From Ruminococcaceae bacterium BL-4 (lineage in GTDB: Bacteria; Bacillota; Clostridia; Oscillospirales; Acutalibacteraceae), in assembly GCA_902809935.1 (NCBI GenBank), contig LR778134.1:1054001-1118000 (forward strand): a DNA stretch of 64,000 bases, read 5' to 3'. Each line of letters begins with the position of its first letter. The stretch's first letter is position 1. Both the position numbers and the translations under genes were made by a program. The notes under the pieces were generated by a model, which worked only from the letters and a program-made list of their open reading frames with translations, did not search any database and was not told where the DNA came from. Shown here piece after piece: positions 1-64,000 of this stretch.

Positions 1-245
1 TCTTCATTCTGCTCTTGGTGATTTGCGGAAAGAGTCATTCGATCGCCATCGACATCAATGTGAATATCTTCTTTTTTGAAACCGGGCATTTCTGCTTCCA
101 AAACGTATTTGTTTCCCTCATCGCGGATATCGGTGCGGCAGGGGAATGCGGCTTTTGAAAGATCCGGGAAAAATTCTCCATCGAAGGGATCCCAGAAGTT
201 GTTTAGAGCCTTACCACGATGTTCAAAAGGAATCAAGTCAAACAT
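1..245 (-). CDS. Hsp20/alpha-crystallin small heat-shock protein, C-terminal part outside the window
   Basis: Only the first ~81 codons are present; the gene runs off the left edge. The N-terminus (MFDLIPFEHRGKAL) followed by a segment reading EAEMPGFKKEDIHIDVDGD is the start of an alpha-crystallin domain, the core of ATP-independent holdase chaperones that bind unfolding proteins in the cytoplasm. The ATG at 245 has a GGAGG ribosome site just upstream. A CIRCE operator lies about 130 bp upstream, so HrcA repression is expected. The family call is secure from the N-terminal half; full length cannot be judged. Confidence 0.9.
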   Translation of the reverse strand, partial: MFDLIPFEHRGKALNNFWDPFDGEFFPDLSKAAFPCRTDIRDEGNKYVLEAEMPGFKKEDIHIDVDGDRMTLSANHQEQNE

Positions 246-375
246 AATACATACCTCCAATTAAGAATTTGAATTTTGATTTTTGCCCTTGGGAGCTTTG
301 CTCCTTTGAACAATTCTTATATTACCTGCTAATTGTAACGAATTTGCGCACTAAATATGAACCAATTGTAAATAA

Positions 376-402
376 TTAGCACTTAAACAAAAAGAGTGCT
401 AA
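376..402. promoter_or_regulatory. CIRCE operator (HrcA binding site)
   Basis: The inverted repeat TTAGCACTT-N9-GAGTGCTAA matches the CIRCE consensus (TTAGCACTC-N9-GAGTGCTAA) with one mismatch. CIRCE is the site of the heat-shock repressor HrcA in Firmicutes. It lies upstream of the minus-strand small heat-shock gene and just upstream of the -35 of the divergent deoC promoter. The likely target is the heat-shock gene. Confidence 0.93.
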
Positions 403-414
403 TTTTAAAAAGAA

Positions 415-443
415 TAGACCAAAAACTAAAATTAGTTTATAAT
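415..443 (+). promoter_or_regulatory. Sigma-A-type promoter for the deoC operon
   Basis: TAGACC (415-420), a 17-nt spacer and TATAAT (438-443) lie about 45 nt before the deoC start. The -10 is a perfect consensus and the -35 matches 4 of 6. Confidence 0.65.
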
Positions 444-486
444 ATGCTCAGAAAAACTTTTGATTAATAAATAGGAGGGGTATCAG

Positions 487-1155
487 ATGCTTTCAAAAGA
501 AGATCAGATCCTTTTATCCCATGTGGACCATACGCTGTTAAAACCAGAAGCTTCTTGGGAGCAAATTAAAAAGCTCTGTGAGGAAGCGGTTTCTTTTTCG
601 ACTGCCAGTGTCTGCATTCCGCCGAGCTTTGTAAAGAGTGCTTCAGAATATCTTCATGGAAGGATTCCCGTCTGTACGGTTATTGGATTTCCAAATGGCT
701 ACCATACGACTTCAGTTAAATGCTTTGAGGCTTCTGAGGCAGTTCAAAATGGTGCGGAAGAAATTGATATGGTTGTGAATCTTGGCTGGATCAAAGAAGG
801 CCGTTTCGATCTGGAAGAAGAGGAGATCCGCAGGGTAAAAGAAGCGTGCCATGGAAAAATTTTAAAAGTAATCATTGAAGCCTGTCTTCTTACAAGAGAA
901 GAAAAAATCAAAATATGTAAGACGGTGAGTATGGCAGGAGCCGATTTTATCAAGACCAGTACCGGATTTTCCAGCGGCGGCGCTACTTTTGAAGACGTTG
1001 CACTTCTTAGAAAAGAGGTGGCACCAGAGGTGCGCGTAAAAGCTGCAGGGGGAATTTCCACCTTGGAAGATGCACGCCGCTTTTTAGAGCTGGGAGCAGA
1101 TCGTTTGGGAACCAGTCGTATTGTTCGTCTGATTCAAGAAAAAAATACAGATTAA
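487..1155 (+). CDS. deoC: Deoxyribose-phosphate aldolase
   Basis: The enzyme cleaves 2-deoxyribose 5-phosphate to glyceraldehyde 3-phosphate and acetaldehyde, the last step of deoxynucleoside catabolism in the cytoplasm. The 222-residue length is typical. The catalytic set is visible: Asp94 in EEIDMVVN, the Schiff-base Lys156 in DFIKTSTGF, and Lys185 in VKAAGGIST. The ATG follows an AGGAGGGG ribosome site. It is the first gene of an operon with cdd and pdp, which feed it deoxyribose phosphates released from pyrimidine deoxynucleosides. Confidence 0.97.
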   Translation: MLSKEDQILLSHVDHTLLKPEASWEQIKKLCEEAVSFSTASVCIPPSFVKSASEYLHGRIPVCTVIGFPNGYHTTSVKCFEASEAVQNGAEEIDMVVNLGWIKEGRFDLEEEEIRRVKEACHGKILKVIIEACLLTREEKIKICKTVSMAGADFIKTSTGFSSGGATFEDVALLRKEVAPEVRVKAAGGISTLEDARRFLELGADRLGTSRIVRLIQEKNTD

Positions 1156-1170
1156 AAAGGAGGTATTAAA

Positions 1171-1593
1171 ATGAAACCTGAGGAGTTGTTAAAAGCAGCG
1201 CAGCAGGCTCGTACAAAATCTTATGCACCCTATTCCAACTTTCGGGTAGGCGCAGCACTTCTCACTTGTGATGGACGCATTTTTTTGGGTGGGAATATTG
1301 AAAGTGCTTCCTATGGCGCAACGATTTGTGCGGAGCGCGCAGCAATCGCGAGTGCGGTCAGCAGTGGTGCGAGAAGCTTTTGTGCCATCGCAATCGTAGG
1401 GGGCCCGGCAGAAAAGGAACTTTCTGCTCCATGTCCCCCTTGTGGAATCTGTCTTCAGGTACTCAGTGAATTTTGTGGGCCTGATTTTCCAATTTATCTG
1501 CAAGGCGAGAAGGGCGAAGTGAAAACCTATTTATTAAAGGAGCTTTTACCGGTTGCTTTTCGGGAATCGTCTTTAGGGGGCAAAAAAGAATGA
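1171..1593 (+). CDS. cdd: Cytidine deaminase
   Basis: Converts (deoxy)cytidine to (deoxy)uridine with a zinc-bound water. Of 140 residues, the zinc and catalytic motif is CAE at 53-55 (Cys ligand and proton-shuttling Glu) and PCPPC at 87-91 (two Cys ligands), as in the small homotetrameric bacterial class. AAGGAGG precedes the ATG. It starts 15 bp after deoC and overlaps pdp by 4 bp (ATGA), so translation is probably coupled. The product is the substrate of the phosphorylase encoded next. Confidence 0.97.
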   Translation: MKPEELLKAAQQARTKSYAPYSNFRVGAALLTCDGRIFLGGNIESASYGATICAERAAIASAVSSGARSFCAIAIVGGPAEKELSAPCPPCGICLQVLSEFCGPDFPIYLQGEKGEVKTYLLKELLPVAFRESSLGGKKE

Positions 1594-2921
1594 GAATGTA
1601 TGATATTCTTTCCAAAAAGCGTGATGGAAAAGAATTATCAACGGAAGAGATTCGCTGGTTTATTAAAGAATATGTCTGTGGGGATGTTCCGGATTATCAG
1701 GCAAGTGCTCTCTGTATGGCAATCTGTATTCGCGGGATGAATCCACGGGAAATTACCGACTTGACTTTAGCAATGGCAGAATCGGGCGATCAGGTGGATC
1801 TTTCTCCAATCCAAGGGATTAAGGTGGATAAGCATTCCACCGGCGGAGTCGGTGATAAAACGACGCTGATTATCGCACCTATTGTAGCATCATTGGGAGT
1901 CCATGTGGCGAAAATGAGCGGCCGTGGATTGGGACATACCGGAGGAACTCTTGATAAGCTGGAGAGCATCCCGGGATTTCGGATCGATCTTAGCCGGGAG
2001 GAATTTTTTCATACAGTGAATACAGCCGGATTCAGCGTGATCGGGCAGTCTGGAAATTTGGTTCCGGCAGATAAAAAACTATATGCGCTCAGAGATGTGA
2101 CCGGTACGGTAGAGAGTATCCCTTTGATCGCGAGTTCCATCATGAGTAAAAAGCTGGCCGCCGGAAGCGATTGTATTCTTTTGGATGTCAAAACAGGCTC
2201 CGGTGCATTTATGAAGACCAAAGAAGATTCCATAGCTTTAGCGGAAACCATGGTGAAAATCGGCGAAAATGCCGGCAAACGCACAGTGGCACTGATTACA
2301 AATATGGATCGGCCATTGGGAAGAAAAATCGGGAATGCTTTAGAAGTGAAGGAAGCCTGTGAGACTCTTCATGGAAACGGTCCTGAAGATTTAAAAGAAA
2401 TTTGTCTTGCGTTATCGGCCAATATGCTTTTTCTGGCAGGAAAAGGCAGCGTGGAAAAATGCCGTGAAATGGCCGAAAAACAGATTGAAAACGGACAGGC
2501 TTTCGATGCGCTTTGTAAGATGGTAGAAGCGCAGGGCGGAGATAGCAGCTTTCTTAAAAATCCAGAGAAATTTTCGAAAGCAAAAGCTTCTCTTAAAGTT
2601 TGTGCGCCTCAAAGCGGCTATCTTTCTAAAATACAGACAGAACAAGTGGGAGAAGCCTGCGTGGAGTTGGGAGCCGGTCGTGAAAAGAAAGAAGATGCGA
2701 TTGATTACAGCGCAGGGATTACCCTCTGCAAAACAGCAGGAGAAGCGGTTAAGCAAGGGGAAACGCTGGCAATCCTTTCTGCAGAGACGATGGAAAAATG
2801 TCATACAGCTGAAGTGCTTTTCCGTAAGGCAGTCACGATTGAAACAGAAAAACCTTCTTCACAGGCGATGGTTTTCGCGCGTATTTCGAAAGATGGAATT
2901 GAAAAATTTCCGAATTCCTAA
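1590..2921 (+). CDS. pdp: Pyrimidine-nucleoside phosphorylase
   Basis: Phosphorolyses uridine, deoxyuridine and thymidine to the base and (deoxy)ribose 1-phosphate. At 443 residues it has the family length. The phosphate-binding signature VDKHSTGGVGDKTT (about residues 79-92) and the glycine-rich SGRGLGHTGGTLDKLE segment are intact. The N-terminus MRMYDILSKKRDGKEL closely resembles Bacillus-type Pdp, and its start overlaps the cdd stop. Conversion of deoxyribose 1-P to 5-P needs a phosphopentomutase that is not in this window. A terminator follows at 2949. Thymidine-specific DeoA is the alternative; the family resemblance favours Pdp. Confidence 0.93.
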   Translation: MRMYDILSKKRDGKELSTEEIRWFIKEYVCGDVPDYQASALCMAICIRGMNPREITDLTLAMAESGDQVDLSPIQGIKVDKHSTGGVGDKTTLIIAPIVASLGVHVAKMSGRGLGHTGGTLDKLESIPGFRIDLSREEFFHTVNTAGFSVIGQSGNLVPADKKLYALRDVTGTVESIPLIASSIMSKKLAAGSDCILLDVKTGSGAFMKTKEDSIALAETMVKIGENAGKRTVALITNMDRPLGRKIGNALEVKEACETLHGNGPEDLKEICLALSANMLFLAGKGSVEKCREMAEKQIENGQAFDALCKMVEAQGGDSSFLKNPEKFSKAKASLKVCAPQSGYLSKIQTEQVGEACVELGAGREKKEDAIDYSAGITLCKTAGEAVKQGETLAILSAETMEKCHTAEVLFRKAVTIETEKPSSQAMVFARISKDGIEKFPNS

Positions 2922-2948
2922 TAAAAGAGTCTTAAAAAATGGCTATTA

Positions 2949-3001
2949 AAAAAGCGAGCCCGTGACTTCTCCTTTTAGAGAAGTTGCAGCTCGCTTTTTT
3001 T
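2949..3001. terminator. Intrinsic terminator between pdp and the cyclophilin gene
   Basis: Outer arms AAAGCGAGC and GCTCGCTTT enclose an inner ACTTCTC/GAGAAGT hairpin, followed by a run of seven T. It ends the deoC-cdd-pdp transcript and may also serve the convergent gene. Confidence 0.85.
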
Positions 3002-3067
3002 ATATTAGCAGCAGAAAATTTTGCAGCCACTTTGATTGTAAAGTGATCTAACGGGATTCCTTTTTGT

Positions 3068-3592
3068 TTATCGCTTTCCGGATTTTTCAGGTTGCGGATA
3101 GGAAGTGCCAAAGGTTTCGACAGTCACTTCTTCCATGATCTGATCTTCATAGGGACGGTCGCTGTAATCGCGTTTGGAAGCAACAATTTTCTGAGGAATT
3201 TCCATTCCTTCAATCACTTTTCCAAAGGCCGCATACTGTCCGTCTAGATGAGGAGCATCTGCTACCATGACAAAGAACTGACTTCCGGCAGAATTAGGCA
3301 TCATGCTGCGTGCCATGCTCAGGACACCGGCGGTGTGTTTGAGATCGTTCTGAAATCCGTTCTGAGAAAATTCACCTGCAATCGAATATCCAGGGCCACC
3401 CATTCCAGAACCTTCCGGATCGCCGCCTTGAATCATAAATCCAGGAATGACACGATGAAAGATGGTTCCGTTATAAAATCCTTTTTGGACAAGACTGATA
3501 AAATTACAAACTGTATTTGGGGCAATTTCCGGATAAAGTTCCGCTTTAAAAGTTCCCTGATTGGTTTTAAAAGTTACAATTGGATTGCTCAT
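3068..3592 (-). CDS. Peptidyl-prolyl cis-trans isomerase, cyclophilin type
   Basis: A single-domain 174-residue cyclophilin that isomerises Xaa-Pro bonds. The active-site stretch FHRVIPGFMIQGGDPEGSG holds the catalytic Arg and the Phe/Gln of the proline pocket, and MPNSAGSQFFVM is the second signature. No signal peptide or lipobox is seen, so it should be cytosolic. The start has AAGGAGGAA upstream. It stands alone, convergent with the pyrimidine salvage operon. Confidence 0.96.
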   Translation of the reverse strand: MSNPIVTFKTNQGTFKAELYPEIAPNTVCNFISLVQKGFYNGTIFHRVIPGFMIQGGDPEGSGMGGPGYSIAGEFSQNGFQNDLKHTAGVLSMARSMMPNSAGSQFFVMVADAPHLDGQYAAFGKVIEGMEIPQKIVASKRDYSDRPYEDQIMEEVTVETFGTSYPQPEKSGKR

Positions 3593-3808
3593 AAACTGTT
3601 CCTCCTTTTATTTAATTAAATTAGTATACGCCGTTTTAAAGCTTTTCGCAATGATAATTTCTTTTTAGGAATTAATCAGAAACTTTGAAAATAAGAAAGA
3701 ATGATTTTTGTAAAAAATTGTGCTATACTGAAAAAAATTATAAAATTTTACGCAATGTTTTTATATTTTGGCTTCCAAAGTTTTGGGGAGCGTTCATCAG
3801 GAGGAAAG

Positions 3809-5662
3809 ATGAAAAAATTACAAAAAGCAATCGCTTTGCTTCTGGCAGTGGGAATCACTGTGTCAGTAGTGGGCTGTAGCACCGGAACGTCGTCATCTTT
3901 GGTTTCGTCAGCTTCTGTTTCTGATACAACAAACGATGATCATACGTTGTATAATTCTTTGGATAATTTTCAGCTGTATGATGAAAATGGAACACTTTTG
4001 AGAAGCGGAAGAAATGCTACCAGTGAAGATAAAACAATGGTTTCCACAGGTAAATATGAGGCGACAAAAATCGGTCTGCAGATTCTCGAGAATGGTGGAA
4101 ATGCGATCGATGCGGCGGCGGCCATCGGGTTTGCGTTAGGGCTGGTAGAGCCCAACGCTTCCGGATTAGGCGGCGGCGGATTTATGACGATTCATATGGC
4201 AAATGGGACAAATCGTTTTATTGATTTTGAAAGCTGTGCTCCGGCTTCGGCTTCTTCTTCTATGTGGACCTTTGATGAAGCATCCAAACAGGCGAATCAG
4301 TCTTCACCAAATACACATCAGGAAAAGAATGTTCAGAATCTGGCAAATCATATTGGTGCTAAAGCGGTAGGAATTCCCGGAGAAGTTGCTGGAATGCTCT
4401 ATGCATTGCAAAAATATGGAACCCAAAGTTCTAAAGCCATCTTAGATCCGGTGATTCAACTTGCAAATACAGGATTTACGGTCACTCCGACTTTTGCACA
4501 GGAACTTTCTGACAGCAAAGTAAGAATGGACGGATATCCCGAATTTGGAAAGCTGTTTCTTCGCTCGGATGGATCTGCCTATGAGACCGGTGATGTTTTT
4601 ACAAATCAAGAATATGCCAATACACTTGGCTTGATCGAAAAAAATGGAGTAAAGGGATTTTATGAGGGAGAAGTCGCGGAAAAGATCGTAAATATGGTCA
4701 ACATATATGGTGGAAACCTAACTTTGGAAGACTTAAAAAATTACAAAGTAAAAGATACCACCCCATTGGTTAGTTCTTATCGTGGATACCGGATCCTTTC
4801 AGCTCCTTCTCCTTATACAGGCGGTGCCGCTCTTACACAAACGTTAAAAATTTTGGAAAATTTTAATCTTTCTCAGATTGGCGAAGAAAGTTCTGGAGAA
4901 TTTTCGTTATTTTCAAAAGTGTTTCAGGTGGTAAATTTTGATTTGCAAAAGTATCTGCAATCTTCGAGTAAGACTTCTTCTTCAAGCTTTCAAAACCTTT
5001 TGAGCTCCAATCATGCTCAAGATCTGGCGGACTGGATAACCAAAAATCCAAATGTTCAGGTTACTTTGCCAAAGTCTTCTGTTCAGGTAATTGAGACGGA
5101 AAGCAACACGTCATGCTATTCTGTTACAGATAAAATGGGGAATGTTGTTACGGTGACGCAGACTGTGAATGATTCGTTCGGATCTAGCATTTGTGCAGAT
5201 GGGTATGGATTTATGCTCAACAGCGTGATGGGGGATTTTTCTACGGACAGTACGAGTTTAAATTGCGTATCCAGCGGCAAACGTCCGCTTTCGACGATGA
5301 GCCCAACCATTGTTTTGAACCAAGATGGAACACCATTTCTATCCTTCGGAATTGCAGATCGGACGCAGATACCATCTTTGGCGGCACAGATTCTTACGAA
5401 AGTGATTGATCACCAAAAAGGGCTGCAGGAAGCTGTGGATTCGCCCAGAATGAATTCTTCTGCAATCGGGAACAGTAAAATCACTTATGAAGATCGTTTT
5501 TCGGATGATGTGGTACAAACGTTGTCGGGACTTGGGTATCAGATGACAAAATCGGACTCTTGGGATAAAAATACCGGCGAGTTTCAGGGAATCCTTTTTA
5601 GGCTCGACGGCGTTTTAGAGGGGGCAGCAGATCCCAGATGGGACGGAAAAGCCCTTGGCTAA
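3809..5662 (+). CDS. ggt: Gamma-glutamyltransferase, lipoprotein form
   Basis: Hydrolyses or transfers gamma-glutamyl groups (glutathione, gamma-glutamyl peptides). I chose the ATG at 3809, with AGGAGGAAAG upstream, because it gives a clean lipoprotein signal (MKKLQKAIALL...VVGC, lipid-accepting Cys23). The 617-residue precursor should autocleave before Thr434 (SNTSCYSVTDKMGN), the N-terminal nucleophile of the small subunit. The oxyanion and substrate motif GKRPLSTMSPT and the large-subunit NASGLGGGGFM are present. Being surface-anchored, it probably scavenges extracellular gamma-glutamyl compounds. It is monocistronic with a strong terminator. In the usual TTHYS motif, position 2 is Ser and position 3 is Cys here. 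Confidence 0.93.
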   Translation: MKKLQKAIALLLAVGITVSVVGCSTGTSSSLVSSASVSDTTNDDHTLYNSLDNFQLYDENGTLLRSGRNATSEDKTMVSTGKYEATKIGLQILENGGNAIDAAAAIGFALGLVEPNASGLGGGGFMTIHMANGTNRFIDFESCAPASASSSMWTFDEASKQANQSSPNTHQEKNVQNLANHIGAKAVGIPGEVAGMLYALQKYGTQSSKAILDPVIQLANTGFTVTPTFAQELSDSKVRMDGYPEFGKLFLRSDGSAYETGDVFTNQEYANTLGLIEKNGVKGFYEGEVAEKIVNMVNIYGGNLTLEDLKNYKVKDTTPLVSSYRGYRILSAPSPYTGGAALTQTLKILENFNLSQIGEESSGEFSLFSKVFQVVNFDLQKYLQSSSKTSSSSFQNLLSSNHAQDLADWITKNPNVQVTLPKSSVQVIETESNTSCYSVTDKMGNVVTVTQTVNDSFGSSICADGYGFMLNSVMGDFSTDSTSLNCVSSGKRPLSTMSPTIVLNQDGTPFLSFGIADRTQIPSLAAQILTKVIDHQKGLQEAVDSPRMNSSAIGNSKITYEDRFSDDVVQTLSGLGYQMTKSDSWDKNTGEFQGILFRLDGVLEGAADPRWDGKALG

Positions 5663-5670
5663 TTAAAAGA

Positions 5671-5708
5671 AGAAGCCTCCTGCGATAAAAAGCAGGAGGC
5701 TTCTTTTA
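5671..5708. terminator. Bidirectional intrinsic terminator after ggt
   Basis: AGAAGCCTCCTGC and GCAGGAGGCTTCT form a near-perfect 13-bp stem flanked by A-rich and T-rich tracts. It lies between the convergent ggt and lysR genes. Confidence 0.88.
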
Positions 5709-5720
5709 TTGATCAATGAT

Positions 5721-6599
5721 TTATTCTTTTGAAAAATCTTGACATAAATTTTTATATTCTTTAGAGTATTGACTTCCTCTTTTCCAAACAAGAGAGAGTT
5801 CATGCTGGACAGGAAGACCTTTAAGCGGAATGGAACGTAAAATATTTTGCTGAATTCTTTTTTGAGCTGCCATTTGATACATAAAGCTAATGCCGGCGTC
5901 TTGTTCCAATAATTTCAAAATGACGTGCATACTGTCTATCTGTACAATGTTATGAAAATTTTTGATTCTCATATTTTGGAAATATAAGAATTGTTCTAAT
6001 ATTTCTCTAGTTCCAGAGCCCGGTTCTCGCAGAAGTAAAGTTTCATCGGTCAAATCATAGACGGTTTTGATTTTATGGCGAAATAAATGATCTTTGGAGC
6101 AAACTGCCAAAAAATTTTCAGTGCGAAAGGGAGCAAAATCATATTGGTTTAAATCAAAAAATCCCTCTACAAATGCACATGGAAGGGATCCTTCGTCGAT
6201 TTGGCGTAATAAATTTTCTGTATTGTCAACAATAAAGTGCAGCTCGATTTCAGGATGTGTTTTTATATAACTTGCGAGCTTTGTTTCAAGACTAAATTCT
6301 CCGATCGTTCGAGTCGCACCTAGTTTAAAAACTTGTTTTCCTGTTTCAAAAGAAGCAAGTTTTCCACGCAGTACATTTTCGTCGTTTTGCATTTTAATCA
6401 CAGTATCGCAAAGATATTTGCCCGCAGGAGTAAGGTGAATTCGTTTTCCTTCATGTATAAATAACTTTGTTCCATATTCTTCTTCTAAAAGTCTGATATG
6501 CTGTGATACTGCTGGTTGTGTAATATGAAGATCTTCTGCAGCACGCGTAAAATTCATTTTTTCGCAGACTGCTAGGAATGTAGTAAGTCGATATTCCAT
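5721..6599 (-). CDS. LysR-family transcriptional regulator
   Basis: 292 residues with an N-terminal winged helix-turn-helix (MNFTRAAEDLHITQPAVSQHIRLLEEEYG, residues ~15-43) and a C-terminal substrate-binding fold. A GGAGG site precedes the ATG. It is divergent from the YeiH-type exporter gene at 6736, the usual arrangement of a LysR protein and its target; the 136-bp AT-rich gap between them probably holds the operator. It resembles the second LysR gene at 61209 along its length (FLAVCEKMNFTRAA versus FLTVCEFMNYTKAA), so the two look like paralogs. The inducer is unknown. Confidence 0.93.
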   Translation of the reverse strand: MEYRLTTFLAVCEKMNFTRAAEDLHITQPAVSQHIRLLEEEYGTKLFIHEGKRIHLTPAGKYLCDTVIKMQNDENVLRGKLASFETGKQVFKLGATRTIGEFSLETKLASYIKTHPEIELHFIVDNTENLLRQIDEGSLPCAFVEGFFDLNQYDFAPFRTENFLAVCSKDHLFRHKIKTVYDLTDETLLLREPGSGTREILEQFLYFQNMRIKNFHNIVQIDSMHVILKLLEQDAGISFMYQMAAQKRIQQNILRSIPLKGLPVQHELSLVWKRGSQYSKEYKNLCQDFSKE

Positions 6600-6680
6600 C
6601 TATCGGTTGCCTCCATTAACGATAAGTATAAATTATTATATCATAATAAATCATAATTGGAAATTATAAAAATGCGGTGA

Positions 6681-6686
6681 TATAAT
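6681..6686 (+). promoter_or_regulatory. -10 element of the YeiH-type gene promoter
   Basis: A perfect TATAAT lies 50 bp before the GTG start, with a weak TTGGAA about 18 nt upstream. The flanking dyad-rich AT sequence (6620-6660) contains T-N11-A-like half sites suited to a LysR regulator. Confidence 0.45.
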
Positions 6687-6735
6687 AAACGCATTCAATC
6701 ATTTTAGATAAAAATGATAAAAGGGAGTTTTAGAT

Positions 6736-7785
6736 GTGAATTTTATGAGGAAAAATGGATTTGGAATTTTATTGTCTTTGGCAATTGCAATCCCGTCTTG
6801 GTTTTTAGGAAAAGTATTTCCAATTATAGGGGGCGCTGTGATTGCCATTTTAGCGGGTATGATTATCACCTTGTTGATTCGGGATAAATCCAGATTCGAT
6901 AGTGGGATTAAATTTATTTCAAAAAAAGTTTTGCAGTGGGCAGTTATATTACTTGGATTTGGACTCAACTTAAACGTAGTGGTAACAACAGGGAAACAAT
7001 CTCTTCCAATTATTTTATGTACGATTTCAACTTCATTAATCATAGCTTATGTAATGCATAAAGTTTTACATACCCCATCAAAAACTTCTACTTTAATTGG
7101 AGTAGGGTCTTCTATTTGCGGAGGCTCTGCGATTGCGGCAACGGCTCCTGTCATTGGTGCAGATGATGACGAAGTTGCGCAGTCTATTTCTGTAATTTTT
7201 TTCTTTAATGTGTTAGCTGCAATCTTTTTCCCGATGCTTGGACAAGTCATGGGATTTAATACATCCAGCGGAGAAGCTTTTGGAATTTTTGCAGGGACGG
7301 CTGTCAATGATACTTCTTCCGTTACGGCTGCTGCATCCACCTGGGATAGCATGTGGGGTCTTGGTTCTGCAACTTTGGATAAAGCGGTTACGGTAAAATT
7401 AACCCGCACTTTGGCGATCATTCCGATCACACTCGTCTTAGCTTTTATAGAATCCCGAAAAGCTAAAATGGCCATTCATGCGGATGAAACTTCGAAGTCT
7501 GTGTTTCATCTAAAAGATATTTTCCCATTTTTTATTTTGTATTTTATTGCAGCTTCTGTGATCACAACGGTTGCTTTAAACTTTGGAATTCCTGCAAGCA
7601 GCTTTATGCCAATGAAAGAATTGAGCAAATTTTTCATTGTTTTGGCAATGGCAGCAATCGGACTCAATTCCAATATTGTTAAGTTGATCAAAACTGGAGG
7701 GAAACCTCTTTTGATGGGACTATGCTGCTGGATTGGAATTACCGGGGTTAGCCTTCTTATGCAGCATGTCATGCGTTTATGGTAA
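6736..7785 (+). CDS. YeiH/YadS-type putative sulfate or anion exporter
   Basis: A 349-residue polytopic membrane protein (about ten hydrophobic segments) of the UPF0324/YeiH family. The conserved GVGSSICGGSAIAATAPVIGADDDEVAQSI region and GTAVNDTSSVTAA are family signatures. Members are annotated as putative sulfate exporters, but the substrate is not well established. The GTG at 6736 has AAGGGAG at 8 nt spacing; an ATG three codons later is the alternative start. Divergent from the LysR gene, which probably controls it. Confidence 0.9.
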   Translation: MNFMRKNGFGILLSLAIAIPSWFLGKVFPIIGGAVIAILAGMIITLLIRDKSRFDSGIKFISKKVLQWAVILLGFGLNLNVVVTTGKQSLPIILCTISTSLIIAYVMHKVLHTPSKTSTLIGVGSSICGGSAIAATAPVIGADDDEVAQSISVIFFFNVLAAIFFPMLGQVMGFNTSSGEAFGIFAGTAVNDTSSVTAAASTWDSMWGLGSATLDKAVTVKLTRTLAIIPITLVLAFIESRKAKMAIHADETSKSVFHLKDIFPFFILYFIAASVITTVALNFGIPASSFMPMKELSKFFIVLAMAAIGLNSNIVKLIKTGGKPLLMGLCCWIGITGVSLLMQHVMRLW

Positions 7786-7828
7786 AAGAAAGTTTCTTAT
7801 ACCTACTATATTGTTCTCATTAATTCAA

Positions 7829-7883
7829 AAAGGAGTGGCACATTCGGCAAAAATGATAGCCGAATGTGCCACTCCTTTTATTA
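7829..7883. terminator. Bidirectional intrinsic terminator
   Basis: AAAAGGAGTGGCACATTCGG and its complement form a ~20-bp stem around a short loop. It lies between the YeiH-type gene and the end of the convergent polyamine operon. Confidence 0.92.
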
Positions 7884-7909
7884 TCAGTAAAGTTTAGTCT
7901 TCCTAATTT

Positions 7910-9037
7910 TTAGCTAAGACGCATTTTAAAGTCTTCATATCCGAACTTGTGTAAAATTCTGTAGTTTCCATTCTTTTCTTTTACCACAATCGCAGGCAGG
8001 GGCATTCCATTGAAAGTATTGTTTTTAACCATGGAGTAAATGGCCATATCTTCAAAAATCAGTCGGTCACCGGGTTTTAAAGGAGAAGAAAAACTATAAT
8101 CTCCAATGATGTCCCCAGAAAGACAGGTTGGACCACCAAGCCGATAAGTGATGGCTTTTTCACCCGGCAGTCCCGCATTCATCAGCGGAGGCCGATAGGG
8201 CATTTCCAAAACATCCGGCATATGGCATGCGGCAGAAGTATCTAAAATTGCAATCGGCATGCCGTTTTGAAGCGTATCCAGTACAGAAGTTACCAGAAAA
8301 CCGGCATTGAGAGCTACTGCTTCTCCCGGTTCCAAATAAATTTCCAGATGATAAGTGTCCTTTAAATGGTGGATACAACGTTCCAAACGAGGAATATCAT
8401 AGCCGGGACGGGTAATGTGATGGCCTCCGCCTAAATTGAGCCACTTGATCTGCGAAAACCATGGAGAAAACTGCTGTTCCACTGCGGAAACGGTAGCCTC
8501 TAAAGCATCAGAATTCTGTTCACAGAGGGTATGAAAATGGAATCCGGAAACATGCTCTAAAAGGTCCTCCCGAAAATTTTGAAGCGTAATTCCGAGACGG
8601 GAATTTTTGGCGCAGGGATCATAGATTTCATGCCCTTTTTGGGTGGAATACTGAGGATTTAGACGCAGCCCGATCTCTTTTCCGGCAGCAAATGCACGGC
8701 TTTCAAATCGTTCGAGCTGTGAAAACGAGTTAAAAATAATATGGTCGCAGTCATTTAATAATTCTGAGAATTCCTCTTCTCGATAGGCAGGAGAAAAAAC
8801 GTGATTCTCTTTTCCAAACTCTTCTTTTCCGAGGCGCGCTTCATAAAGACCGCTGGAGCTGGTTCCCGATAGGTACTGGCGGCAAAGCGGGTAAAGTGCA
8901 TAGCAGGAAAAGGCTTTTTGTGCCAAAAGAATTTTACAGCCGGTGCGGTCCATTACCCCTTTTAAAATTTTGAGATTCTGCTCCAGAAGTGTTTCGTCAA
9001 TTACATAGCAGGGAGTAGGTAATTCGGAAAAATTCAT
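7910..9037 (-). CDS. nspC: Carboxynorspermidine/carboxyspermidine decarboxylase
   Basis: A PLP enzyme of the alanine-racemase-fold decarboxylase family that removes CO2 from carboxy(nor)spermidine to release the triamine. 375 residues; Lys41 in LLAQKAFSCY is the expected PLP Schiff-base lysine, and LNLGGGHHI and LEPGEAV are phosphate-binding and substrate motifs. It lies 3 bp after the dehydrogenase that makes its substrate and is the last gene of the polyamine operon. Whether the diamine substrate is putrescine, diaminopropane or spermidine cannot be read from sequence. Confidence 0.93.
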   Translation of the reverse strand: MNFSELPTPCYVIDETLLEQNLKILKGVMDRTGCKILLAQKAFSCYALYPLCRQYLSGTSSSGLYEARLGKEEFGKENHVFSPAYREEEFSELLNDCDHIIFNSFSQLERFESRAFAAGKEIGLRLNPQYSTQKGHEIYDPCAKNSRLGITLQNFREDLLEHVSGFHFHTLCEQNSDALEATVSAVEQQFSPWFSQIKWLNLGGGHHITRPGYDIPRLERCIHHLKDTYHLEIYLEPGEAVALNAGFLVTSVLDTLQNGMPIAILDTSAACHMPDVLEMPYRPPLMNAGLPGEKAITYRLGGPTCLSGDIIGDYSFSSPLKPGDRLIFEDMAIYSMVKNNTFNGMPLPAIVVKEKNGNYRILHKFGYEDFKMRLS

Positions 9038-9040
9038 AGC

Positions 9041-10243
9041 TTACTCCACCAAGTCGGGGTGGAAACTTTCCTGCCATGGAAGTCCCCAGCGATTTAAAGC
9101 ATCCATAAAAGGATCCGGATCAAATTCTTCAATATTGTGAACGCCGGGCTTTTTCCAAGTTTCGGTTAAAAGCATCATGCCGCCGATCATGGCAGGAACT
9201 CCGGTCGTATAGGCAACGGCTTGAGAGCCAACTTCGCGATAGCATTCCTGATGGTCAGAGACGTTATAAAGATAATAGTTTTTATCTTTTCCATCTTTCT
9301 TTCCGCGGAAAATGCAGCCGATATTCGTTTTTCCTTTAGTACGCGGTCCTAAAGAGGAGGGATCCGGCAGAACGGCTTTTAAAAATTGGAGAGGAACGAT
9401 CTCTTTTCCCTCAAAATTGATGGGCTTAATAGAGGTCATTCCGACGTCTTCCAGACATTTTAAATGAGTTAGATAGCTTTGCCCAAAGGTCATGAAAAAG
9501 CGAATCCGATGAATTCCAGGCATGTTAAGCGCTAAGGATTCCAATTCCTCGTGATGCAGAAGATACATATCTTTAGGGCCAATTTGTGGGAAATCATAAA
9601 CACGTTTAATTTCCATCGGGTCTGTTTCCACCCAATGACCATTTTCCCAGTAACTGCCCTTTGCGGAGACTTCACGGATATTGATTTCAGGGTTGAAGTT
9701 GGTTGCAAATGGATAGCCGTGGTCACCGGCATTGCAGTCCAAAATATCGATGTAGTTGATTTCATCAAACTGATGTTTTAGCGCATAGGCGGAAAAAACA
9801 CCGGTGACGCCGGGGTCAAATCCGCTGCCCAAAAGAGCGGTGATGCCTGCTTCCTCAAATTTTTTACGGTAGGCCCACTGCCAGCTATATTCGAATTTAG
9901 CGGTATCTTCGGGTTCATAGTTTGCAGTGTCCATATAATTGGTTTTAGTGGCAAGACAGGCATCCATAATTTTCAGATCTTGATAGGGCAGTGCTAGGTT
10001 CATCACAACACCCGGCTGCACTTTCTTGATAAGTGCAGCCAGCGCATCGACATCGTTGGCATCTACCTGTGCAGTCGTAATCTTTGTCTTCGTAGTGCCT
10101 TGAAGCTTTTCTTTCAATGCATCACATTTTGATTTTGTGCGGCTTGCGATGCAGATTTCTTCAAATACATCGCTGTTTTGGCAGCATTTATGGATTGCAA
10201 CACTTGCAACGCCTCCGCAGCCGATAATTAAAGCTTTTTTCAT
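9041..10243 (-). CDS. Carboxynorspermidine/carboxyspermidine synthase (saccharopine dehydrogenase family)
   Basis: NAD(P)H-dependent reductive condensation of aspartate semialdehyde with a diamine to give a carboxy-triamine. 400 residues; the N-terminal Rossmann motif GCGGVASVAIHKC and the internal GSGFDPGVTGVFSAY segment are typical. An AGGAGGG site precedes the ATG. Its placement immediately before nspC distinguishes it from lysine-degrading saccharopine dehydrogenases. With nspC it forms the SAM-independent triamine branch, next to the SAM-dependent branch in the same operon. Confidence 0.92.
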   Translation of the reverse strand: MKKALIIGCGGVASVAIHKCCQNSDVFEEICIASRTKSKCDALKEKLQGTTKTKITTAQVDANDVDALAALIKKVQPGVVMNLALPYQDLKIMDACLATKTNYMDTANYEPEDTAKFEYSWQWAYRKKFEEAGITALLGSGFDPGVTGVFSAYALKHQFDEINYIDILDCNAGDHGYPFATNFNPEINIREVSAKGSYWENGHWVETDPMEIKRVYDFPQIGPKDMYLLHHEELESLALNMPGIHRIRFFMTFGQSYLTHLKCLEDVGMTSIKPINFEGKEIVPLQFLKAVLPDPSSLGPRTKGKTNIGCIFRGKKDGKDKNYYLYNVSDHQECYREVGSQAVAYTTGVPAMIGGMMLLTETWKKPGVHNIEEFDPDPFMDALNRWGLPWQESFHPDLVE

Positions 10244-10273
10244 TTTACCCTCCTAAAATTTATAAAAATATGC

Positions 10274-11125
10274 TCAAGAGAGAGCCAACAATAGCTCACG
10301 TACAATTTTGCAGGCAAGCGCAGTGGAAGCGCCGCTTTGGTCCAGACTTGGGCAAAGCTCATTTACATCACAGGCGACGACATTAGCATCTTGTCCAATT
10401 TCTTCGATAGCATGAAGCAGTTCAGGAAAAAAGATTCCGCCGGCTTCCGGGGTTCCTGTTCCCGGGAAGCAAGCCGGATCCAGGACATCCAGATCTAGAG
10501 TAAAGTAAATGGGACGCCCCTTTAGTTTCTTAAGCGTTTCTTTAAGGCCGCCTAGGTTAAACTTATGGGTTTCTACATGAGAAGCACCCCATGAAAATTC
10601 GCTGCGGTCGCCGGAACGAATTCCAAACTGGAAGATGCGATTGTCCCCTAAGATTTCCCAACAGCGGCGCAAAACACAGGCATGAGAAAGCTTAGCGCCC
10701 AGATAGTCATCCCGCAGATCAGTGTGCGCATCGAAGTGCACAATACAAAGATCAGGATATTTTTGTGCTACGGCACGCATAGCACCGAGTGTTACGAGAT
10801 GTTCTCCACCCAGCAAAAAGGGAAGTTTCCCGTCTTCCAAAATAATTTTAGCGCGGTTTTCGATTTCTCCAAGGGCAAGTTCGGGATCGCCAAAGCAGAG
10901 TTCCAGATCGCCGCTGTCAAAAACGGAACAGTCAAGCAGATCTTTTTCCTGATAAGGACTGTATGTTTCAAGCCCAAAAGATTCATGTCGGATTGCACTG
11001 CTGCCGAAACGTGCACCCGGACGAAAAGAAGTGGTGGAATCAAATGGTGCTCCATAGAGCACCATTTTGGCATTTTCGTAAGGACTGTCACATGCCAGAA
11101 ACGTTTCTACATTTTTATTCAACAT
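10274..11125 (-). CDS. speB: Agmatinase
   Basis: Hydrolyses agmatine to putrescine and urea using two Mn2+. I start it at the ATG at 11125 (MLNKNVETF), preceded by TTGAGGAG; it then overlaps the end of speE by 11 bp and gives 283 residues, the normal length. Metal ligands are visible: His109 in GGEH, Asp132-His134-Asp136 in FDAHTD, and Asp211/Asp213 in DLDVLD. With the upstream arginine decarboxylase it completes arginine to agmatine to putrescine. A longer in-frame start at 11230 would overlap speE by over 110 bp and is unlikely. Confidence 0.95.
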   Translation of the reverse strand: MLNKNVETFLACDSPYENAKMVLYGAPFDSTTSFRPGARFGSSAIRHESFGLETYSPYQEKDLLDCSVFDSGDLELCFGDPELALGEIENRAKIILEDGKLPFLLGGEHLVTLGAMRAVAQKYPDLCIVHFDAHTDLRDDYLGAKLSHACVLRRCWEILGDNRIFQFGIRSGDRSEFSWGASHVETHKFNLGGLKETLKKLKGRPIYFTLDLDVLDPACFPGTGTPEAGGIFFPELLHAIEEIGQDANVVACDVNELCPSLDQSGASTALACKIVRELLLALS

Positions 11126-11966
11126 CGTGTAAAAGCTCCTCAACATAAGTGGGCAGGGCAAAAGCACCTGCATGTAATTTTGTATTGTAATAGCGAGTAG
11201 AGATTCCAAGAAGATTCCATGCAGCTGCATTCAGATCGTGTACAGGGTGATATTTTTTAGAGGCAAACCCAAACAGCCAGTAGCCGGAAGGATAAGTGGG
11301 AATTTGTGCCTGATAAATTCGGCTGATTGGGAAACTTTCGACAATTCTCTTATGTGCACGCTGCATAGCAGCAGCGTCGCCATCATAAAAAGGGCTTTCA
11401 TGCTGATTGATGAGAATTCCATCTTCATGAAGTGCTTTATAGCAGTTCCCATAAAATTCTCTCGTAAAAAGTCCTTCTCCCGGACCAAAAGGATCAGTGG
11501 AATCTACAATAATCAAATCGTATTGATCATTGCAGGAGCGGATAAATTTAAGCCCATCTTCATAGAAAATATGAACCCGCGGATCAGAAAGACGGCACGA
11601 AGTCTGCGGAAGATATTTTTTGCAGACTTCTACAACCAATTCATCGATTTCTACAAGATCGATTGATTTAATGTTCGGATAACGGGTCAATTCCCGTACA
11701 ACTCCACCGTCACCTCCGCCGATCACCAGAACATTTTTTACATGAGGATGAACGGCCATCGGTACGTGGGTAATCATTTCGTGATAGATAAATTCATCTT
11801 TTTCGGTCAGCATCATATAGCCGTCCAGCGTTAAAAAGCGGCCGAATTCTTTAGAATCAAACACATCGATCCTCTGAAAATCGCTTTGTCCACTAAAAAG
11901 CTGACGATCTACCTTGATCGAGAAATCAACAAATGGGGTATGCGCTTCAGTAAACCAAAGTTCCAT
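11115..11966 (-). CDS. speE: Spermidine synthase (putrescine aminopropyltransferase)
   Basis: Transfers the aminopropyl group of decarboxylated SAM to putrescine. 283 residues; the nucleotide-binding GGGDGGVVRE (83-92), the acidic VEIDELVV strand end, and the catalytic Asp155 in VDSTDPFGPGEG are intact, as is the YHEM segment near residue 61. AAAGGAGA precedes the ATG. It lies between the arginine decarboxylase gene and speB, as in Bacillus-type speE-speB arrangements. Confidence 0.96.
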   Translation of the reverse strand: MELWFTEAHTPFVDFSIKVDRQLFSGQSDFQRIDVFDSKEFGRFLTLDGYMMLTEKDEFIYHEMITHVPMAVHPHVKNVLVIGGGDGGVVRELTRYPNIKSIDLVEIDELVVEVCKKYLPQTSCRLSDPRVHIFYEDGLKFIRSCNDQYDLIIVDSTDPFGPGEGLFTREFYGNCYKALHEDGILINQHESPFYDGDAAAMQRAHKRIVESFPISRIYQAQIPTYPSGYWLFGFASKKYHPVHDLNAAAWNLLGISTRYYNTKLHAGAFALPTYVEELLHDVE

Positions 11967-11986
11967 TTTTGTCTCCTTTCGGTTGT

Positions 11987-13432
11987 CTATTCAATTACGT
12001 TGAGGTGATCAACTTTTGGATCTTCCGGGCCGGTCATGGAACAGCCCTTTTCTTTGGCATAACGAATATATTGCAGAATATCTTCGGTAATGCGCTCACC
12101 TGGTGCCAAAATCGGAATTCCAGGTGGATAGCACATGACAAATTCACTGCAGACTCGGCCTTTTGTTTCCATCAAGGGAAGAGAAATTTTATTCGCATAA
12201 AAGGCTTCCTGCGGAGAAAGGACAACCTGCGGAGGAAGATACTCCTGCGTTAATAATCCTGTTTTTTCCCGGCGATATCGACGAGCAATTTCGGAGAGCG
12301 CGCTGACAAGACGCTCCAAATCCTGAACACGATCCCCCATGGAGATATAGGCTAAGATATTTCCAATATCTCCGAATTCCACCTGAATATCGTACTCGTC
12401 CCGTAAGATATCATAAACTTCGATTCCGGCAAGACCAATTCCTAAAGTATAGATAGAAAGCTTTGTAGTATCAAAATCGAAAATGCTGTCTCCATTTACC
12501 AGTTCTTCAGAATAAGCATAATAGCCGCCAATGCGGTTGATTTCTTCTCGGGCGTATTGGGCAAGATCCTGTACCTTTCGGAAGATTCCTTTACCGGAAA
12601 GGGCCAGATTTCTTCTGGAAATATCGAGGCTCACCATCAGAAGATAGGAGGCACTCGTTGTTTGTGTCAGATTAATGATTTGGTTGACATAACCTGGACT
12701 AACATTCGGCCCGATTAATAACAGAGAGCTCTGCGTTAAGCTGCCGCCGGATTTGTGCATACTAACAGCTGCCATATCGGCACCAGCCCCCATGGCAGAG
12801 ACAGGCATTCTGCGTCCAAAATAAAAATGAGTTCCATGGGCTTCATCTACCAAGACCATCATGCCATGAGCATGTGCAAGCTTTACGATAGCAGTTAAAT
12901 CAGAGCAAATTCCATAGTAGGTCGGATTATTGACAAATACGGCTTTTGCATCCGGATTTTCATGGATCGCTTTTTCTACCTGTTTAACCGACATCCCAAG
13001 AGCAATGCCAAGCTGATGATTTACTTCTGGGTTTACATAAATTGGAACAGCTCCACAAAGAACTAATGCGTTAATGCTGCTGCGGTGAACATTGCGCGGT
13101 AAAATGATTTTATCTCCGCGCTTGCAGGCAGTTAAAATCATACTTTGGACTGCACTTGTTGTACCGTTCACCAGAAAAAAGGCATGCGCTGCATGAAAAG
13201 CATCTGCGGCAAGAGCTTCCGCATCCCGAATCACTGAGACTGGGTGACAAAGATTATCCAGCGGTTTCATGGAATTGACATCGATGCCAACGCAGTCTTT
13301 TCCTAAAAAATTGAGAAGTTCTGGATTTCCGCGGCCTCTTTTATGCCCGGGCACATCAAAAGGGACTACGCGCATTTTTTTAAAGTGTTGTAAAGCCTCA
13401 TAAAGCGGGGCTTTCGTTTGATCAAGCTGCAT
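11987..13432 (-). CDS. speA: Orn/Lys/Arg decarboxylase, probably biosynthetic arginine decarboxylase
   Basis: A fold-type I PLP decarboxylase of 481 residues, the compact Bacillus SpeA/YaaO-like type without the wing domain of enterobacterial enzymes. Markers: PGHKRGRG near the N-terminus, VDEAHG (cofactor Asp), and the Schiff-base Lys227 in SMHKSGGSLTQ. Agmatinase two genes downstream argues that the substrate is arginine (product agmatine) rather than lysine or ornithine. It lies 13 bp after speD in the same transcript. Confidence 0.9.
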   Translation of the reverse strand: MQLDQTKAPLYEALQHFKKMRVVPFDVPGHKRGRGNPELLNFLGKDCVGIDVNSMKPLDNLCHPVSVIRDAEALAADAFHAAHAFFLVNGTTSAVQSMILTACKRGDKIILPRNVHRSSINALVLCGAVPIYVNPEVNHQLGIALGMSVKQVEKAIHENPDAKAVFVNNPTYYGICSDLTAIVKLAHAHGMMVLVDEAHGTHFYFGRRMPVSAMGAGADMAAVSMHKSGGSLTQSSLLLIGPNVSPGYVNQIINLTQTTSASYLLMVSLDISRRNLALSGKGIFRKVQDLAQYAREEINRIGGYYAYSEELVNGDSIFDFDTTKLSIYTLGIGLAGIEVYDILRDEYDIQVEFGDIGNILAYISMGDRVQDLERLVSALSEIARRYRREKTGLLTQEYLPPQVVLSPQEAFYANKISLPLMETKGRVCSEFVMCYPPGIPILAPGERITEDILQYIRYAKEKGCSMTGPEDPKVDHLNVIE

Positions 13433-13445
13433 TTTGGTTTCCCTT

Positions 13446-14204
13446 TCAGTAAATATTGCGCCCGCTGAAGATTTCGATCATTTCCCGACGAAGTCGGCTC
13501 ATGATAGAGAGGCGTTCTTTTGGAGGAAGTTCATAGACATCTGTGTTGAAAAGATAGTTTTGCAGATCAATGTCTTTAATTAGCATCTTTGTGTGAAAAA
13601 GATTTGCTTCGTAGACATTAATATCGATTGCATCATATCGTAGCAGGGTCTTTGGATCAATATAGTTTTGAATGGAAGTCATTGGGTGATCCATAAAAAG
13701 TTTTTTTCCGGTTACATCTCTTGTAAAGCCTCGTACCCGGTAATCCATTGTGATAATATCGGAATCAAAAGAACCAATCAAATAATCCAAAGTGGAAAGA
13801 GGTGTGATTTTTCCACAGGTGGCAACGTCAATGTCAACTCGAAAAGTTGCAAGACATGATTCCGGATGATATTCAGGATAGGTATGGACCGTTACATGAC
13901 TTTTATCAAGGTGGGCAACAACGGTATCACTTGCCGGAATCATGGTTTCTTCGGCAATTAGCAGAGTCACACTTGCTCCCTGAGGTTTATAATCTTGTTT
14001 AGAAAGACTTAGTACATGCGCACCGATCATTTCTGTTAGATGCATTAAAATTTTTGTTAGACGTTCTGAATTATATTGTTTGTTAATATAAGCAATATAA
14101 TCTTTTTGTTCTCTGGGGCTTTTTGCATAACAAACATCATAAATATTGAAACTTAAAGATTTTGTGAGATTGTTAAATCCATATAAAGTGATTTTTTCGG
14201 CCAT
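13446..14204 (-). CDS. speD: S-adenosylmethionine decarboxylase proenzyme, long enterobacterial-like type
   Basis: Makes decarboxylated SAM for SpeE. I start it at the ATG at 14204 ([19 protein letters not shown]), which aligns with the N-terminus of E. coli SpeD and has AAAGGA upstream. The 252-residue proenzyme should self-cleave between Lys101 and Ser102 ([13 protein letters not shown]), Ser becoming the pyruvoyl cofactor. It is colinear with the 264-residue E. coli class 1A enzyme, not the short Bacillus/Thermotoga type common in Firmicutes. First gene of the polyamine operon, behind a long structured leader. Confidence 0.94.
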
Positions 14205-14240
14205 ATCAATCCATCCTTTTTGCAAAATGTGGGAATACAT

Positions 14241-14281
14241 AAAAACCGCAGGCTTTGAGCACAGACGCGCTCAAAACTTGC
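14241..14281 (-). terminator. Terminator-like hairpin just upstream of speD (attenuator or end of a leader RNA)
   Basis: Read on the minus strand, ACCGCA..TTTTGAGC and GCTCAAAG..TGCGGT form a long stem, followed immediately by TTTTTATG. It sits between the leader promoter (14632-14660) and the speD start (14204), so speD expression must read through it or start after it. Confidence 0.6.
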
Positions 14282-14304
14282 GGTTCAATAAAAATCCAGT
14301 CTTA

Positions 14305-14333
14305 ATTATATAAGCAGAATTGCGGTCCTTTAG
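14305..14333 (-). promoter_or_regulatory. Possible second promoter for speD
   Basis: A perfect TATAAT at 14305-14310 on the minus strand, with only a poor -35 (CTAAAG) at 14328-14333. If real it would start transcription just before the terminator-like hairpin. Confidence 0.3.
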
Positions 14334-14344
14334 AGGGGATAAGC

Positions 14345-14625
14345 AGCTGCTTTTTTAGAAAGAATGGAACCTTCAGAGTCTATATAGCAAATAGTTACTT
14401 TTACTACTCTTATTGATCGTTTCACAAGTCTTGATGTGTCGCTCACACATTTGGTTTTAAGGAACCAACTTATAAAATTTGCGCTCTTAACGCAATCAAT
14501 AAGGCAACGAAAGTTGCCAATCGGCAATTTGACCCGGCTGTCCGTATGCCTGCCTTTTCCGATGGAAAAGTGGTCAAAAACATTTGCGGGGAAAGACTCC
14601 GTGTAGAAATTCCACACACTTTCCA
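14345..14625 (-). ncRNA. Hairpin-rich leader or small RNA upstream of speD, family uncertain
   Basis: This stretch without a convincing protein gene starts directly after a perfect promoter. On the minus strand I see several local pairings: GATGGAAAGTG with CACTTTTCCATC (long range), GTGT/ACAC around GGAATTTCT, the tight hairpin GGCAAC-TTTC-GTTGCC, TTGGTT/AACCAA, and ATGTGT/ACACAT. An in-frame reading of 98 codons is low-complexity in codon use and resembles no protein I know. The first ~205 nt have the size of clostridial raiA-type RNAs and a GGACAGCCGGGTC stretch that reminds me of them, but this is recall only. The 3' boundary is not defined. Confidence 0.5.
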
Positions 14626-14631
14626 TCCACT

Positions 14632-14660
14632 ATTATAAGAATGAAAAGGGCACTTGTCAA
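14632..14660 (-). promoter_or_regulatory. Perfect-consensus promoter for the speD leader and polyamine operon
   Basis: TTGACA (14660-14655), a 17-nt spacer and TATAAT (14637-14632) on the minus strand, 6/6 at both hexamers. Such a strong promoter is more typical of stable RNAs, which supports a separate leader RNA. Confidence 0.88.
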
Positions 14661-14712
14661 GAACACTTTCTTTAGTTGAGTTATTTTTTTGCATAAAATT
14701 TTTTTTTGACTC

Positions 14713-17700
14713 TTAAGAATATTTTTGTTCAAATAAATCAATAGGGATTGGCTTATTCAGCAAGTAGCCCTGTATTTTTTGGCAGCCAAGACTTTTCAGA
14801 ATTCGTGCCTGTTCCAAGTGTTCGACTCCCTCAGCAACGCTGCCTATTTTAAGATTTTCGCAGAAACTAATAATAAATTTAGTCAAAGACTGTGCAGCCG
14901 GATTATTACTGAGTGTATTAATAAAGCCGCGATCAAATTTAAGTTCGTCTAATTTTACTGTTGATAACATTGCAATACCGGAATATTTGGCTCCAAAATC
15001 GTCCAATGCAATCCGAAATCCTTCTTTTTGCAAATTTTTACTGATTTCAGTGATTGTACTGGAATTAATGTCCCCAAACGATTCGGTTATTTCAATCATG
15101 ATTTGTTGTGGATTAACTCCGTATTCCTTACAAATATTTTTAAGAGTAGGAATCAAATCCATTTGCAGCAGTGTGGTGCGCGAAAAATTGAGAGAAATTC
15201 CAATTAAACGGCGCCCTTTTTCTTTCCACTGCCTTAATGTCTCACAGACTGTACGAAATACATAAAAGTCAATGTAGTGAACTAAATGACTTTTTTCCAA
15301 AAGGGGAATAAATTTATTTGGGGGAATTACTCCAAATTCAGGGTGAATATAGCGAATCAACGCTTCGGCTCCACAGATGGTGCCATCGGAAAGGGTTGCC
15401 TGTGGCTGAAGAAAAACATGAAACATCCTTTTTTCAAGTGCTTTCTGAAGCCATTGATAAGCTAATGATGAGTGTAATGTGGCTTTTTCTTCCGTTTGTG
15501 CCAGACGATATGGTTGACTCTGTTTGGAAACGATTTGATCTTCTGCAGTTGAAACGAGATTTTCAATATGAATATTATAGCTTTCCCAAATGGACCCCAT
15601 ATTTACGAAGCAAGAAAAATTTTTTTGAAAAATGTTTTCTGCGGACGAAGAGATTTTGGTAAAACGATCATTGGAAATATCTTCATACAGAACTAAAAAT
15701 TCATCCTTAGAAAGTCGAAAAATTTTAGATTCTTTAAAGCATTCCGAGATTCTTTCTGAGACTTTTTTAACAAGACGATCACCAAGAGAAATTCCGCATT
15801 GGATGTAATACTGTTTTAGATCTTTGATGATAATACAGACAATTCCTACAGAAGAAAAAGTTTCTTGGTCAATGGATAAAAGATAGCGATAATAGTTATC
15901 CCAATTTGAAAATCCAGTAACCGCATCATGATACATAGCGTAGTCCCGATTTTTTTGAATACGGTTGCAAAAAAGCCGGTAGTTAAAAAATGAAATCAGA
16001 GATTGTACCAAGTTAAAATTTAATAAGTGAGTGGAAGGATTAAAAATACAGAGATAAGAGATGATTTTTGATTGATTCAGTCGAAAAGGAAGAATATAAA
16101 TAAAATGGATTCCTAATTGGTGAAAGAAAGCATAGCATTCTGGAGATTGCGCATAAAGCCTGGTGAGATCGTTCATACAGTAAGGAACTGACTTTTCCAA
16201 TCCAGAGAGCCATTTGATCAAAATTGTAGTTTGTTGAGGAGAAAAAACATTGGAATAAGAAGACTGATCGTTGGAGAACCATTCAATAAAGTTAGAAATC
16301 CTAAAATTTTCTTCAGAAATTTCCAGATAACAGGTATGCATTGCGTCGTAATAGGTTGCAAGATCTTTTAAGACCGTACGAATTGCTTTAGAAAGAGGTT
16401 CAATTTCTTGAAATTCTTTTGCAATTTTGAAAATGGTATTCTGTTCAGGATTAAAATCTGATAAAATCTGAAAATCATTTTTTCGTGCACTCATCAAACA
16501 TAGACAAGCTATTTGACCATTCCATGTAATTGGTTTAAAGTGAATATAAAACTGTCGCTGAATTTTTCCAATTAGACATTTTGTAATAGTGTTTTGATTC
16601 TCTTTTTTTTCTTTTAGCAGACAAGGAGTACATGGATTTTTACGGCCATGAAAAAATTCGTAACAAGTACAATGGGAAAAATTAAGGGGCTGTTTATCAA
16701 AAAGAGATTTTGCTTTTGTGTTGAGAAAAAGAATTTGGTAAGATTCAGGATTAATAATAATTGCAGGAAGCCCCATATCTTCAACAATAGCTTCATGCAG
16801 TGGATTTTCTCGTCCATAAGAAGACAGATCTTTTTTCATGGAATCTTCAGGAGTATATAGGTGATATCCATTTTTCCCATTGCGTTTTGCATGATACATT
16901 GCAGTATCTGCATGCTCAAATAGTGTTTCAAAATTTACTTCTTGAGACATAGATATTGCAATTCCAACGGAACACGAAATATAAAGATGCTTTTTTTTGC
17001 TTTTGCCTTCAGGCGCTTTGTTCAATAGTCTGCAGAAGAGTTCTGCTTTTTTGCAGACTATTTGGGTAGAATCGATCTCTCGGAAAAAGATAATAAATTC
17101 GTCTCCACCAAATCTCCCTAAAATTGTTTGTGATTCAAAATTGGAGCGGATGGAACGCGAAATTTCTGTTAAAACCTTATCTCCATAAAGGTGGCCTAAT
17201 GTATCATTAATATTTTTAAAATTATCTAGATCTATCATCATCAGAGCACAAAGACGGTTGTGGTGCTTTGAACTGAGAGATTCTTCAATTAGAGCAATCG
17301 CTGTATCTTTTAAATAGAATCCAGTCATCACATCGTGTTCTGCACGTTCACGAAGTGCGAGTTCTGCTTTTTTATTTTCATCAATATTTTCAATATAAAA
17401 AAATCCCAAAAGATCATTTGAATGCTCATTTTTTGCTAAATTGATTGTGATTTTTGCCCAAATGATTTTTCCATCGGAATTTACACGCTGATATTCACAA
17501 GAAACGGCAGCTGTTCCGGTGCTAAAAAGTTTTTGGAGGGATTCTTTGCTGAAAGTTTTAAAAATTTGGTGGCGTCCGTCTGAGGTCAGGGCGCGAGAAG
17601 CACTATCTGCAATTAGTTCGTTGTAAGTTTTGGCATGGCTCAGTTCATTGATCATGGTGTCTTCAACCTGATAGCTGGTAACCTGATTTTGAGTCAAATT

Positions 17701-19401
17701 GATTCGGTAAGAGACAAATCGATTACGGTTAATCATACTACGATAAATTTCTTCCCGGTGGTATTGCTGCAAGGTATCCATTTGGTCAGAGACGTTTTCT
17801 GAGATAGCAATCGCATGAACCGGTTTTCCAGAGTCGTCGAAAATATTGGTATATGTAACTCGTTTCCATTGATAAGTTCCGTTTTCTCCAAGAGCGCGAT
17901 AAGTAGCTGTGGCTGTTTTTTTACCGGAATGAACGTCACGATAAAGCCGCCGCACGGTTTTAATACTGTCCGGATGAATATAGCCGCTTTTAATTCCCTG
18001 TTCAGGAACATTTTCAATCTTTTTCGGATGTGATTGACCGGAAATGGACAAGTCAATCAGCATAATGGATTTGCTTGCAAGATCATAGTCCCAAATTGTG
18101 GCGTCGACCTGATTTAAAGCAATACGGAGCTGCTCTTCACTGATTTTTAATTGATTTTCTGCCAACTTCTGTTTTGTGATATCATATTCAATGCAGCTAA
18201 TAATGCTTTCTCCTTTGCTCAAAGAGATCCCACAGCTGCAGAAAAGCCAGAGAATTTTTTCATCTCTCGTAATAATTCGAAGAGAAAAGGTTGCACAAGA
18301 GTGTTTTACTGGGTCCAGATTCGTGATGATGGATTCAACCTTTTTTAGATCGTTTGGCTCAATAAATCCAGAGATTTCATTATGGTATTCGGATTTTGCC
18401 TGTTCTCTGGTGCAATTTCGAAGCATAAAAAACTGGTCATTCGCATAAATCAGCCGAAAAGGCATTTTTGCTTTAAATTGAAAATAAGAGCTAGGGCAAA
18501 CCGAAAGAATGGCGTTGGCTTTAAAGAGATCATCTGTCATATTTAATTTATTTAAAACAATTTTAGACAGATACGAAAAATTTGAAAACAGATGTGAGCC
18601 TTCACGAAGGTTCTTAGGATTTATTACACAAAGAAAGCCATAGTTTTGGTTATCCAAAATAAAGAATGCGAAAATCAAACTGTGAACATGCCATCTTTTA
18701 AGAGAAGTAATTTCGCTTGGCAAAAGATAGTTCATAGAATCAATATTTGAAATTATAAATACTTGCTTTTGACACAAGATGATTTTTTGATATGTTTTCA
18801 GGGAGAGAATGTGATGAATATGATTTTCCCGCAGCTCCTCTTTTCCCCAAAGGTAAGACTGCAAAACATTGCCTGTCTTTTTATCGATTTCGCCAGTAAA
18901 ACTAAAATTGGCTTTATAGTAACGTTTCAGTGCTTTTAAAAGTTGCTGGATTGTAGAAGTAGAATCGATATCTTTCTGTTTGTTCACATGGTCAATGTAT
19001 GATATAATTTCATTTTTGGAATTCGTTTGTGTATCAAGCACAGCATCTAGGGAGTTTGACCTTGAAAGGCTTAAGGTTATCATCAGACGATAAGGTTTTC
19101 CTTTAAAGGATACAATCTGGTCTTGCATCAAAAAGTGGTGGCCAAGGTATTCATTATCATATTTCCAGACAGAAAAAGGATCATCTTCTGAGTGCATATG
19201 CGCGCAGAGAGTACAGGGACTTGTGCGTCCCGCAAAGACCTCATAGCATTTTTTAAGATGATATTCTTTCTCTGAGACATGGAAAATTTTACAACTGTAA
19301 GCATTCATAAATTCAATTTCAAAAGTATCTGGGTCACAGAGGTAAATAATTTCATCTAATTCGTTTAATATCCGCAGTGAGGAATCAGATATTTCTTTCA
19401 T
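14713..19401 (-). CDS. Multidomain PAS/GAF/GGDEF/EAL cyclic-di-GMP signalling protein
   Basis: A 1,562-residue protein. I prefer the ATG at 19401 (AAAGGGG upstream) over a GTG 11 codons earlier. Order seen: PAS-like domain with a Cys cluster (C52, C63, C66 in KCYEVFAGRTSPCTLC), a GAF-like region (~130-300), two or three PAS domains (~300-660), an intact GGDEF (RFGGDEF, ~residue 770), a second PAS-like domain with the same Cys motif (~910-930), a second GAF-like region (~985-1125), a degenerate GGDEF reading LSKDEF (~1235), and an EAL domain (~1330-1560). The EAL catalytic set looks complete (EAL, NFS, EITES, DDFG, LKFDRGF, AEGVE, QGY). No membrane segment is evident, so it is probably a soluble dual-function enzyme. 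No RxxD inhibitory site precedes the active GGDEF. Confidence 0.93.
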   Translation of the reverse strand: MKEISDSSLRILNELDEIIYLCDPDTFEIEFMNAYSCKIFHVSEKEYHLKKCYEVFAGRTSPCTLCAHMHSEDDPFSVWKYDNEYLGHHFLMQDQIVSFKGKPYRLMITLSLSRSNSLDAVLDTQTNSKNEIISYIDHVNKQKDIDSTSTIQQLLKALKRYYKANFSFTGEIDKKTGNVLQSYLWGKEELRENHIHHILSLKTYQKIILCQKQVFIISNIDSMNYLLPSEITSLKRWHVHSLIFAFFILDNQNYGFLCVINPKNLREGSHLFSNFSYLSKIVLNKLNMTDDLFKANAILSVCPSSYFQFKAKMPFRLIYANDQFFMLRNCTREQAKSEYHNEISGFIEPNDLKKVESIITNLDPVKHSCATFSLRIITRDEKILWLFCSCGISLSKGESIISCIEYDITKQKLAENQLKISEEQLRIALNQVDATIWDYDLASKSIMLIDLSISGQSHPKKIENVPEQGIKSGYIHPDSIKTVRRLYRDVHSGKKTATATYRALGENGTYQWKRVTYTNIFDDSGKPVHAIAISENVSDQMDTLQQYHREEIYRSMINRNRFVSYRINLTQNQVTSYQVEDTMINELSHAKTYNELIADSASRALTSDGRHQIFKTFSKESLQKLFSTGTAAVSCEYQRVNSDGKIIWAKITINLAKNEHSNDLLGFFYIENIDENKKAELALRERAEHDVMTGFYLKDTAIALIEESLSSKHHNRLCALMMIDLDNFKNINDTLGHLYGDKVLTEISRSIRSNFESQTILGRFGGDEFIIFFREIDSTQIVCKKAELFCRLLNKAPEGKSKKKHLYISCSVGIAISMSQEVNFETLFEHADTAMYHAKRNGKNGYHLYTPEDSMKKDLSSYGRENPLHEAIVEDMGLPAIIINPESYQILFLNTKAKSLFDKQPLNFSHCTCYEFFHGRKNPCTPCLLKEKKENQNTITKCLIGKIQRQFYIHFKPITWNGQIACLCLMSARKNDFQILSDFNPEQNTIFKIAKEFQEIEPLSKAIRTVLKDLATYYDAMHTCYLEISEENFRISNFIEWFSNDQSSYSNVFSPQQTTILIKWLSGLEKSVPYCMNDLTRLYAQSPECYAFFHQLGIHFIYILPFRLNQSKIISYLCIFNPSTHLLNFNLVQSLISFFNYRLFCNRIQKNRDYAMYHDAVTGFSNWDNYYRYLLSIDQETFSSVGIVCIIIKDLKQYYIQCGISLGDRLVKKVSERISECFKESKIFRLSKDEFLVLYEDISNDRFTKISSSAENIFQKNFSCFVNMGSIWESYNIHIENLVSTAEDQIVSKQSQPYRLAQTEEKATLHSSLAYQWLQKALEKRMFHVFLQPQATLSDGTICGAEALIRYIHPEFGVIPPNKFIPLLEKSHLVHYIDFYVFRTVCETLRQWKEKGRRLIGISLNFSRTTLLQMDLIPTLKNICKEYGVNPQQIMIEITESFGDINSSTITEISKNLQKEGFRIALDDFGAKYSGIAMLSTVKLDELKFDRGFINTLSNNPAAQSLTKFIISFCENLKIGSVAEGVEHLEQARILKSLGCQKIQGYLLNKPIPIDLFEQKYS

Positions 19402-19618
19402 ATGACTGGTTACCCCTTTTCGATCAAACTCCACAACCGTTACTTAATTTTATTATAGTCCCGGGGTAGAGAGAAATCAATTTAGAAAACATAAAATACA
19501 TTATATCACCAATTTTGGTATCATGTAAAAATAAAAGGAAAGATAGAACTTTTGTGCTAAAAAATTCAAGAAATAATTTTTATGATAAAATAGAAGAAAA
19601 AAGAAAGGGTACGGGAAA

Positions 19619-20764
19619 ATGGTCTTAAAAAATGGGGAGTTTTTTGCAGAGGATTTTTCAATCGTGAAAGGGGATATTGAGTTTCAGAACGGCATCATTA
19701 CAAACATTGGAAAGTCGTTGGAAGGAGAGCAGATAGACTGTAGTGGATGCCTGATTGCCCCTGGATTTATTGATCTGCATGTTCACGGCTGCGGCGGCTA
19801 TGATGTGTGTGATAAGGATTCTCAGAGTGTGACAAAAATGGCACATTGGCTGGCTCAGCATGGAATTGTAGCTTTTTGCCCTGCTACCATGACAATGCCG
19901 CATTCATCAATTTTAAATGCTCTGCAGAAAATTAAAAAAACAATGGATTTGCCGCAGAAAGAGGGTGCTCAAATTTTGGGTGCCTATTTGGAAGGCCCTT
20001 TTATTAGCGCGGAGAAAAAAGGCATGCAGCAGGAAGAAAATATTAAAAGGCCAAACTTTTCGCTTTTTAGAGAATATTGGGAGTCTTCCGGCCACTCGAT
20101 TCGAATTGCCTGCCTTGCGCCGGAAGAGCCAGGTGCCGAACAGTTTGCTGCTTTTGCACAAAATTTTTGTTCGCTCAGTATTGCTCATTCGGCGGCTGAT
20201 TATGAAGAGGCGAAAGAGGCATTTTTATGGGGGATTCATCATGTGACACACCTTTTTAATGGGATGAATGAATTTCATCACAGGGCACCGGGAGTGGTTG
20301 GTGCTGTGTGGGATACTCCCAACATTACAGCGGAATTGATTTGTGATGGCATTCACATTCATCCTTCTGTATTACGAGCGGCATTTCGCCTTCTCAGAAA
20401 AGAGCAGAGCTGCGTGATCAGTGACAGTATGTGTGCGGCGGGTATGCCGGACGGAACTTATGAATTCGGCGGGCAAAAGGTGATCGTGAAGGAACATAAA
20501 GCGGTACTTTCGGATGGAACTTTAGCAGGTTCCGTTACAAATTTATTGGAAGAAGTGCAAAATCTGATTCGGTTCGGAATTCCGCTTTCTCGGATTATTC
20601 GGAGTGTGACACTTAACCCGGCTTCTGTACTTGGAGAAGATCAGAAACGCGGCAGTATTCAAATTGGAAAACGTGCTGATTTTACCATTTTGAAGAAAGC
20701 GGGATTTTCACTTGCGTATACCATTTGTAATGGGGAGATTGTAGCCCGTTCCTTTCATATATAA
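19619..20764 (+). CDS. nagA: N-acetylglucosamine-6-phosphate deacetylase
   Basis: Deacetylates GlcNAc-6-P to glucosamine-6-P for amino sugar and peptidoglycan recycling. 381 residues of the amidohydrolase fold: HVHGCGGYD near the N-terminus, the metal-ligand Glu in LEGPFIS, His in IAHSAAD and VTHLFNGMNEFHHRAPG, and the catalytic Asp in VISDSMCA. nagB is not adjacent; the gene appears monocistronic and ends at a terminator shared with serA. Confidence 0.94.
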   Translation: MVLKNGEFFAEDFSIVKGDIEFQNGIITNIGKSLEGEQIDCSGCLIAPGFIDLHVHGCGGYDVCDKDSQSVTKMAHWLAQHGIVAFCPATMTMPHSSILNALQKIKKTMDLPQKEGAQILGAYLEGPFISAEKKGMQQEENIKRPNFSLFREYWESSGHSIRIACLAPEEPGAEQFAAFAQNFCSLSIAHSAADYEEAKEAFLWGIHHVTHLFNGMNEFHHRAPGVVGAVWDTPNITAELICDGIHIHPSVLRAAFRLLRKEQSCVISDSMCAAGMPDGTYEFGGQKVIVKEHKAVLSDGTLAGSVTNLLEEVQNLIRFGIPLSRIIRSVTLNPASVLGEDQKRGSIQIGKRADFTILKKAGFSLAYTICNGEIVARSFHI

Positions 20765-20773
20765 AAAATATAA

Positions 20774-20818
20774 AAAATCCGCAGAATTTTCTGTAGAGAA
20801 GATTCTGCGGATTCAAAA
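20774..20818. terminator. Bidirectional terminator between nagA and serA
   Basis: AATCCGCAGAAT and ATTCTGCGGATT form a 12-bp stem; A-rich and T-rich flanks suit both directions. Confidence 0.88.
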
Positions 20819-20833
20819 ATAATTTTTTGATTT

Positions 20834-22000
20834 TTATTTAATTACCCGTGCGCGAATGACTTCATCCAAAGACTGTAGTTTTTGTGCAGCTTCATTAGCA
20901 ATATCACCGGTAACATCGACGATCGTGTAAGCATATTCTTTTCTGGATTTGGACTGCATGTTCTCAATATTAATTCCCATATTGGCCAAAATCCCGGAAA
21001 AACGGCTGATCGTATTTGGCATATTGCGGTGCAGAACGCAAATACGCTGTGTACTCTTATCCCGTGCCATGGAAACCATGGGCATGTTGACACTGTTGCG
21101 GATATTCCCGTTTTCCAGATAATCACGCAGTTCGTTTGCTGCCATACGTGCGCAGTTATCTTCGCTTTCCGGCGTGGAAGCTCCCAAATGAGGAATTGCA
21201 ATAATTCCATCGACACCGATCATCTCATCATTTGGAAAATCTGTAGCATAAGAAGCAACTTTTCCGGATTTTATGCCTTCTAAAATAGAATCGGAATCAA
21301 CAAGTCCGCCACGGGCAAAGTTCAAAATCCGAACATGGTCTTTCATTTTGGAGATTGCTTCTTTGCAGATCATGCCTTTGGTGTCCGGCGTCTGAGGAAC
21401 ATGAATGGTAATATAATCGCAGTTTGCCCAGATGTCATCGAGGGTCTGTGCATGATGAATGGAGCGGGAAAGCCCCCATGCAGCGTCGACCGAAAGATAA
21501 GGATCATAACCATAGACTTCCATCCCTAATGATTTGGCAGCGTTGGCAACAAGAACACCAATTGCACCGAGCCCAATTACCCCGAGTGCTTTTCCTTTAA
21601 TTTCGGGGCCAACAAACTGGGATTTGCCTTTTTCAATTAACTTCGGGACTTCAGCACCCTTTCCTTTAAGTGTTTTGCACCATTCGGCGGCGGGAACAAT
21701 CCGACGGGAAGAAAGAAGCAGTCCGCAGAGGACCAGCTCTTTTACTGCATTAGCATTTGCACCAGGCGTATTGAAGACGACAATTCCTTTTTCACTGCAT
21801 TTATCGAGTGGAATATTATTGACGCCGGCTCCTGCGCGGGCGATTGCCAAAAGTTTTTGGGGCAGTTCCATTTCCAGCATATTGGCGGAACGAACCATAA
21901 TAGCATCCGGATCCTGAACTCCTTCGCCGACGGTATAGTTGTCGGTAAAGCGCTCGGTCCCGGCTTTCGAAATTTTATTGAGATATTGAATCTGATACAT
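20834..22000 (-). CDS. serA: D-3-phosphoglycerate dehydrogenase with C-terminal ACT domain
   Basis: Oxidises 3-phosphoglycerate, the first step of serine synthesis. 388 residues: NAD-binding GLGAIGVLVANAAK, catalytic Arg in NFARGGLVDSD, Glu and His in the PHLGASTPESEDN region, and an ACT domain over the last ~75 residues (RICVLHRNMPNTISRFSG...), which in relatives binds serine. It lacks the extra ASB domain of the long Bacillus type. It follows serC on the same strand with an 85-bp gap that contains a strong hairpin. Confidence 0.95.
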   Translation of the reverse strand: MYQIQYLNKISKAGTERFTDNYTVGEGVQDPDAIMVRSANMLEMELPQKLLAIARAGAGVNNIPLDKCSEKGIVVFNTPGANANAVKELVLCGLLLSSRRIVPAAEWCKTLKGKGAEVPKLIEKGKSQFVGPEIKGKALGVIGLGAIGVLVANAAKSLGMEVYGYDPYLSVDAAWGLSRSIHHAQTLDDIWANCDYITIHVPQTPDTKGMICKEAISKMKDHVRILNFARGGLVDSDSILEGIKSGKVASYATDFPNDEMIGVDGIIAIPHLGASTPESEDNCARMAANELRDYLENGNIRNSVNMPMVSMARDKSTQRICVLHRNMPNTISRFSGILANMGINIENMQSKSRKEYAYTIVDVTGDIANEAAQKLQSLDEVIRARVIK

Positions 22001-22036
22001 AATAAAATCACAGCTCCTGATTTTTCATTTCATTTA

Positions 22037-22072
22037 AGAAGGCGCCCTTTCTGAAACAGGAAGGCGCCTTCG
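22037..22072 (-). promoter_or_regulatory. Strong hairpin in the serC-serA gap
   Basis: GAAGGCGCC and GGCGCCTTC form a GC-rich stem around a 14-nt loop. No T-run follows on the minus strand, so it may stabilise or process the serC-serA mRNA rather than terminate it. Confidence 0.55.
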
Positions 22073-22085
22073 TTGTTATTTGTAA

Positions 22086-23171
22086 TTAGCCGTTTGCCTT
22101 TTCAAATTTCTTCATGAAATCGACCAGCGTCTCAACGCCTTCATAAGGCATTGCATTATAAATGGAAGCACGCATACCGCCAACTGTCCGGTGACCCTTC
22201 AGGTTAACCATACCGGCATCAGTTGCTTGGGCGACAAATTTAGCATTAAGATCGTCACTGTCCGTTACGAATGGAACATTCATCAGGCTGCGGTCTTCCG
22301 GAACAACAGTGCCGTGGAAAAGCTTGCTGCTGTCGAGAAAATCATAGAGCAGTTTTGCTTTCTTTTCGTTGAGGGCCTTCATGTTTTCAAGGCCGCCAAT
22401 CGTATTTTTAATCCACTCAAGGACAAGTTCGCAGATATAAATCGTGTAGCAGGGAGGAGTATTAAACATGCTTCCGCCATCTACATGTGTTTTATAATTA
22501 AGCATGGTTGGGGTCTTTTCCATCGCGTGTCCGACGAGGTCTTCGCGGACAATCACAATTGTAAGGCCTGCAGGAGCAAGGTTCTTCTGTGCGCCCGCAA
22601 AAACCAGACCAAACTTGCTGATGTCAATCGGCTCACTGCAGATGCAGGAGGAGATATCGGCGACCAGCGGAACAGAACCGGTAGCGGGAAGGGTATGATA
22701 TTTTGTACCGTAAATGGTGTTGTTCATGCAGATATAAAAATAATCTGCATCGGGGGTGAAAGTAGAAGGATCCAACTTCGGAATATAGGTGAAAGTTTTA
22801 TCCTTGGAGCTTGCAATCGCCTTTACATCACCATAGCGGGCAGCTTCTTTATAAGCTTTTGTAGCCCACTGGCCGGTCAGAACATAATCTGCTTTTCCAG
22901 AACCTGTCATCAGGTTAAAAGGAATCATAGCAAACTGTGTGGAACCGCCGCCCTGTAGGAACAGCACTTTGTAATTGTCCGGGATCTTCATGACTTCACG
23001 GAGGAGACTCTCCGCACTGTCGATGATGCTCTGGAAGATTTTAGATCGATGGGACATCTCCATCACTGACTGGCCACAGCCCTTGTAATCCATCATTTCA
23101 TCGGCTGCACGGCGGAGAACTTCCTCAGGGAGCATGGAAGGACCAGCGGAAAAGTTATACACGCGTTTCAT
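22086..23171 (-). CDS. serC: Phosphoserine aminotransferase
   Basis: Transaminates 3-phosphohydroxypyruvate to phosphoserine. I start it at the ATG at 23171 (MKRVYNFSAGPSMLPEEV), the universal SerC N-terminus, with TTGGAGGT upstream; this gives 361 residues. The PLP lysine is in FAGAQKNLAPAGL, and GGGSTQFAMIP binds the cofactor phosphate. First gene of serC-serA. A longer frame to 23261 adds 30 residues with no homology and crosses the promoter. Confidence 0.96.
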   Translation of the reverse strand: MKRVYNFSAGPSMLPEEVLRRAADEMMDYKGCGQSVMEMSHRSKIFQSIIDSAESLLREVMKIPDNYKVLFLQGGGSTQFAMIPFNLMTGSGKADYVLTGQWATKAYKEAARYGDVKAIASSKDKTFTYIPKLDPSTFTPDADYFYICMNNTIYGTKYHTLPATGSVPLVADISSCICSEPIDISKFGLVFAGAQKNLAPAGLTIVIVREDLVGHAMEKTPTMLNYKTHVDGGSMFNTPPCYTIYICELVLEWIKNTIGGLENMKALNEKKAKLLYDFLDSSKLFHGTVVPEDRSLMNVPFVTDSDDLNAKFVAQATDAGMVNLKGHRTVGGMRASIYNAMPYEGVETLVDFMKKFEKANG

Positions 23172-23232
23172 GTCTTTGTCTACCTCCAATGTGTCAAAAT
23201 AAAGATTTTCGCACATAAATGCGATAAACTTA

Positions 23233-23261
23233 ATTATACTGGTTTTATCTATGAATAGCAA
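23233..23261 (-). promoter_or_regulatory. Promoter of serC-serA
   Basis: TTGCTA, a 17-nt spacer and TATAAT on the minus strand, about 60 nt before the serC ATG. Confidence 0.55.
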
Positions 23262-23375
23262 GTTGTTGCAGTGTATTTTTTTGAAGAAAAATGGGAGTAA
23301 AGATCCCCTTTTTTATTATAATTGCTGTATTATAATAAATATTAAACAAAATAATAAACTCAAAAAGGAATTTAT

Positions 23376-24170
23376 ATGAACCAAATGAAAAAGAATAAAC
23401 TTGAACAGATTACTCGCTTGGGATTGGGAGTCGTTTTTGCAGCGCTTGCAGTTTTAATGATAATTCCGCTTTTCTTTCGCACATGGAATGCAGGAAGTTT
23501 GTTCTTCCTGGGACTTGGAATGGTTGGACTAACAGTTTGTATTTTCTGGGGAAAAGTGCTTCGACTTGTCTGTGCCAAAAGAAAAAGGCGTATCCTATTT
23601 TATGGATTGCTCGGTCTCTTTGCTACCGGAATCTGTTGGTGTATCGCGCTAAGCTTTTTTATTAGCAGGGCAAAACCGCAGATCCCGACAGAAAGAGAAA
23701 ATTTACCGGTTCTGATTCTTGGCAGTAAAGTCGACGGCACAGAACCAAGCGTGGATTTGCAGCAGCGCATTGATACAGCAGCAGACTGGCTTTTATTGCA
23801 CCCAAATTCTATCGCAGTTGCCTGCGGCGGGAAAGGAACTGGAGAAAAAGTTACGGAAGCCGAAGTGATTAGAGAGAAATTGCTTGAAAAAGGAATAGAG
23901 CCGGATCGAATTCTTTTGGAAAATCGATCGGTTAATACGGAGCAGAATCTTTTTTATGCAAAAAAAGTACTTTTAGAAAATAATTTTTCCAATAAAGAAG
24001 CCTTGCTCCTTACCGATGATTATCACCTGTATCGTGCACTTTTGATTGCAAAACAAAATGGGCTTACGGCATGGGGGATCGGCGTTTCTACACCACCTTT
24101 GGTTTTTCCGGCACTCTTTGCAAGAGAACTTTTTGCAGTGACAAAATATTTTGTGCTTGGATGGTTTTAA
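23376..24170 (+). CDS. Membrane-anchored DUF218/YdcF-type protein
   Basis: 264 residues. The first ~100 hold three hydrophobic segments (two helices near 16-60 and one near 73-93), followed by an extracytoplasmic DUF218 domain: VLILGSKVDGTEPSVDLQQRID, VACGGKGTGEKVTEAEV, ENRSVNTEQNL, LLTDDYHLYRA. DUF218 proteins (YdcF, SanA, ElyC) are linked to envelope integrity, but no reaction is established. The ATG has AAAGGAA upstream. It stands alone before a T-box leader. Confidence 0.88.
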   Translation: MNQMKKNKLEQITRLGLGVVFAALAVLMIIPLFFRTWNAGSLFFLGLGMVGLTVCIFWGKVLRLVCAKRKRRILFYGLLGLFATGICWCIALSFFISRAKPQIPTERENLPVLILGSKVDGTEPSVDLQQRIDTAADWLLLHPNSIAVACGGKGTGEKVTEAEVIREKLLEKGIEPDRILLENRSVNTEQNLFYAKKVLLENNFSNKEALLLTDDYHLYRALLIAKQNGLTAWGIGVSTPPLVFPALFARELFAVTKYFVLGWF

Positions 24171-24186
24171 AAATTCAAAATAATTC

Positions 24187-24215
24187 TTGACATGATTGCT
24201 TTACAGTGCTAAACT
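24187..24215 (+). promoter_or_regulatory. Promoter of the T-box leader
   Basis: TTGACA (24187-24192), 17 nt, TAAACT (24210-24215), directly before the leader RNA. Confidence 0.7.
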
Positions 24216-24221
24216 GATGCC

Positions 24222-24512
24222 AATAAACCAATGAGGAAGGGTAAGTAAGCCTTATTAAGATCTTGTTTCAGAAAGCCGCTGATGATGGGAACGCGGTACG
24301 GATCATAAGCACTGAATGGCCTTCTGAGGGCAAACCGAACAAAATAGTAGGGGAGCCGGAGTCAGAATCTCCGTTAAAAAAATTCAGCATATTTTTTGTA
24401 TGCGTTGAGTGGGTATTGAAAAATACCAAGCTGGGTGGTACCGCAGAAGTGATAATCTAAGCACTTTCTGTCCCTGCAAAATTTGCAGGGGTGGAGAGTG
24501 CTTTTTTATTAT
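24222..24512 (+). promoter_or_regulatory. T-box tRNA-sensing leader before the TrpB-like gene
   Basis: The T-box core GGGTGGTACCGCAG is at 24433-24446, the Stem I distal motif CAGAAAGCCGC..GATGGGAACGCGG near 24269-24301, and an AGTA S-turn after GGAAGGGTA. The intrinsic terminator (GCACTTTCTGTCCCTGC / GCAGGGGTGGAGAGTGC with T6) is at 24460-24508. Stem I closes by GAAGG with CCTTC. The specifier strand reads CTGAATGG just before CCTTC, so the codon is either UGG (Trp) or AUG (Met). The UGGN bulge is TGGT, which calls for a tRNA with A at position 73. Confidence 0.93.
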
Positions 24513-24550
24513 ATCTGTCCCTGCAGAAAAATTTGAAAGGAGCAAACGTC

Positions 24551-25936
24551 ATGAAAGAGCAAAAGATTCCCTACAAAATTTATTTAAAGGAAGATCAAAT
24601 TCCGAAGGCTTGGTATAACGTGCGGGCAGATATGAAAAATAAACCCGCCCCGCTTCTGAATCCGGGAACGCACCAGCCAATGAAGGCCGAAGAATTGGAA
24701 CATGTTTTCTGCAAGGATCTGGTTTCTCAGGAACTTGATAATGATGATTCCTATATTCCGATTCCACAGGAGATTCAGAATTTTTATAAGATGTATCGTC
24801 CATCGCCTTTGGTACGTGCTTATTGCCTGGAAGAAAAACTTCAGACGCCGGCAAAGATCTATTATAAATTTGAAGGGAACAATACTTCCGGTTCCCACAA
24901 ACTGAATTCTGCAATTGCACAGGCTTACTATGCAAAAAAGCAAGGCTTAAAGGGTGTTACGACAGAAACAGGAGCCGGGCAGTGGGGCACTGCCCTTTCA
25001 ATGGCTTGTGCTTATCTTGGCCTTGACTGTAAAGTCTATATGGTAAAGGTCAGCTATGAGCAGAAACCATTCCGCAGAGAAGTTATGAGAACTTATGGTG
25101 CATCAGTGACTCCCAGCCCTTCTATGGATACAGCGGTAGGCAGAAAAATTTTGCAGGAACACCCGGGAACAACCGGCAGTCTTGGCTGTGCAATCTCCGA
25201 AGCAGTGGAATATGCGACAACTCATGAAGGCTATCGCTATGTACTCGGTTCAGTGCTGAATCAGGTACTGCTCCATCAGTCAGTGATTGGGCTGGAGACA
25301 AAAACAGCGATGGATCAGTATGGAATTGTTCCGGATGTCATTATTGGCTGTGCAGGTGGCGGTTCAAACTTGGGAGGACTTATTTCGCCTTTTATGGGAG
25401 AAAAACTCCGTGGAGAAAAAGATTATCAGTTTATTGCGGTGGAACCTGCTTCTTGTCCTTCCTTTACCAGAGGAAAATTTGCCTATGATTTCTGCGATAC
25501 CGGAATGGTATGTCCGCTTGCCAAAATGTATACGCTGGGCAGTAATTTTATTCCGAGCCCAAATCATGCGGGCGGTCTTCGGTATCATGGAATGAGCCCG
25601 ATTCTTTCAGAGTTGTATCATGAGGGATTGATTGAGGCGCGAACAGTTGAACAGACGTCTGTATTTGAAGCGGCGGAACAATTTGCCCGCGTTGAAGGAA
25701 TTTTACCTGCGCCGGAATCCAGTCATGCAATTAAGGTAGCCATTGACGAAGCGTTAAAATGCAAAGAAACCGGCGAAGAAAAAACGATTCTTTTTGGCCT
25801 CACTGGTACCGGATATTTTGATATGGTTGCTTATGAGCAGTTTAATGACGGTAAAATGGGTGATTCAATTCCTACCGATCAGGATCTGCAGGAGGGATTC
25901 TCCAGAATTCCGCAGTTTCCAGGAAATGAACTCTAA
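24551..25936 (+). CDS. TrpB2-type tryptophan synthase beta subunit-like PLP enzyme
   Basis: 461 residues, the long TrpB2 type that usually stands apart from trpA. The PLP lysine is Lys117 (NTSGSHKLNS), preceded by the YYKFEGNN strand; GCAGGGSNLGG binds the phosphate. The ATG at 24551 has AAAGGAG upstream. TrpB2 enzymes condense indole and serine to tryptophan, probably salvaging free indole. The T-box leader ties expression to tRNA charging. No other trp gene is in the window. O-phospho- or other serine-like substrates remain possible. Confidence 0.93.
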   Translation: MKEQKIPYKIYLKEDQIPKAWYNVRADMKNKPAPLLNPGTHQPMKAEELEHVFCKDLVSQELDNDDSYIPIPQEIQNFYKMYRPSPLVRAYCLEEKLQTPAKIYYKFEGNNTSGSHKLNSAIAQAYYAKKQGLKGVTTETGAGQWGTALSMACAYLGLDCKVYMVKVSYEQKPFRREVMRTYGASVTPSPSMDTAVGRKILQEHPGTTGSLGCAISEAVEYATTHEGYRYVLGSVLNQVLLHQSVIGLETKTAMDQYGIVPDVIIGCAGGGSNLGGLISPFMGEKLRGEKDYQFIAVEPASCPSFTRGKFAYDFCDTGMVCPLAKMYTLGSNFIPSPNHAGGLRYHGMSPILSELYHEGLIEARTVEQTSVFEAAEQFARVEGILPAPESSHAIKVAIDEALKCKETGEEKTILFGLTGTGYFDMVAYEQFNDGKMGDSIPTDQDLQEGFSRIPQFPGNEL

Positions 25937-25973
25937 TTGAAAATTTTTCGAACTCATTTGTTATAAAAATTAA

Positions 25974-26015
25974 AATAGTGAGAAGTTCCATTTGGAATCT
26001 TCTCACTATTTTTTT
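25974..26015 (+). terminator. Intrinsic terminator of the TrpB-like gene
   Basis: AATAGTGAGAAG and CTTCTCACTATT form the stem, with an inner TTCC/GGAA pairing and seven T after it. Confidence 0.92.
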
Positions 26016-26106
26016 ATGGGTGTTAAGAGGAAGAATCGTTTACATAACTTGAAGCAAAAGAATTATATTAAATATAATGAAAGTAACTACAACTTGAGAA
26101 TGATTT

Positions 26107-26892
26107 TCAGCATAGCGCTTGGTAAACAATCCATGAAATTTTGCCGATTGCTTCTCTGCCGTCTTTATTGGTAGGCATTTCATTTGTCAACACAACTAAG
26201 ATGTAAGGATGTTTGGGGAGAAGAAAGATTCCGCCGTCGTTTTCCAAACAATCAAGATCTCCACATTTATGAGCGATTTCCAATTCTTCCGGAAGATAAA
26301 GCTGTAGCCGATTAGACTGCTGTTGCTGTTTTAAAATGTCCAGCATCATTTTAGAAGATCCTTTGTCGATGCAGGTACCTTCATAGATGCTTTTCAAAAT
26401 ATTCCGGATATCTTCGGCACAGATATAATTGTCATGACCAGCTTCTTTGGCTTTGTTGTCCATCATTTTACGCCCTAAGTGTGCTTGTTTGAGATGCATG
26501 GTTTGTGCCATTTGATTGATAGATTCCATGCCAAGAAAATCAATTAAAATATTGGTCGCTTCATTGTCGCTGATAATAATCATTAATGTTAGGAGTTCTT
26601 TAAGGGTAAGGGAGTGTCCAGGTTCTAATTCTTTTAAAATGCCGTCACCACCTGTTTTCATTTGAGCGGTTATTGTAATCTTATTTTCCAGAGAAGTTTC
26701 CCCGATATGAACACGGCGCATGAGTTCTGCCATGATTACTAGCTTGATTGTGCTTGCAGAGAGCATCTTTTTTTCTCCATCGATTGAAAAACCGGATTTT
26801 TTCTTCAAATCGTAGAAGGAAACTGCAATGCTTCCATTTTGTGTTTTGATAAAGGCTTCAATTTCCTTTTTGAGTAGTTCCTGCGCAGTCAT
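26107..26892 (-). CDS. Class A beta-lactamase-related serine hydrolase without signal peptide
   Basis: I start it at the ATG at 26892 (MTAQELLKKE, AAAGGAG upstream), giving 261 residues. The serine-hydrolase triad motifs are present: S47-T-I-K50 (SxxK), S108-D-N110 (SDN) and K209-C-G211 (in place of KTG). A Glu166-type ExxLN omega-loop motif is not seen; the region reads LGRKMMDNKAKEAGHDN, as in a set of clostridial serine hydrolases. No signal peptide or membrane helix is visible, which is odd for a cell-wall-active enzyme. Without the deacylating Glu, efficient beta-lactamase activity is doubtful; a peptidase or esterase role is possible. Confidence 0.85.
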   Translation of the reverse strand: MTAQELLKKEIEAFIKTQNGSIAVSFYDLKKKSGFSIDGEKKMLSASTIKLVIMAELMRRVHIGETSLENKITITAQMKTGGDGILKELEPGHSLTLKELLTLMIIISDNEATNILIDFLGMESINQMAQTMHLKQAHLGRKMMDNKAKEAGHDNYICAEDIRNILKSIYEGTCIDKGSSKMMLDILKQQQQSNRLQLYLPEELEIAHKCGDLDCLENDGGIFLLPKHPYILVVLTNEMPTNKDGREAIGKISWIVYQALC

Positions 26893-26940
26893 CTGAGTGT
26901 TTTCTCCTTTCTGTGTGATTTTTATAAAGCTTTTGTCAGA

Positions 26941-26988
26941 CAAAGAAACACCCTTTACTGAGTGAACCGTAAAGGGCGTTTCTTATTA
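26941..26988 (-). terminator. Hairpin terminator after the DUF819 gene
   Basis: AAGAAACGCCCTTTAC and GTAAAGGGTGTTTCTT pair on the minus strand. It lies between the DUF819 stop and the serine hydrolase start. Confidence 0.75.
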
Positions 26989-27017
26989 CAAAGTCAAACG
27001 GTATTTTGCTAAAAACG

Positions 27018-28196
27018 TTAAGCCATAAGATGCAAAATTGCGCCGGCACCCAAGCCAAAGAAATTGCCGACTGCAGCGCCGAGAACACCCATCAAAACAC
27101 CGATGCCTGCATAGGACGGATTATATGTAGAGGCGACAATCGGAGCGGAAGCGGCGCCGCCGATGTTCGCAAGTGAGGCTGTAGAAACCATGCACAGGTC
27201 CCAATGAAATGCTTTGGAAAGCAGGAACATGAGAACCACATGAATAACCAAAATGAAAATGCCGTAGACGACCCACATTGGAGCAGACAGCAGATCCACA
27301 ACTGAAGCAGTAGAAGCTAGAAGGGAAACAACTGCATACAGATAAACATTCGAGAGCTCTTCCACAGCTGGCAGCTTACCAAGCGGGGTGAGGGCACAAA
27401 TAAGGCCCAAAATTGTAACGAATACAGTTGTTAAGGTACCTTTGTCGAACATACCTAACCCTACGGATTTCAGAGCACCGTTAAGTGATTTTCCAACTAC
27501 TTGAGAAAGTGCCGAGACCATTAGAGATAAGCCGATTAGAAAAATCCAATCATTGGCAGTAGCACGTTTTTGGCCTTTTGCAACTTCAGCATTGGCGGCA
27601 TCAGCAACAGCCTGAAGTTTGGAAGTATCTGCTTTAACTGTATTGTTCCACTTATTGGCATAACGAACAGCCAGTAAAAGAAGTGCAATCCATACGGAAT
27701 AGCAAACAGTATCCAGAGCCAAAGCACAGCTATAAGCACCGGCATCTACCGGCAGAGCAGCCTGCATAGCTGCCATGTTTGCAGAGCCGCCGACCCAGGA
27801 AGCATATAGTGATGCAACAGCACCCCACGTGTTGCTGCCAAGTGTGCCTTTAAAGATTGGGTAGCCAACAACAAAGCCGACGAACAAAGTTATGGAGCAG
27901 CCAAAGAATATGGCCACCATGCGACCACCGAGTTTTGCAAGCTTACGAAAGTCGCAGCGCAGCAGCATGACGAAGATCATAGCATACAGCAGATTGTTTT
28001 TTAAGGCCGAATAGGTTGCGGTACAAGCATCAGATTTATAAAGCCCCATGGTGCAGAATACCATGTTGAGTACGTAAATCCAAACGAGCGGTGGTACGTA
28101 ATTAAAGACTTTCCATTTGCCGTATTTTTCCGCAGCCAATAAAGCACCAGCAACAAACATTAAAAATGCTATGTAAGTAAAGCCGTCTGTAATCAT
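27018..28196 (-). CDS. DUF819 family membrane protein (putative transporter)
   Basis: 392 residues, mostly hydrophobic, with about ten to twelve predicted membrane spans. The DUF819 signatures are clear: SLYASWVGGSANMAA and ASLANIGGAASAPIVA, pseudo-repeated motifs in the two halves, as in ion-coupled carriers. The family's substrate is unproven. It lies downstream of a dipeptide epimerase and a dipeptidase on the same strand, so I infer transport of dipeptides, muropeptide fragments or the amino acids derived from them. GGGGAG precedes the ATG. Confidence 0.9.
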   Translation of the reverse strand: MITDGFTYIAFLMFVAGALLAAEKYGKWKVFNYVPPLVWIYVLNMVFCTMGLYKSDACTATYSALKNNLLYAMIFVMLLRCDFRKLAKLGGRMVAIFFGCSITLFVGFVVGYPIFKGTLGSNTWGAVASLYASWVGGSANMAAMQAALPVDAGAYSCALALDTVCYSVWIALLLLAVRYANKWNNTVKADTSKLQAVADAANAEVAKGQKRATANDWIFLIGLSLMVSALSQVVGKSLNGALKSVGLGMFDKGTLTTVFVTILGLICALTPLGKLPAVEELSNVYLYAVVSLLASTASVVDLLSAPMWVVYGIFILVIHVVLMFLLSKAFHWDLCMVSTASLANIGGAASAPIVASTYNPSYAGIGVLMGVLGAAVGNFFGLGAGAILHLMA

Positions 28197-28209
28197 TTTT
28201 TTCTCCCCT

Positions 28210-28302
28210 TTATAATCGTTTTAGTTTAGGAACAAAAAGTGAATATGGTTTAGCTATCGAACCATACGCACAAGATTTTGAACAAAGCTCTGAGACTTTC
28301 AA
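28210..28302 (-). CDS. Possible 30-residue leader peptide before the DUF819 gene
   Basis: A TTG start with GGGGGG about 10 nt upstream opens a 30-codon frame (MKVSELCSKSCAYGSIAKPY...) that ends 13 bp before the DUF819 start. A hairpin (TATGGTT / AACCATA, 28244-28266) lies inside it. It could be a regulatory upstream reading frame, but length and the rare start codon make chance likely. Confidence 0.2.
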   Translation of the reverse strand: MKVSELCSKSCAYGSIAKPYSLFVPKLKRL

Positions 28303-28379
28303 TGTGATTTTACCCCCCTAAGGCCCTCCTCCTTTCGCAGTTTTGTTAGTCTCATACAAGCTCAAAATCAATTGGTTCT

Positions 28380-29471
28380 TTAATTAAGATAGCGCAGACC
28401 GTGAATTCCTTTGATCCCAAGTCCCGGATCATTAGAGACAGTGATTTCCTTTTCATCAAATACAGCGCCGCCAAGGATAGGATCTTCGCTGCAGAGAACA
28501 GGGCCGTCGAGATCAATCTTAGTGATAATTTTCTTTGCGCAGGCAAGATGAATCGCAGCGTTTACACTGATTTTTGCTTCCAGCATGCAGCCGATCATGC
28601 ACTCTACGCCATACACTTCGGCCGCCGAAGCAATTTTTAGTGCATTATAGATGCCGCCGCATTTCATCAGTTTAATATTGACAAGGTCTGCAGCTCCCAT
28701 CTGCATGATCTTAAGCGCATCTGCGGGAGAAAAGACGCTTTCATCTGCCAAAACCGGCACATACGAACGGTCTGTTACATATTTAAGGCCTTCAAAGTCG
28801 AGTGCCTTTACCGGCTGTTCTACAAATTCAATATCCAGCCCTTTATCCTGCATTTCATTTAAAATGCGTACAGCCTGCTTCGGGCTCCATGCCTGATTTG
28901 CATCGATACGAATGCAGGTTTTATTTCCAACCGCTTTTCGTACAGCCATTAGACGCTCCACATCGAGAGAAGGATTGGAGCCTACTTTGATTTTTAAGGT
29001 ATCGTAACCGCGCTCAATGGCATTTATCGCATCTCTTGCCATTTCTTCCGGATCGTTTACGCTGATGGTAATATCGGTTACGAGCTTGTTGCGGCTGCCG
29101 CCCAGAAGCTTATAAACGGGAATCTTGTAAAGTTGCCCATAAAGGTCCCACAGTGCCATGTCGGCGGCGGCTTTTGCACTGGTGTTTTTTACAATGCAGC
29201 CGTTTAGGGCCTTTAAGTTATCTTCTAGGTTGTCAATATCACGGCCCATCAGAGTTTTAATGATGTGGTCTTTCATAGCTCCAATAATTGCTCCGGTCGT
29301 GTCGCCCGTGATGACGCCTGTCGGTGGTGCTTCTCCATATCCTACAGCACCGGTATCGGTGTGAATTTCTATAATGACATCTTCTACGCTGTTGACAGAG
29401 CGCAGTGCGGTTTTAAATGGAACCCGCAGGGGAACAGAAAGAATGCCTAATTTTACTTCGGTAATTTTCAT
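28380..29471 (-). CDS. Dipeptide epimerase (L-Ala-D/L-Glu type), enolase superfamily
   Basis: 363 residues of the muconate-lactonizing subgroup. Catalytic residues are visible: Lys160 and Lys162 (TLKIKVG), metal ligands Asp190 (RIDANQAW), Glu218 (FVEQP) and Asp243 (LADESVF), and Lys267 (NIKLMKCGG). Both epimerisation lysines are kept, so it should racemise the alpha carbon of the second residue of dipeptides such as L-Ala-D-Glu from peptidoglycan turnover. It lies 15 bp after the dipeptidase gene, which could hydrolyse the L,L product. Exact dipeptide specificity cannot be read here. Confidence 0.93.
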   Translation of the reverse strand: MKITEVKLGILSVPLRVPFKTALRSVNSVEDVIIEIHTDTGAVGYGEAPPTGVITGDTTGAIIGAMKDHIIKTLMGRDIDNLEDNLKALNGCIVKNTSAKAAADMALWDLYGQLYKIPVYKLLGGSRNKLVTDITISVNDPEEMARDAINAIERGYDTLKIKVGSNPSLDVERLMAVRKAVGNKTCIRIDANQAWSPKQAVRILNEMQDKGLDIEFVEQPVKALDFEGLKYVTDRSYVPVLADESVFSPADALKIMQMGAADLVNIKLMKCGGIYNALKIASAAEVYGVECMIGCMLEAKISVNAAIHLACAKKIITKIDLDGPVLCSEDPILGGAVFDEKEITVSNDPGLGIKGIHGLRYLN

Positions 29472-29486
29472 ATAAATTCTCCTTCC

Positions 29487-30857
29487 TTATTTGGCTAATT
29501 CATACATCGCTGCGGCGATGATTTTACAGTTTTGAACGAGGCGACTGATTTCCATAAATTCATCTGGCTTATGTTCCCGCACTTCGTCTCCCGGGAAGAT
29601 CGGACCAAAGGCGAGTGTGTTCGGAATTGTCTTTGCATAGGTACCGCCGCCGATACATTTTGGTTTTGCATCCTGCCCGGTTTGCTGCCGATAGACTTTC
29701 AGAAGTTTCTGAACCAGTTCTGAGTCCGGTGCCATGTAAAGACTCTTTTTATGGACAAGAGAAGTGCGCTCAAAACCTGCTTCAGCGAAAGTCTTTTCTA
29801 CAATTGGACCGCAGTCGTCAAAATTCTTGGAGACCGGATAACGATAGTTGATTTTTACATAAATTTTATGCTCGTCTCCCGAAACAATTCCTAAATTAAA
29901 GGTGAGCGGACCGGAATCCTGATCTTCCATTGCAATTTTGAGGGATTTTCCATCGCATTCCATGCCGATCTTTTTAGACAGAAACTGAATTGCTTGTGCG
30001 GCATCCCCAGTAATAGGAAGATGGCTTAACGCAAGCATTAGTCGGCCAATCGCGTTTTCTCCTTCCCATGGAGTGCCGCCGTGGGCACCAACTCCGGCAG
30101 CTTCTATTTTGAATCCGGTATTAGTGCGGGAAACAGTCACTTTTTCTTCTTTTAAAGCCAATGCTTTTTGGGTAAGTATAGGAGAACATGTAAATTCAGC
30201 CACTGCATGATTAGGAACAATATTGTGTGCGGTGCCGCCCTGCAGATGGAGAAGTTTGATATTACCGCTTTGCGTGAGCTTTTTTGTATATTCTTCGGTA
30301 ATTAATCCCTTTTCGCCGTTAATTACAGGATATTCACCGTCAGGAGTAAATCCCATTACCGGGGCTTCTCCGCCGTTTTTCATGTAAAATTTCATATCGG
30401 CACTGCCGGTTTCTTCGTTTACACCAAATAAAATTCGGATGCGGTGCTTGAGGGGAAGACCGGATTCTTTGATTGCTTTGAGTGCATAGAGTGCTGCTAT
30501 CGTGGGGCCTTTATCGTCCATAGAACCTCTGCCGTAAATCTTTCCGTCTGTTACCCGGCCTTCATAAGGGGGAATGCTCCAACCTTCTCCTTCTGGGACT
30601 ACATCGAGATGCCCTAGAACAGCTACCATCTTTGGGCCGTTTCCGTATTCACACCAACCAACGCGATTCTCCCAGTTTTGTACCGAAAAGCCCATGTCCT
30701 TTGCAAGATTTAGTACGTACTGTAGACATTCCTGTACTTTTTTCCCATATGGATAACCACTTTTATCATCTTCGTAAACGCTGCGGATCTGAATACATTT
30801 TTGCAGATCTTTGGTGAGAGCATCTTTTTGAGAGTCAATCCAATCGTTTATATTCAT
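29487..30857 (-). CDS. pepV: M20-family dinuclear zinc dipeptidase, PepV/Sapep type
   Basis: 456 residues. Zinc-site segments: AVLGHLDVVPEGEGW, GRGSMDDKGPTIAALYA, and the catalytic pair Glu-Glu in GVNEETGSADM; the lid domain lies between residues ~190 and ~330. PepV enzymes release amino acids from Xaa-Yaa dipeptides in the cytoplasm. An AGGAGG site precedes the ATG. The gene is preceded by an attenuator-like RNA (30884-30978) whose architecture recurs before the alanine symporter gene, and it is followed by the epimerase. Confidence 0.93.
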   Translation of the reverse strand: MNINDWIDSQKDALTKDLQKCIQIRSVYEDDKSGYPYGKKVQECLQYVLNLAKDMGFSVQNWENRVGWCEYGNGPKMVAVLGHLDVVPEGEGWSIPPYEGRVTDGKIYGRGSMDDKGPTIAALYALKAIKESGLPLKHRIRILFGVNEETGSADMKFYMKNGGEAPVMGFTPDGEYPVINGEKGLITEEYTKKLTQSGNIKLLHLQGGTAHNIVPNHAVAEFTCSPILTQKALALKEEKVTVSRTNTGFKIEAAGVGAHGGTPWEGENAIGRLMLALSHLPITGDAAQAIQFLSKKIGMECDGKSLKIAMEDQDSGPLTFNLGIVSGDEHKIYVKINYRYPVSKNFDDCGPIVEKTFAEAGFERTSLVHKKSLYMAPDSELVQKLLKVYRQQTGQDAKPKCIGGGTYAKTIPNTLAFGPIFPGDEVREHKPDEFMEISRLVQNCKIIAAAMYELAK

Positions 30858-30883
30858 GATAATTTCCTCCTAAAAATAAAAAT

Positions 30884-30930
30884 GAAAACCAGCAAGACAG
30901 AGCAAAAGAGTTCTGTCTTTGCTGGTTTTC
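30884..30930 (-). terminator. Intrinsic terminator inside the pepV leader
   Basis: GAAAACCAGCAAAGACAGA and TCTGTCTTGCTGGTTTTC pair with one bulge, followed by an ATTTTTATTTTTA tract, all upstream of the pepV ribosome site. Its first strand is also the 3' strand of the candidate aptamer stem. Confidence 0.85.
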
Positions 30931-30978
30931 AAAAAGTTTCTAATATGTGTGCGAAGCATATCCGCAAAATGAAGCAGC
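30921..30978 (-). promoter_or_regulatory. Candidate riboswitch aptamer A (pepV leader)
   Basis: A 58-nt RNA opens with GCTGCTTCATTT and closes with TGAAAACCAGC. The ends pair as GCUG/CAGC plus UUCA/UGAA and enclose a hairpin (AUAUG/CAUAU). The closing strand is reused by the terminator at 30884-30930, so the two folds exclude one another. The same design lies at 32909-32967. A possible promoter (TTGAAA 31011-31006, 17 nt, TTTGAT 30988-30983) would start transcription at the aptamer's 5' end. Confidence 0.65.
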
Positions 30979-31019
30979 AAAAATCAAATTTTTTAAATTT
31001 AATTTTTTCAATGATGTAT

Positions 31020-31340
31020 TTAGAGTTTTGCTTTTGCAGCTAAATATTTTTTACTGGCATCTTTCATCGAGGCCACTATGGCTTTTTCGGAGGAACCATA
31101 ATATCGCCTGTTTAGTTCTTTTTCGAGAACAGGCAAGTCGGCGGTAATCGATTTGCCAATAAAAATTTTTTGAATAAAACGTTCTGTTAAATCCAGAGAA
31201 TGTGTACAGTTCATATCAATAATCTTATTAGTTAGAGGGTCAATCTCAAACACCATGTAAAAAGAACCATATATTTTGGTAATGGCATTTTCTACATTGG
31301 TTCTAGCTTCTCCTACAATAAAAAGAGACTGCTTTTCCAT
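31020..31340 (-). CDS. DUF3870 domain protein, function unknown
   Basis: 106 residues, cytosolic. The stretch CTHSLDLTERFIQKIFIGKS and the RRYYGSSEKAI segment match DUF3870, a small domain I know only from clostridial genomes near amino-acid or peptide genes. It lies upstream of pepV with its own near-consensus promoter and an AGGAGG site. A conserved Cys (MNCTHSL) and Arg-Tyr-Tyr-Gly may be functional. I do not assign a role beyond the shared locus. Confidence 0.85.
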   Translation of the reverse strand: MEKQSLFIVGEARTNVENAITKIYGSFYMVFEIDPLTNKIIDMNCTHSLDLTERFIQKIFIGKSITADLPVLEKELNRRYYGSSEKAIVASMKDASKKYLAAKAKL

Positions 31341-31366
31341 AGCCTTTTGCTGACCTCCTTTTTTAA

Positions 31367-31395
31367 ATTATATCTAAAATAGATTATAAAGTCAA
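31367..31395 (-). promoter_or_regulatory. Promoter of the DUF3870 gene
   Basis: TTGACT (31395-31390), 17 nt and a perfect TATAAT (31372-31367) on the minus strand, leaving only a short untranslated leader. Confidence 0.8.
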
Positions 31396-31420
31396 CTTCA
31401 TATTGTATGATTTGTGCACT

Positions 31421-32839
31421 CTATCCATTACATATTACGGTTTCATTCTCTGATTCTGATTTTTCTAAAGAAATTTCCGTATGAGGCGTTTTTTGATGAA
31501 AAAAGGTATGCGTTTCATCAATTACAACATTTCTTAGCCCCAAGAGGCCTATTAAATTTGGAAAAGCCATCAAAGCGTTTGTAATATCGGCTAAAAGCCA
31601 GATGGGTTCCAAAGAAAGAAAAGGAGCCAGTGTAATTGCAATCAGATAAGCTGTTTTAAAAGGACGGATACATTTAACGCTGTTTGTTAGATAAACCATA
31701 CAACGTTCTCCATAATAAGACCAGCCGATAATTGTAGTAAAGGAGAAGAAGATAATCCCGATTGTGATCAGATAAGTGCCGATTCCAGCAGGAAGGCTGC
31801 TGTTATAGGCTGCGTTGGCAAGTGTGCTTCCACTTAAATCCGTGCGATTAAGCATTCCGCTTGTTAAAATTACAATGCCTGTCATTGTACAGGTAATAAT
31901 GGTCGTAAAAAATACACTGGTCATGGCAATCAGTCCTTGGCGTACACAGGAATTACTTTTGGCCGCTGCAATTACGATAGGAGAAGAACCAAGGCCGGCT
32001 TCATTGGTATAGACGCCGCGTGCGACACCAGTACGCATTGAAGTCATAACTGAGATAATGCCGGTACCTGCCGCACCGCCGAGCATAGCAGTCGGGTGGA
32101 ACGCACTATAAAAAATATTGGAAAAAGTTTGCGGAATCATTTCTCGATTCAATATGATTATAATCAGAGATCCGAAAATATAGAACCCAGCCATAAACGG
32201 CACTACAAATTCTGCTACTTTTGAAATAGAACCAATACCGCCTAAAATAACGGCAGCAACTGCTATGGTGATAATAAGACCGCTGATCCAGACTGGAGTT
32301 CCGAATGAATCATGCACCGATTCCGTGATGGCGTTAACCTGCGGAAAGGTGCCGCAACCCAATAAAGCGGTGATTGATCCAAATAATGCAAACGTTTTTG
32401 CAAGCCAAATCCATTTTTGCCCAAGCCCGTTTTGAATGTAATACATTGGTCCGCCGGCGATATGCCCATTTTCATCAAGAGAACGATATTTGACTGCAAG
32501 CAATCCCTCTGCATATTTAGTGGCCATTCCAACAAAAGCAGAAACCCACATCCAGAACATGGCACCCGGGCCTCCGAGGCGCAGAGCTGTTGCTACCCCC
32601 ACAATACTGCCGGTGCCGATGGTGGCTGCCAGTGTGGTGCAGAGAGAGCCAAAAGCAGAAACGTCTCCTTCCCCTTGTTCTTTTTCAAAGATTGCTTTCA
32701 TCGCACGCGGCAGCTTTATAATTTGCAGAAGATGTAATCGTATTGTAAAATACAACCCGGTTCCGATTAGCAAAATCAGGGTAGGCGGTCCCCAAACAAC
32801 GGATTGAATTTGTGTTAGAATGTTTGTGACAGCTTCCAT
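31421..32839 (-). CDS. Sodium:alanine (AGCS) symporter family protein
   Basis: 472 residues from the second of two close ATGs (32845 and 32839); the AGAGAG ribosome site is better spaced for 32839. About eleven membrane spans. AGCS signatures: GSLCTTLAATIGTGSIVGVATA, GGPGAMFWMWVSAFVGMATKYAEGLLAVKYR, and TNEAGLGSSPIVIAAAK. Members take up alanine or glycine (sometimes glutamine) with Na+. An attenuator-like RNA shared with pepV precedes it, suggesting that uptake and dipeptide cleavage answer to one signal. Confidence 0.93.
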   Translation of the reverse strand: MEAVTNILTQIQSVVWGPPTLILLIGTGLYFTIRLHLLQIIKLPRAMKAIFEKEQGEGDVSAFGSLCTTLAATIGTGSIVGVATALRLGGPGAMFWMWVSAFVGMATKYAEGLLAVKYRSLDENGHIAGGPMYYIQNGLGQKWIWLAKTFALFGSITALLGCGTFPQVNAITESVHDSFGTPVWISGLIITIAVAAVILGGIGSISKVAEFVVPFMAGFYIFGSLIIIILNREMIPQTFSNIFYSAFHPTAMLGGAAGTGIISVMTSMRTGVARGVYTNEAGLGSSPIVIAAAKSNSCVRQGLIAMTSVFFTTIITCTMTGIVILTSGMLNRTDLSGSTLANAAYNSSLPAGIGTYLITIGIIFFSFTTIIGWSYYGERCMVYLTNSVKCIRPFKTAYLIAITLAPFLSLEPIWLLADITNALMAFPNLIGLLGLRNVVIDETHTFFHQKTPHTEISLEKSESENETVICNG

Positions 32840-32869
32840 ATGCATTTCTCTCTTTTCTGAAATACAAAT

Positions 32870-32918
32870 AAAAAACCAGCAAAGAAAAAGCCTTTGTGCT
32901 TTTTCTTTGCTGGTTTTC
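32870..32918 (-). terminator. Intrinsic terminator inside the symporter leader
   Basis: AAAACCAGCAAAGAAAAAGC and GCTTTTTCTTTGCTGGTTTT form a ~20-bp stem with a short loop, then a T-rich tract, before the symporter ribosome site. Confidence 0.9.
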
Positions 32919-32967
32919 ATTTTTGAAACATAAGAGTAACCTTATGGCGTTTATTAAATGAAGCAGC
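32909..32967 (-). promoter_or_regulatory. Candidate riboswitch aptamer B (symporter leader)
   Basis: A 59-nt RNA with the same ends as aptamer A: GCTGCTTCATTT at the 5' end and TGAAAACCAGC at the 3' end, here pairing UUCAUUU/AAAUGAA plus GCUG/CAGC. The internal hairpin is CAUAAG/CUUAUG, different in sequence from aptamer A but paired at the same place. The 3' strand is shared with the terminator at 32870-32918. Confidence 0.7.
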
Positions 32968-32983
32968 CGATTGCTAAGATGGC

Positions 32984-33015
32984 TTTATTATTGTTCTGTA
33001 ATGTCTTTTTGTCAA
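32984..33015 (-). promoter_or_regulatory. Promoter of the alanine symporter transcript
   Basis: On the minus strand TTGACA (33015-33010 region), 17 nt, AATAAT; transcription would begin about 10-20 nt before aptamer B. The rest of the gap to 33221 is AT-rich and holds the pyrC promoter region, with nothing else I can name. Confidence 0.75.
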
Positions 33016-33170
33016 GAGGGAAGCATAATATTTGTAATAAATTATAAACAATCGAAGCAATTTATAGACAATATAACAAACTCACAAAAATAAATTTTTG
33101 AAGAGAGAGGTACTTTGAAGTAGGAAGGAATTTCATAGAAAAATCTCTGTAAAAAAAGCTACAAATATAG

Positions 33171-33176
33171 TATAAT
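33171..33176 (+). promoter_or_regulatory. -10 element of the pyrimidine operon promoter
   Basis: A perfect TATAAT 46 bp before the pyrC ATG; the -35 is weak. I see no obvious PyrR attenuator between it and the gene. Confidence 0.5.
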
Positions 33177-33221
33177 GAAAAGAAAATTCAAGAGAAGTTT
33201 AAGTTAGAACAGGAGAATCTC

Positions 33222-34502
33222 ATGGAACTGCTTTTTATCAATGCACACTTGATGGATCCTGCTGCCGGATTGGATCAAATGGGGAGTCTTCTCTGCAGGG
33301 ACGGCAGGGTTGCCGCACTCTGTAAAGAAGCTGATCGGACAGCCTTGGAAAAGGCAGAACGAATTGACTGTAAAGGGCTGATCCTTTCTCCGGGACTAGT
33401 CGATATGCATGTCCATTTGAGGGATCCCGGATTTACGGAGAAAGAGGATATTTTGTCCGGCTGCCATGCTGCTGCAGCGGGTGGGGTGACGAGCCTTTTA
33501 TGTATGCCGAATACAAATCCGTCTCTTGATTCGCCGGAAACAATTCAATATGTTTTGAAAAAAGCAGAAAAAGCAGATGCGCATGTTTATCCGGCGGGTG
33601 CAATCAGCAAAGGACTCAAAGGAGAGGCCCCAACAGATCTTGCAGCCTTAAAAAAGGCCGGAGCAATTGCATTTTCTGATGATGGAAGGCCTGTTCTTCA
33701 TACTTTGATGATGGCGTCTGCCATGCAGGAGGCTAAAAAGCTCAAAATCCCTATTTTAGCACATTGTGAAGATCTGGATGTTACGAAAAATGGGAAAATC
33801 AATGAGGGGATTGTTTCAAAAGAACTGGGTGTCCCGGGAATTCCACGTGCAGCAGAAGACTGCGGAACTGCAAGGGAATTAGCACTGGCAGCGGCTTATG
33901 AAGTCGGTGTGCATATCTGCCATGTCAGTACCAAAGAGAGTGTTTCTCTGATTCGGGATTACCAGAAAAGGGGAGTTCCCGTTACCTGCGAAACGGCACC
34001 GCATTATTTTGCACTGACCGAGGAGGAACTTCTGAAAAAAGATGCAGATGCGCGGATGAGTCCACCGCTTCGAACAGAAAAGGACCGCATGGCGATTATA
34101 AAAGGGCTGCAGGATGGAACAATTGCAGTCATTGCAACCGACCATGCACCACATACTCCGCAGGAAAAAGCAGACTTCTTAAAGGCGCCCAATGGAGTGG
34201 TCGGGATGGAAACGAGTCTTGCCGCGGGGATCACTTATCTTGTGAGACCGGGATTCCTTTCCATGATGCAGCTTTTGGAGAAGATGAGCACGATTCCAGC
34301 AAAAATTTTGCACTTGCCTGCGGGAACCCTAGCAGTCGGAGCACCTGCCGACCTCATTCTTTTTGATCCGGATTTTTGCTGGCGGGTAGATCCAAATTTT
34401 CTGCACGGAAAAAGTCGAAATGCGGTGTTTAAAGGAAAAACACTTTTTGGAAAGGTACAGCGTACTTTTTTGAATGGAAAATGTGTATTTATAAATTCGT
34501 AA
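33222..34502 (+). CDS. pyrC: Dihydroorotase
   Basis: Cyclises carbamoyl-aspartate to dihydroorotate. 426 residues, the long class I type. Zinc ligands in DMHVHLRDPGFTEKED, the metal-bridging position in SDDGRPV, HCED, HVSTKESV, and the catalytic Asp in ATDHAPHTPQEK are all visible. First gene of pyrC-pyrF-pyrK-pyrD. The N-terminal HVHLRDPG motif distinguishes it from hydantoinases. Confidence 0.96.
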   Translation: MELLFINAHLMDPAAGLDQMGSLLCRDGRVAALCKEADRTALEKAERIDCKGLILSPGLVDMHVHLRDPGFTEKEDILSGCHAAAAGGVTSLLCMPNTNPSLDSPETIQYVLKKAEKADAHVYPAGAISKGLKGEAPTDLAALKKAGAIAFSDDGRPVLHTLMMASAMQEAKKLKIPILAHCEDLDVTKNGKINEGIVSKELGVPGIPRAAEDCGTARELALAAAYEVGVHICHVSTKESVSLIRDYQKRGVPVTCETAPHYFALTEEELLKKDADARMSPPLRTEKDRMAIIKGLQDGTIAVIATDHAPHTPQEKADFLKAPNGVVGMETSLAAGITYLVRPGFLSMMQLLEKMSTIPAKILHLPAGTLAVGAPADLILFDPDFCWRVDPNFLHGKSRNAVFKGKTLFGKVQRTFLNGKCVFINS

Positions 34503-34547
34503 GAAATTATTTTTCCCGAAATCGGAAAATTCAAAGGAGCGATAATA

Positions 34548-35474
34548 ATGGATAGACTGATCGACGCAATCGTTGCAAAACAAAATCCGACGGTAGCAGG
34601 GCTTGATCCTAAATTGAGCTATATTCCGGATTTTATTAAAATTGCCTCTTTTTCCAAATACGGAAAGAATTTAGAGGGAGCGGCAGATGCAATTCTGCAG
34701 TTTAATCGCGGGTTGATTGATGCAATTTCTCCTATTGTTCCGGCGGTTAAGCCTCAGTGTGCCTATTATGAACAATATGGTTGGCAGGGAATGAGAGCAC
34801 TTTATGAGACCATTCGATATGCGCAGGGAAAAGGTCTATTTGTTATTACAGACGGAAAAAGGAACGATATCGGAACGACCATGGAAGCGTATGCAAAAGC
34901 ACATCTTGGGGTTGTTGGGGTAGAGGGAGAATTGGTCCCGGCCTTTGACAGCGACGCTTTGACAGTGAACCCCTATCTGGGTGGGGATGGCATCAAACCA
35001 CTTTTGCCGGTCTGTGGGGAGCGGGACCGCGATGTTTTTGTTTTGATTAAAACGAGTAATCCTTCCTCCGGTGAACTGCAGGATCAAAAACTGGAAATAG
35101 GGAAGACCCTCTATTTGACAGTTGGAACACTTTGTGAAAAATGGGGTGCCGAAACGATCGGAAAGTATGGTTATAGCAGAGTCGGCGGCGTTGTGGGCGC
35201 GACTTATCCTGCACAGCTTTCGGAACTGCGCAAAAAGCTTCCCCATACCTTTTTCCTTGTTCCGGGATACGGAGCACAGGGCGGCGGCGCTAAAGATGTT
35301 GCACCTGCCTTTGACGAAAACGGACTTGGAGCGATCGTCAACGCTTCCAGAAGCATCATGACTGCATGGCAGCAGACAAGTGCAGAAGAACAGTATTATG
35401 CAAAAGCAGCGGCACGGGAAGCGATGCGCATGAAAGAGGATATCCTTTCTCAGATCGGAGAAATCAAAGTATGA
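34548..35474 (+). CDS. pyrF: Orotidine 5'-phosphate decarboxylase, type 2
   Basis: Converts OMP to UMP. 308 residues of the longer subfamily 2, seen in its AGLDPKLSYIP start and the catalytic Lys-Asp array in ITDGKRNDIGTTMEAYA. AAAGGAGCG precedes the ATG. It overlaps pyrK by 4 bp (ATGA), implying translational coupling. Confidence 0.95.
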   Translation: MDRLIDAIVAKQNPTVAGLDPKLSYIPDFIKIASFSKYGKNLEGAADAILQFNRGLIDAISPIVPAVKPQCAYYEQYGWQGMRALYETIRYAQGKGLFVITDGKRNDIGTTMEAYAKAHLGVVGVEGELVPAFDSDALTVNPYLGGDGIKPLLPVCGERDRDVFVLIKTSNPSSGELQDQKLEIGKTLYLTVGTLCEKWGAETIGKYGYSRVGGVVGATYPAQLSELRKKLPHTFFLVPGYGAQGGGAKDVAPAFDENGLGAIVNASRSIMTAWQQTSAEEQYYAKAAAREAMRMKEDILSQIGEIKV

Positions 35475-36226
35475 AGTATGATGTTTGGCATGGAACCGTT
35501 ATTCGCAAAGAAGTACTGACACAGGACATTTTTGATTTTACCGTAAAGGCTCCAACATTGGCTCCTATGGTAAAACCGGGACAGTTTGCAAATATTTTGG
35601 TGCCGAATAAAATTCTGCGCCGTCCAATTTCGATCTGCAGTGCCCAAAATGGCCTTTTGCGCTTTGTTTTTCAGATTCGTGGAGAAGGGACCCAACTCCT
35701 TTCCCATTTTCAAGTAGGGAATACGCTCGACTTTTTGGCTCCGTTGGGGAATGGCTTCCCAGTGGAAGATCCTCAGAAAAAGGCCATTTTCGTCGGGGGC
35801 GGAATCGGGGTTCCTCCACTTTTGGGACTTGCACAGAAATACGGGAAAAATGGAACGGCAGCTTTAGGGTTTCGCTCTAAAGAAGCAGTGATTTTGGAAA
35901 AGGATTTTGCCGCCGCAGGCAGCACTGTCAAAATTGCAACAGATGACGGCAGCTTTGGCCATCATGGATTTGCTGCTGATTTTTTGAAGGAAACTTCGTT
36001 TGATATTTGTTATGCCTGTGGTCCAAAACCAATGCTCAAAGCAGTATCAAAATTATGTAAACAAATGAACAAGCCGTGCTGGATTTCTTTGGAAGAGCGT
36101 ATGGCTTGTGGGATAGGTGCATGTCTTGGCTGTGCAGTCCAGCTTAAGAGAGCAAATGGAGAAAGCTATTATGGTCATGTCTGTAAAGATGGGCCGGTCT
36201 TTTCTTCTGAGGAGGTGGTTCTGTGA
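35471..36226 (+). CDS. pyrK: Dihydroorotate dehydrogenase B, electron-transfer subunit
   Basis: Carries FAD and a [2Fe-2S] cluster and passes electrons from PyrD to NAD+. I start it at 35471, overlapping the pyrF stop; 251 residues. The FAD segment RRPISICSAQNG, the NAD-binding FVGGGIGVPPLLGLA, and the cluster Cys set CGIGACLGCAVQ plus the downstream HVCKDGPVF Cys are intact. It overlaps pyrD by 4 bp (GTGA). Confidence 0.95.
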   Translation: MKYDVWHGTVIRKEVLTQDIFDFTVKAPTLAPMVKPGQFANILVPNKILRRPISICSAQNGLLRFVFQIRGEGTQLLSHFQVGNTLDFLAPLGNGFPVEDPQKKAIFVGGGIGVPPLLGLAQKYGKNGTAALGFRSKEAVILEKDFAAAGSTVKIATDDGSFGHHGFAADFLKETSFDICYACGPKPMLKAVSKLCKQMNKPCWISLEERMACGIGACLGCAVQLKRANGESYYGHVCKDGPVFSSEEVVL

Positions 36227-37137
36227 GTGAACGTCTGCATGTAAAGATTGCGGGGGTCGATTTTGAAAATCCTCTGATTGCAGCTTCCGGCACTTTTGGA
36301 TTCGGACGGGAATTTGCAGAGTTTTATCCATTAAAAACGTTTGGTGGGATTTCCTGTAAAGGGCTTACCTTAAAGGAACGTGCAGGCAATCCGCCGCCGA
36401 GAATTGCGGAAACGCCCAGCGGAATTCTTAATTCTGTCGGACTTCAGAATCCCGGTGTAGAGCATTTTATTCGGGAAGATCTGCCATGGATCAGACAGCA
36501 GGGAACCGTTATCATTGCAAATATTGCGGGGAGTACGGTGGATGATTATTGTCAAATGGCACAGCGCCTTTCTCAAACGGAAATTGATCTGATCGAGCTC
36601 AATATCTCCTGCCCGAACGTTAAAGAAGGCGGGGCAGCTTTTGGAACCTCCTGCGAAAGCGTAGAGAAAATTACAAAAGCGGTGCGGGCTTTTTGCAAAA
36701 AACCGCTGATTGTAAAGCTTTCACCTAATGTGTCAAATATTGCAGATATCGCTGCAGCAGCAGAGTCAAGCGGTGCCGATGCGATTTCTCTGATCAATAC
36801 CCTTACCGGAATGCGGATCGATTTAAAGACCCGTCGTCCGATTCTGCACAATAATACCGGAGGATTAAGCGGCCCGGCTGTTTTTCCGATCGCAGTGCGA
36901 ATGGTCTTTGAAGCGGCTTCTCGAGTGAAAATTCCGGTGATCGGCCTAGGAGGAATCACTTCTTGGCAGGATGTGGTCGAGATGTTCCTTGCAGGTGCAT
37001 CTGCAGTTCAGATTGGGACAATCTTGTTTCATGATCCTTATGCGCCGGTAAAGATTTTGGAAGGACTCGAACAATATCTCAGCAAAAACGGAATTTCTAA
37101 TATTAGTGAGTTGACTGGGAAGGTGCAGCCATGGTGA
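36223..37137 (+). CDS. pyrD: Dihydroorotate dehydrogenase B, catalytic subunit
   Basis: FMN enzyme of class 1B that oxidises dihydroorotate to orotate with PyrK. 304 residues from a GTG. The catalytic Cys is in ELNISCPNVKEGG; FMN motifs NNTGGLSGPA and GLGGITSWQD are present. GAGGAGG precedes the start. pyrE and pyrB, needed for a full pathway, are not in the window. Confidence 0.96.
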   Translation: MSERLHVKIAGVDFENPLIAASGTFGFGREFAEFYPLKTFGGISCKGLTLKERAGNPPPRIAETPSGILNSVGLQNPGVEHFIREDLPWIRQQGTVIIANIAGSTVDDYCQMAQRLSQTEIDLIELNISCPNVKEGGAAFGTSCESVEKITKAVRAFCKKPLIVKLSPNVSNIADIAAAAESSGADAISLINTLTGMRIDLKTRRPILHNNTGGLSGPAVFPIAVRMVFEAASRVKIPVIGLGGITSWQDVVEMFLAGASAVQIGTILFHDPYAPVKILEGLEQYLSKNGISNISELTGKVQPW

Positions 37138-37814
37138 CAACAGTTTATCTAATTCGGCACTGCGAGGCACAGGGCAATACGAATGGTACTTTTCAGGGGC
37201 ATACAGATTGTGATGTCAGCGGAAATGGAAGGGTACAGCTTGATCTGCTCAGTATTCGCTGCCGCAATCTGCCGCTTGATGCCATTTATTCAAGTCCTCT
37301 AAAACGTGCTTACTGTACAGCGGAGGCTGTTGGTCGGTATCATAAGCTCAAAATTCAGACGGATCCCCGCTTGGAAGAAATTAACGGAGGCGACTGTGAA
37401 GGAACCAAGTGGGACGATTTTTCCAAAAATTTTCCGCAGCAGAACCAAGAGTGGTATCAGGCACCGTGGAAATTTGCAGCGCCTCATGGTGAAACTATGC
37501 AGCAGGTTTATGATAGAACTTGGCAGGCAATGGAAGACATTGTGGATAAAAATCAAGGAAAAACCATTGCGGTCGTTTCTCATGGCTGTGCGATTCGTAA
37601 TCTTCTCTGCCATGCAATGGGAAAAAAGCTAGAGCAGATCAACGAGGTCGATTGGTGCGATAATACAGCCGTCAGCATTTTAAAGTTTACCTCTCCGAAA
37701 GCTCTTCCAAAAATTGTGCTTTTAAATGATGCTTCTCATTTGACTCCGGAAGTTTCTGTTTTTGCACATCAGGGTTGGTGGAAAAAAGAAAATCAGATGG
37801 AGGAACCGTCATGA
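37131..37814 (+). CDS. Histidine phosphatase family protein (phosphoglycerate mutase-like)
   Basis: 227 residues. The catalytic LIRHCEAQGN (usually RHGE; here RHCE), the second His in VVSHGCAIRN, and the phosphate-pocket Arg/Glu residues (SSPLKRAYCTAEA) are present. Substrate unknown; cobalamin, nucleotide or sugar phosphatase roles occur in the family. It overlaps pyrD by 7 bp and ruvX by 4 bp, so it is probably cotranscribed with the pyrimidine genes. Confidence 0.87.
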   Translation: MVTTVYLIRHCEAQGNTNGTFQGHTDCDVSGNGRVQLDLLSIRCRNLPLDAIYSSPLKRAYCTAEAVGRYHKLKIQTDPRLEEINGGDCEGTKWDDFSKNFPQQNQEWYQAPWKFAAPHGETMQQVYDRTWQAMEDIVDKNQGKTIAVVSHGCAIRNLLCHAMGKKLEQINEVDWCDNTAVSILKFTSPKALPKIVLLNDASHLTPEVSVFAHQGWWKKENQMEEPS

Positions 37815-38221
37815 AGATTCTTGCAGTTGATTTGGGACATGCCCGCACAGGCCTTGCAATCTGTGATGAAGGAGAGATCTTAGCTTCTCCTCTGATGGTG
37901 CTGCCGTCTTATAACTGGGATAAACTTTTGATTCAGGTTGCAGAACAAGTGGAGAAAACCAGCGCCGGTGCTGTTGTGGTCGGTCTTCCGAAAAATATGG
38001 ACGGAACAGAGGGCGAAAGCGCTCAGAATGCACGAGATTTTGCTCAGAAGCTTTCAGAGCAAATTTCGGTTCCTGTTCATTTGCAGGATGAACGGTGTAC
38101 AACGATGGTGGCTCATACTTATCTTAACGATACAAATGTGCGGGGAAAAAAACGGAAAGCGGTTGTTGATGCCGTTGCTGCAACGATCATCTTACAGGAT
38201 TATTTGAGTGCGCATTCTTGA
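37811..38221 (+). CDS. ruvX: Putative Holliday junction resolvase / pre-16S rRNA nuclease (YqgF)
   Basis: 136 residues from the ATG at 37811 that overlaps the previous stop. RNase H-like fold: AVDLGHARTGLAICDE (first catalytic Asp), VVGLPKNMDGTEGESAQNAR, QDERCTTMVA (catalytic Glu) and VDAVAA (last Asp). The E. coli homolog trims the 5' end of 16S rRNA. It ends the run of overlapping genes from pyrF; the sdpR promoter overlaps its stop. Confidence 0.93.
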   Translation: MKILAVDLGHARTGLAICDEGEILASPLMVLPSYNWDKLLIQVAEQVEKTSAGAVVVGLPKNMDGTEGESAQNARDFAQKLSEQISVPVHLQDERCTTMVAHTYLNDTNVRGKKRKAVVDAVAATIILQDYLSAHS

Positions 38222-38245
38222 CTTTTATACAAAAATTGATATACT
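38218..38245 (+). promoter_or_regulatory. Promoter of sdpR-sdpI
   Basis: TTGACT (38218-38223), 16 nt, TATACT (38240-38245), overlapping the ruvX stop codon. Confidence 0.75.
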
Positions 38246-38250
38246 AATTA

Positions 38251-38266
38251 TTAGATGATTATCTAA
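38251..38266. promoter_or_regulatory. Probable SdpR operator
   Basis: The palindrome TTAGAT-GATT-ATCTAA begins 5 bp after the -10, at the expected transcription start, and a related half-site TGATTAGA follows. The position fits autorepression by the ArsR-family protein encoded next. Confidence 0.6.
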
Positions 38267-38290
38267 ATGATTAGAAAGAGAGGGTCTAAA

Positions 38291-38560
38291 ATGGCGTTTC
38301 AAAAAACGTTTAAAGCGCTGTCGGATCCCACTCGGCGAGATATTTTGGAGCTGTTGAAAAGTGGCAGCCGGTCGGCTGGTGATATTGGAAATCATTTTGA
38401 TCTGACAGGCGCTACGGTTTCACATCACCTTGCAATTTTAAAAGAGGCTGATTTGGTTCGGGATAAAAAAGAAGGAAAATTTGTTTATTATGAATTAAAT
38501 CTAAGTGTCTTTGAAGAATTGATGGCGTGGGTAACCAAATTTACGGGGGAGAAAAAGTGA
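38291..38560 (+). CDS. sdpR: ArsR-family autorepressor, SdpR-like
   Basis: 89-residue winged-helix protein: ALSDPTRRDILELLKSGSRSAGDIGNHFDLTGATVSHHLAILKEADLV, then a beta wing KEGKFVYYELN. No Cys metal site, as expected for SdpR rather than ArsR or SmtB. The ATG at 38291 has AGAGGG upstream. It overlaps sdpI by 4 bp. In Bacillus, membrane SdpI sequesters SdpR when bound to the toxin SdpC; no sdpABC is in the window. Confidence 0.9.
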   Translation: MAFQKTFKALSDPTRRDILELLKSGSRSAGDIGNHFDLTGATVSHHLAILKEADLVRDKKEGKFVYYELNLSVFEELMAWVTKFTGEKK

Positions 38561-39207
38561 AACGAATTTTTGAGAAAGATATTTTTGGACTGATTAGTAT
38601 TGTTTTAATCGGTTTCATAATAGCGGCTGTTTCTTACCCCAGTCTGCCCCAACAGATTCCCATGCACTGGGGGATTACAGGAGAAGTAGATTCAACAGAT
38701 GGAAAATGGGCCATCTTTTTTTATCCGCTTCTTATGTTGGCACTTTTGATTTTCCTTCGAATACTGCCAAAGATTGATCCTAAAAAGGAAAACTATCAAA
38801 AATTTGGACGGCAATATAACATCCTCCAATTAGTACTTTGCCTATTTATGCTGATGATGGAAATTTATGTGATCTTATGGTGTCGCGGCGTGAAATTCGA
38901 TATGGGGACAGCCGTTATGCTGATTGCAGGATGCTTATTTGTTATTTTGGGAAATCTGATGCCAAAATTTCGCGTTAACTGGTTTTGCGGGATCCGTACA
39001 CCGTGGACACTTGCGAATGAAGAGGTTTGGTATTGTACGCATCGTTTTGGGGGAAAGGCCTTTCTTTGTGCTGGCTTTTTGATGATTCTTTCAGCTTTTT
39101 TACCTGCCTTTTGGAAGATAGCAGCGTTTGTTGGTGAGGGGATTTTGTTAATTTCTCCGGTCGTCTATTCTTATTTCTGCTATCAGAAGCAGAATCCGAA
39201 ACCTTAA
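38557..39207 (+). CDS. sdpI: SdpI-like membrane immunity/signal protein (DUF1648)
   Basis: 216 residues from a GTG overlapping the sdpR stop (GGGGGAG upstream). The N-terminal DUF1648 motif IPMHWGITGEVDSTDGKW and the SdpI segment GNLMPKFRVNWFCGIRTPWTL are diagnostic. Six hydrophobic segments. It probably protects against SdpC-like toxins or senses an envelope signal and controls SdpR by sequestration; the trigger in this organism is unknown. Confidence 0.92.
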   Translation: MKRIFEKDIFGLISIVLIGFIIAAVSYPSLPQQIPMHWGITGEVDSTDGKWAIFFYPLLMLALLIFLRILPKIDPKKENYQKFGRQYNILQLVLCLFMLMMEIYVILWCRGVKFDMGTAVMLIAGCLFVILGNLMPKFRVNWFCGIRTPWTLANEEVWYCTHRFGGKAFLCAGFLMILSAFLPAFWKIAAFVGEGILLISPVVYSYFCYQKQNPKP

Positions 39208-39225
39208 AGGAAGGGAAGTTAAAAA

Positions 39226-39450
39226 ATGGCGCTCGGAATTGTTTTAATGGTTCTTGCGGCAGTTTTGTTGATCTTTGCAGGAATGAGTGCAAGGGAAAAG
39301 GGTCCCCTGTGGTCACTGACCTATTTTTCGGCTTCGGAAAAAGAGAGGGAAGAGCTAAAAACAAAAGAAAATTACAGGCTTTCGGCACTGATTTGCGGCG
39401 GAGCAGGAATTGCATTTTTGGTGGTTGCCTGCGTCCTCCTTTTTAGATGA
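39226..39450 (+). CDS. Small membrane protein of unknown function
   Basis: 74 residues with two hydrophobic helices (about 1-20 and 53-73) around a charged middle (SASEKEREELKTKENYR). GGAAGGGAAG precedes the ATG. It starts 19 bp after sdpI and may belong to that operon. The layout resembles the DUF3784-type small proteins, but I cannot confirm the family. Confidence 0.75.
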   Translation: MALGIVLMVLAAVLLIFAGMSAREKGPLWSLTYFSASEKEREELKTKENYRLSALICGGAGIAFLVVACVLLFR

Positions 39451-39480
39451 GCAAGTAGTCGAAAAAAGAATAAATGCAAC

Positions 39481-39530
39481 AAAAAGCAGCCAATCAGTTT
39501 TTTGATACTGATTGGCTGCTTTCAAATTTT
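39481..39530. terminator. Bidirectional terminator
   Basis: AAAAAGCAGCCAATCAGT and ACTGATTGGCTGCTTT form a ~16-bp stem between the convergent small membrane protein gene and iscU. Confidence 0.9.
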
Positions 39531-39533
39531 AAG

Positions 39534-39980
39534 TCATTTTGTTGGGGCCGAAGTCGGACAAGCACAGGACTCACATTCCGGAATTTCACCGACAAACGGG
39601 GTCGGGTCGACTCCCTTGCGCTTATAGTAGTCGCTGACGGCTGCTTTAATTGCTTGTTCCGCGAGGACAGAACAGTGCACCTTGACCGGCGGAAGTCCAT
39701 CCAGAGCTTCCATAACTGCTTTGTTTGTTAGTTTCAATGCATCCTTAATGCTTTTTCCTTTGATCAGTTCTGTTGCCATGCTGCTGGTGGCGATTGCTGC
39801 CCCACAGCCAAAGGTCTTAAATTTCACATCGGCGATCGTATCGTCTTCTACTTTAATATACATCCGCATGATATCGCCGCAGCGGGGATTGCCCACTTCA
39901 CCAATACCGTTTGCGTCTGGAATTTCGCCAACATTACGAGGATGTGCGAAATGATCCATTACTTTTTCACTGTATGCCAT
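39534..39980 (-). CDS. iscU: Fe-S cluster assembly scaffold, NifU/IscU family
   Basis: 148 residues. The three scaffold cysteines are C34 (NPRCGD, with Asp36), C59 (FGCGAA) and C103 (VHCSVLAE). The C-terminus adds a Cys-rich tail (ECESCACPT), which I associate with clostridial IscU/NifU forms. Receives sulfur from the cysteine desulfurase encoded 66 bp upstream. AGGAGG precedes the ATG. Confidence 0.95.
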   Translation of the reverse strand: MAYSEKVMDHFAHPRNVGEIPDANGIGEVGNPRCGDIMRMYIKVEDDTIADVKFKTFGCGAAIATSSMATELIKGKSIKDALKLTNKAVMEALDGLPPVKVHCSVLAEQAIKAAVSDYYKRKGVDPTPFVGEIPECESCACPTSAPTK

Positions 39981-40046
39981 ATTGATTCCTCCTAAAATTC
40001 ATTTAGAAATATTTTTAGTAAACCGAAACTTTATCCAATAATTTTA

Positions 40047-41249
40047 TCAATCGTAATTGATCGGAAAATGTACTTTCCCTTCTTTCATTTCTTCCCATAG
40101 AGGAGAGAAACTGCGCAGATAGCTGACAATCTGGGGGATTTCTTGAAGAAGAAAATCAACATCTTCTTCGGTGTTTTGGTCGCCGAGAGAAATTCTCAGA
40201 GAGCCATGGGCAATCTCATGCGGAAGTCCGATCGAAAGAAGTACATGGCTCGGGTCCAGACTTCCGGAAGTACAGGCAGACCCGGAAGAAGCACAGACAC
40301 CACGAAGATCAAGCTGCAGAAGAAGGCTTTCTCCTTCGACACCTTCAAAGCACATGTTTACATTGCCGGGCAGCCGATGCTCACGATCTCCATTGATGTG
40401 GCTGCGCTCAATTTTGAGCAGGCCGTCAATCAAACGGTCACGCATCTTGGAGAGACGAACAGCCTTTTCATCGATATGGTCACAGGCATTCTTGAGTGCT
40501 ACGCTCATTCCGACGATTCCAGCGACGTTTTCCGTACCGGCACGATGCCCTTTTTCCTGTGCGCCGCCTTCAATCAAGTTTGGCAGAATAATTCCTTTTC
40601 TAATATAAAGAGCACCAACGCCTTTTGGGCCATGAAATTTATGTGCGGAAATGGAGAGCATATCAATATTCTGCTTTTTTACATCGATATGAATATTTCC
40701 TGCAGCCTGTACGGCATCCGTATGGAAAAGGACACCGTGCTTTTTGCAGATCGCACCGATTTCAGGGATCGGCTGAATCGTGCCAATCTCGTTATTCGCA
40801 TACATAATCGTGACGAGGGCTGTATCCGGACGAATGGCTGCTTCTAGCTCTTCTGGGCGAACGATTCCATTGTGATGCACATTCAAATAGGTGACTTCGA
40901 ATCCTTCCTTTTCCAGGACGGCGCAGGTATGGAGAACTGCATGATGCTCAAATTTACTGGTGATAATATGCTTTTTCCCTTTTTTGGCCATCAGGTGAGC
41001 AACCCCTTTGATGGCCCAGTTGTCTGCTTCGCTTCCGCCGGAAGTGAAATAAATTTCATCGGGCTCTGCGTTAAAGCATCCGGCAATGGATGCACGTGCC
41101 TCTTCCAGAGCTTTCTTTGCCTTGCGGCCTACGGAATACAGGCTGGAAGCGTTGCCGAATCCTTCAATAAAATACGGTTCCATGGCTTTTAAAGCCTCAG
41201 GAGAAACCGGTGTCGTTGCGGAATTATCTACGTAAATTAGTCTGTCCAT
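40047..41249 (-). CDS. iscS: Cysteine desulfurase
   Basis: PLP enzyme that takes sulfur from cysteine for Fe-S clusters and thiolation. 400 residues; PLP Lys204 in [14 protein letters not shown], cofactor His in EHHAVL, and the persulfide Cys326 in the [10 protein letters not shown] loop. First gene of iscS-iscU. Its promoter contains a clear palindrome. No iscR or suf genes are in the window. Confidence 0.95.
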
Positions 41250-41321
41250 GTTTCTACCTTCTTCATTTTAAAATTGAGCAGAATTGCTTCTGCAGATCTA
41301 ACTTGAATTCTTTACGAGATT

Positions 41322-41350
41322 AATGTACACCATTTTAGTGTACATTTCAA
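41322..41350 (-). promoter_or_regulatory. iscS-iscU promoter with embedded palindromic operator
   Basis: On the minus strand TTGAAA (41350-41345), 17 nt, TACATT (41327-41322). The spacer is filled by the perfect palindrome TGTACAC-N7-GTGTACA (41324-41344), an ideal site for a dimeric repressor. Confidence 0.72.
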
Positions 41351-41463
41351 GGGCTTTTTCAAAAAAACCTACTAAAATAATAGAAATATAAAATAAAAAT
41401 AAAAAAAGACGAAAAACATTTCATCTTTTTAGTATTTTTCTATATTCCTTTAATTTTATTTTT

Positions 41464-41904
41464 TTAAGAACGGTATTTAACAGATTGTGAAACTGCTAGT
41501 TGATCACAGCGCTCATTTTCCGGATGGCCAGCGTGACCTTTTACCCAGCAGAAAGTAACCTTGTGGAGTTCTAAGAGCTGCAAAAGCTGTTCCCAAAGGT
41601 CAGAGTTGAGAGCCGGTTTTTTATCGGATTTACGCCAGCCGTTTCGCTTCCAAGAACGTGCCCACCCCTTATTGATTCCATCGCAGACGTATCGGCTGTC
41701 ACTTGTCAAAGTTACAAGACAAGGCTCTTTTAAACAGTGAAGCGCTTCGATTACACCGGTCAGTTCCATGCGATTATTGGTCGTTTGAGCTGCACCGCCG
41801 GAGAGCTCTTTTGTCTTTCCATTATAAGAAAGAATAGCACCCCAACCTCCGGGGCCGGGATTGCCTGAACAAGCACCGTCTGTAAAAATCATGACTTCTT
41901 TCAT
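41464..41904 (-). CDS. rnhA: Ribonuclease HI
   Basis: Cleaves RNA in RNA:DNA hybrids. 146 residues from the ATG at 41904 (AAAGGAA upstream). The catalytic carboxylates are visible in [37 protein letters not shown] and [17 protein letters not shown]. Length and motif order are of the E. coli type; no N-terminal hybrid-binding domain. It stands alone, divergent from rnj. Confidence 0.96.
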
Positions 41905-42055
41905 AAGATAAGAGGTTCCTTTCAAAATATTAGCAAAATTAGCAAAACATAAATCAAAATATAAATTTTATTTTTTTATTATAACATGGATTCGAAATTA
42001 AATCGATTACTTTTCCCGTTTTGTGGGAATACTCGAAAAAGAGAAATGCGACAGC

Positions 42056-42084
42056 TTGACACCGTTTTAGAATCCATGTACAAT
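42056..42084 (+). promoter_or_regulatory. Strong promoter of rnj
   Basis: TTGACA (42056-42061), 17 nt, TACAAT (42079-42084). It implies an untranslated leader of about 185 nt before the start I chose. Confidence 0.82.
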
Positions 42085-42147
42085 AGTTTCGATATATGTG
42101 TTCGGCTTAATTGTATTTTGTGTGAGAAATAAGGAAATTTTGTCTAA

Positions 42148-42197
42148 AACTTGATATCAAATCCTCTTTGATAAAAGTGGATTTTTTGTAAGCGTTT
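42148..42197 (+). promoter_or_regulatory. Hairpin with T-tract in the rnj leader
   Basis: TATCAAA-TCCTC-TTTGATA forms a short hairpin extended by ACTT/AAGT-type pairing and followed by GGATTTTTT. It could be an attenuator or an autoregulatory processing site; the pairing is weak and AU-rich. Confidence 0.35.
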
Positions 42198-42276
42198 TTA
42201 TTTTTTAATTTTAAATTTAAAAATAGGGAGTGTGCTGTTTTTTCTTGGCACCGGATGCAGGAAAAAACAGGCTCCA

Positions 42277-44319
42277 ATGGAGGTTTCTTCTGTGATTGAA
42301 AAAAAGAATATGCAAAAGCAAACTCCCCTTTATGGGAAGGTGGACGCACAGGCAAAGCCTGCGGACCAGTTTTTAGGGGGAGGAGTTGTCTTGTCTGCTC
42401 CGAAGGCGGAAACGCCAAAAAAGTCGGAGACACCAAAAAAGGCAGAGACGCCCACGAAAGATCAGGCAACAAAGCAATATCATTATCGCCGTCCGCGCAG
42501 ACCGGCACAGAAAAAGATTGAACCGGTTGCAAATGGACAGGGAGCTGGTTCTTCGGAGCATCGAGCACCGGCAGCTGCACAAAAGCCAAAGAATGTGCAA
42601 AATCAAAACACAAGACAGAATACACAGCGCAGTAGAAGGTCACGCACGAATCGTGCAGCGAAACCTTCTATTAAGGTGTATTTTCTTGGTGGACTCAACG
42701 AAGTTGGTAAAAACTTTACCCTTTTTGAGTGCGGCGATGACATGATGATCGTAGACTGTGGGATGGCATTTCCCGACGATGATATGCTGGGTGTCGATTT
42801 AGTCCTTCCGGATTTTACGTTCGTGGAGCGCAATGCAGATAAGATTCGGGGAATTGTCGTAACGCATGGACATGAAGATCATATCGGCGGACTTCCTTAT
42901 TTACTCAAGAAGGTAAATCTGCCGATTTATGCGACACGTTTGACACTGGCCTTAATTGAAGGAAAATTAAAAGAACAAGGCCTTAATAACAAAGTGAAAA
43001 TGCATGAAACAAAGCCTGGAGACCGGGTAAAACTCGGCTGTATGGAAGTGGAATTCATTCATGTTAACCATTCAATTCCGGATGCCGTAGGACTTGCAAT
43101 TCACTCTCCCGCAGGAACGGTTGTCCATACGGGTGACTTTAAAATCGATTGTACACCAACTTGGGGGGACATGATCGATCTTGGTCGCTTTGCTCAGCTT
43201 GGCAAAGAGGGAGTCCTTGCGCTGCTTGCGGATTCTACCAATGCAGAACGTCCCGGGTTTACGCAGACCGAAAGCCGAATTGCGACTTCTTTTGAGAATC
43301 TGTTTCGCCGTGCGGGCAAAAGTCGGATTATTGTGGCCACTTTTGCAAGTAATATCGGCAGAGTACAGCAGATTATTGATTGTGCGGTAAAGTATGGCCG
43401 TAAAGTGGCGCTTTCCGGACGCAGTATGCTCAATGTGATGGGAATTGGCGTGGAAAAAGGCTATCTCCATGTGCCGGAAGGTGTTTTAATCGATATTGAT
43501 TTGATTAAAAAATATCCGCCGGAACAGATCGTCTTGATTACAACCGGAAGTCAGGGCGAGCCTATGAGCGCTTTATCCCGTATGGCATTTGCTGATCACC
43601 GCAAGGTGGAAGTAGGACCGGGGGACTTTATTATTATTTCTGCGCGCCCGATTCCCGGCAATGAAAAATCAGTCGGGAATGTGATCGATGAATTGATGAA
43701 GCGCGGCTGCGAAGTCGTTTATGAGTCTATGTATGAGATCCATGTTTCCGGTCATGCCTGCCAGGAAGAGCTCAAATTAATGCAGGGCATTGTCAAACCG
43801 AAATATTTTATTCCGGTGCATGGAGAGCAGAAAATGCTTCAGAAACATGCACGCCTTGCCTATTCCATGGGAAAAACGCCGCAGGAAGTCTGCATTGCAG
43901 ATATCGGCGATGTTGTGGAAATCAACGAAAATCATATGAAAAAACTGGCACCGGTTCCCGCAGGACGCGTCCTTGTAGATGGGCTTGGCGTAGGGGATGT
44001 AGGAAGTATTGTTCTGCGTGACCGTAAACATTTGGCTGAAGATGGACTGATTGTTGTTGTGTGTACAATTTCCGCCGACAGTGGACATGTAGTAGCCGGA
44101 CCGGATGTTGTTTCGAGAGGATTTGTTTATGTCAGAGAAAATGAATCTCTGATGGATGATGCAAAAGATCTTGTTTATTCAGTGCTTGAAAATTGTGCCG
44201 GAAATGGCATTCGGGACTGGGGAACACTTAAAACGCATATTAAGGATGCTCTTTCTCATTTGCTGTATGACCGTACCCGCCGCAGCCCAATGATTTTGCC
44301 GGTAATTATGGAGGTTTGA
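42277..44319 (+). CDS. rnj: Ribonuclease J with long basic N-terminal extension
   Basis: 5'-exo/endoribonuclease of the metallo-beta-lactamase/beta-CASP family, a main mRNA decay enzyme in Firmicutes. The core begins near KVYFLGGLNEVGKNFT and carries HGHEDHIGG, the HTGDFK segment, and the beta-CASP and C-terminal domains, ~555 residues as usual. Before it lie ~125 residues rich in Lys, Pro, Ala, Gln and Arg (repeated ETPKKSETPKKAETP, then RRPRRPAQ and RSRRSRTNR), probably disordered and RNA-binding. I chose the ATG at 42277; a GTG at 42232 has its ribosome site only one base away. Confidence 0.93.
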   Translation: MEVSSVIEKKNMQKQTPLYGKVDAQAKPADQFLGGGVVLSAPKAETPKKSETPKKAETPTKDQATKQYHYRRPRRPAQKKIEPVANGQGAGSSEHRAPAAAQKPKNVQNQNTRQNTQRSRRSRTNRAAKPSIKVYFLGGLNEVGKNFTLFECGDDMMIVDCGMAFPDDDMLGVDLVLPDFTFVERNADKIRGIVVTHGHEDHIGGLPYLLKKVNLPIYATRLTLALIEGKLKEQGLNNKVKMHETKPGDRVKLGCMEVEFIHVNHSIPDAVGLAIHSPAGTVVHTGDFKIDCTPTWGDMIDLGRFAQLGKEGVLALLADSTNAERPGFTQTESRIATSFENLFRRAGKSRIIVATFASNIGRVQQIIDCAVKYGRKVALSGRSMLNVMGIGVEKGYLHVPEGVLIDIDLIKKYPPEQIVLITTGSQGEPMSALSRMAFADHRKVEVGPGDFIIISARPIPGNEKSVGNVIDELMKRGCEVVYESMYEIHVSGHACQEELKLMQGIVKPKYFIPVHGEQKMLQKHARLAYSMGKTPQEVCIADIGDVVEINENHMKKLAPVPAGRVLVDGLGVGDVGSIVLRDRKHLAEDGLIVVVCTISADSGHVVAGPDVVSRGFVYVRENESLMDDAKDLVYSVLENCAGNGIRDWGTLKTHIKDALSHLLYDRTRRSPMILPVIMEV

Positions 44320-44364
44320 CCTTTTCCTTAAATAAGGTCTGCAAAAAGAGGTAAGGAAAGAATT

Positions 44365-46332
44365 ATGAAACACAGAGTATGGGTATCTTCGCCGATTTAT
44401 TTGATTTTGGCGATCATCATGTTGGTTATGGCCTGCTTCTCTTTCCCATGGAACCGCGCAGTATTCGCGATAGAAATGGGGTTAGCGGTCGTCGCTGTTA
44501 TGGTGGTACTAATCTCTAACTTCTATTTCCGCAGCTATGTAGGGACTTCTGTAAAAGCAGCGGAGAGAGTGCTTTCACTGAATGAAACGTCGGCGTTGCA
44601 GCAATTTACAATGCCGGTGGCACTTTCAGGGCCAGCGGGAGATGTTGTTTGGGTAAATGATGCGTTTGTCAATACGATCAGTCCACATAAAGAATGCCGG
44701 GGTGAAAACGTTCTGCGCTTTATTTATCCCCATACTCTGGAGCAGATCCTCAAAAATGCAGGAACAGATGTGACAATCGATCAACGTCAGTATACGGTGT
44801 TTGCTGCAAAGACAAAATTGGGCTGTCTGCTCTATTTTATTGATGATACTTACTATAAGGAAATCAACAGAGAATATGTGGATCGTCATCCTGTGGTGTG
44901 CCTTGCATACTTTGATAATCGGGAAGAGTTGGCAAGGGATATCAATTCTTCGGAAGATAACCGAATTGCTTCCGAAGTTGAAAGTGCGCTTTTTAACTGG
45001 GCACAGAGCATGGGCGGATTTTCTTATCGTGTCAATAATGGGCGCTATTTGATTTTAAGCGATGAAATGCATATTCGAGAGGCGATGGAACATCGTTTTC
45101 AGATCCTCGATACGGTCCGTAATATTAAGTCGACGGATCACAGGAGCGCTACCGTTTCGATTGGAATCGGCAGAGGTGCCAGCTCTCAGCAGGCCAGTGA
45201 AGAATGGGCTCGCCGCGCGTTGGATATGGCTTTGGGGCGTGGCGGCGATCAGGTTGCGGTAAAACAGAAAGATGATTCTTATGAGTTCTTTGGAGGACTT
45301 TCCAAAGGAGTGGAAAAGCACGATAAGGTGCGTACCCGCGTAATTGCTGCAACACTTTCCGATCGGGTCAGGCAGAGCGATACGGTGCTGATTATGGGCC
45401 ATAAGTTTAGTGATCTGGACGCAATCGGCTCATCAATCGGATTATGGAGCGCCGTTACCCGCGCATTGCAGAAGCCTGCATACGTCGTCGTTAATGAAGC
45501 GCAGAGCCTTGCAGGTCCGCTGATTCAAAAGATGAATGATGAGGGAGAAGAAGATTGCTTCCTTTCTCCAAATGATGCACTGGCGTTAGTTTCTCCCCGT
45601 ACCCTTCTGGTTGTAATGGATACCCATAGTCCGGAATTTGTTGAAAGTCCGGAACTGCTGAAGGCGGTTTCTAAAGTGGTGGTTATCGACCATCACCGCC
45701 TAATGGTAAAGCATATCGAAAATGCGGTGGTCTTTTATCATGAACCATATGCCAGCTCAACATCCGAGATGGTAGCGGAACTCGTACAGTATATCGGGGA
45801 GAATGTGTTGACCCGCACAGAGGCGGAAGCACTTTTGGCAGGCATCATGTTGGATACCAAGAGCTTTTCTCTTAAAACAGGGGTGCGTACTTTTGAAGCT
45901 GCAGCTTATCTGCGCCGACGTGGTGCGGATACGGTAACGGTCAAACGGTTATTTTCCGACAGCTTTGATACATATAAAACGAAGTATCGGATCGTTTCCA
46001 GTGCAGACCTTTTGGATGGCTGTGCAGTTGCTTATACGGAGCAGGAGCTGCCAAATCTTAAAATTGCTTCGGCTCAGGCGGCGGATGAGCTTTTGACGAT
46101 TGAAGGCGTAATGGCTTCATTTGTAATTTATCCTTCAGACGGAGTTATGAATGTTTCTGCCCGCAGTATGGGGGATATGAATGTTCAGCTTGTGATGGAG
46201 GCAATGGGCGGCGGCGGTCACCTTACCATGGCAGGAGCCCAAATCAAAGATGCGACGGTGGAACAAGTACGCAGTCAGCTAATAGAAATTTTGCGCGCCG
46301 GGATCGGCCGCGGAACGATTCAGAAAAAATAG
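44365..46332 (+). CDS. gdpP: Cyclic-di-AMP phosphodiesterase, GdpP type
   Basis: 655 residues: two membrane helices (about 10-55), a degenerate PAS (~75-170), a degenerate GGDEF (~185-310; the loop reads NNGRYL), then DHH (~340-500) and DHHA1 (~580-645). Catalytic metal motifs GHKFSDLDAIGSSIG, VMDTHSPEFV, VIDHHRLM and GGGGHLTMAG are intact. Hydrolyses c-di-AMP to pApA, tuning potassium and wall homeostasis. AAGGAAAG precedes the ATG. gdpP-rplI-dnaB is a conserved Firmicutes order. Confidence 0.96.
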   Translation: MKHRVWVSSPIYLILAIIMLVMACFSFPWNRAVFAIEMGLAVVAVMVVLISNFYFRSYVGTSVKAAERVLSLNETSALQQFTMPVALSGPAGDVVWVNDAFVNTISPHKECRGENVLRFIYPHTLEQILKNAGTDVTIDQRQYTVFAAKTKLGCLLYFIDDTYYKEINREYVDRHPVVCLAYFDNREELARDINSSEDNRIASEVESALFNWAQSMGGFSYRVNNGRYLILSDEMHIREAMEHRFQILDTVRNIKSTDHRSATVSIGIGRGASSQQASEEWARRALDMALGRGGDQVAVKQKDDSYEFFGGLSKGVEKHDKVRTRVIAATLSDRVRQSDTVLIMGHKFSDLDAIGSSIGLWSAVTRALQKPAYVVVNEAQSLAGPLIQKMNDEGEEDCFLSPNDALALVSPRTLLVVMDTHSPEFVESPELLKAVSKVVVIDHHRLMVKHIENAVVFYHEPYASSTSEMVAELVQYIGENVLTRTEAEALLAGIMLDTKSFSLKTGVRTFEAAAYLRRRGADTVTVKRLFSDSFDTYKTKYRIVSSADLLDGCAVAYTEQELPNLKIASAQAADELLTIEGVMASFVIYPSDGVMNVSARSMGDMNVQLVMEAMGGGGHLTMAGAQIKDATVEQVRSQLIEILRAGIGRGTIQKK

Positions 46333-46344
46333 GAGGGCTTTTTG

Positions 46345-46791
46345 ATGAAGGTTGTTTTGTTGGCAGATATAAAATCTCATGGAAAAAAAGGGGAACTTGT
46401 AAACGTAAGCGACGGTTATGCCCGCAATTATCTTTTCCCCCATAAATTAGCAAAAGAGGCAAATGCAGAGGCAATGAACGAAATTCGCAATGCAGAAGCT
46501 TCTAAAGCTCACAAGATTGCGGTAGAAACAGAAAATGCAGAAGCAGCGGCAAAACTTTTAAATGGAAAGAGCGTAAAGATTACTGCGAAAGCTGGCCAGG
46601 GCGGTAGGCTTTTTGGTTCGGTTACTGCAAAAGAAATTGCAGAAAAGCTTCAGAAAGATTATAATGTAACTGCTGATAAGCGGAAAATTGTTCTCGATAC
46701 AGAGATTAAAGCTTTTGGCACTTATAATTGTGAGATCAAGCTTTATAATGGGGTTTCTGCGAAGATTTATGTCGTTGTATCGGAAGCTTAA
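46345..46791 (+). CDS. rplI: 50S ribosomal protein L9
   Basis: 148 residues, with the signature start [36 protein letters not shown], a long connecting helix rich in Ala, Glu and Lys, and the C-terminal domain ([15 protein letters not shown]). The ATG at 46345 is 8 nt from AGGAGG; a TTG one codon earlier is less likely. It starts 12 bp after gdpP. Confidence 0.98.
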
Positions 46792-46805
46792 ACAAAGATG
46801 ATACT

Positions 46806-46848
46806 AAGGTGATCGCGGACGAACTTTTCGTTTGCGGTCGCTTTTATT
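46806..46848 (+). terminator. Weak hairpin between rplI and dnaB
   Basis: GATCGCGGACGAAC and GTTTGCGGTCGC form an imperfect stem followed by TTTTATT. It may partly separate rplI from dnaB expression. Confidence 0.5.
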
Positions 46849-46872
46849 CCATACGAGAAAGGGAGAATTTCT

Positions 46873-48243
46873 ATGGCAGAGACTGCAAAATCCTATGATG
46901 GGCTAAATCTACCGTTTAGCCCCGAAGCAGAACAGTCTGTTCTTGGCGCGATTCTGCTGGATTCTTCCTGCCTTGATCGGGTGATGGATTTTCTTCCGAA
47001 ACCGGAATATTTTTATCAGTCTAATAATGCCTTGATTTATGGGGTTATGCTCGACATGGCTTCTTTAGGGCAGTCGATTGACTTTGTAACGGTGCTTGAA
47101 AAGCTTAAAACCACAGAAAATTTTGATGAGGCGGATGGTAAGACTTATCTTTTGCAGATGATGGAGCTGGTGCCTTCCGTCAATAATGTGGAAAGCTATG
47201 CGAAGATTATCCGGGATAAATATGATGTTCGCTCTCTGATTATTGCAGCGAGAGAAATTTTGGAAGAGGCGGGGGCTGGTACTGCCGATTCAGATACTTT
47301 GCTGGATGCTGCGGAACAGCGCATTTTTGATATTCGGCAGGGCAAAAATATGCAGGGACTTCAGAAAATCAGTGAAATCCTCATGCAGACCTTTGATCGT
47401 CTGGACTTGCTCAATTCTCCTGATAAAGATCAGTTTCGTGCGATTCCAACCGGCATCAAATCGTTGGATGATACGATTACCGGGCTCAACCGAACCGATC
47501 TGATCCTTTTGGCGGCAAGACCTGGCATGGGCAAAACCAGCTTTGCACTTAATATTGCGCGTAACGCGGCGGTGAAATGCCAGAAAAGAGTTGCTTTTTT
47601 CTCTTTGGAAATGACAAAAGAACAGTTGGTCTCCCGATTGCTTTCTACAGAAGCGATGGTGGGAGGCGTAAAATTGCGTACCGGTAAGTTAGCGGACGAT
47701 GAATGGGTACGAATTATTGAAGCCGGCGATATTCTCAATAAGACCCAGATGTATTTTGATGATAATGCAGGCATTACCGTTTCTGAGATGAAGTCCAAAC
47801 TTCGTCGTCTGCGGGATGTTGATCTGGTTATCATCGACTATTTGCAGCTGATGTCCGGCGGAAAGCACATTGATAACCGAGTACAGGAGATTTCACAGAT
47901 TACCCGAAATCTTAAAATTATGGCAAAGGAACTCAATGTTCCGGTTATCTGCCTGTCACAGCTTTCCCGTGACAGTGAAAAACGAACTGATCATCGGCCG
48001 ATGCTGTCCGATCTGCGTGATTCCGGCTCCATTGAACAGGATGCTGATATTGTTCTATTTTTGTATCGCGAAGCGTATTATGCCAATCAGGAGAATGCTG
48101 AAGCGCCCGATCCTGACAGCGATGTTAACAGCGGCGAATGTATTGTTGCAAAGAACCGTCATGGTGAGACGCGAGCGGTTCCTCTGCATTGGCAGGGAGA
48201 ATTTATGCGCTTTACCGCGCAGGAGGTAGTGCGCAATGAATGA
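46873..48243 (+). CDS. dnaB: Replicative DNA helicase
   Basis: 456 residues: N-terminal DnaB domain (PFSPEAEQSVLGAILLD), linker, and RecA-like motor with Walker A AARPGMGKTSFALN, Walker B VIIDYLQLMSG, and the arginine finger region RDSGSIEQDADIVLFLYR. No intein interrupts it. AAAGGGAG precedes the ATG. It overlaps tilS by 8 bp. Confidence 0.98.
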   Translation: MAETAKSYDGLNLPFSPEAEQSVLGAILLDSSCLDRVMDFLPKPEYFYQSNNALIYGVMLDMASLGQSIDFVTVLEKLKTTENFDEADGKTYLLQMMELVPSVNNVESYAKIIRDKYDVRSLIIAAREILEEAGAGTADSDTLLDAAEQRIFDIRQGKNMQGLQKISEILMQTFDRLDLLNSPDKDQFRAIPTGIKSLDDTITGLNRTDLILLAARPGMGKTSFALNIARNAAVKCQKRVAFFSLEMTKEQLVSRLLSTEAMVGGVKLRTGKLADDEWVRIIEAGDILNKTQMYFDDNAGITVSEMKSKLRRLRDVDLVIIDYLQLMSGGKHIDNRVQEISQITRNLKIMAKELNVPVICLSQLSRDSEKRTDHRPMLSDLRDSGSIEQDADIVLFLYREAYYANQENAEAPDPDSDVNSGECIVAKNRHGETRAVPLHWQGEFMRFTAQEVVRNE

Positions 48244-49630
48244 TGATTTGATCTCCGCTCAAAAAGCGGAGATTTTGCTTATTGAGCAGAAAGCTGAGCA
48301 GTTTGTAGTTTCGGAAAAAATGTTTCCAAAAGGCGGAACTGTGATTGTGGGCGTTTCAGGAGGAGCGGATTCAACTGCGTTGCTGCATTTTTTAAAGAAT
48401 CATGCAGAAAAGTGGAATCTTTCTCTGATTGCGGCGCATGTTAATCATGGACTGCGTGGGGAAAGTGCCGATCACGATGAAGCTTTTGTTAAGGAATGCT
48501 GCCAAAAATGGGCAATTCCCTGCCGCGTTTTGCATGAAGATGTAGCGGCCCTTTCTAAAAAGCGCAAAGAGGGGCTGGAAGCATGCGGTCGTTATGTTCG
48601 TTATACGTTTTTTAAGGCCTTAGCAAAAGAAAATGGTGCGGTCGCTATCGCAACTGCGCATACGGCTTCGGATCAGGCAGAAACGGTTTTGATGCACCTT
48701 TGCCGCGGAGCCGGAGCGAAAGGCCTTTCTGGAATTTCTCCGGTTCATGAGGGGATTGTGCGGCCGCTTTTGTGCTTGACAAGAAAAGAGATTGAAGTGT
48801 ATTGTAATGGGTATCATTTGTCTTATTGTGAGGACGAAACAAATTGGGATCTTGATTTTTCCCGCAATAAAATTCGTCGGCAGGTGATTCCAGTTTTAAA
48901 AACGTTAAATCCAAAGGTGGAGACTGCAGTTTCAGGAGCTGCTTTTCGCCTGAGGGAAGATGATAATTGCCTTTTTGAAATGGCAAAAAGCGCTTTAGAA
49001 CAAGCGGCACATGGGCTCGGATGGGAAACTTCCAGTTTGATGAAACAACCGCGACCCGTACGGCTGCGCGCACTTTTTTTGGCTGCAAAAAAGAATGGTG
49101 CAGGAGAACTTTCTGCTGATCATCTTTTGAATTTGGATCTGCTTCTTTTGCAAGGTGGAAAAATCACACTGACTTTAGGCCTCCATGCAGAGGTTCAGCA
49201 GGGAATCTTGTTTTTTGGGGACCCTAAAAAACAAAGGTTTGCGATTCCTTTGTCTTTTCCTGAAACGATTCTTCCGGATGGAAGACGACTTTTGGTGCGG
49301 AAAATTTCTCAAAAAGAACTGAAAAATGATTCGAAATTTCATAATTTGTTCTTTTTTAATTTGCTGAATTATGCTACAATTAGCAAGAATACTGTAGTAA
49401 GGACCCAGTTAGAGGGCGATCGCTTTCGCCCAGCTGGAAGAGGAATTTCAAAACCGCTGCGCCGAATGATGAATGAAGCACATATTCCGCCTTATCTGCG
49501 GGAAAATTCCATTTTGCTGGAACGAGAAGGGGAAATTCTCTGGGCCGAAGGCCTTGGAGCTTCCGAATCCGCGCGGCCGGGGGTTGACCGGCAAAATGCG
49601 ATGATTATCATAAAGGAGAACGGTTTATGA
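48236..49630 (+). CDS. tilS: tRNA(Ile)-lysidine synthase
   Basis: Converts C34 of the tRNA-Ile CAU anticodon to lysidine. 464 residues: PP-loop VGVSGGADSTALLHF, then HVNHGLRGESADHDE, HTASDQAETVLM and NWDLDFSRNKIR, followed by the substrate-binding and C-terminal TilS_C domains (EGDRFRPAGRG). It overlaps dnaB and hpt, as tilS-hpt-ftsH does in many Firmicutes. Confidence 0.97.
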   Translation: MNDDLISAQKAEILLIEQKAEQFVVSEKMFPKGGTVIVGVSGGADSTALLHFLKNHAEKWNLSLIAAHVNHGLRGESADHDEAFVKECCQKWAIPCRVLHEDVAALSKKRKEGLEACGRYVRYTFFKALAKENGAVAIATAHTASDQAETVLMHLCRGAGAKGLSGISPVHEGIVRPLLCLTRKEIEVYCNGYHLSYCEDETNWDLDFSRNKIRRQVIPVLKTLNPKVETAVSGAAFRLREDDNCLFEMAKSALEQAAHGLGWETSSLMKQPRPVRLRALFLAAKKNGAGELSADHLLNLDLLLLQGGKITLTLGLHAEVQQGILFFGDPKKQRFAIPLSFPETILPDGRRLLVRKISQKELKNDSKFHNLFFFNLLNYATISKNTVVRTQLEGDRFRPAGRGISKPLRRMMNEAHIPPYLRENSILLEREGEILWAEGLGASESARPGVDRQNAMIIIKENGL

Positions 49631-50178
49631 GTCAGAATATGATGGATGATATCGAGAAAGTTTTGTATAGTGAAGAAGATCTTCAGAAAATTGTACAGAG
49701 AGTCGGCAAACAGATCAGTGAGGATTATCAGAACAAAAATTTACTTTTGGTAAGCGTTTTAAAAGGCTCTGTTGTATTTATGGCAGACCTGATGCGTGCG
49801 ATTACCGTACCTTGTGAGGTCGATTTTATGTCGGTTTCCAGCTATGGTTCAGGTACCAAAACTTCCGGCGTTGTTAAAATCACAAAAGACCTTGATATCA
49901 ATCTGGAAGGATATGACCTTTTGGTTGTTGAAGATATCCTTGACAGCGGGATGACATTGTCTTATATTTTAGAGATGATGCGTGACCGTAAACCGAACAG
50001 CATTAAGCTTTGCACGTTATTTGATAAACCGGAACGCCGAACCGTAGATGTACAGGCTGATTATGTGGGCGGAATCGTTCCGGATGAATTTATTGTAGGA
50101 TACGGACTTGACTATGCTCAAAAATATCGCAACCTTCCTTTTGTGGGCATTTTGAAGCCGAAAGTATACGGTGGTTAA
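49627..50178 (+). CDS. hpt: Hypoxanthine phosphoribosyltransferase
   Basis: Purine salvage enzyme forming IMP (and often GMP). 183 residues; the PRPP-binding VVEDILDSGMTLSYI, the SVLKGSVVFMADL substrate loop, and the SSYGSGTKTSG flexible loop are intact. It overlaps the tilS stop by 4 bp and precedes ftsH by 15 bp. Confidence 0.97.
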   Translation: MSQNMMDDIEKVLYSEEDLQKIVQRVGKQISEDYQNKNLLLVSVLKGSVVFMADLMRAITVPCEVDFMSVSSYGSGTKTSGVVKITKDLDINLEGYDLLVVEDILDSGMTLSYILEMMRDRKPNSIKLCTLFDKPERRTVDVQADYVGGIVPDEFIVGYGLDYAQKYRNLPFVGILKPKVYGG

Positions 50179-50193
50179 GGAGTTGATTAAAAC

Positions 50194-52221
50194 TTGAATA
50201 ATAAAAAGGGCATGCGCAACCTGATCCTTGTGGTTTGTATCCCGATTATTCTGATGATTGTAATCGCTTCGGTTTATGGAAATAATACGACGAAAACATA
50301 CGATTATTCAGATATTATTGGATACTTTAAATCGGAGCAGGTAGAGGAATATTCGTTGGATTACGGTACCGGTCAACTGGTATTGAAACTCAACGACAAA
50401 GACAATACAACCATCAATTATGTAGTAGCGAATGTCATTACTTTTTATCAGAAAGTTGATCCGATGGTTGAAAAATACAATGCGGATCATACGGATGCCC
50501 CTATGGTGGAGAAGCATATCCGTGCCCGTGAGGTAAGCTGGCTTTCTACTTTGGCGCCAATGTTGATCGCAATTGTCGGCATGGCGGTCATCTACTATTT
50601 CTTCTTTAGAAAGCTTAGCGCTGGAATGGGAGAGCCGGGCAAACAGATGAATTTCGGCAAAGCCAAGGTCAAAAAGATGTCTGACGAAAAGAGAAAGACA
50701 ACTTTTGCAGATGTTGCCGGTGCCGATGAGGAAAAAGAAGAGCTTTCTGAAATTGTAGAGTTCCTTAAGAATCCTCAGAAATATAATGAACTGGGCGCAA
50801 GAATTCCGAAAGGAGTTTTGCTAGTGGGCCCTCCCGGTACCGGTAAAACATTGCTGGCACGAGCAGTCGCCGGAGAAGCGGGCGTTCCATTTTTCTCAAT
50901 TTCCGGTTCTGATTTTGTTGAGATGTTTGTTGGTGTTGGTGCATCGCGTGTACGTGATTTGTTTGAACAGGCGAAGAAAAACAGTCCCTGCATTATTTTT
51001 ATTGATGAAATTGATGCAGTCGGTCGTCAACGTGGCGCCGGACTTGGCGGTGGGCACGATGAACGCGAGCAGACCCTGAATCAGTTGCTGGTCGAGATGG
51101 ACGGCTTTGGTGCAAATGAAGGCGTCATTATGATTGCGGCGACGAACCGCCCGGATATTTTGGATCCGGCTTTAATGCGTCCGGGACGTTTTGACCGTCA
51201 GGTGACGGTTGGGTATCCGGATATTAAAGGCAGAGAGGCAATCCTTCATGTTCATGCCCGCGGGAAGCCTTTGGCACCGGATGTGGATATGAAAACGATT
51301 GCAGGTTCAACAGCTGGATTTACCGGTGCAGATTTGGAAAACCTTTTGAACGAAGCTGCTCTGCTTTCTGCTAGAAAAGGTCTCAAAGCAATTACAATGT
51401 TAGAGATCGAAGAGGCTACAATTAAGGTCATGATGGGCACGGAAAAGAAGAGCCATATCATGAGTGATAAAGAAAAGAAATTGACAGCTTATCATGAAGG
51501 CGGTCATGCGGTGGCAACCTATTATTGCCCGACGCAGGATCCAGTTCATCAGATTTCCATTATTCCGCGCGGAATGGCCGGTGGCTATACGATGTCGGTC
51601 CCGACAGAAGATCGTTCCTACAAGACAAAGAAAGAAATGAAGGAAGATCTGGTCGTACTTTTGGGCGGTCGTGTTGCAGAAGCAATTACGTTGGACGATA
51701 TTTCCACTGGTGCTTCTAATGATATTGAACGTGCCACAAAGCTTGCACGTGCTATGATCACGAAATACGGAATGACAGAAGCTTTGGGTCCCATCACCTA
51801 TGGGCAGGATCAGGGTGAACCATTCCTTGGCCGGGATATGGGTCATATTCGGGATTATTCCGAAGCGACTGCATCGGCAATCGATAAAGAGATTCGCAGT
51901 ATCATGAACGATGCTTACACCAGAACACATGAAATTTTGGAACAGCATCTTGATCAGCTGCATGATGTCGCAGCTTTTCTGTTTAAACATGAAAAGATGA
52001 GCGGAGAAGAGTTCCGCCTAGTAATGGAAGGGAAAATGCAGGCACTTCCTACAGAGGATACGAATGCTTTGCCGCCGAATGGGGAAACTCCTCAGAAAAC
52101 GGAACAACAGTCGGAAAAATCTTCTGAAGAGACTTTAAAAGCGGATTCTGAATCGGAAAATGCACAGGAAAATTCGAGTGATCAAAAGCCGGATTCTCCT
52201 CAGAACCCCTCAGCTGAATAA
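50194..52221 (+). CDS. ftsH: ATP-dependent zinc metalloprotease FtsH
   Basis: Membrane-anchored AAA+ protease. 675 residues from a TTG at 50194 (AAGGAG 11 nt upstream); an ATG at 50212 is the alternative. One helix lies near 7-28 and another near 107-130, with an extracytoplasmic domain between. Walker A GPPGTGKT, Walker B IIFIDEID, the SRH with [23 protein letters not shown], and the zinc motif HEGGHA are intact. The last ~55 residues are acidic, Ser/Glu/Gln-rich and probably disordered. Confidence 0.97.
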
Positions 52222-52226
52222 TTTGA

Positions 52227-52263
52227 AAGGGGAATGAACAAAATCATTCTCCTTCTTTTTTTG
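52227..52263 (+). terminator. Intrinsic terminator after ftsH
   Basis: AAGGGGAATGA and TCATTCTCCTT pair around a 6-nt loop, then CTTTTTTT. Confidence 0.85.
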
Positions 52264-52325
52264 AGAAATTCCCATTGGAAAAAATTTCAGGGATTCCCTG
52301 TTTAAAAAGGGAAAAAGGAGGAAAA

Positions 52326-54302
52326 ATGGCGAGAAAAGCAGCTTATAATAATGAAAGCATCTCAATGCTCAAAGGAGCCGACCGCGTACGTCTACGCCCC
52401 GCGGTCATTTTTGGCTCTGATGGGATCGAAGGGTGCGAACATTCGATCTTTGAAATTTTATCAAATTCAATTGATGAAGCCCGTGAGGGATATGGTCATG
52501 AGATTACGGTAACCCGTTATGAAGACGATTCCGTTGAGGTGGAAGACCATGGCCGTGGAATCCCCGTGGATTTTAACCATAAAGAACAGCGCTATAACTG
52601 GGAGCTCGTTTTTTGTGAAATGTATGCGGGTGGAAAATACAATAATGATGCTGATTCGAGCTATGAATATTCGTTGGGGTTAAATGGTCTCGGCCTTTGT
52701 GCAACCCAGTATTCCAGCGAATATATGGATGTGGAAATTCATACGGGTGAAACCAAATATACGCTTCATTTTGAACATGGCGAAAACGTCGGCGGACTTC
52801 ACCAGGAGCCTTCTAAAGGGAAAAGCGGAACGAGGATTCATTGGAAGCCCGATCTGCAGGTCTTTACCGATATTGCAGTGCCGGTAGAATACTACCAGGA
52901 TATTTTAAAACGTCAGGCAATTGTCAATGATGGAATCCGGTTTGTTTTAAAGAATCAGGCGAAAAATGGCTTTGAAACTGAGGAGTTTCAGTATGAAAAT
53001 GGAATTGCCGATCATGTAAAGGAAGTTGCCGGCGACGACGCCCTCACTGCGGTGCAGTTTTGGCAAACAGAAAAAAAAGTTCGGGATCGTGCTGATAAAC
53101 CGGAATACAAAGTAAAAATTAATGTAGCAGTTGCTTTTTCCAACCGAAACAAATTGCTGGAATATTACCATAATTCCAGTTGGCTGGAACATGGCGGTGC
53201 ACCCGATAAAGCGGCGCATAATGCTTTTGTTTATCAGATCGATGCTTATTTAAAACAAAACAACAAATATAATAAAAATGAGAGCCGCATCGCGTTTCAA
53301 GATGTAGAGGACTGTTTGATCCTTTGTATTTCTTCTTTTTCTAATCGGACTTCTTATGAAAATCAGACGAAAAAGGCAATTACCAATAAGGGAATCCAAG
53401 AGGCTATGACGGAAATGCTGCGTCATCAGTTGGAAATCTATTTTATTGAGAATCCACTGGATGCAGAAAAAATTTCCAATCAGGTTCTAATCAATAAGCG
53501 CAGCAGAGAAGACGCCGAAAAGACACGTTTAAATCTTAAAAAGCGGCTGACTTCCACGATGGATCTAACCAATCGGGTTGCAAAATTCGTTGATTGCCGC
53601 AGCAAAGATGTTTCGGAGCGTGAGATCTTTATCGTGGAAGGCGATTCCGCTTTGGGTGCCTGCAAACAGGCGCGCGATCCGGATTTTCAGGCGATCATGC
53701 CGATTCGCGGCAAAATTCTGAACTGCCTTAAGGCAGACTATGATAAAATTTTCAAAAGTGATATTATTACGGATTTGATTAAAGTGCTTGGCTGCGGGGT
53801 ACAGGTGAAATCCAAAGCAAACAAAGAAATTTCTTCTTTTGAGATGGACAACCTGCGTTGGAATAAGATTATTCTTTGCACCGATGCAGATGTGGATGGA
53901 TTTCAAATTCGCACCTTGATTTTGACGATGCTCTATCGTCTGACCCCACAGCTTATTACTGCTGGAAAAGTTTTTATTGCAGAATCCCCTCTTTATGAAA
54001 TTCGCTGTAAGGATGAGACGTACTTTGCTTATGATGATCCCGAAAAGGATCGCATTACAAAAAGACTTGCCGGACAAAAATTCACATTGCAGCGCAGCAA
54101 AGGATTGGGAGAAAATGAGCCCGATATGATGAATCTGACGACAATGAACCCCCAGACCAGAAGGCTAATTAAAGTTATGCCCACTGATGCTAAAAAGACG
54201 GACGAAGTCTTTAATTTGCTTTTAGGAGATAACCTTTCAGGAAGAAAAAAGCATATTGCGACTCATGGGGCAGAATATATGCAGGACGCAGATGTTTCTT
54301 AA
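52326..54302 (+). CDS. Type IIA topoisomerase subunit B (ParE/GyrB-like, divergent)
   Basis: 658 residues from the ATG at 52326 (AAAGGAGG upstream). GHKL ATPase: RPAVIFGSDGIEGCEHSIFEILSNSIDEA and DHGRGIPVDF, then GLNGLGLCATQYSS; Toprim: IVEGDSALGACKQ and CTDADVDGFQIRT; C-terminal YKGLGE-like RSKGLGENEPDMMN. Several canonical motifs differ (GLNGLGLCAT in place of GLHGVGASV), so this is a divergent subfamily rather than housekeeping GyrB. The A subunit lies 33 bp downstream; together they form a complete enzyme, either topoisomerase IV or an alternative gyrase. Confidence 0.92.
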   Translation: MARKAAYNNESISMLKGADRVRLRPAVIFGSDGIEGCEHSIFEILSNSIDEAREGYGHEITVTRYEDDSVEVEDHGRGIPVDFNHKEQRYNWELVFCEMYAGGKYNNDADSSYEYSLGLNGLGLCATQYSSEYMDVEIHTGETKYTLHFEHGENVGGLHQEPSKGKSGTRIHWKPDLQVFTDIAVPVEYYQDILKRQAIVNDGIRFVLKNQAKNGFETEEFQYENGIADHVKEVAGDDALTAVQFWQTEKKVRDRADKPEYKVKINVAVAFSNRNKLLEYYHNSSWLEHGGAPDKAAHNAFVYQIDAYLKQNNKYNKNESRIAFQDVEDCLILCISSFSNRTSYENQTKKAITNKGIQEAMTEMLRHQLEIYFIENPLDAEKISNQVLINKRSREDAEKTRLNLKKRLTSTMDLTNRVAKFVDCRSKDVSEREIFIVEGDSALGACKQARDPDFQAIMPIRGKILNCLKADYDKIFKSDIITDLIKVLGCGVQVKSKANKEISSFEMDNLRWNKIILCTDADVDGFQIRTLILTMLYRLTPQLITAGKVFIAESPLYEIRCKDETYFAYDDPEKDRITKRLAGQKFTLQRSKGLGENEPDMMNLTTMNPQTRRLIKVMPTDAKKTDEVFNLLLGDNLSGRKKHIATHGAEYMQDADVS

Positions 54303-54335
54303 TCGGAAATTTTTTAGGAAGGAGGATATTGGAGA

Positions 54336-56573
54336 ATGCCAAAGAAAAAGAGAGCAGCTGCGGCGGTAAAATCAACGATGCATGGTGTTATTGAAGGTGC
54401 CGGACAGGTTCAGGAACAACCGATTGTAGATACACTGGAAAAAAATTACATGCCATATGCGATCAGTGTAATTATGTCCCGTGCAATTCCAGAGATCGAT
54501 GGGTTTAAACCCAGCCACAGGAAACTGCTTTATACCATGTATAAAAAGGGGCTTTTAACCGGATCCCTAACGAAGAGCGCCAATATCGTTGGAGAAACGA
54601 TGAAGCTCAATCCGCATGGCGATGCGGCAATTTATGATACCATGGTGCGTTTGTCCCGCGGCTATGAGGCCTTGCTTCACCCGTATGTGGAGTCAAAGGG
54701 AAACTTCGGAAAATTTTATTCCAGAGATATGGCATGGGCAGCTTCCCGATATACTGAAGCAAAGCTCGCACCGATCTGTGCAGAACTTTTCAGTGATATT
54801 GATAAAGATACGGTTGATTTTGTACCAAACTACGATAATACGATGGAAGAGCCGACTTTGCTGCCGGCAAGATTTCCATCCGTTTTGGTTAATGCAAATA
54901 CCGGAATTGCTGTTGGCATGGCAAGTAATGTTTGTTCCTTTAATTTAAAGGAAGTCTGTGAAACGACAATCGCACGGATCCAGAATCCGAAACATGATAT
55001 TTTGTCAACTTTGCAGGCACCAGATTTTACAGGCGGCGGACAGATCCTTTATGATCGGGAACAGATGGAAACAGTTTATCGTACGGGACGCGGAAGTATT
55101 CGGGTTCGCTCCCGCTATAGTTATGATAAAACCGCCAACTGTATTGATATTACACAGATTCCGCCAACAACCACTGTCGAGGCGATTGTCGAAAAGGTAA
55201 TTGACCTTGTGAAGCAGGGAAAAGCAAAAGAGATTTCAGATATCCGAGATGAAACAGGCCTCGCAGGATTAAAAATTACGATTGATCTCAAAAGAGGGAC
55301 CGATCCGACAAAGCTGATGACGAAGCTCTTTCACATGACACCTTTGGAGGACAGCTTTTCCTGCAATTTTAATATTCTGGTAGACGGTGCCCCAAAAGTG
55401 ATGGGAGTCGGCGAAATTTTGGACGCATGGACAAAATTTCGTATCAATTGCGTACGCCGCCGGACGGAGTACGACCTGCAGAAAAAAATGGATAAGCTTC
55501 ATTTGCTGATGGGTTTGCAGGCGATTCTGCTTGATATTGACAAAGCAATTAAGATCGTTCGTGAGACGGAAGAAGAAAGCGAAGTTGTTCCAAATTTGAT
55601 GATTGGATTCGGCATTGATGAGACGCAAGCTGAATATGTAGCAGAAATTAAGCTCCGCCATCTCAACAGGGAATTCATCCTCAAGAGGACGGACGAAATC
55701 GGGGAACTTCAAAAACAAATTGCTGAATTAAATGCAATTCTTGATAGTGATCGTAGAATTAAAGCGGTCATTATTAAGGAACTAAAAAATGTTGCCGATT
55801 TATACGGTCAGCCTCGGCGCAGTATTCTGCTTTATGCCGATCAGATTGAAGAGGAGTCGGAAGAGGAAGAAATTCCGGATTATCCAGTCAATCTGTTCTT
55901 TACAAAAGATGGATACTTTAAAAAGATCACTCCACAGTCCTTAAGAATGAGCAATGACCAAAAGCTAAAAGAAGGAGATATGGTCTTTGAACACATAGAA
56001 TTGACCAATAACAGTGATCTTTTGTTCTTTACAGATCGGTGTCAGGTATATAAAGCGAGAACGAACGACTTTTCTGATACAAAAGCCAGCGTTTTGGGCG
56101 ACTATATTCCTGCTAGACTGCAAATGGATGAAGGGGAAAATGCCATTTTTATGGTCGCTACAAAAGATTATCAGGGCACTTTGGTATTTTTCTTTGAAAA
56201 TGGAAAAGCTGCAAAAGTAGAGCTTTCTTCTTATGAGACGAAAACAAATCGCAAAAAACTGGTTAATGCCTATAGTGATAAAGCTCCGCTTGTTAAAATG
56301 TTTTATTTACCCGAAGATATTGAAATTCTCCTGACTTCTACGCAGGGAAGGATGCTTTTGGTGCATACTGGTGCAGTTCCCGTAAAGACGACCCGATCAA
56401 CGCAGGGGGTGCAGGTGATGACGCTGCGCCGCAGTGCTAAACTGCAGAAAGCGGAAGCCTTTGTAGAATCTTCTGGGGGCCTAAAAAATCCGCAGCGCTA
56501 TCGAAAAACAATTCCGGCAATCGGCAGTCTGCCGTCAAAAGAAGAACTTTCAGGGGAACAGTTGACTTTTTAA
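54336..56573 (+). CDS. Type IIA topoisomerase subunit A (ParC/GyrA-like)
   Basis: 745 residues. The winged-helix breakage domain carries the catalytic Tyr139 after Arg138 (WAASRYTEAKLAP). The tower and coiled-coil gate follow, with the LQAILLDIDKAIKIVRETEE segment. The C-terminal pinwheel is short, reading STQGVQVMTLRR near the end, without a clear GyrA box. This favours a topoisomerase IV-type decatenase over a wrapping gyrase, by inference. It opens with the basic, Ala-rich MPKKKRAAAAVKS. Confidence 0.92.
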   Translation: MPKKKRAAAAVKSTMHGVIEGAGQVQEQPIVDTLEKNYMPYAISVIMSRAIPEIDGFKPSHRKLLYTMYKKGLLTGSLTKSANIVGETMKLNPHGDAAIYDTMVRLSRGYEALLHPYVESKGNFGKFYSRDMAWAASRYTEAKLAPICAELFSDIDKDTVDFVPNYDNTMEEPTLLPARFPSVLVNANTGIAVGMASNVCSFNLKEVCETTIARIQNPKHDILSTLQAPDFTGGGQILYDREQMETVYRTGRGSIRVRSRYSYDKTANCIDITQIPPTTTVEAIVEKVIDLVKQGKAKEISDIRDETGLAGLKITIDLKRGTDPTKLMTKLFHMTPLEDSFSCNFNILVDGAPKVMGVGEILDAWTKFRINCVRRRTEYDLQKKMDKLHLLMGLQAILLDIDKAIKIVRETEEESEVVPNLMIGFGIDETQAEYVAEIKLRHLNREFILKRTDEIGELQKQIAELNAILDSDRRIKAVIIKELKNVADLYGQPRRSILLYADQIEEESEEEEIPDYPVNLFFTKDGYFKKITPQSLRMSNDQKLKEGDMVFEHIELTNNSDLLFFTDRCQVYKARTNDFSDTKASVLGDYIPARLQMDEGENAIFMVATKDYQGTLVFFFENGKAAKVELSSYETKTNRKKLVNAYSDKAPLVKMFYLPEDIEILLTSTQGRMLLVHTGAVPVKTTRSTQGVQVMTLRRSAKLQKAEAFVESSGGLKNPQRYRKTIPAIGSLPSKEELSGEQLTF

Positions 56574-56579
56574 AAAAAT

Positions 56580-56617
56580 GAGCCGCAGAAAAGTGGAGGA
56601 TCACAGTTCTGCGGCTC
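56580..56617. repeat. Inverted repeat after the topoisomerase pair
   Basis: GAGCCGCAGAA and TTCTGCGGCTC are perfect 11-bp arms around a 16-nt loop. No T-run follows on the plus strand (one does on the minus strand), so it may be an mRNA-stabilising hairpin rather than a terminator. The rest of the gap to 56837 shows no gene. Confidence 0.7.
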
Positions 56618-56837
56618 CGGCCCTATCGTGCAAACGCGAAAAAACAATTGGGTCGTATCCGTAGTATTTGTCTCAGAAGCACAGTCTATACAGAAATCAT
56701 TTACTTTTAAGAAAATCGGTAAAATGGCAGAAAGACTTGCAAAGTAAAAAACATTATGGTAATATAAACTATAACTGAGTCATTCAGTATTAAATTTGCT
56801 TTATTTTAAAATGAAGATATGAAGTCGGAGGATCATT

Positions 56838-57089
56838 ATGACTGGATTTGAGATCGCTTTCGGAATTGTTTTGTTGGTATTTTCTGTTGCAATTATTTTT
56901 GTGGTTCTTCTGCAGGAAGGACATGATCAGAATACGGGAGTTATCAATGGCGGAGCAGATACATTCCTTAGTAGAAATCGCGCTCGAACGGTAGATGTGT
57001 TCCTCGCACGCTGGACGAAAATTATCGCGGTTGGATTCTTTATCGTGGTAATTGCGATTAATGCAACTATGTATTTCTATAAGGGTTAA
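56838..57089 (+). CDS. secG: Preprotein translocase subunit SecG
   Basis: 83 residues with two membrane helices (about 5-25 and 60-80) around a cytoplasmic loop (GHDQNTGVINGGADTFLSRNRARTVD). Auxiliary subunit of the SecYEG channel. GGAGG precedes the ATG. secG followed by rnr is a common Firmicutes order. Confidence 0.94.
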   Translation: MTGFEIAFGIVLLVFSVAIIFVVLLQEGHDQNTGVINGGADTFLSRNRARTVDVFLARWTKIIAVGFFIVVIAINATMYFYKG

Positions 57090-57101
57090 GAAAAAATAAA
57101 A

Positions 57102-57131
57102 GCCCCGCTTATGGAAAGCGGGGCTTTTTAT
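57102..57131 (+). terminator. Intrinsic terminator after secG
   Basis: AAGCCCCGCTT and AAGCGGGGCTT pair around a 6-nt loop, with T5 following. Confidence 0.92.
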
Positions 57132-57223
57132 GTATAGAATTGGGGTAGAATAGATAAAAAGCGCAGGGCCCGGCAATGAGATTCTGCGTACAAACAGGAA
57201 AAATCCTGTCTTGGAGGAATAAT

Positions 57224-59338
57224 ATGATCGATGATATTAAAAATGAAATCTTAAAGTGTCTGAAGGATACTTCCGGCGGAATCGCTTCCCGTGATCTGAT
57301 GCGGCAGATGGGAATCACAGAAAAATACAGCAAGACTTTTTATCAGGCGGTGAATCAGCTTCGGCATGACGATTTGGTCAGCGTAAATCGGAACCATATT
57401 TTGTCACTTCGTCATCAAGAGGAGCAGCAGAATATTCCAGCAACAATTGTCTCGCTTTCAAGAGGCTTTGCTTTTGCACGCCCGGACGATGGCGGAGACG
57501 ATATGTTTCTGCGTGCAGAAGATCTGCATGACGCATTTTTGGGCGATCACGTAGAACTTGGAAATATTAAGCAGTCTATAAAAGGGCCTAGCTGTGAAGT
57601 GATGAAGATTACGGAGAAGGCAGAACCTGTTGTAAACGGTTCCATTGTGCAGGGAGAAATTTCTGCGGAACTGAATCCCGATGCGGCGATTCGTTTTCAC
57701 GTGCCCATTGAAGACTTCTTTCACAGTGGTGCGAAAATCGGAGATAAAGTGCAGACTGTTATCCGCCGTTTGCCGCACTCTTCCCGTTTTATGGCAAAGG
57801 TTACAAAGGTATATGGTCGTGCGGACTGTGCAAAGATTTGTGCGGATTCAATTTTAGACCAGAATTCTGTTCGGATTCCCTTCCCGGAAGAAGTGAAAAG
57901 GGAAGCATTGGCCATGAAAAATCGAAAAATCATGCCGGAAGAGCTTTCTGGGCGTTCTGATTTTCGTGACTGGCCGATCTGTACGATTGACAGCGCAAGT
58001 GCGAAAGATTTGGACGATGCCGTTTCCTGCGTAAAAATTCCGGAAGGATATCGTTTGGGTGTCCATATTGCAGATGTTTCTCACTATGTGCGCGAAGGTT
58101 CTGCTCTTGATAAAGAGGCAGCGCTGCGTGCAACCAGTGTTTATTTGCCCGATCGGGTGGTTCCCATGTTGCCGGTAGAAATCAGTAATGGAGTCTGTTC
58201 ACTGAATGCGGGAACCGATAAACTCACTTTTTCGGCGGTTATGGATATCAATCCCGAGGGAGAAATGGTTCATTATGAGTTCCATAAATCGGTGATCGAC
58301 AGCAAGGTGCGCGGTGTTTATACAGAGGTCAACGCCATTTTTGATGGAACTGCCGATGAAGCTTTAAAAGAAAAGTATGCACCGGTCAAAGAAAGCCTTG
58401 AATGTTGTCGGGAACTTGCGGATATTTTGCGGGAACGTGCAAAGCGTGCGGGCAACTTTGACTTAGATACCAGTGAATCTGAATTTGTACTAGATGAAAA
58501 TGGCCTTTGTATTGATGTTATGCCCCGTCACAGCGGCACTTCTGAGAGGATGATTGAACAGCTCATGATTGCTGCGAATCAGGCGGCGGCAAAATTGGCA
58601 AAAGCAAAGAAGCTTCCGTTTGTGTATCGTGTACATGAGCAGCCGGATCCTGACCGCATTGATACTTTGGCAGAATTAGTGGGAGCTTTAGGCCTTTCTG
58701 CAAAGAGTCTCAAGCATACAGGCGATGTAACAACAAAAGATTTTGCAGCAATTATGGAACAGGCCGAAGGAACTCCGGCCGAAAAGATTGTTTCCCATCA
58801 GCTGCTGCGTACAATGGCAAAAGCGAGATATGATGTTTCTCCATTAGGACATTTTGGCTTGGCTTTAGCAGATTACTGCCACTTTACTTCACCGATTCGC
58901 CGCTATCCGGATACATCAATCCATCGCATTTTAACGGCTTTTCTGAGTGGAGAAGACCATGAAACAATCGTAAAAAAATATAGCGATTTTGCCGCGGCTT
59001 CTGCTAAACAGTCCAGTAGGATGGAAATTAAAGCAATGACCAGCGAACGTGATGCAGATGACTGTTATGCTGCAGAATATATGAAGCAGCATCTGGGAGA
59101 AGAGTTTGATGGAATTATCAGTGGCTGCACGATGAGGGGGATTTTTGTAGAATTGCCTAATACAGTAGAAGGTTTTGTCCCCAGTATCAGTTTTGAGGGA
59201 AAACATTTTGAATTTGACGGAATGGTTTCTCAAGTGGATGTAACAACACACGAAAAAATGTCTATCGGAGATCCAATTCGTGTAAAAGCTGCAGCAGCAG
59301 ATATTTCTAGTGGAAGAATCGATTTTGTTCCAGCTTGA
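57224..59338 (+). CDS. rnr: Ribonuclease R
   Basis: 3'-5' exoribonuclease. 704 residues from the ATG at 57224 (TTGGAGG upstream). An N-terminal winged helix (residues ~10-65) precedes the cold-shock domains, the RNB domain with TIDSASAKDLDDAVS (metal-binding Asp residues) and YCHFTSPIRRYPD, and a C-terminal S1 domain (FDGIISGCTMRGIFVELPN). It ends directly after S1 and lacks the Lys-rich tail of many RNase R proteins. Confidence 0.96.
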   Translation: MIDDIKNEILKCLKDTSGGIASRDLMRQMGITEKYSKTFYQAVNQLRHDDLVSVNRNHILSLRHQEEQQNIPATIVSLSRGFAFARPDDGGDDMFLRAEDLHDAFLGDHVELGNIKQSIKGPSCEVMKITEKAEPVVNGSIVQGEISAELNPDAAIRFHVPIEDFFHSGAKIGDKVQTVIRRLPHSSRFMAKVTKVYGRADCAKICADSILDQNSVRIPFPEEVKREALAMKNRKIMPEELSGRSDFRDWPICTIDSASAKDLDDAVSCVKIPEGYRLGVHIADVSHYVREGSALDKEAALRATSVYLPDRVVPMLPVEISNGVCSLNAGTDKLTFSAVMDINPEGEMVHYEFHKSVIDSKVRGVYTEVNAIFDGTADEALKEKYAPVKESLECCRELADILRERAKRAGNFDLDTSESEFVLDENGLCIDVMPRHSGTSERMIEQLMIAANQAAAKLAKAKKLPFVYRVHEQPDPDRIDTLAELVGALGLSAKSLKHTGDVTTKDFAAIMEQAEGTPAEKIVSHQLLRTMAKARYDVSPLGHFGLALADYCHFTSPIRRYPDTSIHRILTAFLSGEDHETIVKKYSDFAAASAKQSSRMEIKAMTSERDADDCYAAEYMKQHLGEEFDGIISGCTMRGIFVELPNTVEGFVPSISFEGKHFEFDGMVSQVDVTTHEKMSIGDPIRVKAAAADISSGRIDFVPA

Positions 59339-59363
59339 TTTCTTTTTAAAAAAATAAGAAAGT

Positions 59364-59413
59364 ATGTCCCATACCCTGCATATCTATGTAAAAGAGAGGG
59401 GGGTATGGGACAT
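59364..59413 (+). terminator. Hairpin ending rnr and overlapping the next gene's start
   Basis: ATGTCCCATACCC (59364-59376) and GGGTATGGGACAT (59401-59413) are perfect 13-bp arms with a 24-nt loop, followed by TGATTTTTTT. It is terminator-like, but its right arm reaches the first base of the BofA-type gene's TTG start and covers part of its ribosome site. Confidence 0.7.
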
Positions 59414-59670
59414 TGATTTTTTTAATGACTTTAATTGGTTCTATTCTAGTGGCAGCACTTCTGCTGGAATGGGGAAATGCAAAAAAGCCTTTGCTGCGTG
59501 CGTTTATTAACGCAATTTGGGGAATACTTGCGCTGGCGGTCGTGAATTTAACCGGAATGATGACCGGGGTGACCCTCCCACTTTCACCAGTTGTAATTGG
59601 GGTAAGTGCTTTTGCAAGTTTTCCGGGCGTTATTACTTTATTGTTGCTGCAACTGATCTTTGGAATTTAA
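59413..59670 (+). CDS. BofA-family (pro-sigma-K processing inhibitor-like) membrane protein
   Basis: 85 residues with two to three hydrophobic helices. The NLTGMMTGVTLPLSPVVIGVSAFASFPGVITLLLL stretch matches the BofA family, which in spore formers holds the SpoIVFB protease inactive. I take the TTG at 59413, 10 nt from a G-rich ribosome site; an ATG at 59425 lacks one. BofA-like proteins also occur outside well-studied sporulators, so a sporulation role is an inference. Confidence 0.82.
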   Translation: MIFLMTLIGSILVAALLLEWGNAKKPLLRAFINAIWGILALAVVNLTGMMTGVTLPLSPVVIGVSAFASFPGVITLLLLQLIFGI

Positions 59671-59756
59671 ACCATGTGAAGAACTTTTATAGGATTATCT
59701 AGCATACAATGTGCAAGCGGATGTCTGCGCTCTAAATAGAAAGAGAGAGGATTAAA

Positions 59757-59801
59757 AAGGGGCGTCAAAGGATTTTACAATCCTTTGGCACCCCTTTTAT
59801 G
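59757..59801. terminator. Bidirectional terminator
   Basis: AAAAGGGGCGTCAAAGGATT and AATCCTTTGGCACCCCTTTT pair with one mismatch between the convergent BofA-type and DUF4364 genes. Confidence 0.9.
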
Positions 59802-59802
59802 T

Positions 59803-60378
59803 TTATTTTTTCAATAAGTCAGAAGCTAAATCTGTGTCACCGGAAACAAGAGCCAAAAGCATGCGATATACTCGTTCTGGAGAGCGGTGAAAATTACGTT
59901 TTACCATTTCGGCTTGGCGGTGATCAGCAAGGAGAAGGGTAAAACTCATCAAATCAGAATTTCCACCTGAAATATGGCAGCAAACTTCATAACCTTTTTC
60001 GAGTTTGTGAACTTCTACTTTATTTTCTCGTTCATTGCGGGCAAATGCTAAAAGTTCTGTAGCAGCGGCCACTGCTTTTTCCCGTACTGCTGTAGGTAAA
60101 GCAGTATCGAGCTGACGTGCAATGCCGACTGCAGAAGAGCCTGCAGAATAATTTCCGGCTTTATCACGGAGCAAAATTCCTTTTTCAGTCAGACCGGACA
60201 GAGCGTCATTCAGCTCAAAATAATTTGCAAGCCCGGCCCCTTGAAGGCTTTCTAATATTTCCTGCTGAGAAAGCGGAGAGTTAACCGAAGTTAGCAAATA
60301 GCATAAAAGGATTCGAATTTCTTCCTGACTTCTCAGTCCGCCGGGTTCTATCCCGGCTGTAAAGGCATCATAAGGCAT
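59803..60378 (-). CDS. DUF4364 family winged-helix protein
   Basis: 191 residues from the ATG at 60378, which is 9 nt from a GGGGGG ribosome site; another ATG at 60387 directly abuts that site. The N-terminal half (RSQEEIRILLCYLLTSVNSPLSQQEILESLQ... LTEKGILLRD) looks like a winged helix, as in DUF4364. The C-terminal half has alternating strands (EVHKLEKGYEVCCHIS). Function unknown; possibly a transcription factor. It lies 69 bp after an XRE regulator on the same strand. Confidence 0.8.
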   Translation of the reverse strand: MPYDAFTAGIEPGGLRSQEEIRILLCYLLTSVNSPLSQQEILESLQGAGLANYFELNDALSGLTEKGILLRDKAGNYSAGSSAVGIARQLDTALPTAVREKAVAAATELLAFARNERENKVEVHKLEKGYEVCCHISGGNSDLMSFTLLLADHRQAEMVKRNFHRSPERVYRMLLALVSGDTDLASDLLKK

Positions 60379-60447
60379 TGGGCTCATCCCCCCGTTCCAT
60401 TTCTATTTTAGCACAAAGACAAGGGAATACGCAACGAAAATGAGAAG

Positions 60448-60858
60448 TTAACTTTCCTTTTTTGAAGAGAATTTTGATGACGATTGTGCAACTTTTAAAA
60501 TTTCTTTTTGCTGTTTTGCAGAAGAGATCCGATACAGTGCGATGAGTTCTCTTTCTTCAGACGAAAGTTCTGTTATTTTTTTGATTTCTTCTTTTGCAAA
60601 TGGTTTTTGACTGCCGGAATCTGCTACCTGCGGAGGAATAGCCTCAGAGTCTAAAAATACTGACAGCGGAACATTCAAAATTCGCGAGATCTGATTCAGC
60701 ATATGAATGCTGGGCGAAGTTTTTCCGGTTTCATAATAAGTATAAGTACTTCGGTCTATTTCTAAGACGTGTGCCATCTGTTCCTGTGTAAATCCGTTTT
60801 CACGGCGAAGCTGGCGAAGAGTCAAAGAAAAATGACCGAGATAGTGGTTGGTGGGCAA
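60448..60858 (-). CDS. XRE-family helix-turn-helix regulator
   Basis: 136 residues. The N-terminal HTH (LRQLRRENGFTQEQMAHVLEIDRSTYTYYETGKTSPSIHMLNQISRILNV, about residues 13-62) is a classic Cro/CI type. The C-terminal 55 residues are charged, with no recognised sensor domain. AAAGGGGAA precedes the ATG. Target unknown; the DUF4364 gene downstream is a candidate partner. Confidence 0.93.
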   Translation of the reverse strand: MPTNHYLGHFSLTLRQLRRENGFTQEQMAHVLEIDRSTYTYYETGKTSPSIHMLNQISRILNVPLSVFLDSEAIPPQVADSGSQKPFAKEEIKKITELSSEERELIALYRISSAKQQKEILKVAQSSSKFSSKKES

Positions 60859-60917
60859 TATAATTCCCCTTTCTTTAAAAGGAATTTAGCCAGACGACTC
60901 TTTTCTGATAGAGGGAC

Positions 60918-60946
60918 TTGACGAAGGGCAAAAATTCCGCTATACT
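60918..60946 (+). promoter_or_regulatory. Promoter of tRNA-Thr
   Basis: TTGACG (60918-60923), 17 nt, TATACT (60941-60946), 17 bp before the tRNA. Confidence 0.85.
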
Positions 60947-60963
60947 AATTTAGTCTTATGCAT

Positions 60964-61039
60964 GCTACTGTGGCTCAGTTGGTAGAGTAGCTGATTCGTA
61001 ATCAGCAGGTCATCGGTTCGAGTCCGATCAGTAGCTCCA
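60964..61039 (+). tRNA. tRNA-Thr (anticodon CGU)
   Basis: 76 nt with GCTACTG/CAGTAGC acceptor arms, a D arm (GGCTCAGTTGGTAGAG), the anticodon arm GCTGA-TTCGTAA-TCAGC giving CGU, the T arm around GGTTCGAGTCC, discriminator T and an encoded CCA. Reads ACG codons. It has its own promoter and terminator. Confidence 0.97.
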
Positions 61040-61043
61040 AGCT

Positions 61044-61092
61044 TGGAACCGCATGGAAGGTCGCTTAGGTGGCTTCTATGCGGTTTTTTCTG
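61044..61092 (+). terminator. Terminator of the tRNA-Thr transcript
   Basis: GGAACCGCATGGAAG and CTTCTATGCGGTTTTTT pair around a short loop and end in T6. Confidence 0.88.
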
Positions 61093-61208
61093 ATCATGAG
61101 ATGTTATAGACTAATAAAATTAGTCTATCACTTTTTTCTATAAAAATAAAATAACAAATATTTATGGGACTATAAACACAATTTATATAGACAATAGGAG
61201 GCGCTAAA

Positions 61209-62105
61209 ATGCTGGATATTCGGATAGAGACTTTTTTAACAGTCTGCGAATTTATGAATTACACGAAAGCAGCACAGAAATTAAATATTACCCAGCCGGC
61301 GGTTTCCTATCACATTCATACTCTGGAACAAGAGTATGGAATGAAATTGTTTGATTTACAAGACAAAAAATGGGTTTTGACACCTGCCGGACAAGCTGTT
61401 CGTTCTGTTGCATTGACTATAAAGCATCATGATTCTATGCTTCGTATGACTCTTCAACGAATGGCAAAGAACAAAGAGCATATGGTAATTGGGGCAACTT
61501 TAACAATTGGCATCTATCTGCTTCCTGATATCATTGCGGATTTTTTGCGGGACAACCCATCTGTGCAGATTCGGCTGATTATAGCAGATACACAGGAGTT
61601 GTTAAAAAAACTTGATGTGAAGGAAATTGACTTTGCGTTTGTGGAAGGGTTTGTTCCACAGAATGAATATGAAACAAGAGTTTATAGCAGAGAATCTTTT
61701 ATCGGAGTTTGTGCAGCCGATTATCCTTTGCGTTGCTCTTCTTGCTATTTGGAAGATCTTTTAAAAGAACGTCTTTTATTGAGGGAACAGAGTTCTGGCA
61801 GCCGAAAATTTTTAGAGAGATGTTTGCAGAGTCGAAATCTTCAGATGTCGGATTTTCATTCTCAAATGGAAATTAATAATTTGGATGCTTTAAAACATCT
61901 AACGGAACGAGGTTGTGGGATTACCTTTCTATTTGAGCGAGCAGTTGAAGAAGAACTGCAAAAAGGGACCCTAAAAAAGATTCCAATTAGAGATTTTTCT
62001 ATTGCGCATGATTTTACATTTCTTTGGAAAAAAGGCAGCACTTTTTCTAAGCGCTATGAATGTTTTTTTAAAACAGCTTTGGACTGTAAGAATAAAAAAC
62101 TATAG
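61209..62105 (+). CDS. LysR-family transcriptional regulator
   Basis: 298 residues with an N-terminal HTH (MNYTKAAQKLNITQPAVSYHIHTLEQEYG, ~16-44) and an effector-binding domain. Strongly resembles the LysR protein encoded at 5721-6599, including SSGSRKFLERCLQSRNLQ versus GSGTREILEQFLYFQNMR. ATAGGAGG precedes the ATG. The YitT-type gene lies 61 bp downstream on the same strand and is probably cotranscribed. Inducer unknown. Confidence 0.93.
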   Translation: MLDIRIETFLTVCEFMNYTKAAQKLNITQPAVSYHIHTLEQEYGMKLFDLQDKKWVLTPAGQAVRSVALTIKHHDSMLRMTLQRMAKNKEHMVIGATLTIGIYLLPDIIADFLRDNPSVQIRLIIADTQELLKKLDVKEIDFAFVEGFVPQNEYETRVYSRESFIGVCAADYPLRCSSCYLEDLLKERLLLREQSSGSRKFLERCLQSRNLQMSDFHSQMEINNLDALKHLTERGCGITFLFERAVEEELQKGTLKKIPIRDFSIAHDFTFLWKKGSTFSKRYECFFKTALDCKNKKL

Positions 62106-62166
62106 GATTTTTTTTGGAGAGTAGGGAAATCTTTCTAAAGGAACTTTTTCAAAGGAGGAGATTAGG

Positions 62167-63144
62167 ATGAGTCGTTCGGAACATACTGAAAAATTGATGA
62201 ATAGTTTAAAAAATATAATCTTTTTTATATTGAGTGGTGTTATTTATTCAATCAGCTTGCGTGTTTTTACGGCACCAAATAAGATCGCTCCCGGTGGACT
62301 GACTGGTGTTTCTACAATGCTGAATTATATATTTGGCACACCAATAGGCGCTATGGCCATGTTGCTTAATTTACCTGTTTTTATCTGGGGCATTTTTGAA
62401 ATTGGATATAAGTTGGTTTCCAGAACAATTTTTGCAACCTTGTGTTCGTCTATTGCAATTGACTTAATTGGATTTGTCATACCGCCTTATTATGGGAATC
62501 CGCTTCTTGCTGCGATTTATGGAGGGGTATTGGAAGGAATTTCACTTTCTCTTGTTTTAGGACGAGGCGGTACAACCGGTGGTACGGATATGGTTGCAAA
62601 GCTTTTAGCCCGCCATTTCCGCCACCTAAGCATCGGCAATTTGATGATGGGAATAGACGGTGTGGTCATTTTGGTTTCTGCAATTGTTTATCAGAGCCTT
62701 GAGAGTGCACTCTATGCAGCGATTAGCGTCTTTGTTTCGACCCGCGTAATTGATGCATTGCTTTATGGCAGTGACGGGCGTGCGGGCAAACTGATTTTTA
62801 TTATGTCTCAAAGAAGTGACGAGATTGCCAAAAAAGTTTTACATGAATTAGACAGGGGAGTTACCGAAATTCATTCTCGTGGAGCGTACAGTGAACAAGA
62901 GCAGATGACTCTTTTATGCGCGGTAAGTCGGACGGAAGTTTATAAGGTGACAGATATTGTTCGGGAATTGGACAAAAATGCGTTTATGATTATCGGAGAT
63001 GTGGGACAAATTAACGGAGAAGGATTTTATATTCCCAAAAAAGAAGATAAAACGCTTCCAGAGCTTTTGAATTCTCACAGAAAGAAAAGAGAAAAGCAAA
63101 AATTAAAGGAAGAGTTAACTGATAGTCCCAAAAATAAACAGTAA
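62167..63144 (+). CDS. YitT family membrane protein (DUF161 with DUF2179)
   Basis: 325 residues: five to six membrane spans in the first ~205 residues (including FTAPNKIAPGGLTGVSTML and GRGGTTGGTDMVAKLL, the YitT signatures), then a cytosolic DUF2179 domain (GRAGKLIFIMSQRSDEIAKKVLHELDRGVTEI...) of the kind that can bind nucleotides or metals. A charged tail follows. Role unproven; transport is suspected. AAAGGAGG precedes the ATG. Confidence 0.92.
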   Translation: MSRSEHTEKLMNSLKNIIFFILSGVIYSISLRVFTAPNKIAPGGLTGVSTMLNYIFGTPIGAMAMLLNLPVFIWGIFEIGYKLVSRTIFATLCSSIAIDLIGFVIPPYYGNPLLAAIYGGVLEGISLSLVLGRGGTTGGTDMVAKLLARHFRHLSIGNLMMGIDGVVILVSAIVYQSLESALYAAISVFVSTRVIDALLYGSDGRAGKLIFIMSQRSDEIAKKVLHELDRGVTEIHSRGAYSEQEQMTLLCAVSRTEVYKVTDIVRELDKNAFMIIGDVGQINGEGFYIPKKEDKTLPELLNSHRKKREKQKLKEELTDSPKNKQ

Positions 63145-63278
63145 TTTTTATTTTAAAAATATTTTTTGGACAAAATAAAAAAATTGTCTCTTTCTTCATA
63201 CTAAATAAAAACGTATGATAGAAATAGTCATTCTTGGTTTGATGAGAACGGGCAGATATAAGGGGAGGCGGGGTCCCG

Positions 63279-64000
63279 ATGAAGCAGTCTAAGGGAGTAC
63301 TGCGCATGATCGTTGAGACTACAGTTAGAAAAGCGCTGAATGATTTAGGAAAAGATCCGGAACGTACCATCCGTAATTTGGTAGAAATTGCGCATGGATT
63401 TTCTAAAGGAGAATTTCAAAAAAACTTTTTTCAAATTGTACAGTCTATGTTAGAAAACGAAGACAGTGCTTATTATCTTTTGGTAAAAAATCTAGTATAT
63501 TATGTAGATCACGAGACACTGCTTACATTTGGAATGAATCTAGGCTATAACGGCTGTGCCAATGGATCTAAAAAGATGCGCCAGGCAGAAGAAGAATATG
63601 GATTTCATGTACCATGGTCGATGTGCTTTTGCATGAAAGAAGGCGATGCCTCTTTTCCGATTGAGCAAAGCTATGAGATTATTGAGCAAGGCAAGACATG
63701 GGGAGCCTACACATATTTCTTTTTTAGCTGTGATGAACAGTTAGAGGAAATCTCTCAATTAGTTGAATCGGAGCCGGATTGTGCTTTTTTGATTTTTATA
63801 GACCCTCAAAAAGGAAAGGAAGCACAGGAACGATTTGGACAAATGCATAATGTGATGATTTTTGTACGCGGAGATTGTCCGAATTCCATCCAGACGGCTA
63901 AATATTTAGTGGAAAATAAAATGTTAGTAGGAGCATATCGCCTGTATTCAAGTGACCAAGTTTCAGAAATTGAGACAGGTGCATGGTTAAAAGAGATTTC
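63279..64000 (+). CDS. Unrecognised protein, 3' end outside the window
   Basis: An open frame of at least 240 codons from the ATG at 63279 (AGGGGAGGCGGGG upstream). The start MKQSKGVLRMIVETTVRKALNDL is helical; a Cys-containing stretch follows (NLGYNGCANGSKKMRQAEEEYGF, then VPWSMCFCM), then alternating strand-helix segments (WGAYTYFFFSC, CAFLIFIDPQ, VMIFVRGDC), like a TIM-barrel or radical-SAM-related fold without the CxxxCxxC motif in the visible part. I cannot name the family. It runs the same way as yitT after a 134-bp gap. Confidence 0.8.
   Translation, partial: MKQSKGVLRMIVETTVRKALNDLGKDPERTIRNLVEIAHGFSKGEFQKNFFQIVQSMLENEDSAYYLLVKNLVYYVDHETLLTFGMNLGYNGCANGSKKMRQAEEEYGFHVPWSMCFCMKEGDASFPIEQSYEIIEQGKTWGAYTYFFFSCDEQLEEISQLVESEPDCAFLIFIDPQKGKEAQERFGQMHNVMIFVRGDCPNSIQTAKYLVENKMLVGAYRLYSSDQVSEIETGAWLKEI

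Follow-up and report, generated by a model that had tools for sequence, protein, structure and literature searches.

In bgl-type operons, the gene of the antiterminator protein is placed between its targets, beside the attenuators. Among proteins of this kind, LicT contacts two bulges of its antiterminator, and HutP and GlpP are small, metabolite-gated proteins that prevent termination, HutP binding NAG triplets (PMC7430163). Among leader RNAs, the genes named for the Gd4v motif encode an N-acetyltransferase, a PLP-enzyme and COG2423 (PMC9788692). The window, the whole stretch of 64,000 nucleotides from Ruminococcaceae bacterium BL-4 analyzed here, carries on its minus strand the order attenuator-AGCS-DUF3870-attenuator-PepV, followed by epimerase, DUF819 and hydrolase genes. 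This layout resembles that of bgl-type operons, with the gene of a candidate regulator, DUF3870, lying beside its RAT-like attenuators. The features are the following:

32987..33015, minus strand: sigma-70-like promoter of the AGCS leader (TTGACA-17-AATAAT; 11 of 12 consensus bases)
32909..32967, minus strand: attenuator element 1, a putative antiterminator (P1 GCUG/CAGC; loop CUU facing AAAAC; P2 CAUUU/AAAUG)
32866..32917, minus strand: intrinsic terminator 1 (20-pair stem, 32917-32872, then a U-rich tail; the first arm includes the CCAGC strand of the element)
31421..32839, minus strand: AGCS-family sodium:alanine symporter (PF01235, E 1.5e-130; TIGR00835 above cut-off)
31367..31395, minus strand: sigma-70-like promoter before DUF3870 (TTGACT-17-TATAAT; 11 of 12 consensus bases)
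31020..31340, minus strand: DUF3870 protein, proposed trans-acting antiterminator (PF12986, E 9.6e-32; co-occurrence with the RNA element)
30921..30978, minus strand: attenuator element 2, a putative antiterminator before PepV (P1 GCUG/CAGC; loop CUU facing AAAAC)
30883..30930, minus strand: intrinsic terminator 2 (z -6.0; ends taken from the sequence; the first arm overlaps the CCAGC strand)
29487..30857, minus strand: PepV-type dipeptidase (NF005591 above cut-off)
28380..29471, minus strand: enolase-superfamily dipeptide epimerase of the L-Ala-D/L-Glu type (PF13378/PF02746; best NCBIfam model, NF041118, below its own cut-off)
27018..28196, minus strand: DUF819 membrane protein (PF05684, E 2.4e-131)
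26107..26943, minus strand: class A beta-lactamase-like serine hydrolase (PF13354)

The preliminary description had placed two copies of a riboswitch-like attenuator at 30978-30921 and 32967-32909 of the minus strand, and these coordinates proved exact, as did the 12-nt 5' strand and the 16-nt 3' strand, each the same in both copies. Scanning the whole 2.34-Mb genome with the motif pattern returned two matches, both of them the window copies, and the reversed-pattern control returned none. The terminators of the two leaders were more stable than their shuffles (z = -6.5 and -6.0; 0 of 200 shuffles equally stable), and in the predicted folds of both leaders the 3' strand of the antiterminator is the first arm of the terminator, in agreement with the claim of two mutually exclusive folds. 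The structural logic of this exclusive pairing also supports the proposal that the closed stem corresponds to an expressed gene. The inner hairpin, taken earlier as covarying (AUAUG/CAUAU versus CAUAAG/CUUAUG), was not kept as a feature of the class; P1 and P2 covary across distant homologues instead, and the predicted fold of the pepV leader prefers a different hairpin. In the AGCS leader, 19 nt separate the promoter-like sequence from element 1, too few to hold either a leader peptide or an aptamer of greater size. Leader-peptide attenuation, suggested by GCUGCU as possible Ala-Ala codons, was rejected, as no start codon was seen 5' of this strand and the element lies near the promoter in the AGCS leader and in locus L084.

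Searching all 11 genomes of the genus with a model revealed both copies in three of the ten others, some of which are incomplete; six weak matches within the genus were inspected and dismissed. Across sister species the 64-nt element was identical at 64/64 positions in five of six comparisons and at 61/64 in the sixth, an AGCS copy, while the 60 nt upstream had drifted, with 51-58 identical positions in 60-61 aligned columns. In five of the six comparisons the loop region of the terminator had changed as well (range 32/40 to 40/40), and in two sister species a base of the terminator 3' arm was altered with the element strand unchanged.

Diverged copies, of which those resembling the window elements are called type A, were sought in a starting set of 54 loci of PepV relatives in named genomes, and were found before alanine dehydrogenase (ald; L078 and L079) and before PepV (L084). 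A second model, run on the whole genomes of the 13 PepV-homologue loci, added two more, one preceding a second alanine dehydrogenase (L166) and one preceding a secreted protein (L165); the identification of the latter gene as an NlpC/P60 hydrolase was dropped, there being no such Pfam domain in the stretch examined. Elements with overlapping terminators also sit between DUF3870 and DUF819 in L314 (E 0.003) and L320 (E 0.01) and before a family 5 (peptide-binding) solute-binding protein in L311 (E 1), and in Fusobacterium vincentii an element (E 0.029) lies directly 5' of epimerase-DUF819-hydrolase-DUF3870 genes. The targets of the homologues are thus ald (three copies), PepV, DUF819 (two), the solute-binding protein and the epimerase operon; Pfam backs the ald genes of L078 and L166, the two DUF819 genes, the solute-binding protein and the epimerase of Fusobacterium, and the third ald gene (L079) and the PepV gene of L084 were identified by tblastn matches. 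Covarying homologues thus exist in other genomes, and the targets belong to alanine and cell-wall-peptide metabolism; both points support the preliminary description. A scan for the type-A stem plus terminator gave six matches in 364 kb of DUF3870 loci, among them the three elements that had shaped the pattern (L078, L079, L084), and none in 703 kb of 76 control loci or in 10 resamplings.

The distribution of the element follows that of DUF3870. Every genome in which an element was found encodes DUF3870, and among 60 relatives the 4 with the motif are also the 4 with the gene. Among 13 genomes with PepV homologues, the element was present in 3/3 with DUF3870 and 0/10 without, absence of DUF3870 in these ten being judged within the fetched PepV stretch. 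Similarly, at loci of the PepV/epimerase/DUF819 kind DUF3870 was present together with the element (L078, L079, L084 and the window genus), and L077, L080, L081 and L128 had neither in the stretch fetched. DUF3870 is carried by 3 of 245 genomes of the order and 13 of 209 of the class (the window's own genome is in both counts), and 10 of these 13 class genomes had an element of type A, or of the variant types B or C described below, in the fetched region. Starting from DUF3870 in other families recovered type A and both variant types; counting the window genus once, type A, B or C was present in 14 of 26 DUF3870 loci, and was not found in the remaining 12 (L042, L043, L310, L312, L315, L316, L317, L322, L323, L324, L325, L326). 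When loci were grouped post hoc, 12 of 14 with murein-peptide-like neighbourhoods had the element, and the two without are from Cetobacterium and have a leader in common. Distances between element and DUF3870 ranged from 2 nt to 5.8 kb (15 pairs). Nine proteins served as tblastn queries, and DUF3870 alone turned up in all loci bearing an element, apart from L165 and L166, two 3-kb stretches from genomes that encode it elsewhere; genes matching the window hydrolase at 31-37% identity go with DUF3870 in L308, L309, L311 and L313 (tblastn). The co-occurrence is partly built in, since the neighbourhood of DUF3870 was where many elements were searched for and found.

Type B comprises six elements, all in DUF3870 loci (L307, L308, L309, two in L311, and L313), with the sequences GCUG-CGU...AAAUU-CGGC and GUCG-CAR...RAGUU-CGGC. 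A strict pattern matched all but one of the six; in 2.13 Mb of other, partly overlapping loci that include the window, it had no match; the L313 element requires a loose pattern, which also matches L137 once. Type C (UGCC-AG...NAAAC-GGYA) comprises two elements, one preceding a PF06826 permease of the aspartate-alanine-exchanger type (L318) and one preceding DUF3870 and genes for acetyl-CoA hydrolase/transferase and methylmalonyl-CoA mutase (L319). Further matches to the type-C pattern lie in L101, in L152 (the same match as in L169) and at another site in L313, and P2 forms in none of them. Types B and C were spotted by eye and their patterns written afterwards. Genome G166 has one DUF3870 gene by Pfam and, in L311, one type-A and two type-B elements, which argues against a strict match of protein subfamily to RNA type.

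All three types have a common architecture of P1, an internal loop with a short 5' side opposite a 3' side of 5 nt, P2, and an overlapping terminator. In a set of 20 elements, of which A2 and A3 are a single leader in two species, P1 pairing was complete in 80 of 80 cells and was matched by none of 2000 strand permutations, with compensatory changes at all four positions (e.g. GUUG/CAAC, ACUG/CAGU). The first P2 pair was present in 20/20, and without bulges P2 paired in 99 of 120 cells (permuted mean 73; 0/2000 reached 99), in the register that results when the script fixes the 3' side of the internal loop at 5 nt. As some elements were found by using the structure, these pairing figures lean towards it. 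The conserved bases sit at the bottom of the stem, on either side of a small, asymmetric internal loop; in type A, two U facing A-A could alternatively pair, leaving a 1-by-3 loop. The apical part varies freely in sequence and length, the elements spanning 35-70 nt (56-59 nt in 10 of 12 of type A). Predicted energies ranged from -16.7 to -39.7 kcal/mol for the terminator and from -5.9 to -23.8 kcal/mol for the antiterminator, with the terminator lower in 20/20.

A number of weaker candidates were screened and set aside. Motif-pattern scans covered 60 relatives, 391 class genomes and 394 order genomes; outside the genus, matches occurred in 9 genomes of the class scan and 25 of the order scan, and none of the stored loci passed the stem-plus-terminator test. 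Two motif-pattern loci, both in G731, have a CTTGG-TTT string downstream. A model search of 295 order genomes with strict filters gave two weak matches (G569, G637), dismissed for lack of an overlapping terminator, and in the G892 family (215 genomes) four matches outside G892 failed the stem-plus-terminator test. Among the at least 120 loci of a viral contig scan, L219 cleared the most lenient threshold of that test, but its terminator was weak (score 9) and it was attributed to chance; a stretch of L294/L308 that has an 11-nt gap cleared this threshold too and was left uncounted. The model search centred on DUF3870 (14 genes and two earlier loci, 261 kb) gave seven matches: three were accepted, three (one in L312 and two in L316) were inspected and dismissed, and the seventh lies at L309:14147. 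A further search of DUF3870 loci gave four matches, one of them accepted and the others inside annotated genes. Over 82 loci the second model returned the known elements and one weak match, L102 (19.9 bits, E 1.4).

The attenuator had been described as unrecognized, and this was borne out: no Rfam family reached its gathering cut-off over any element checked, the search covering the window, L078, L079, L084, L307-L309, L311, L313, L314, L318, L319, L320, L321, L165 and L166. At E up to 10, the window elements were overlapped solely by matches far under cut-off, and both the Rfam cut-offs and the genes served led us to set aside the T-box and guanidine classes. The literature searched gave no match for 'alanine riboswitch' or for riboswitch together with dipeptide epimerase. 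In their main text, PMC8632094 and PMC11109978 do not mention epimerase, dipeptid-, DUF819 or Fusobacterium, and PMC6429828 does not mention epimerase, dipeptid- or Fusobacterium. The element family was not found described in the literature searched.

The DUF3870 protein of the window has PF12986 as its sole Pfam match, with no match to a CAT or PRD domain. Proteins of the family are not consistently or markedly basic (pI 5.0-9.0). A structure predicted from four sequences is moderately confident (pLDDT 82.9), and its nearest matches are weak and IscU-like (Foldseek best E 0.014; VIA-align Z 9.2, rmsd 2.6 over 95 aligned residues). No RNA-binding antiterminator resembling this predicted fold was among the structural matches listed, and the sequence gave nothing significant against the PDB. 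PF12986 was assigned to a beta-rich Bacteroides domain in a 2015 paper (PMC4387736); when PDB sequences were searched with a profile of DUF3870, that structure was not among the matches up to E 10. In the literature searched, DUF3870/PF12986 turns up in one paper only.

Given that conservation is limited to the bottom of the stem, that the apex is free and that presence follows DUF3870, an antiterminator bound by a protein fits at least as well as an aptamer. We therefore favour, with a probability of about 0.54, a RAT-like antiterminator for which DUF3870 is the likely RNA-binding protein. By default, as sequence and predicted energies suggest, the nascent RNA would take the more stable terminator fold and transcription would stop. 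Closure of P1, the internal loop and P2 would withhold the CCAGC strand from the terminator and allow the gene to be transcribed. Much as LicT does at its RAT sites, DUF3870 would most likely stabilize the stem by binding where CUU faces AAANC in the asymmetric internal loop, and to judge from the genes served it would do so in response to L-alanine, a cell-wall dipeptide or a similar signal. Encoded between both attenuators behind its own promoter-like sequence, DUF3870 would jointly switch on the AGCS gene and the PepV-epimerase-DUF819-hydrolase genes. That the DUF3870 proteins (PF12986) of Clostridia and Fusobacteria make up a new family of RNA-binding antiterminators, acting on versions of one RNA element and here coupling alanine import to murein-peptide breakdown, we consider an even bet.

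Several points oppose the protein model, namely that DUF3870 is not markedly basic, that its predicted fold resembles no RNA-binding antiterminator among the matches listed and that 12 of 26 loci show none of the three types; DUF3870 and the element could merely travel together in one pathway. The main rival, which we hold to be rather unlikely, is a riboswitch acting through ligand alone, in which the internal loop would bind L-alanine, D-alanine or a murein dipeptide and close P1 to turn the gene on, DUF3870 being an enzyme or accessory of the pathway. The targets speak for it, with alanine dehydrogenase in three cases besides an alanine symporter, dipeptidases and an Ala-Glu epimerase, and so do the narrow length of type A and the start of the element near the promoter in L084 and the AGCS leader, which suggests a self-contained unit. 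The L318 exchanger-type permease and the pairing of one DUF3870 with two RNA types in G166 led us to weight the protein model down and this riboswitch up. However, there is no conserved apical aptamer and elements of 35 nt occur, the L319 targets make an alanine signal less likely, and the element tracks DUF3870 rather than alanine or peptide genes, similar clusters without DUF3870 having none. Of the riboswitch originally proposed, the exclusive folds, the ON logic, the lack of an Rfam class, the covariation and the gene context stand; that the RNA itself binds a ligand is the less likely reading, and an alanine riboswitch, once the leading hypothesis, was demoted when the link to DUF3870 appeared.

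Another protein of these genomes might instead bind the antiterminator, with DUF3870 supplying the signal or being co-inherited. The RAT-like architecture and the lack of an obvious RNA-binding fold in DUF3870 would suit such a binder, but of the nine tblastn query proteins DUF3870 alone tracks the element loci, a weak argument since many loci were fetched via DUF3870, and we regard this explanation as quite improbable. Least credible is that the elements are ordinary look-alike terminators from a recent local duplication and form no switch: the window copies do have long identical strands in common, but the compensatory changes in distant homologues, from other families and from Fusobacteriota, contradict this possibility, raised in the preliminary description, as do the two sister species that kept the element strand beside a changed terminator arm.

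If DUF3870 is indeed the RNA-binding protein, an uncharacterized family would gain a function, and a regulator family would be added to the few proteins that govern intrinsic termination via an RNA stem; for some gut clostridia and fusobacteria, the reading further yields predictions of the genes that answer to alanine or cell-wall peptides. If the RNA alone binds a ligand, it would be, to our knowledge, the first alanine- or murein-dipeptide riboswitch.

Compared with described systems, the guanidine-IV/Gd4v ON riboswitches likewise have a structured leader overlapping a terminator, and in them the ON state is probably the one favoured by the ligand; over the window elements no Rfam family reaches its cut-off, and the genes named for Gd4v in PMC9788692 differ from those served here. 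T-box leaders, too, serve amino-acid genes through a choice between terminator and antiterminator, but Rfam detects none in the window, and the T-boxes in L307 and L308 lie away from the elements. HutP and GlpP differ from DUF3870, whose Pfam match is PF12986 alone. The RAT sites of BglG, SacY and LicT come closest in form, being short imperfect stems that overlap the first arm of a terminator and turn the gene on when stabilized by protein, as would be the case here. The stem sequence nevertheless differs, DUF3870 has neither the CAT domain nor the PRDs of BglG and LicT, and the Rfam bglG-cis-reg family matches the window at 18.6 bits, against a cut-off of 80, and on the opposite strand.

DUF3870, the small protein proposed as a trans-acting antiterminator, is flanked on either side in Cetobacterium by related leaders that precede murI and lysA (loci L322 and L323). 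Both leaders carry the common sequence ACACUUAUUUAU...GUAAAURAGGUCUAAAAUU with terminators, and the arrangement found in L322 is the same in L323:

L322, about 7740-7850, minus strand, leader
L322, about 8290-8370, plus strand, leader

An Rfam search of L322 returned no match, and the shared murI/lysA leader is possibly a fourth type of the attenuator element, beside types A, B and C. Another conserved leader with a terminator, common to two genomes and belonging to none of these three types, precedes a gene that we read as acyl-CoA hydrolase/transferase-like and that itself lies upstream of DUF3870:

L310, 11106-11140, minus strand
L317, about 11300-11420, minus strand

In locus L043 a terminator lies 3' of DUF3870 (5888-5931, minus strand), and the preceding strands GUCG...AAAGC-CGAC could pair as a similar stem; this candidate was left out of the element counts. 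Genomes G112 and G211 carry second DUF3870 genes in different gene neighbourhoods (L312 and L315), where a search for types A-C found none. The Fusobacterium vincentii locus (L321) comes from NZ_CP084075.1, a record labelled plasmid with one annotated feature, whose 2.1-Mb size suggests a chromosome.

Among 100 genomes of the family, the closest homologues beyond the genus of the window's dipeptidase PepV (29487-30857, minus strand) were only 41% identical, whereas relatives at 54-62% identity were present in other named genomes, and the PepV cluster may therefore have been acquired horizontally.

Known RNA families were matched by Rfam in the window and on two contigs bearing DUF3870:

Window, 14521-14576, minus strand, SpF59 (ldcC RNA), 47.1 bits against a cut-off of 37.2
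L307:1712-1868, L307:82-354, L308:4871-5127 and L308:11472-11677, TwoAYGGAY RNA and T-box leaders

SpF59 is a Streptococcus sRNA, matched here above cut-off in a clostridial genome.
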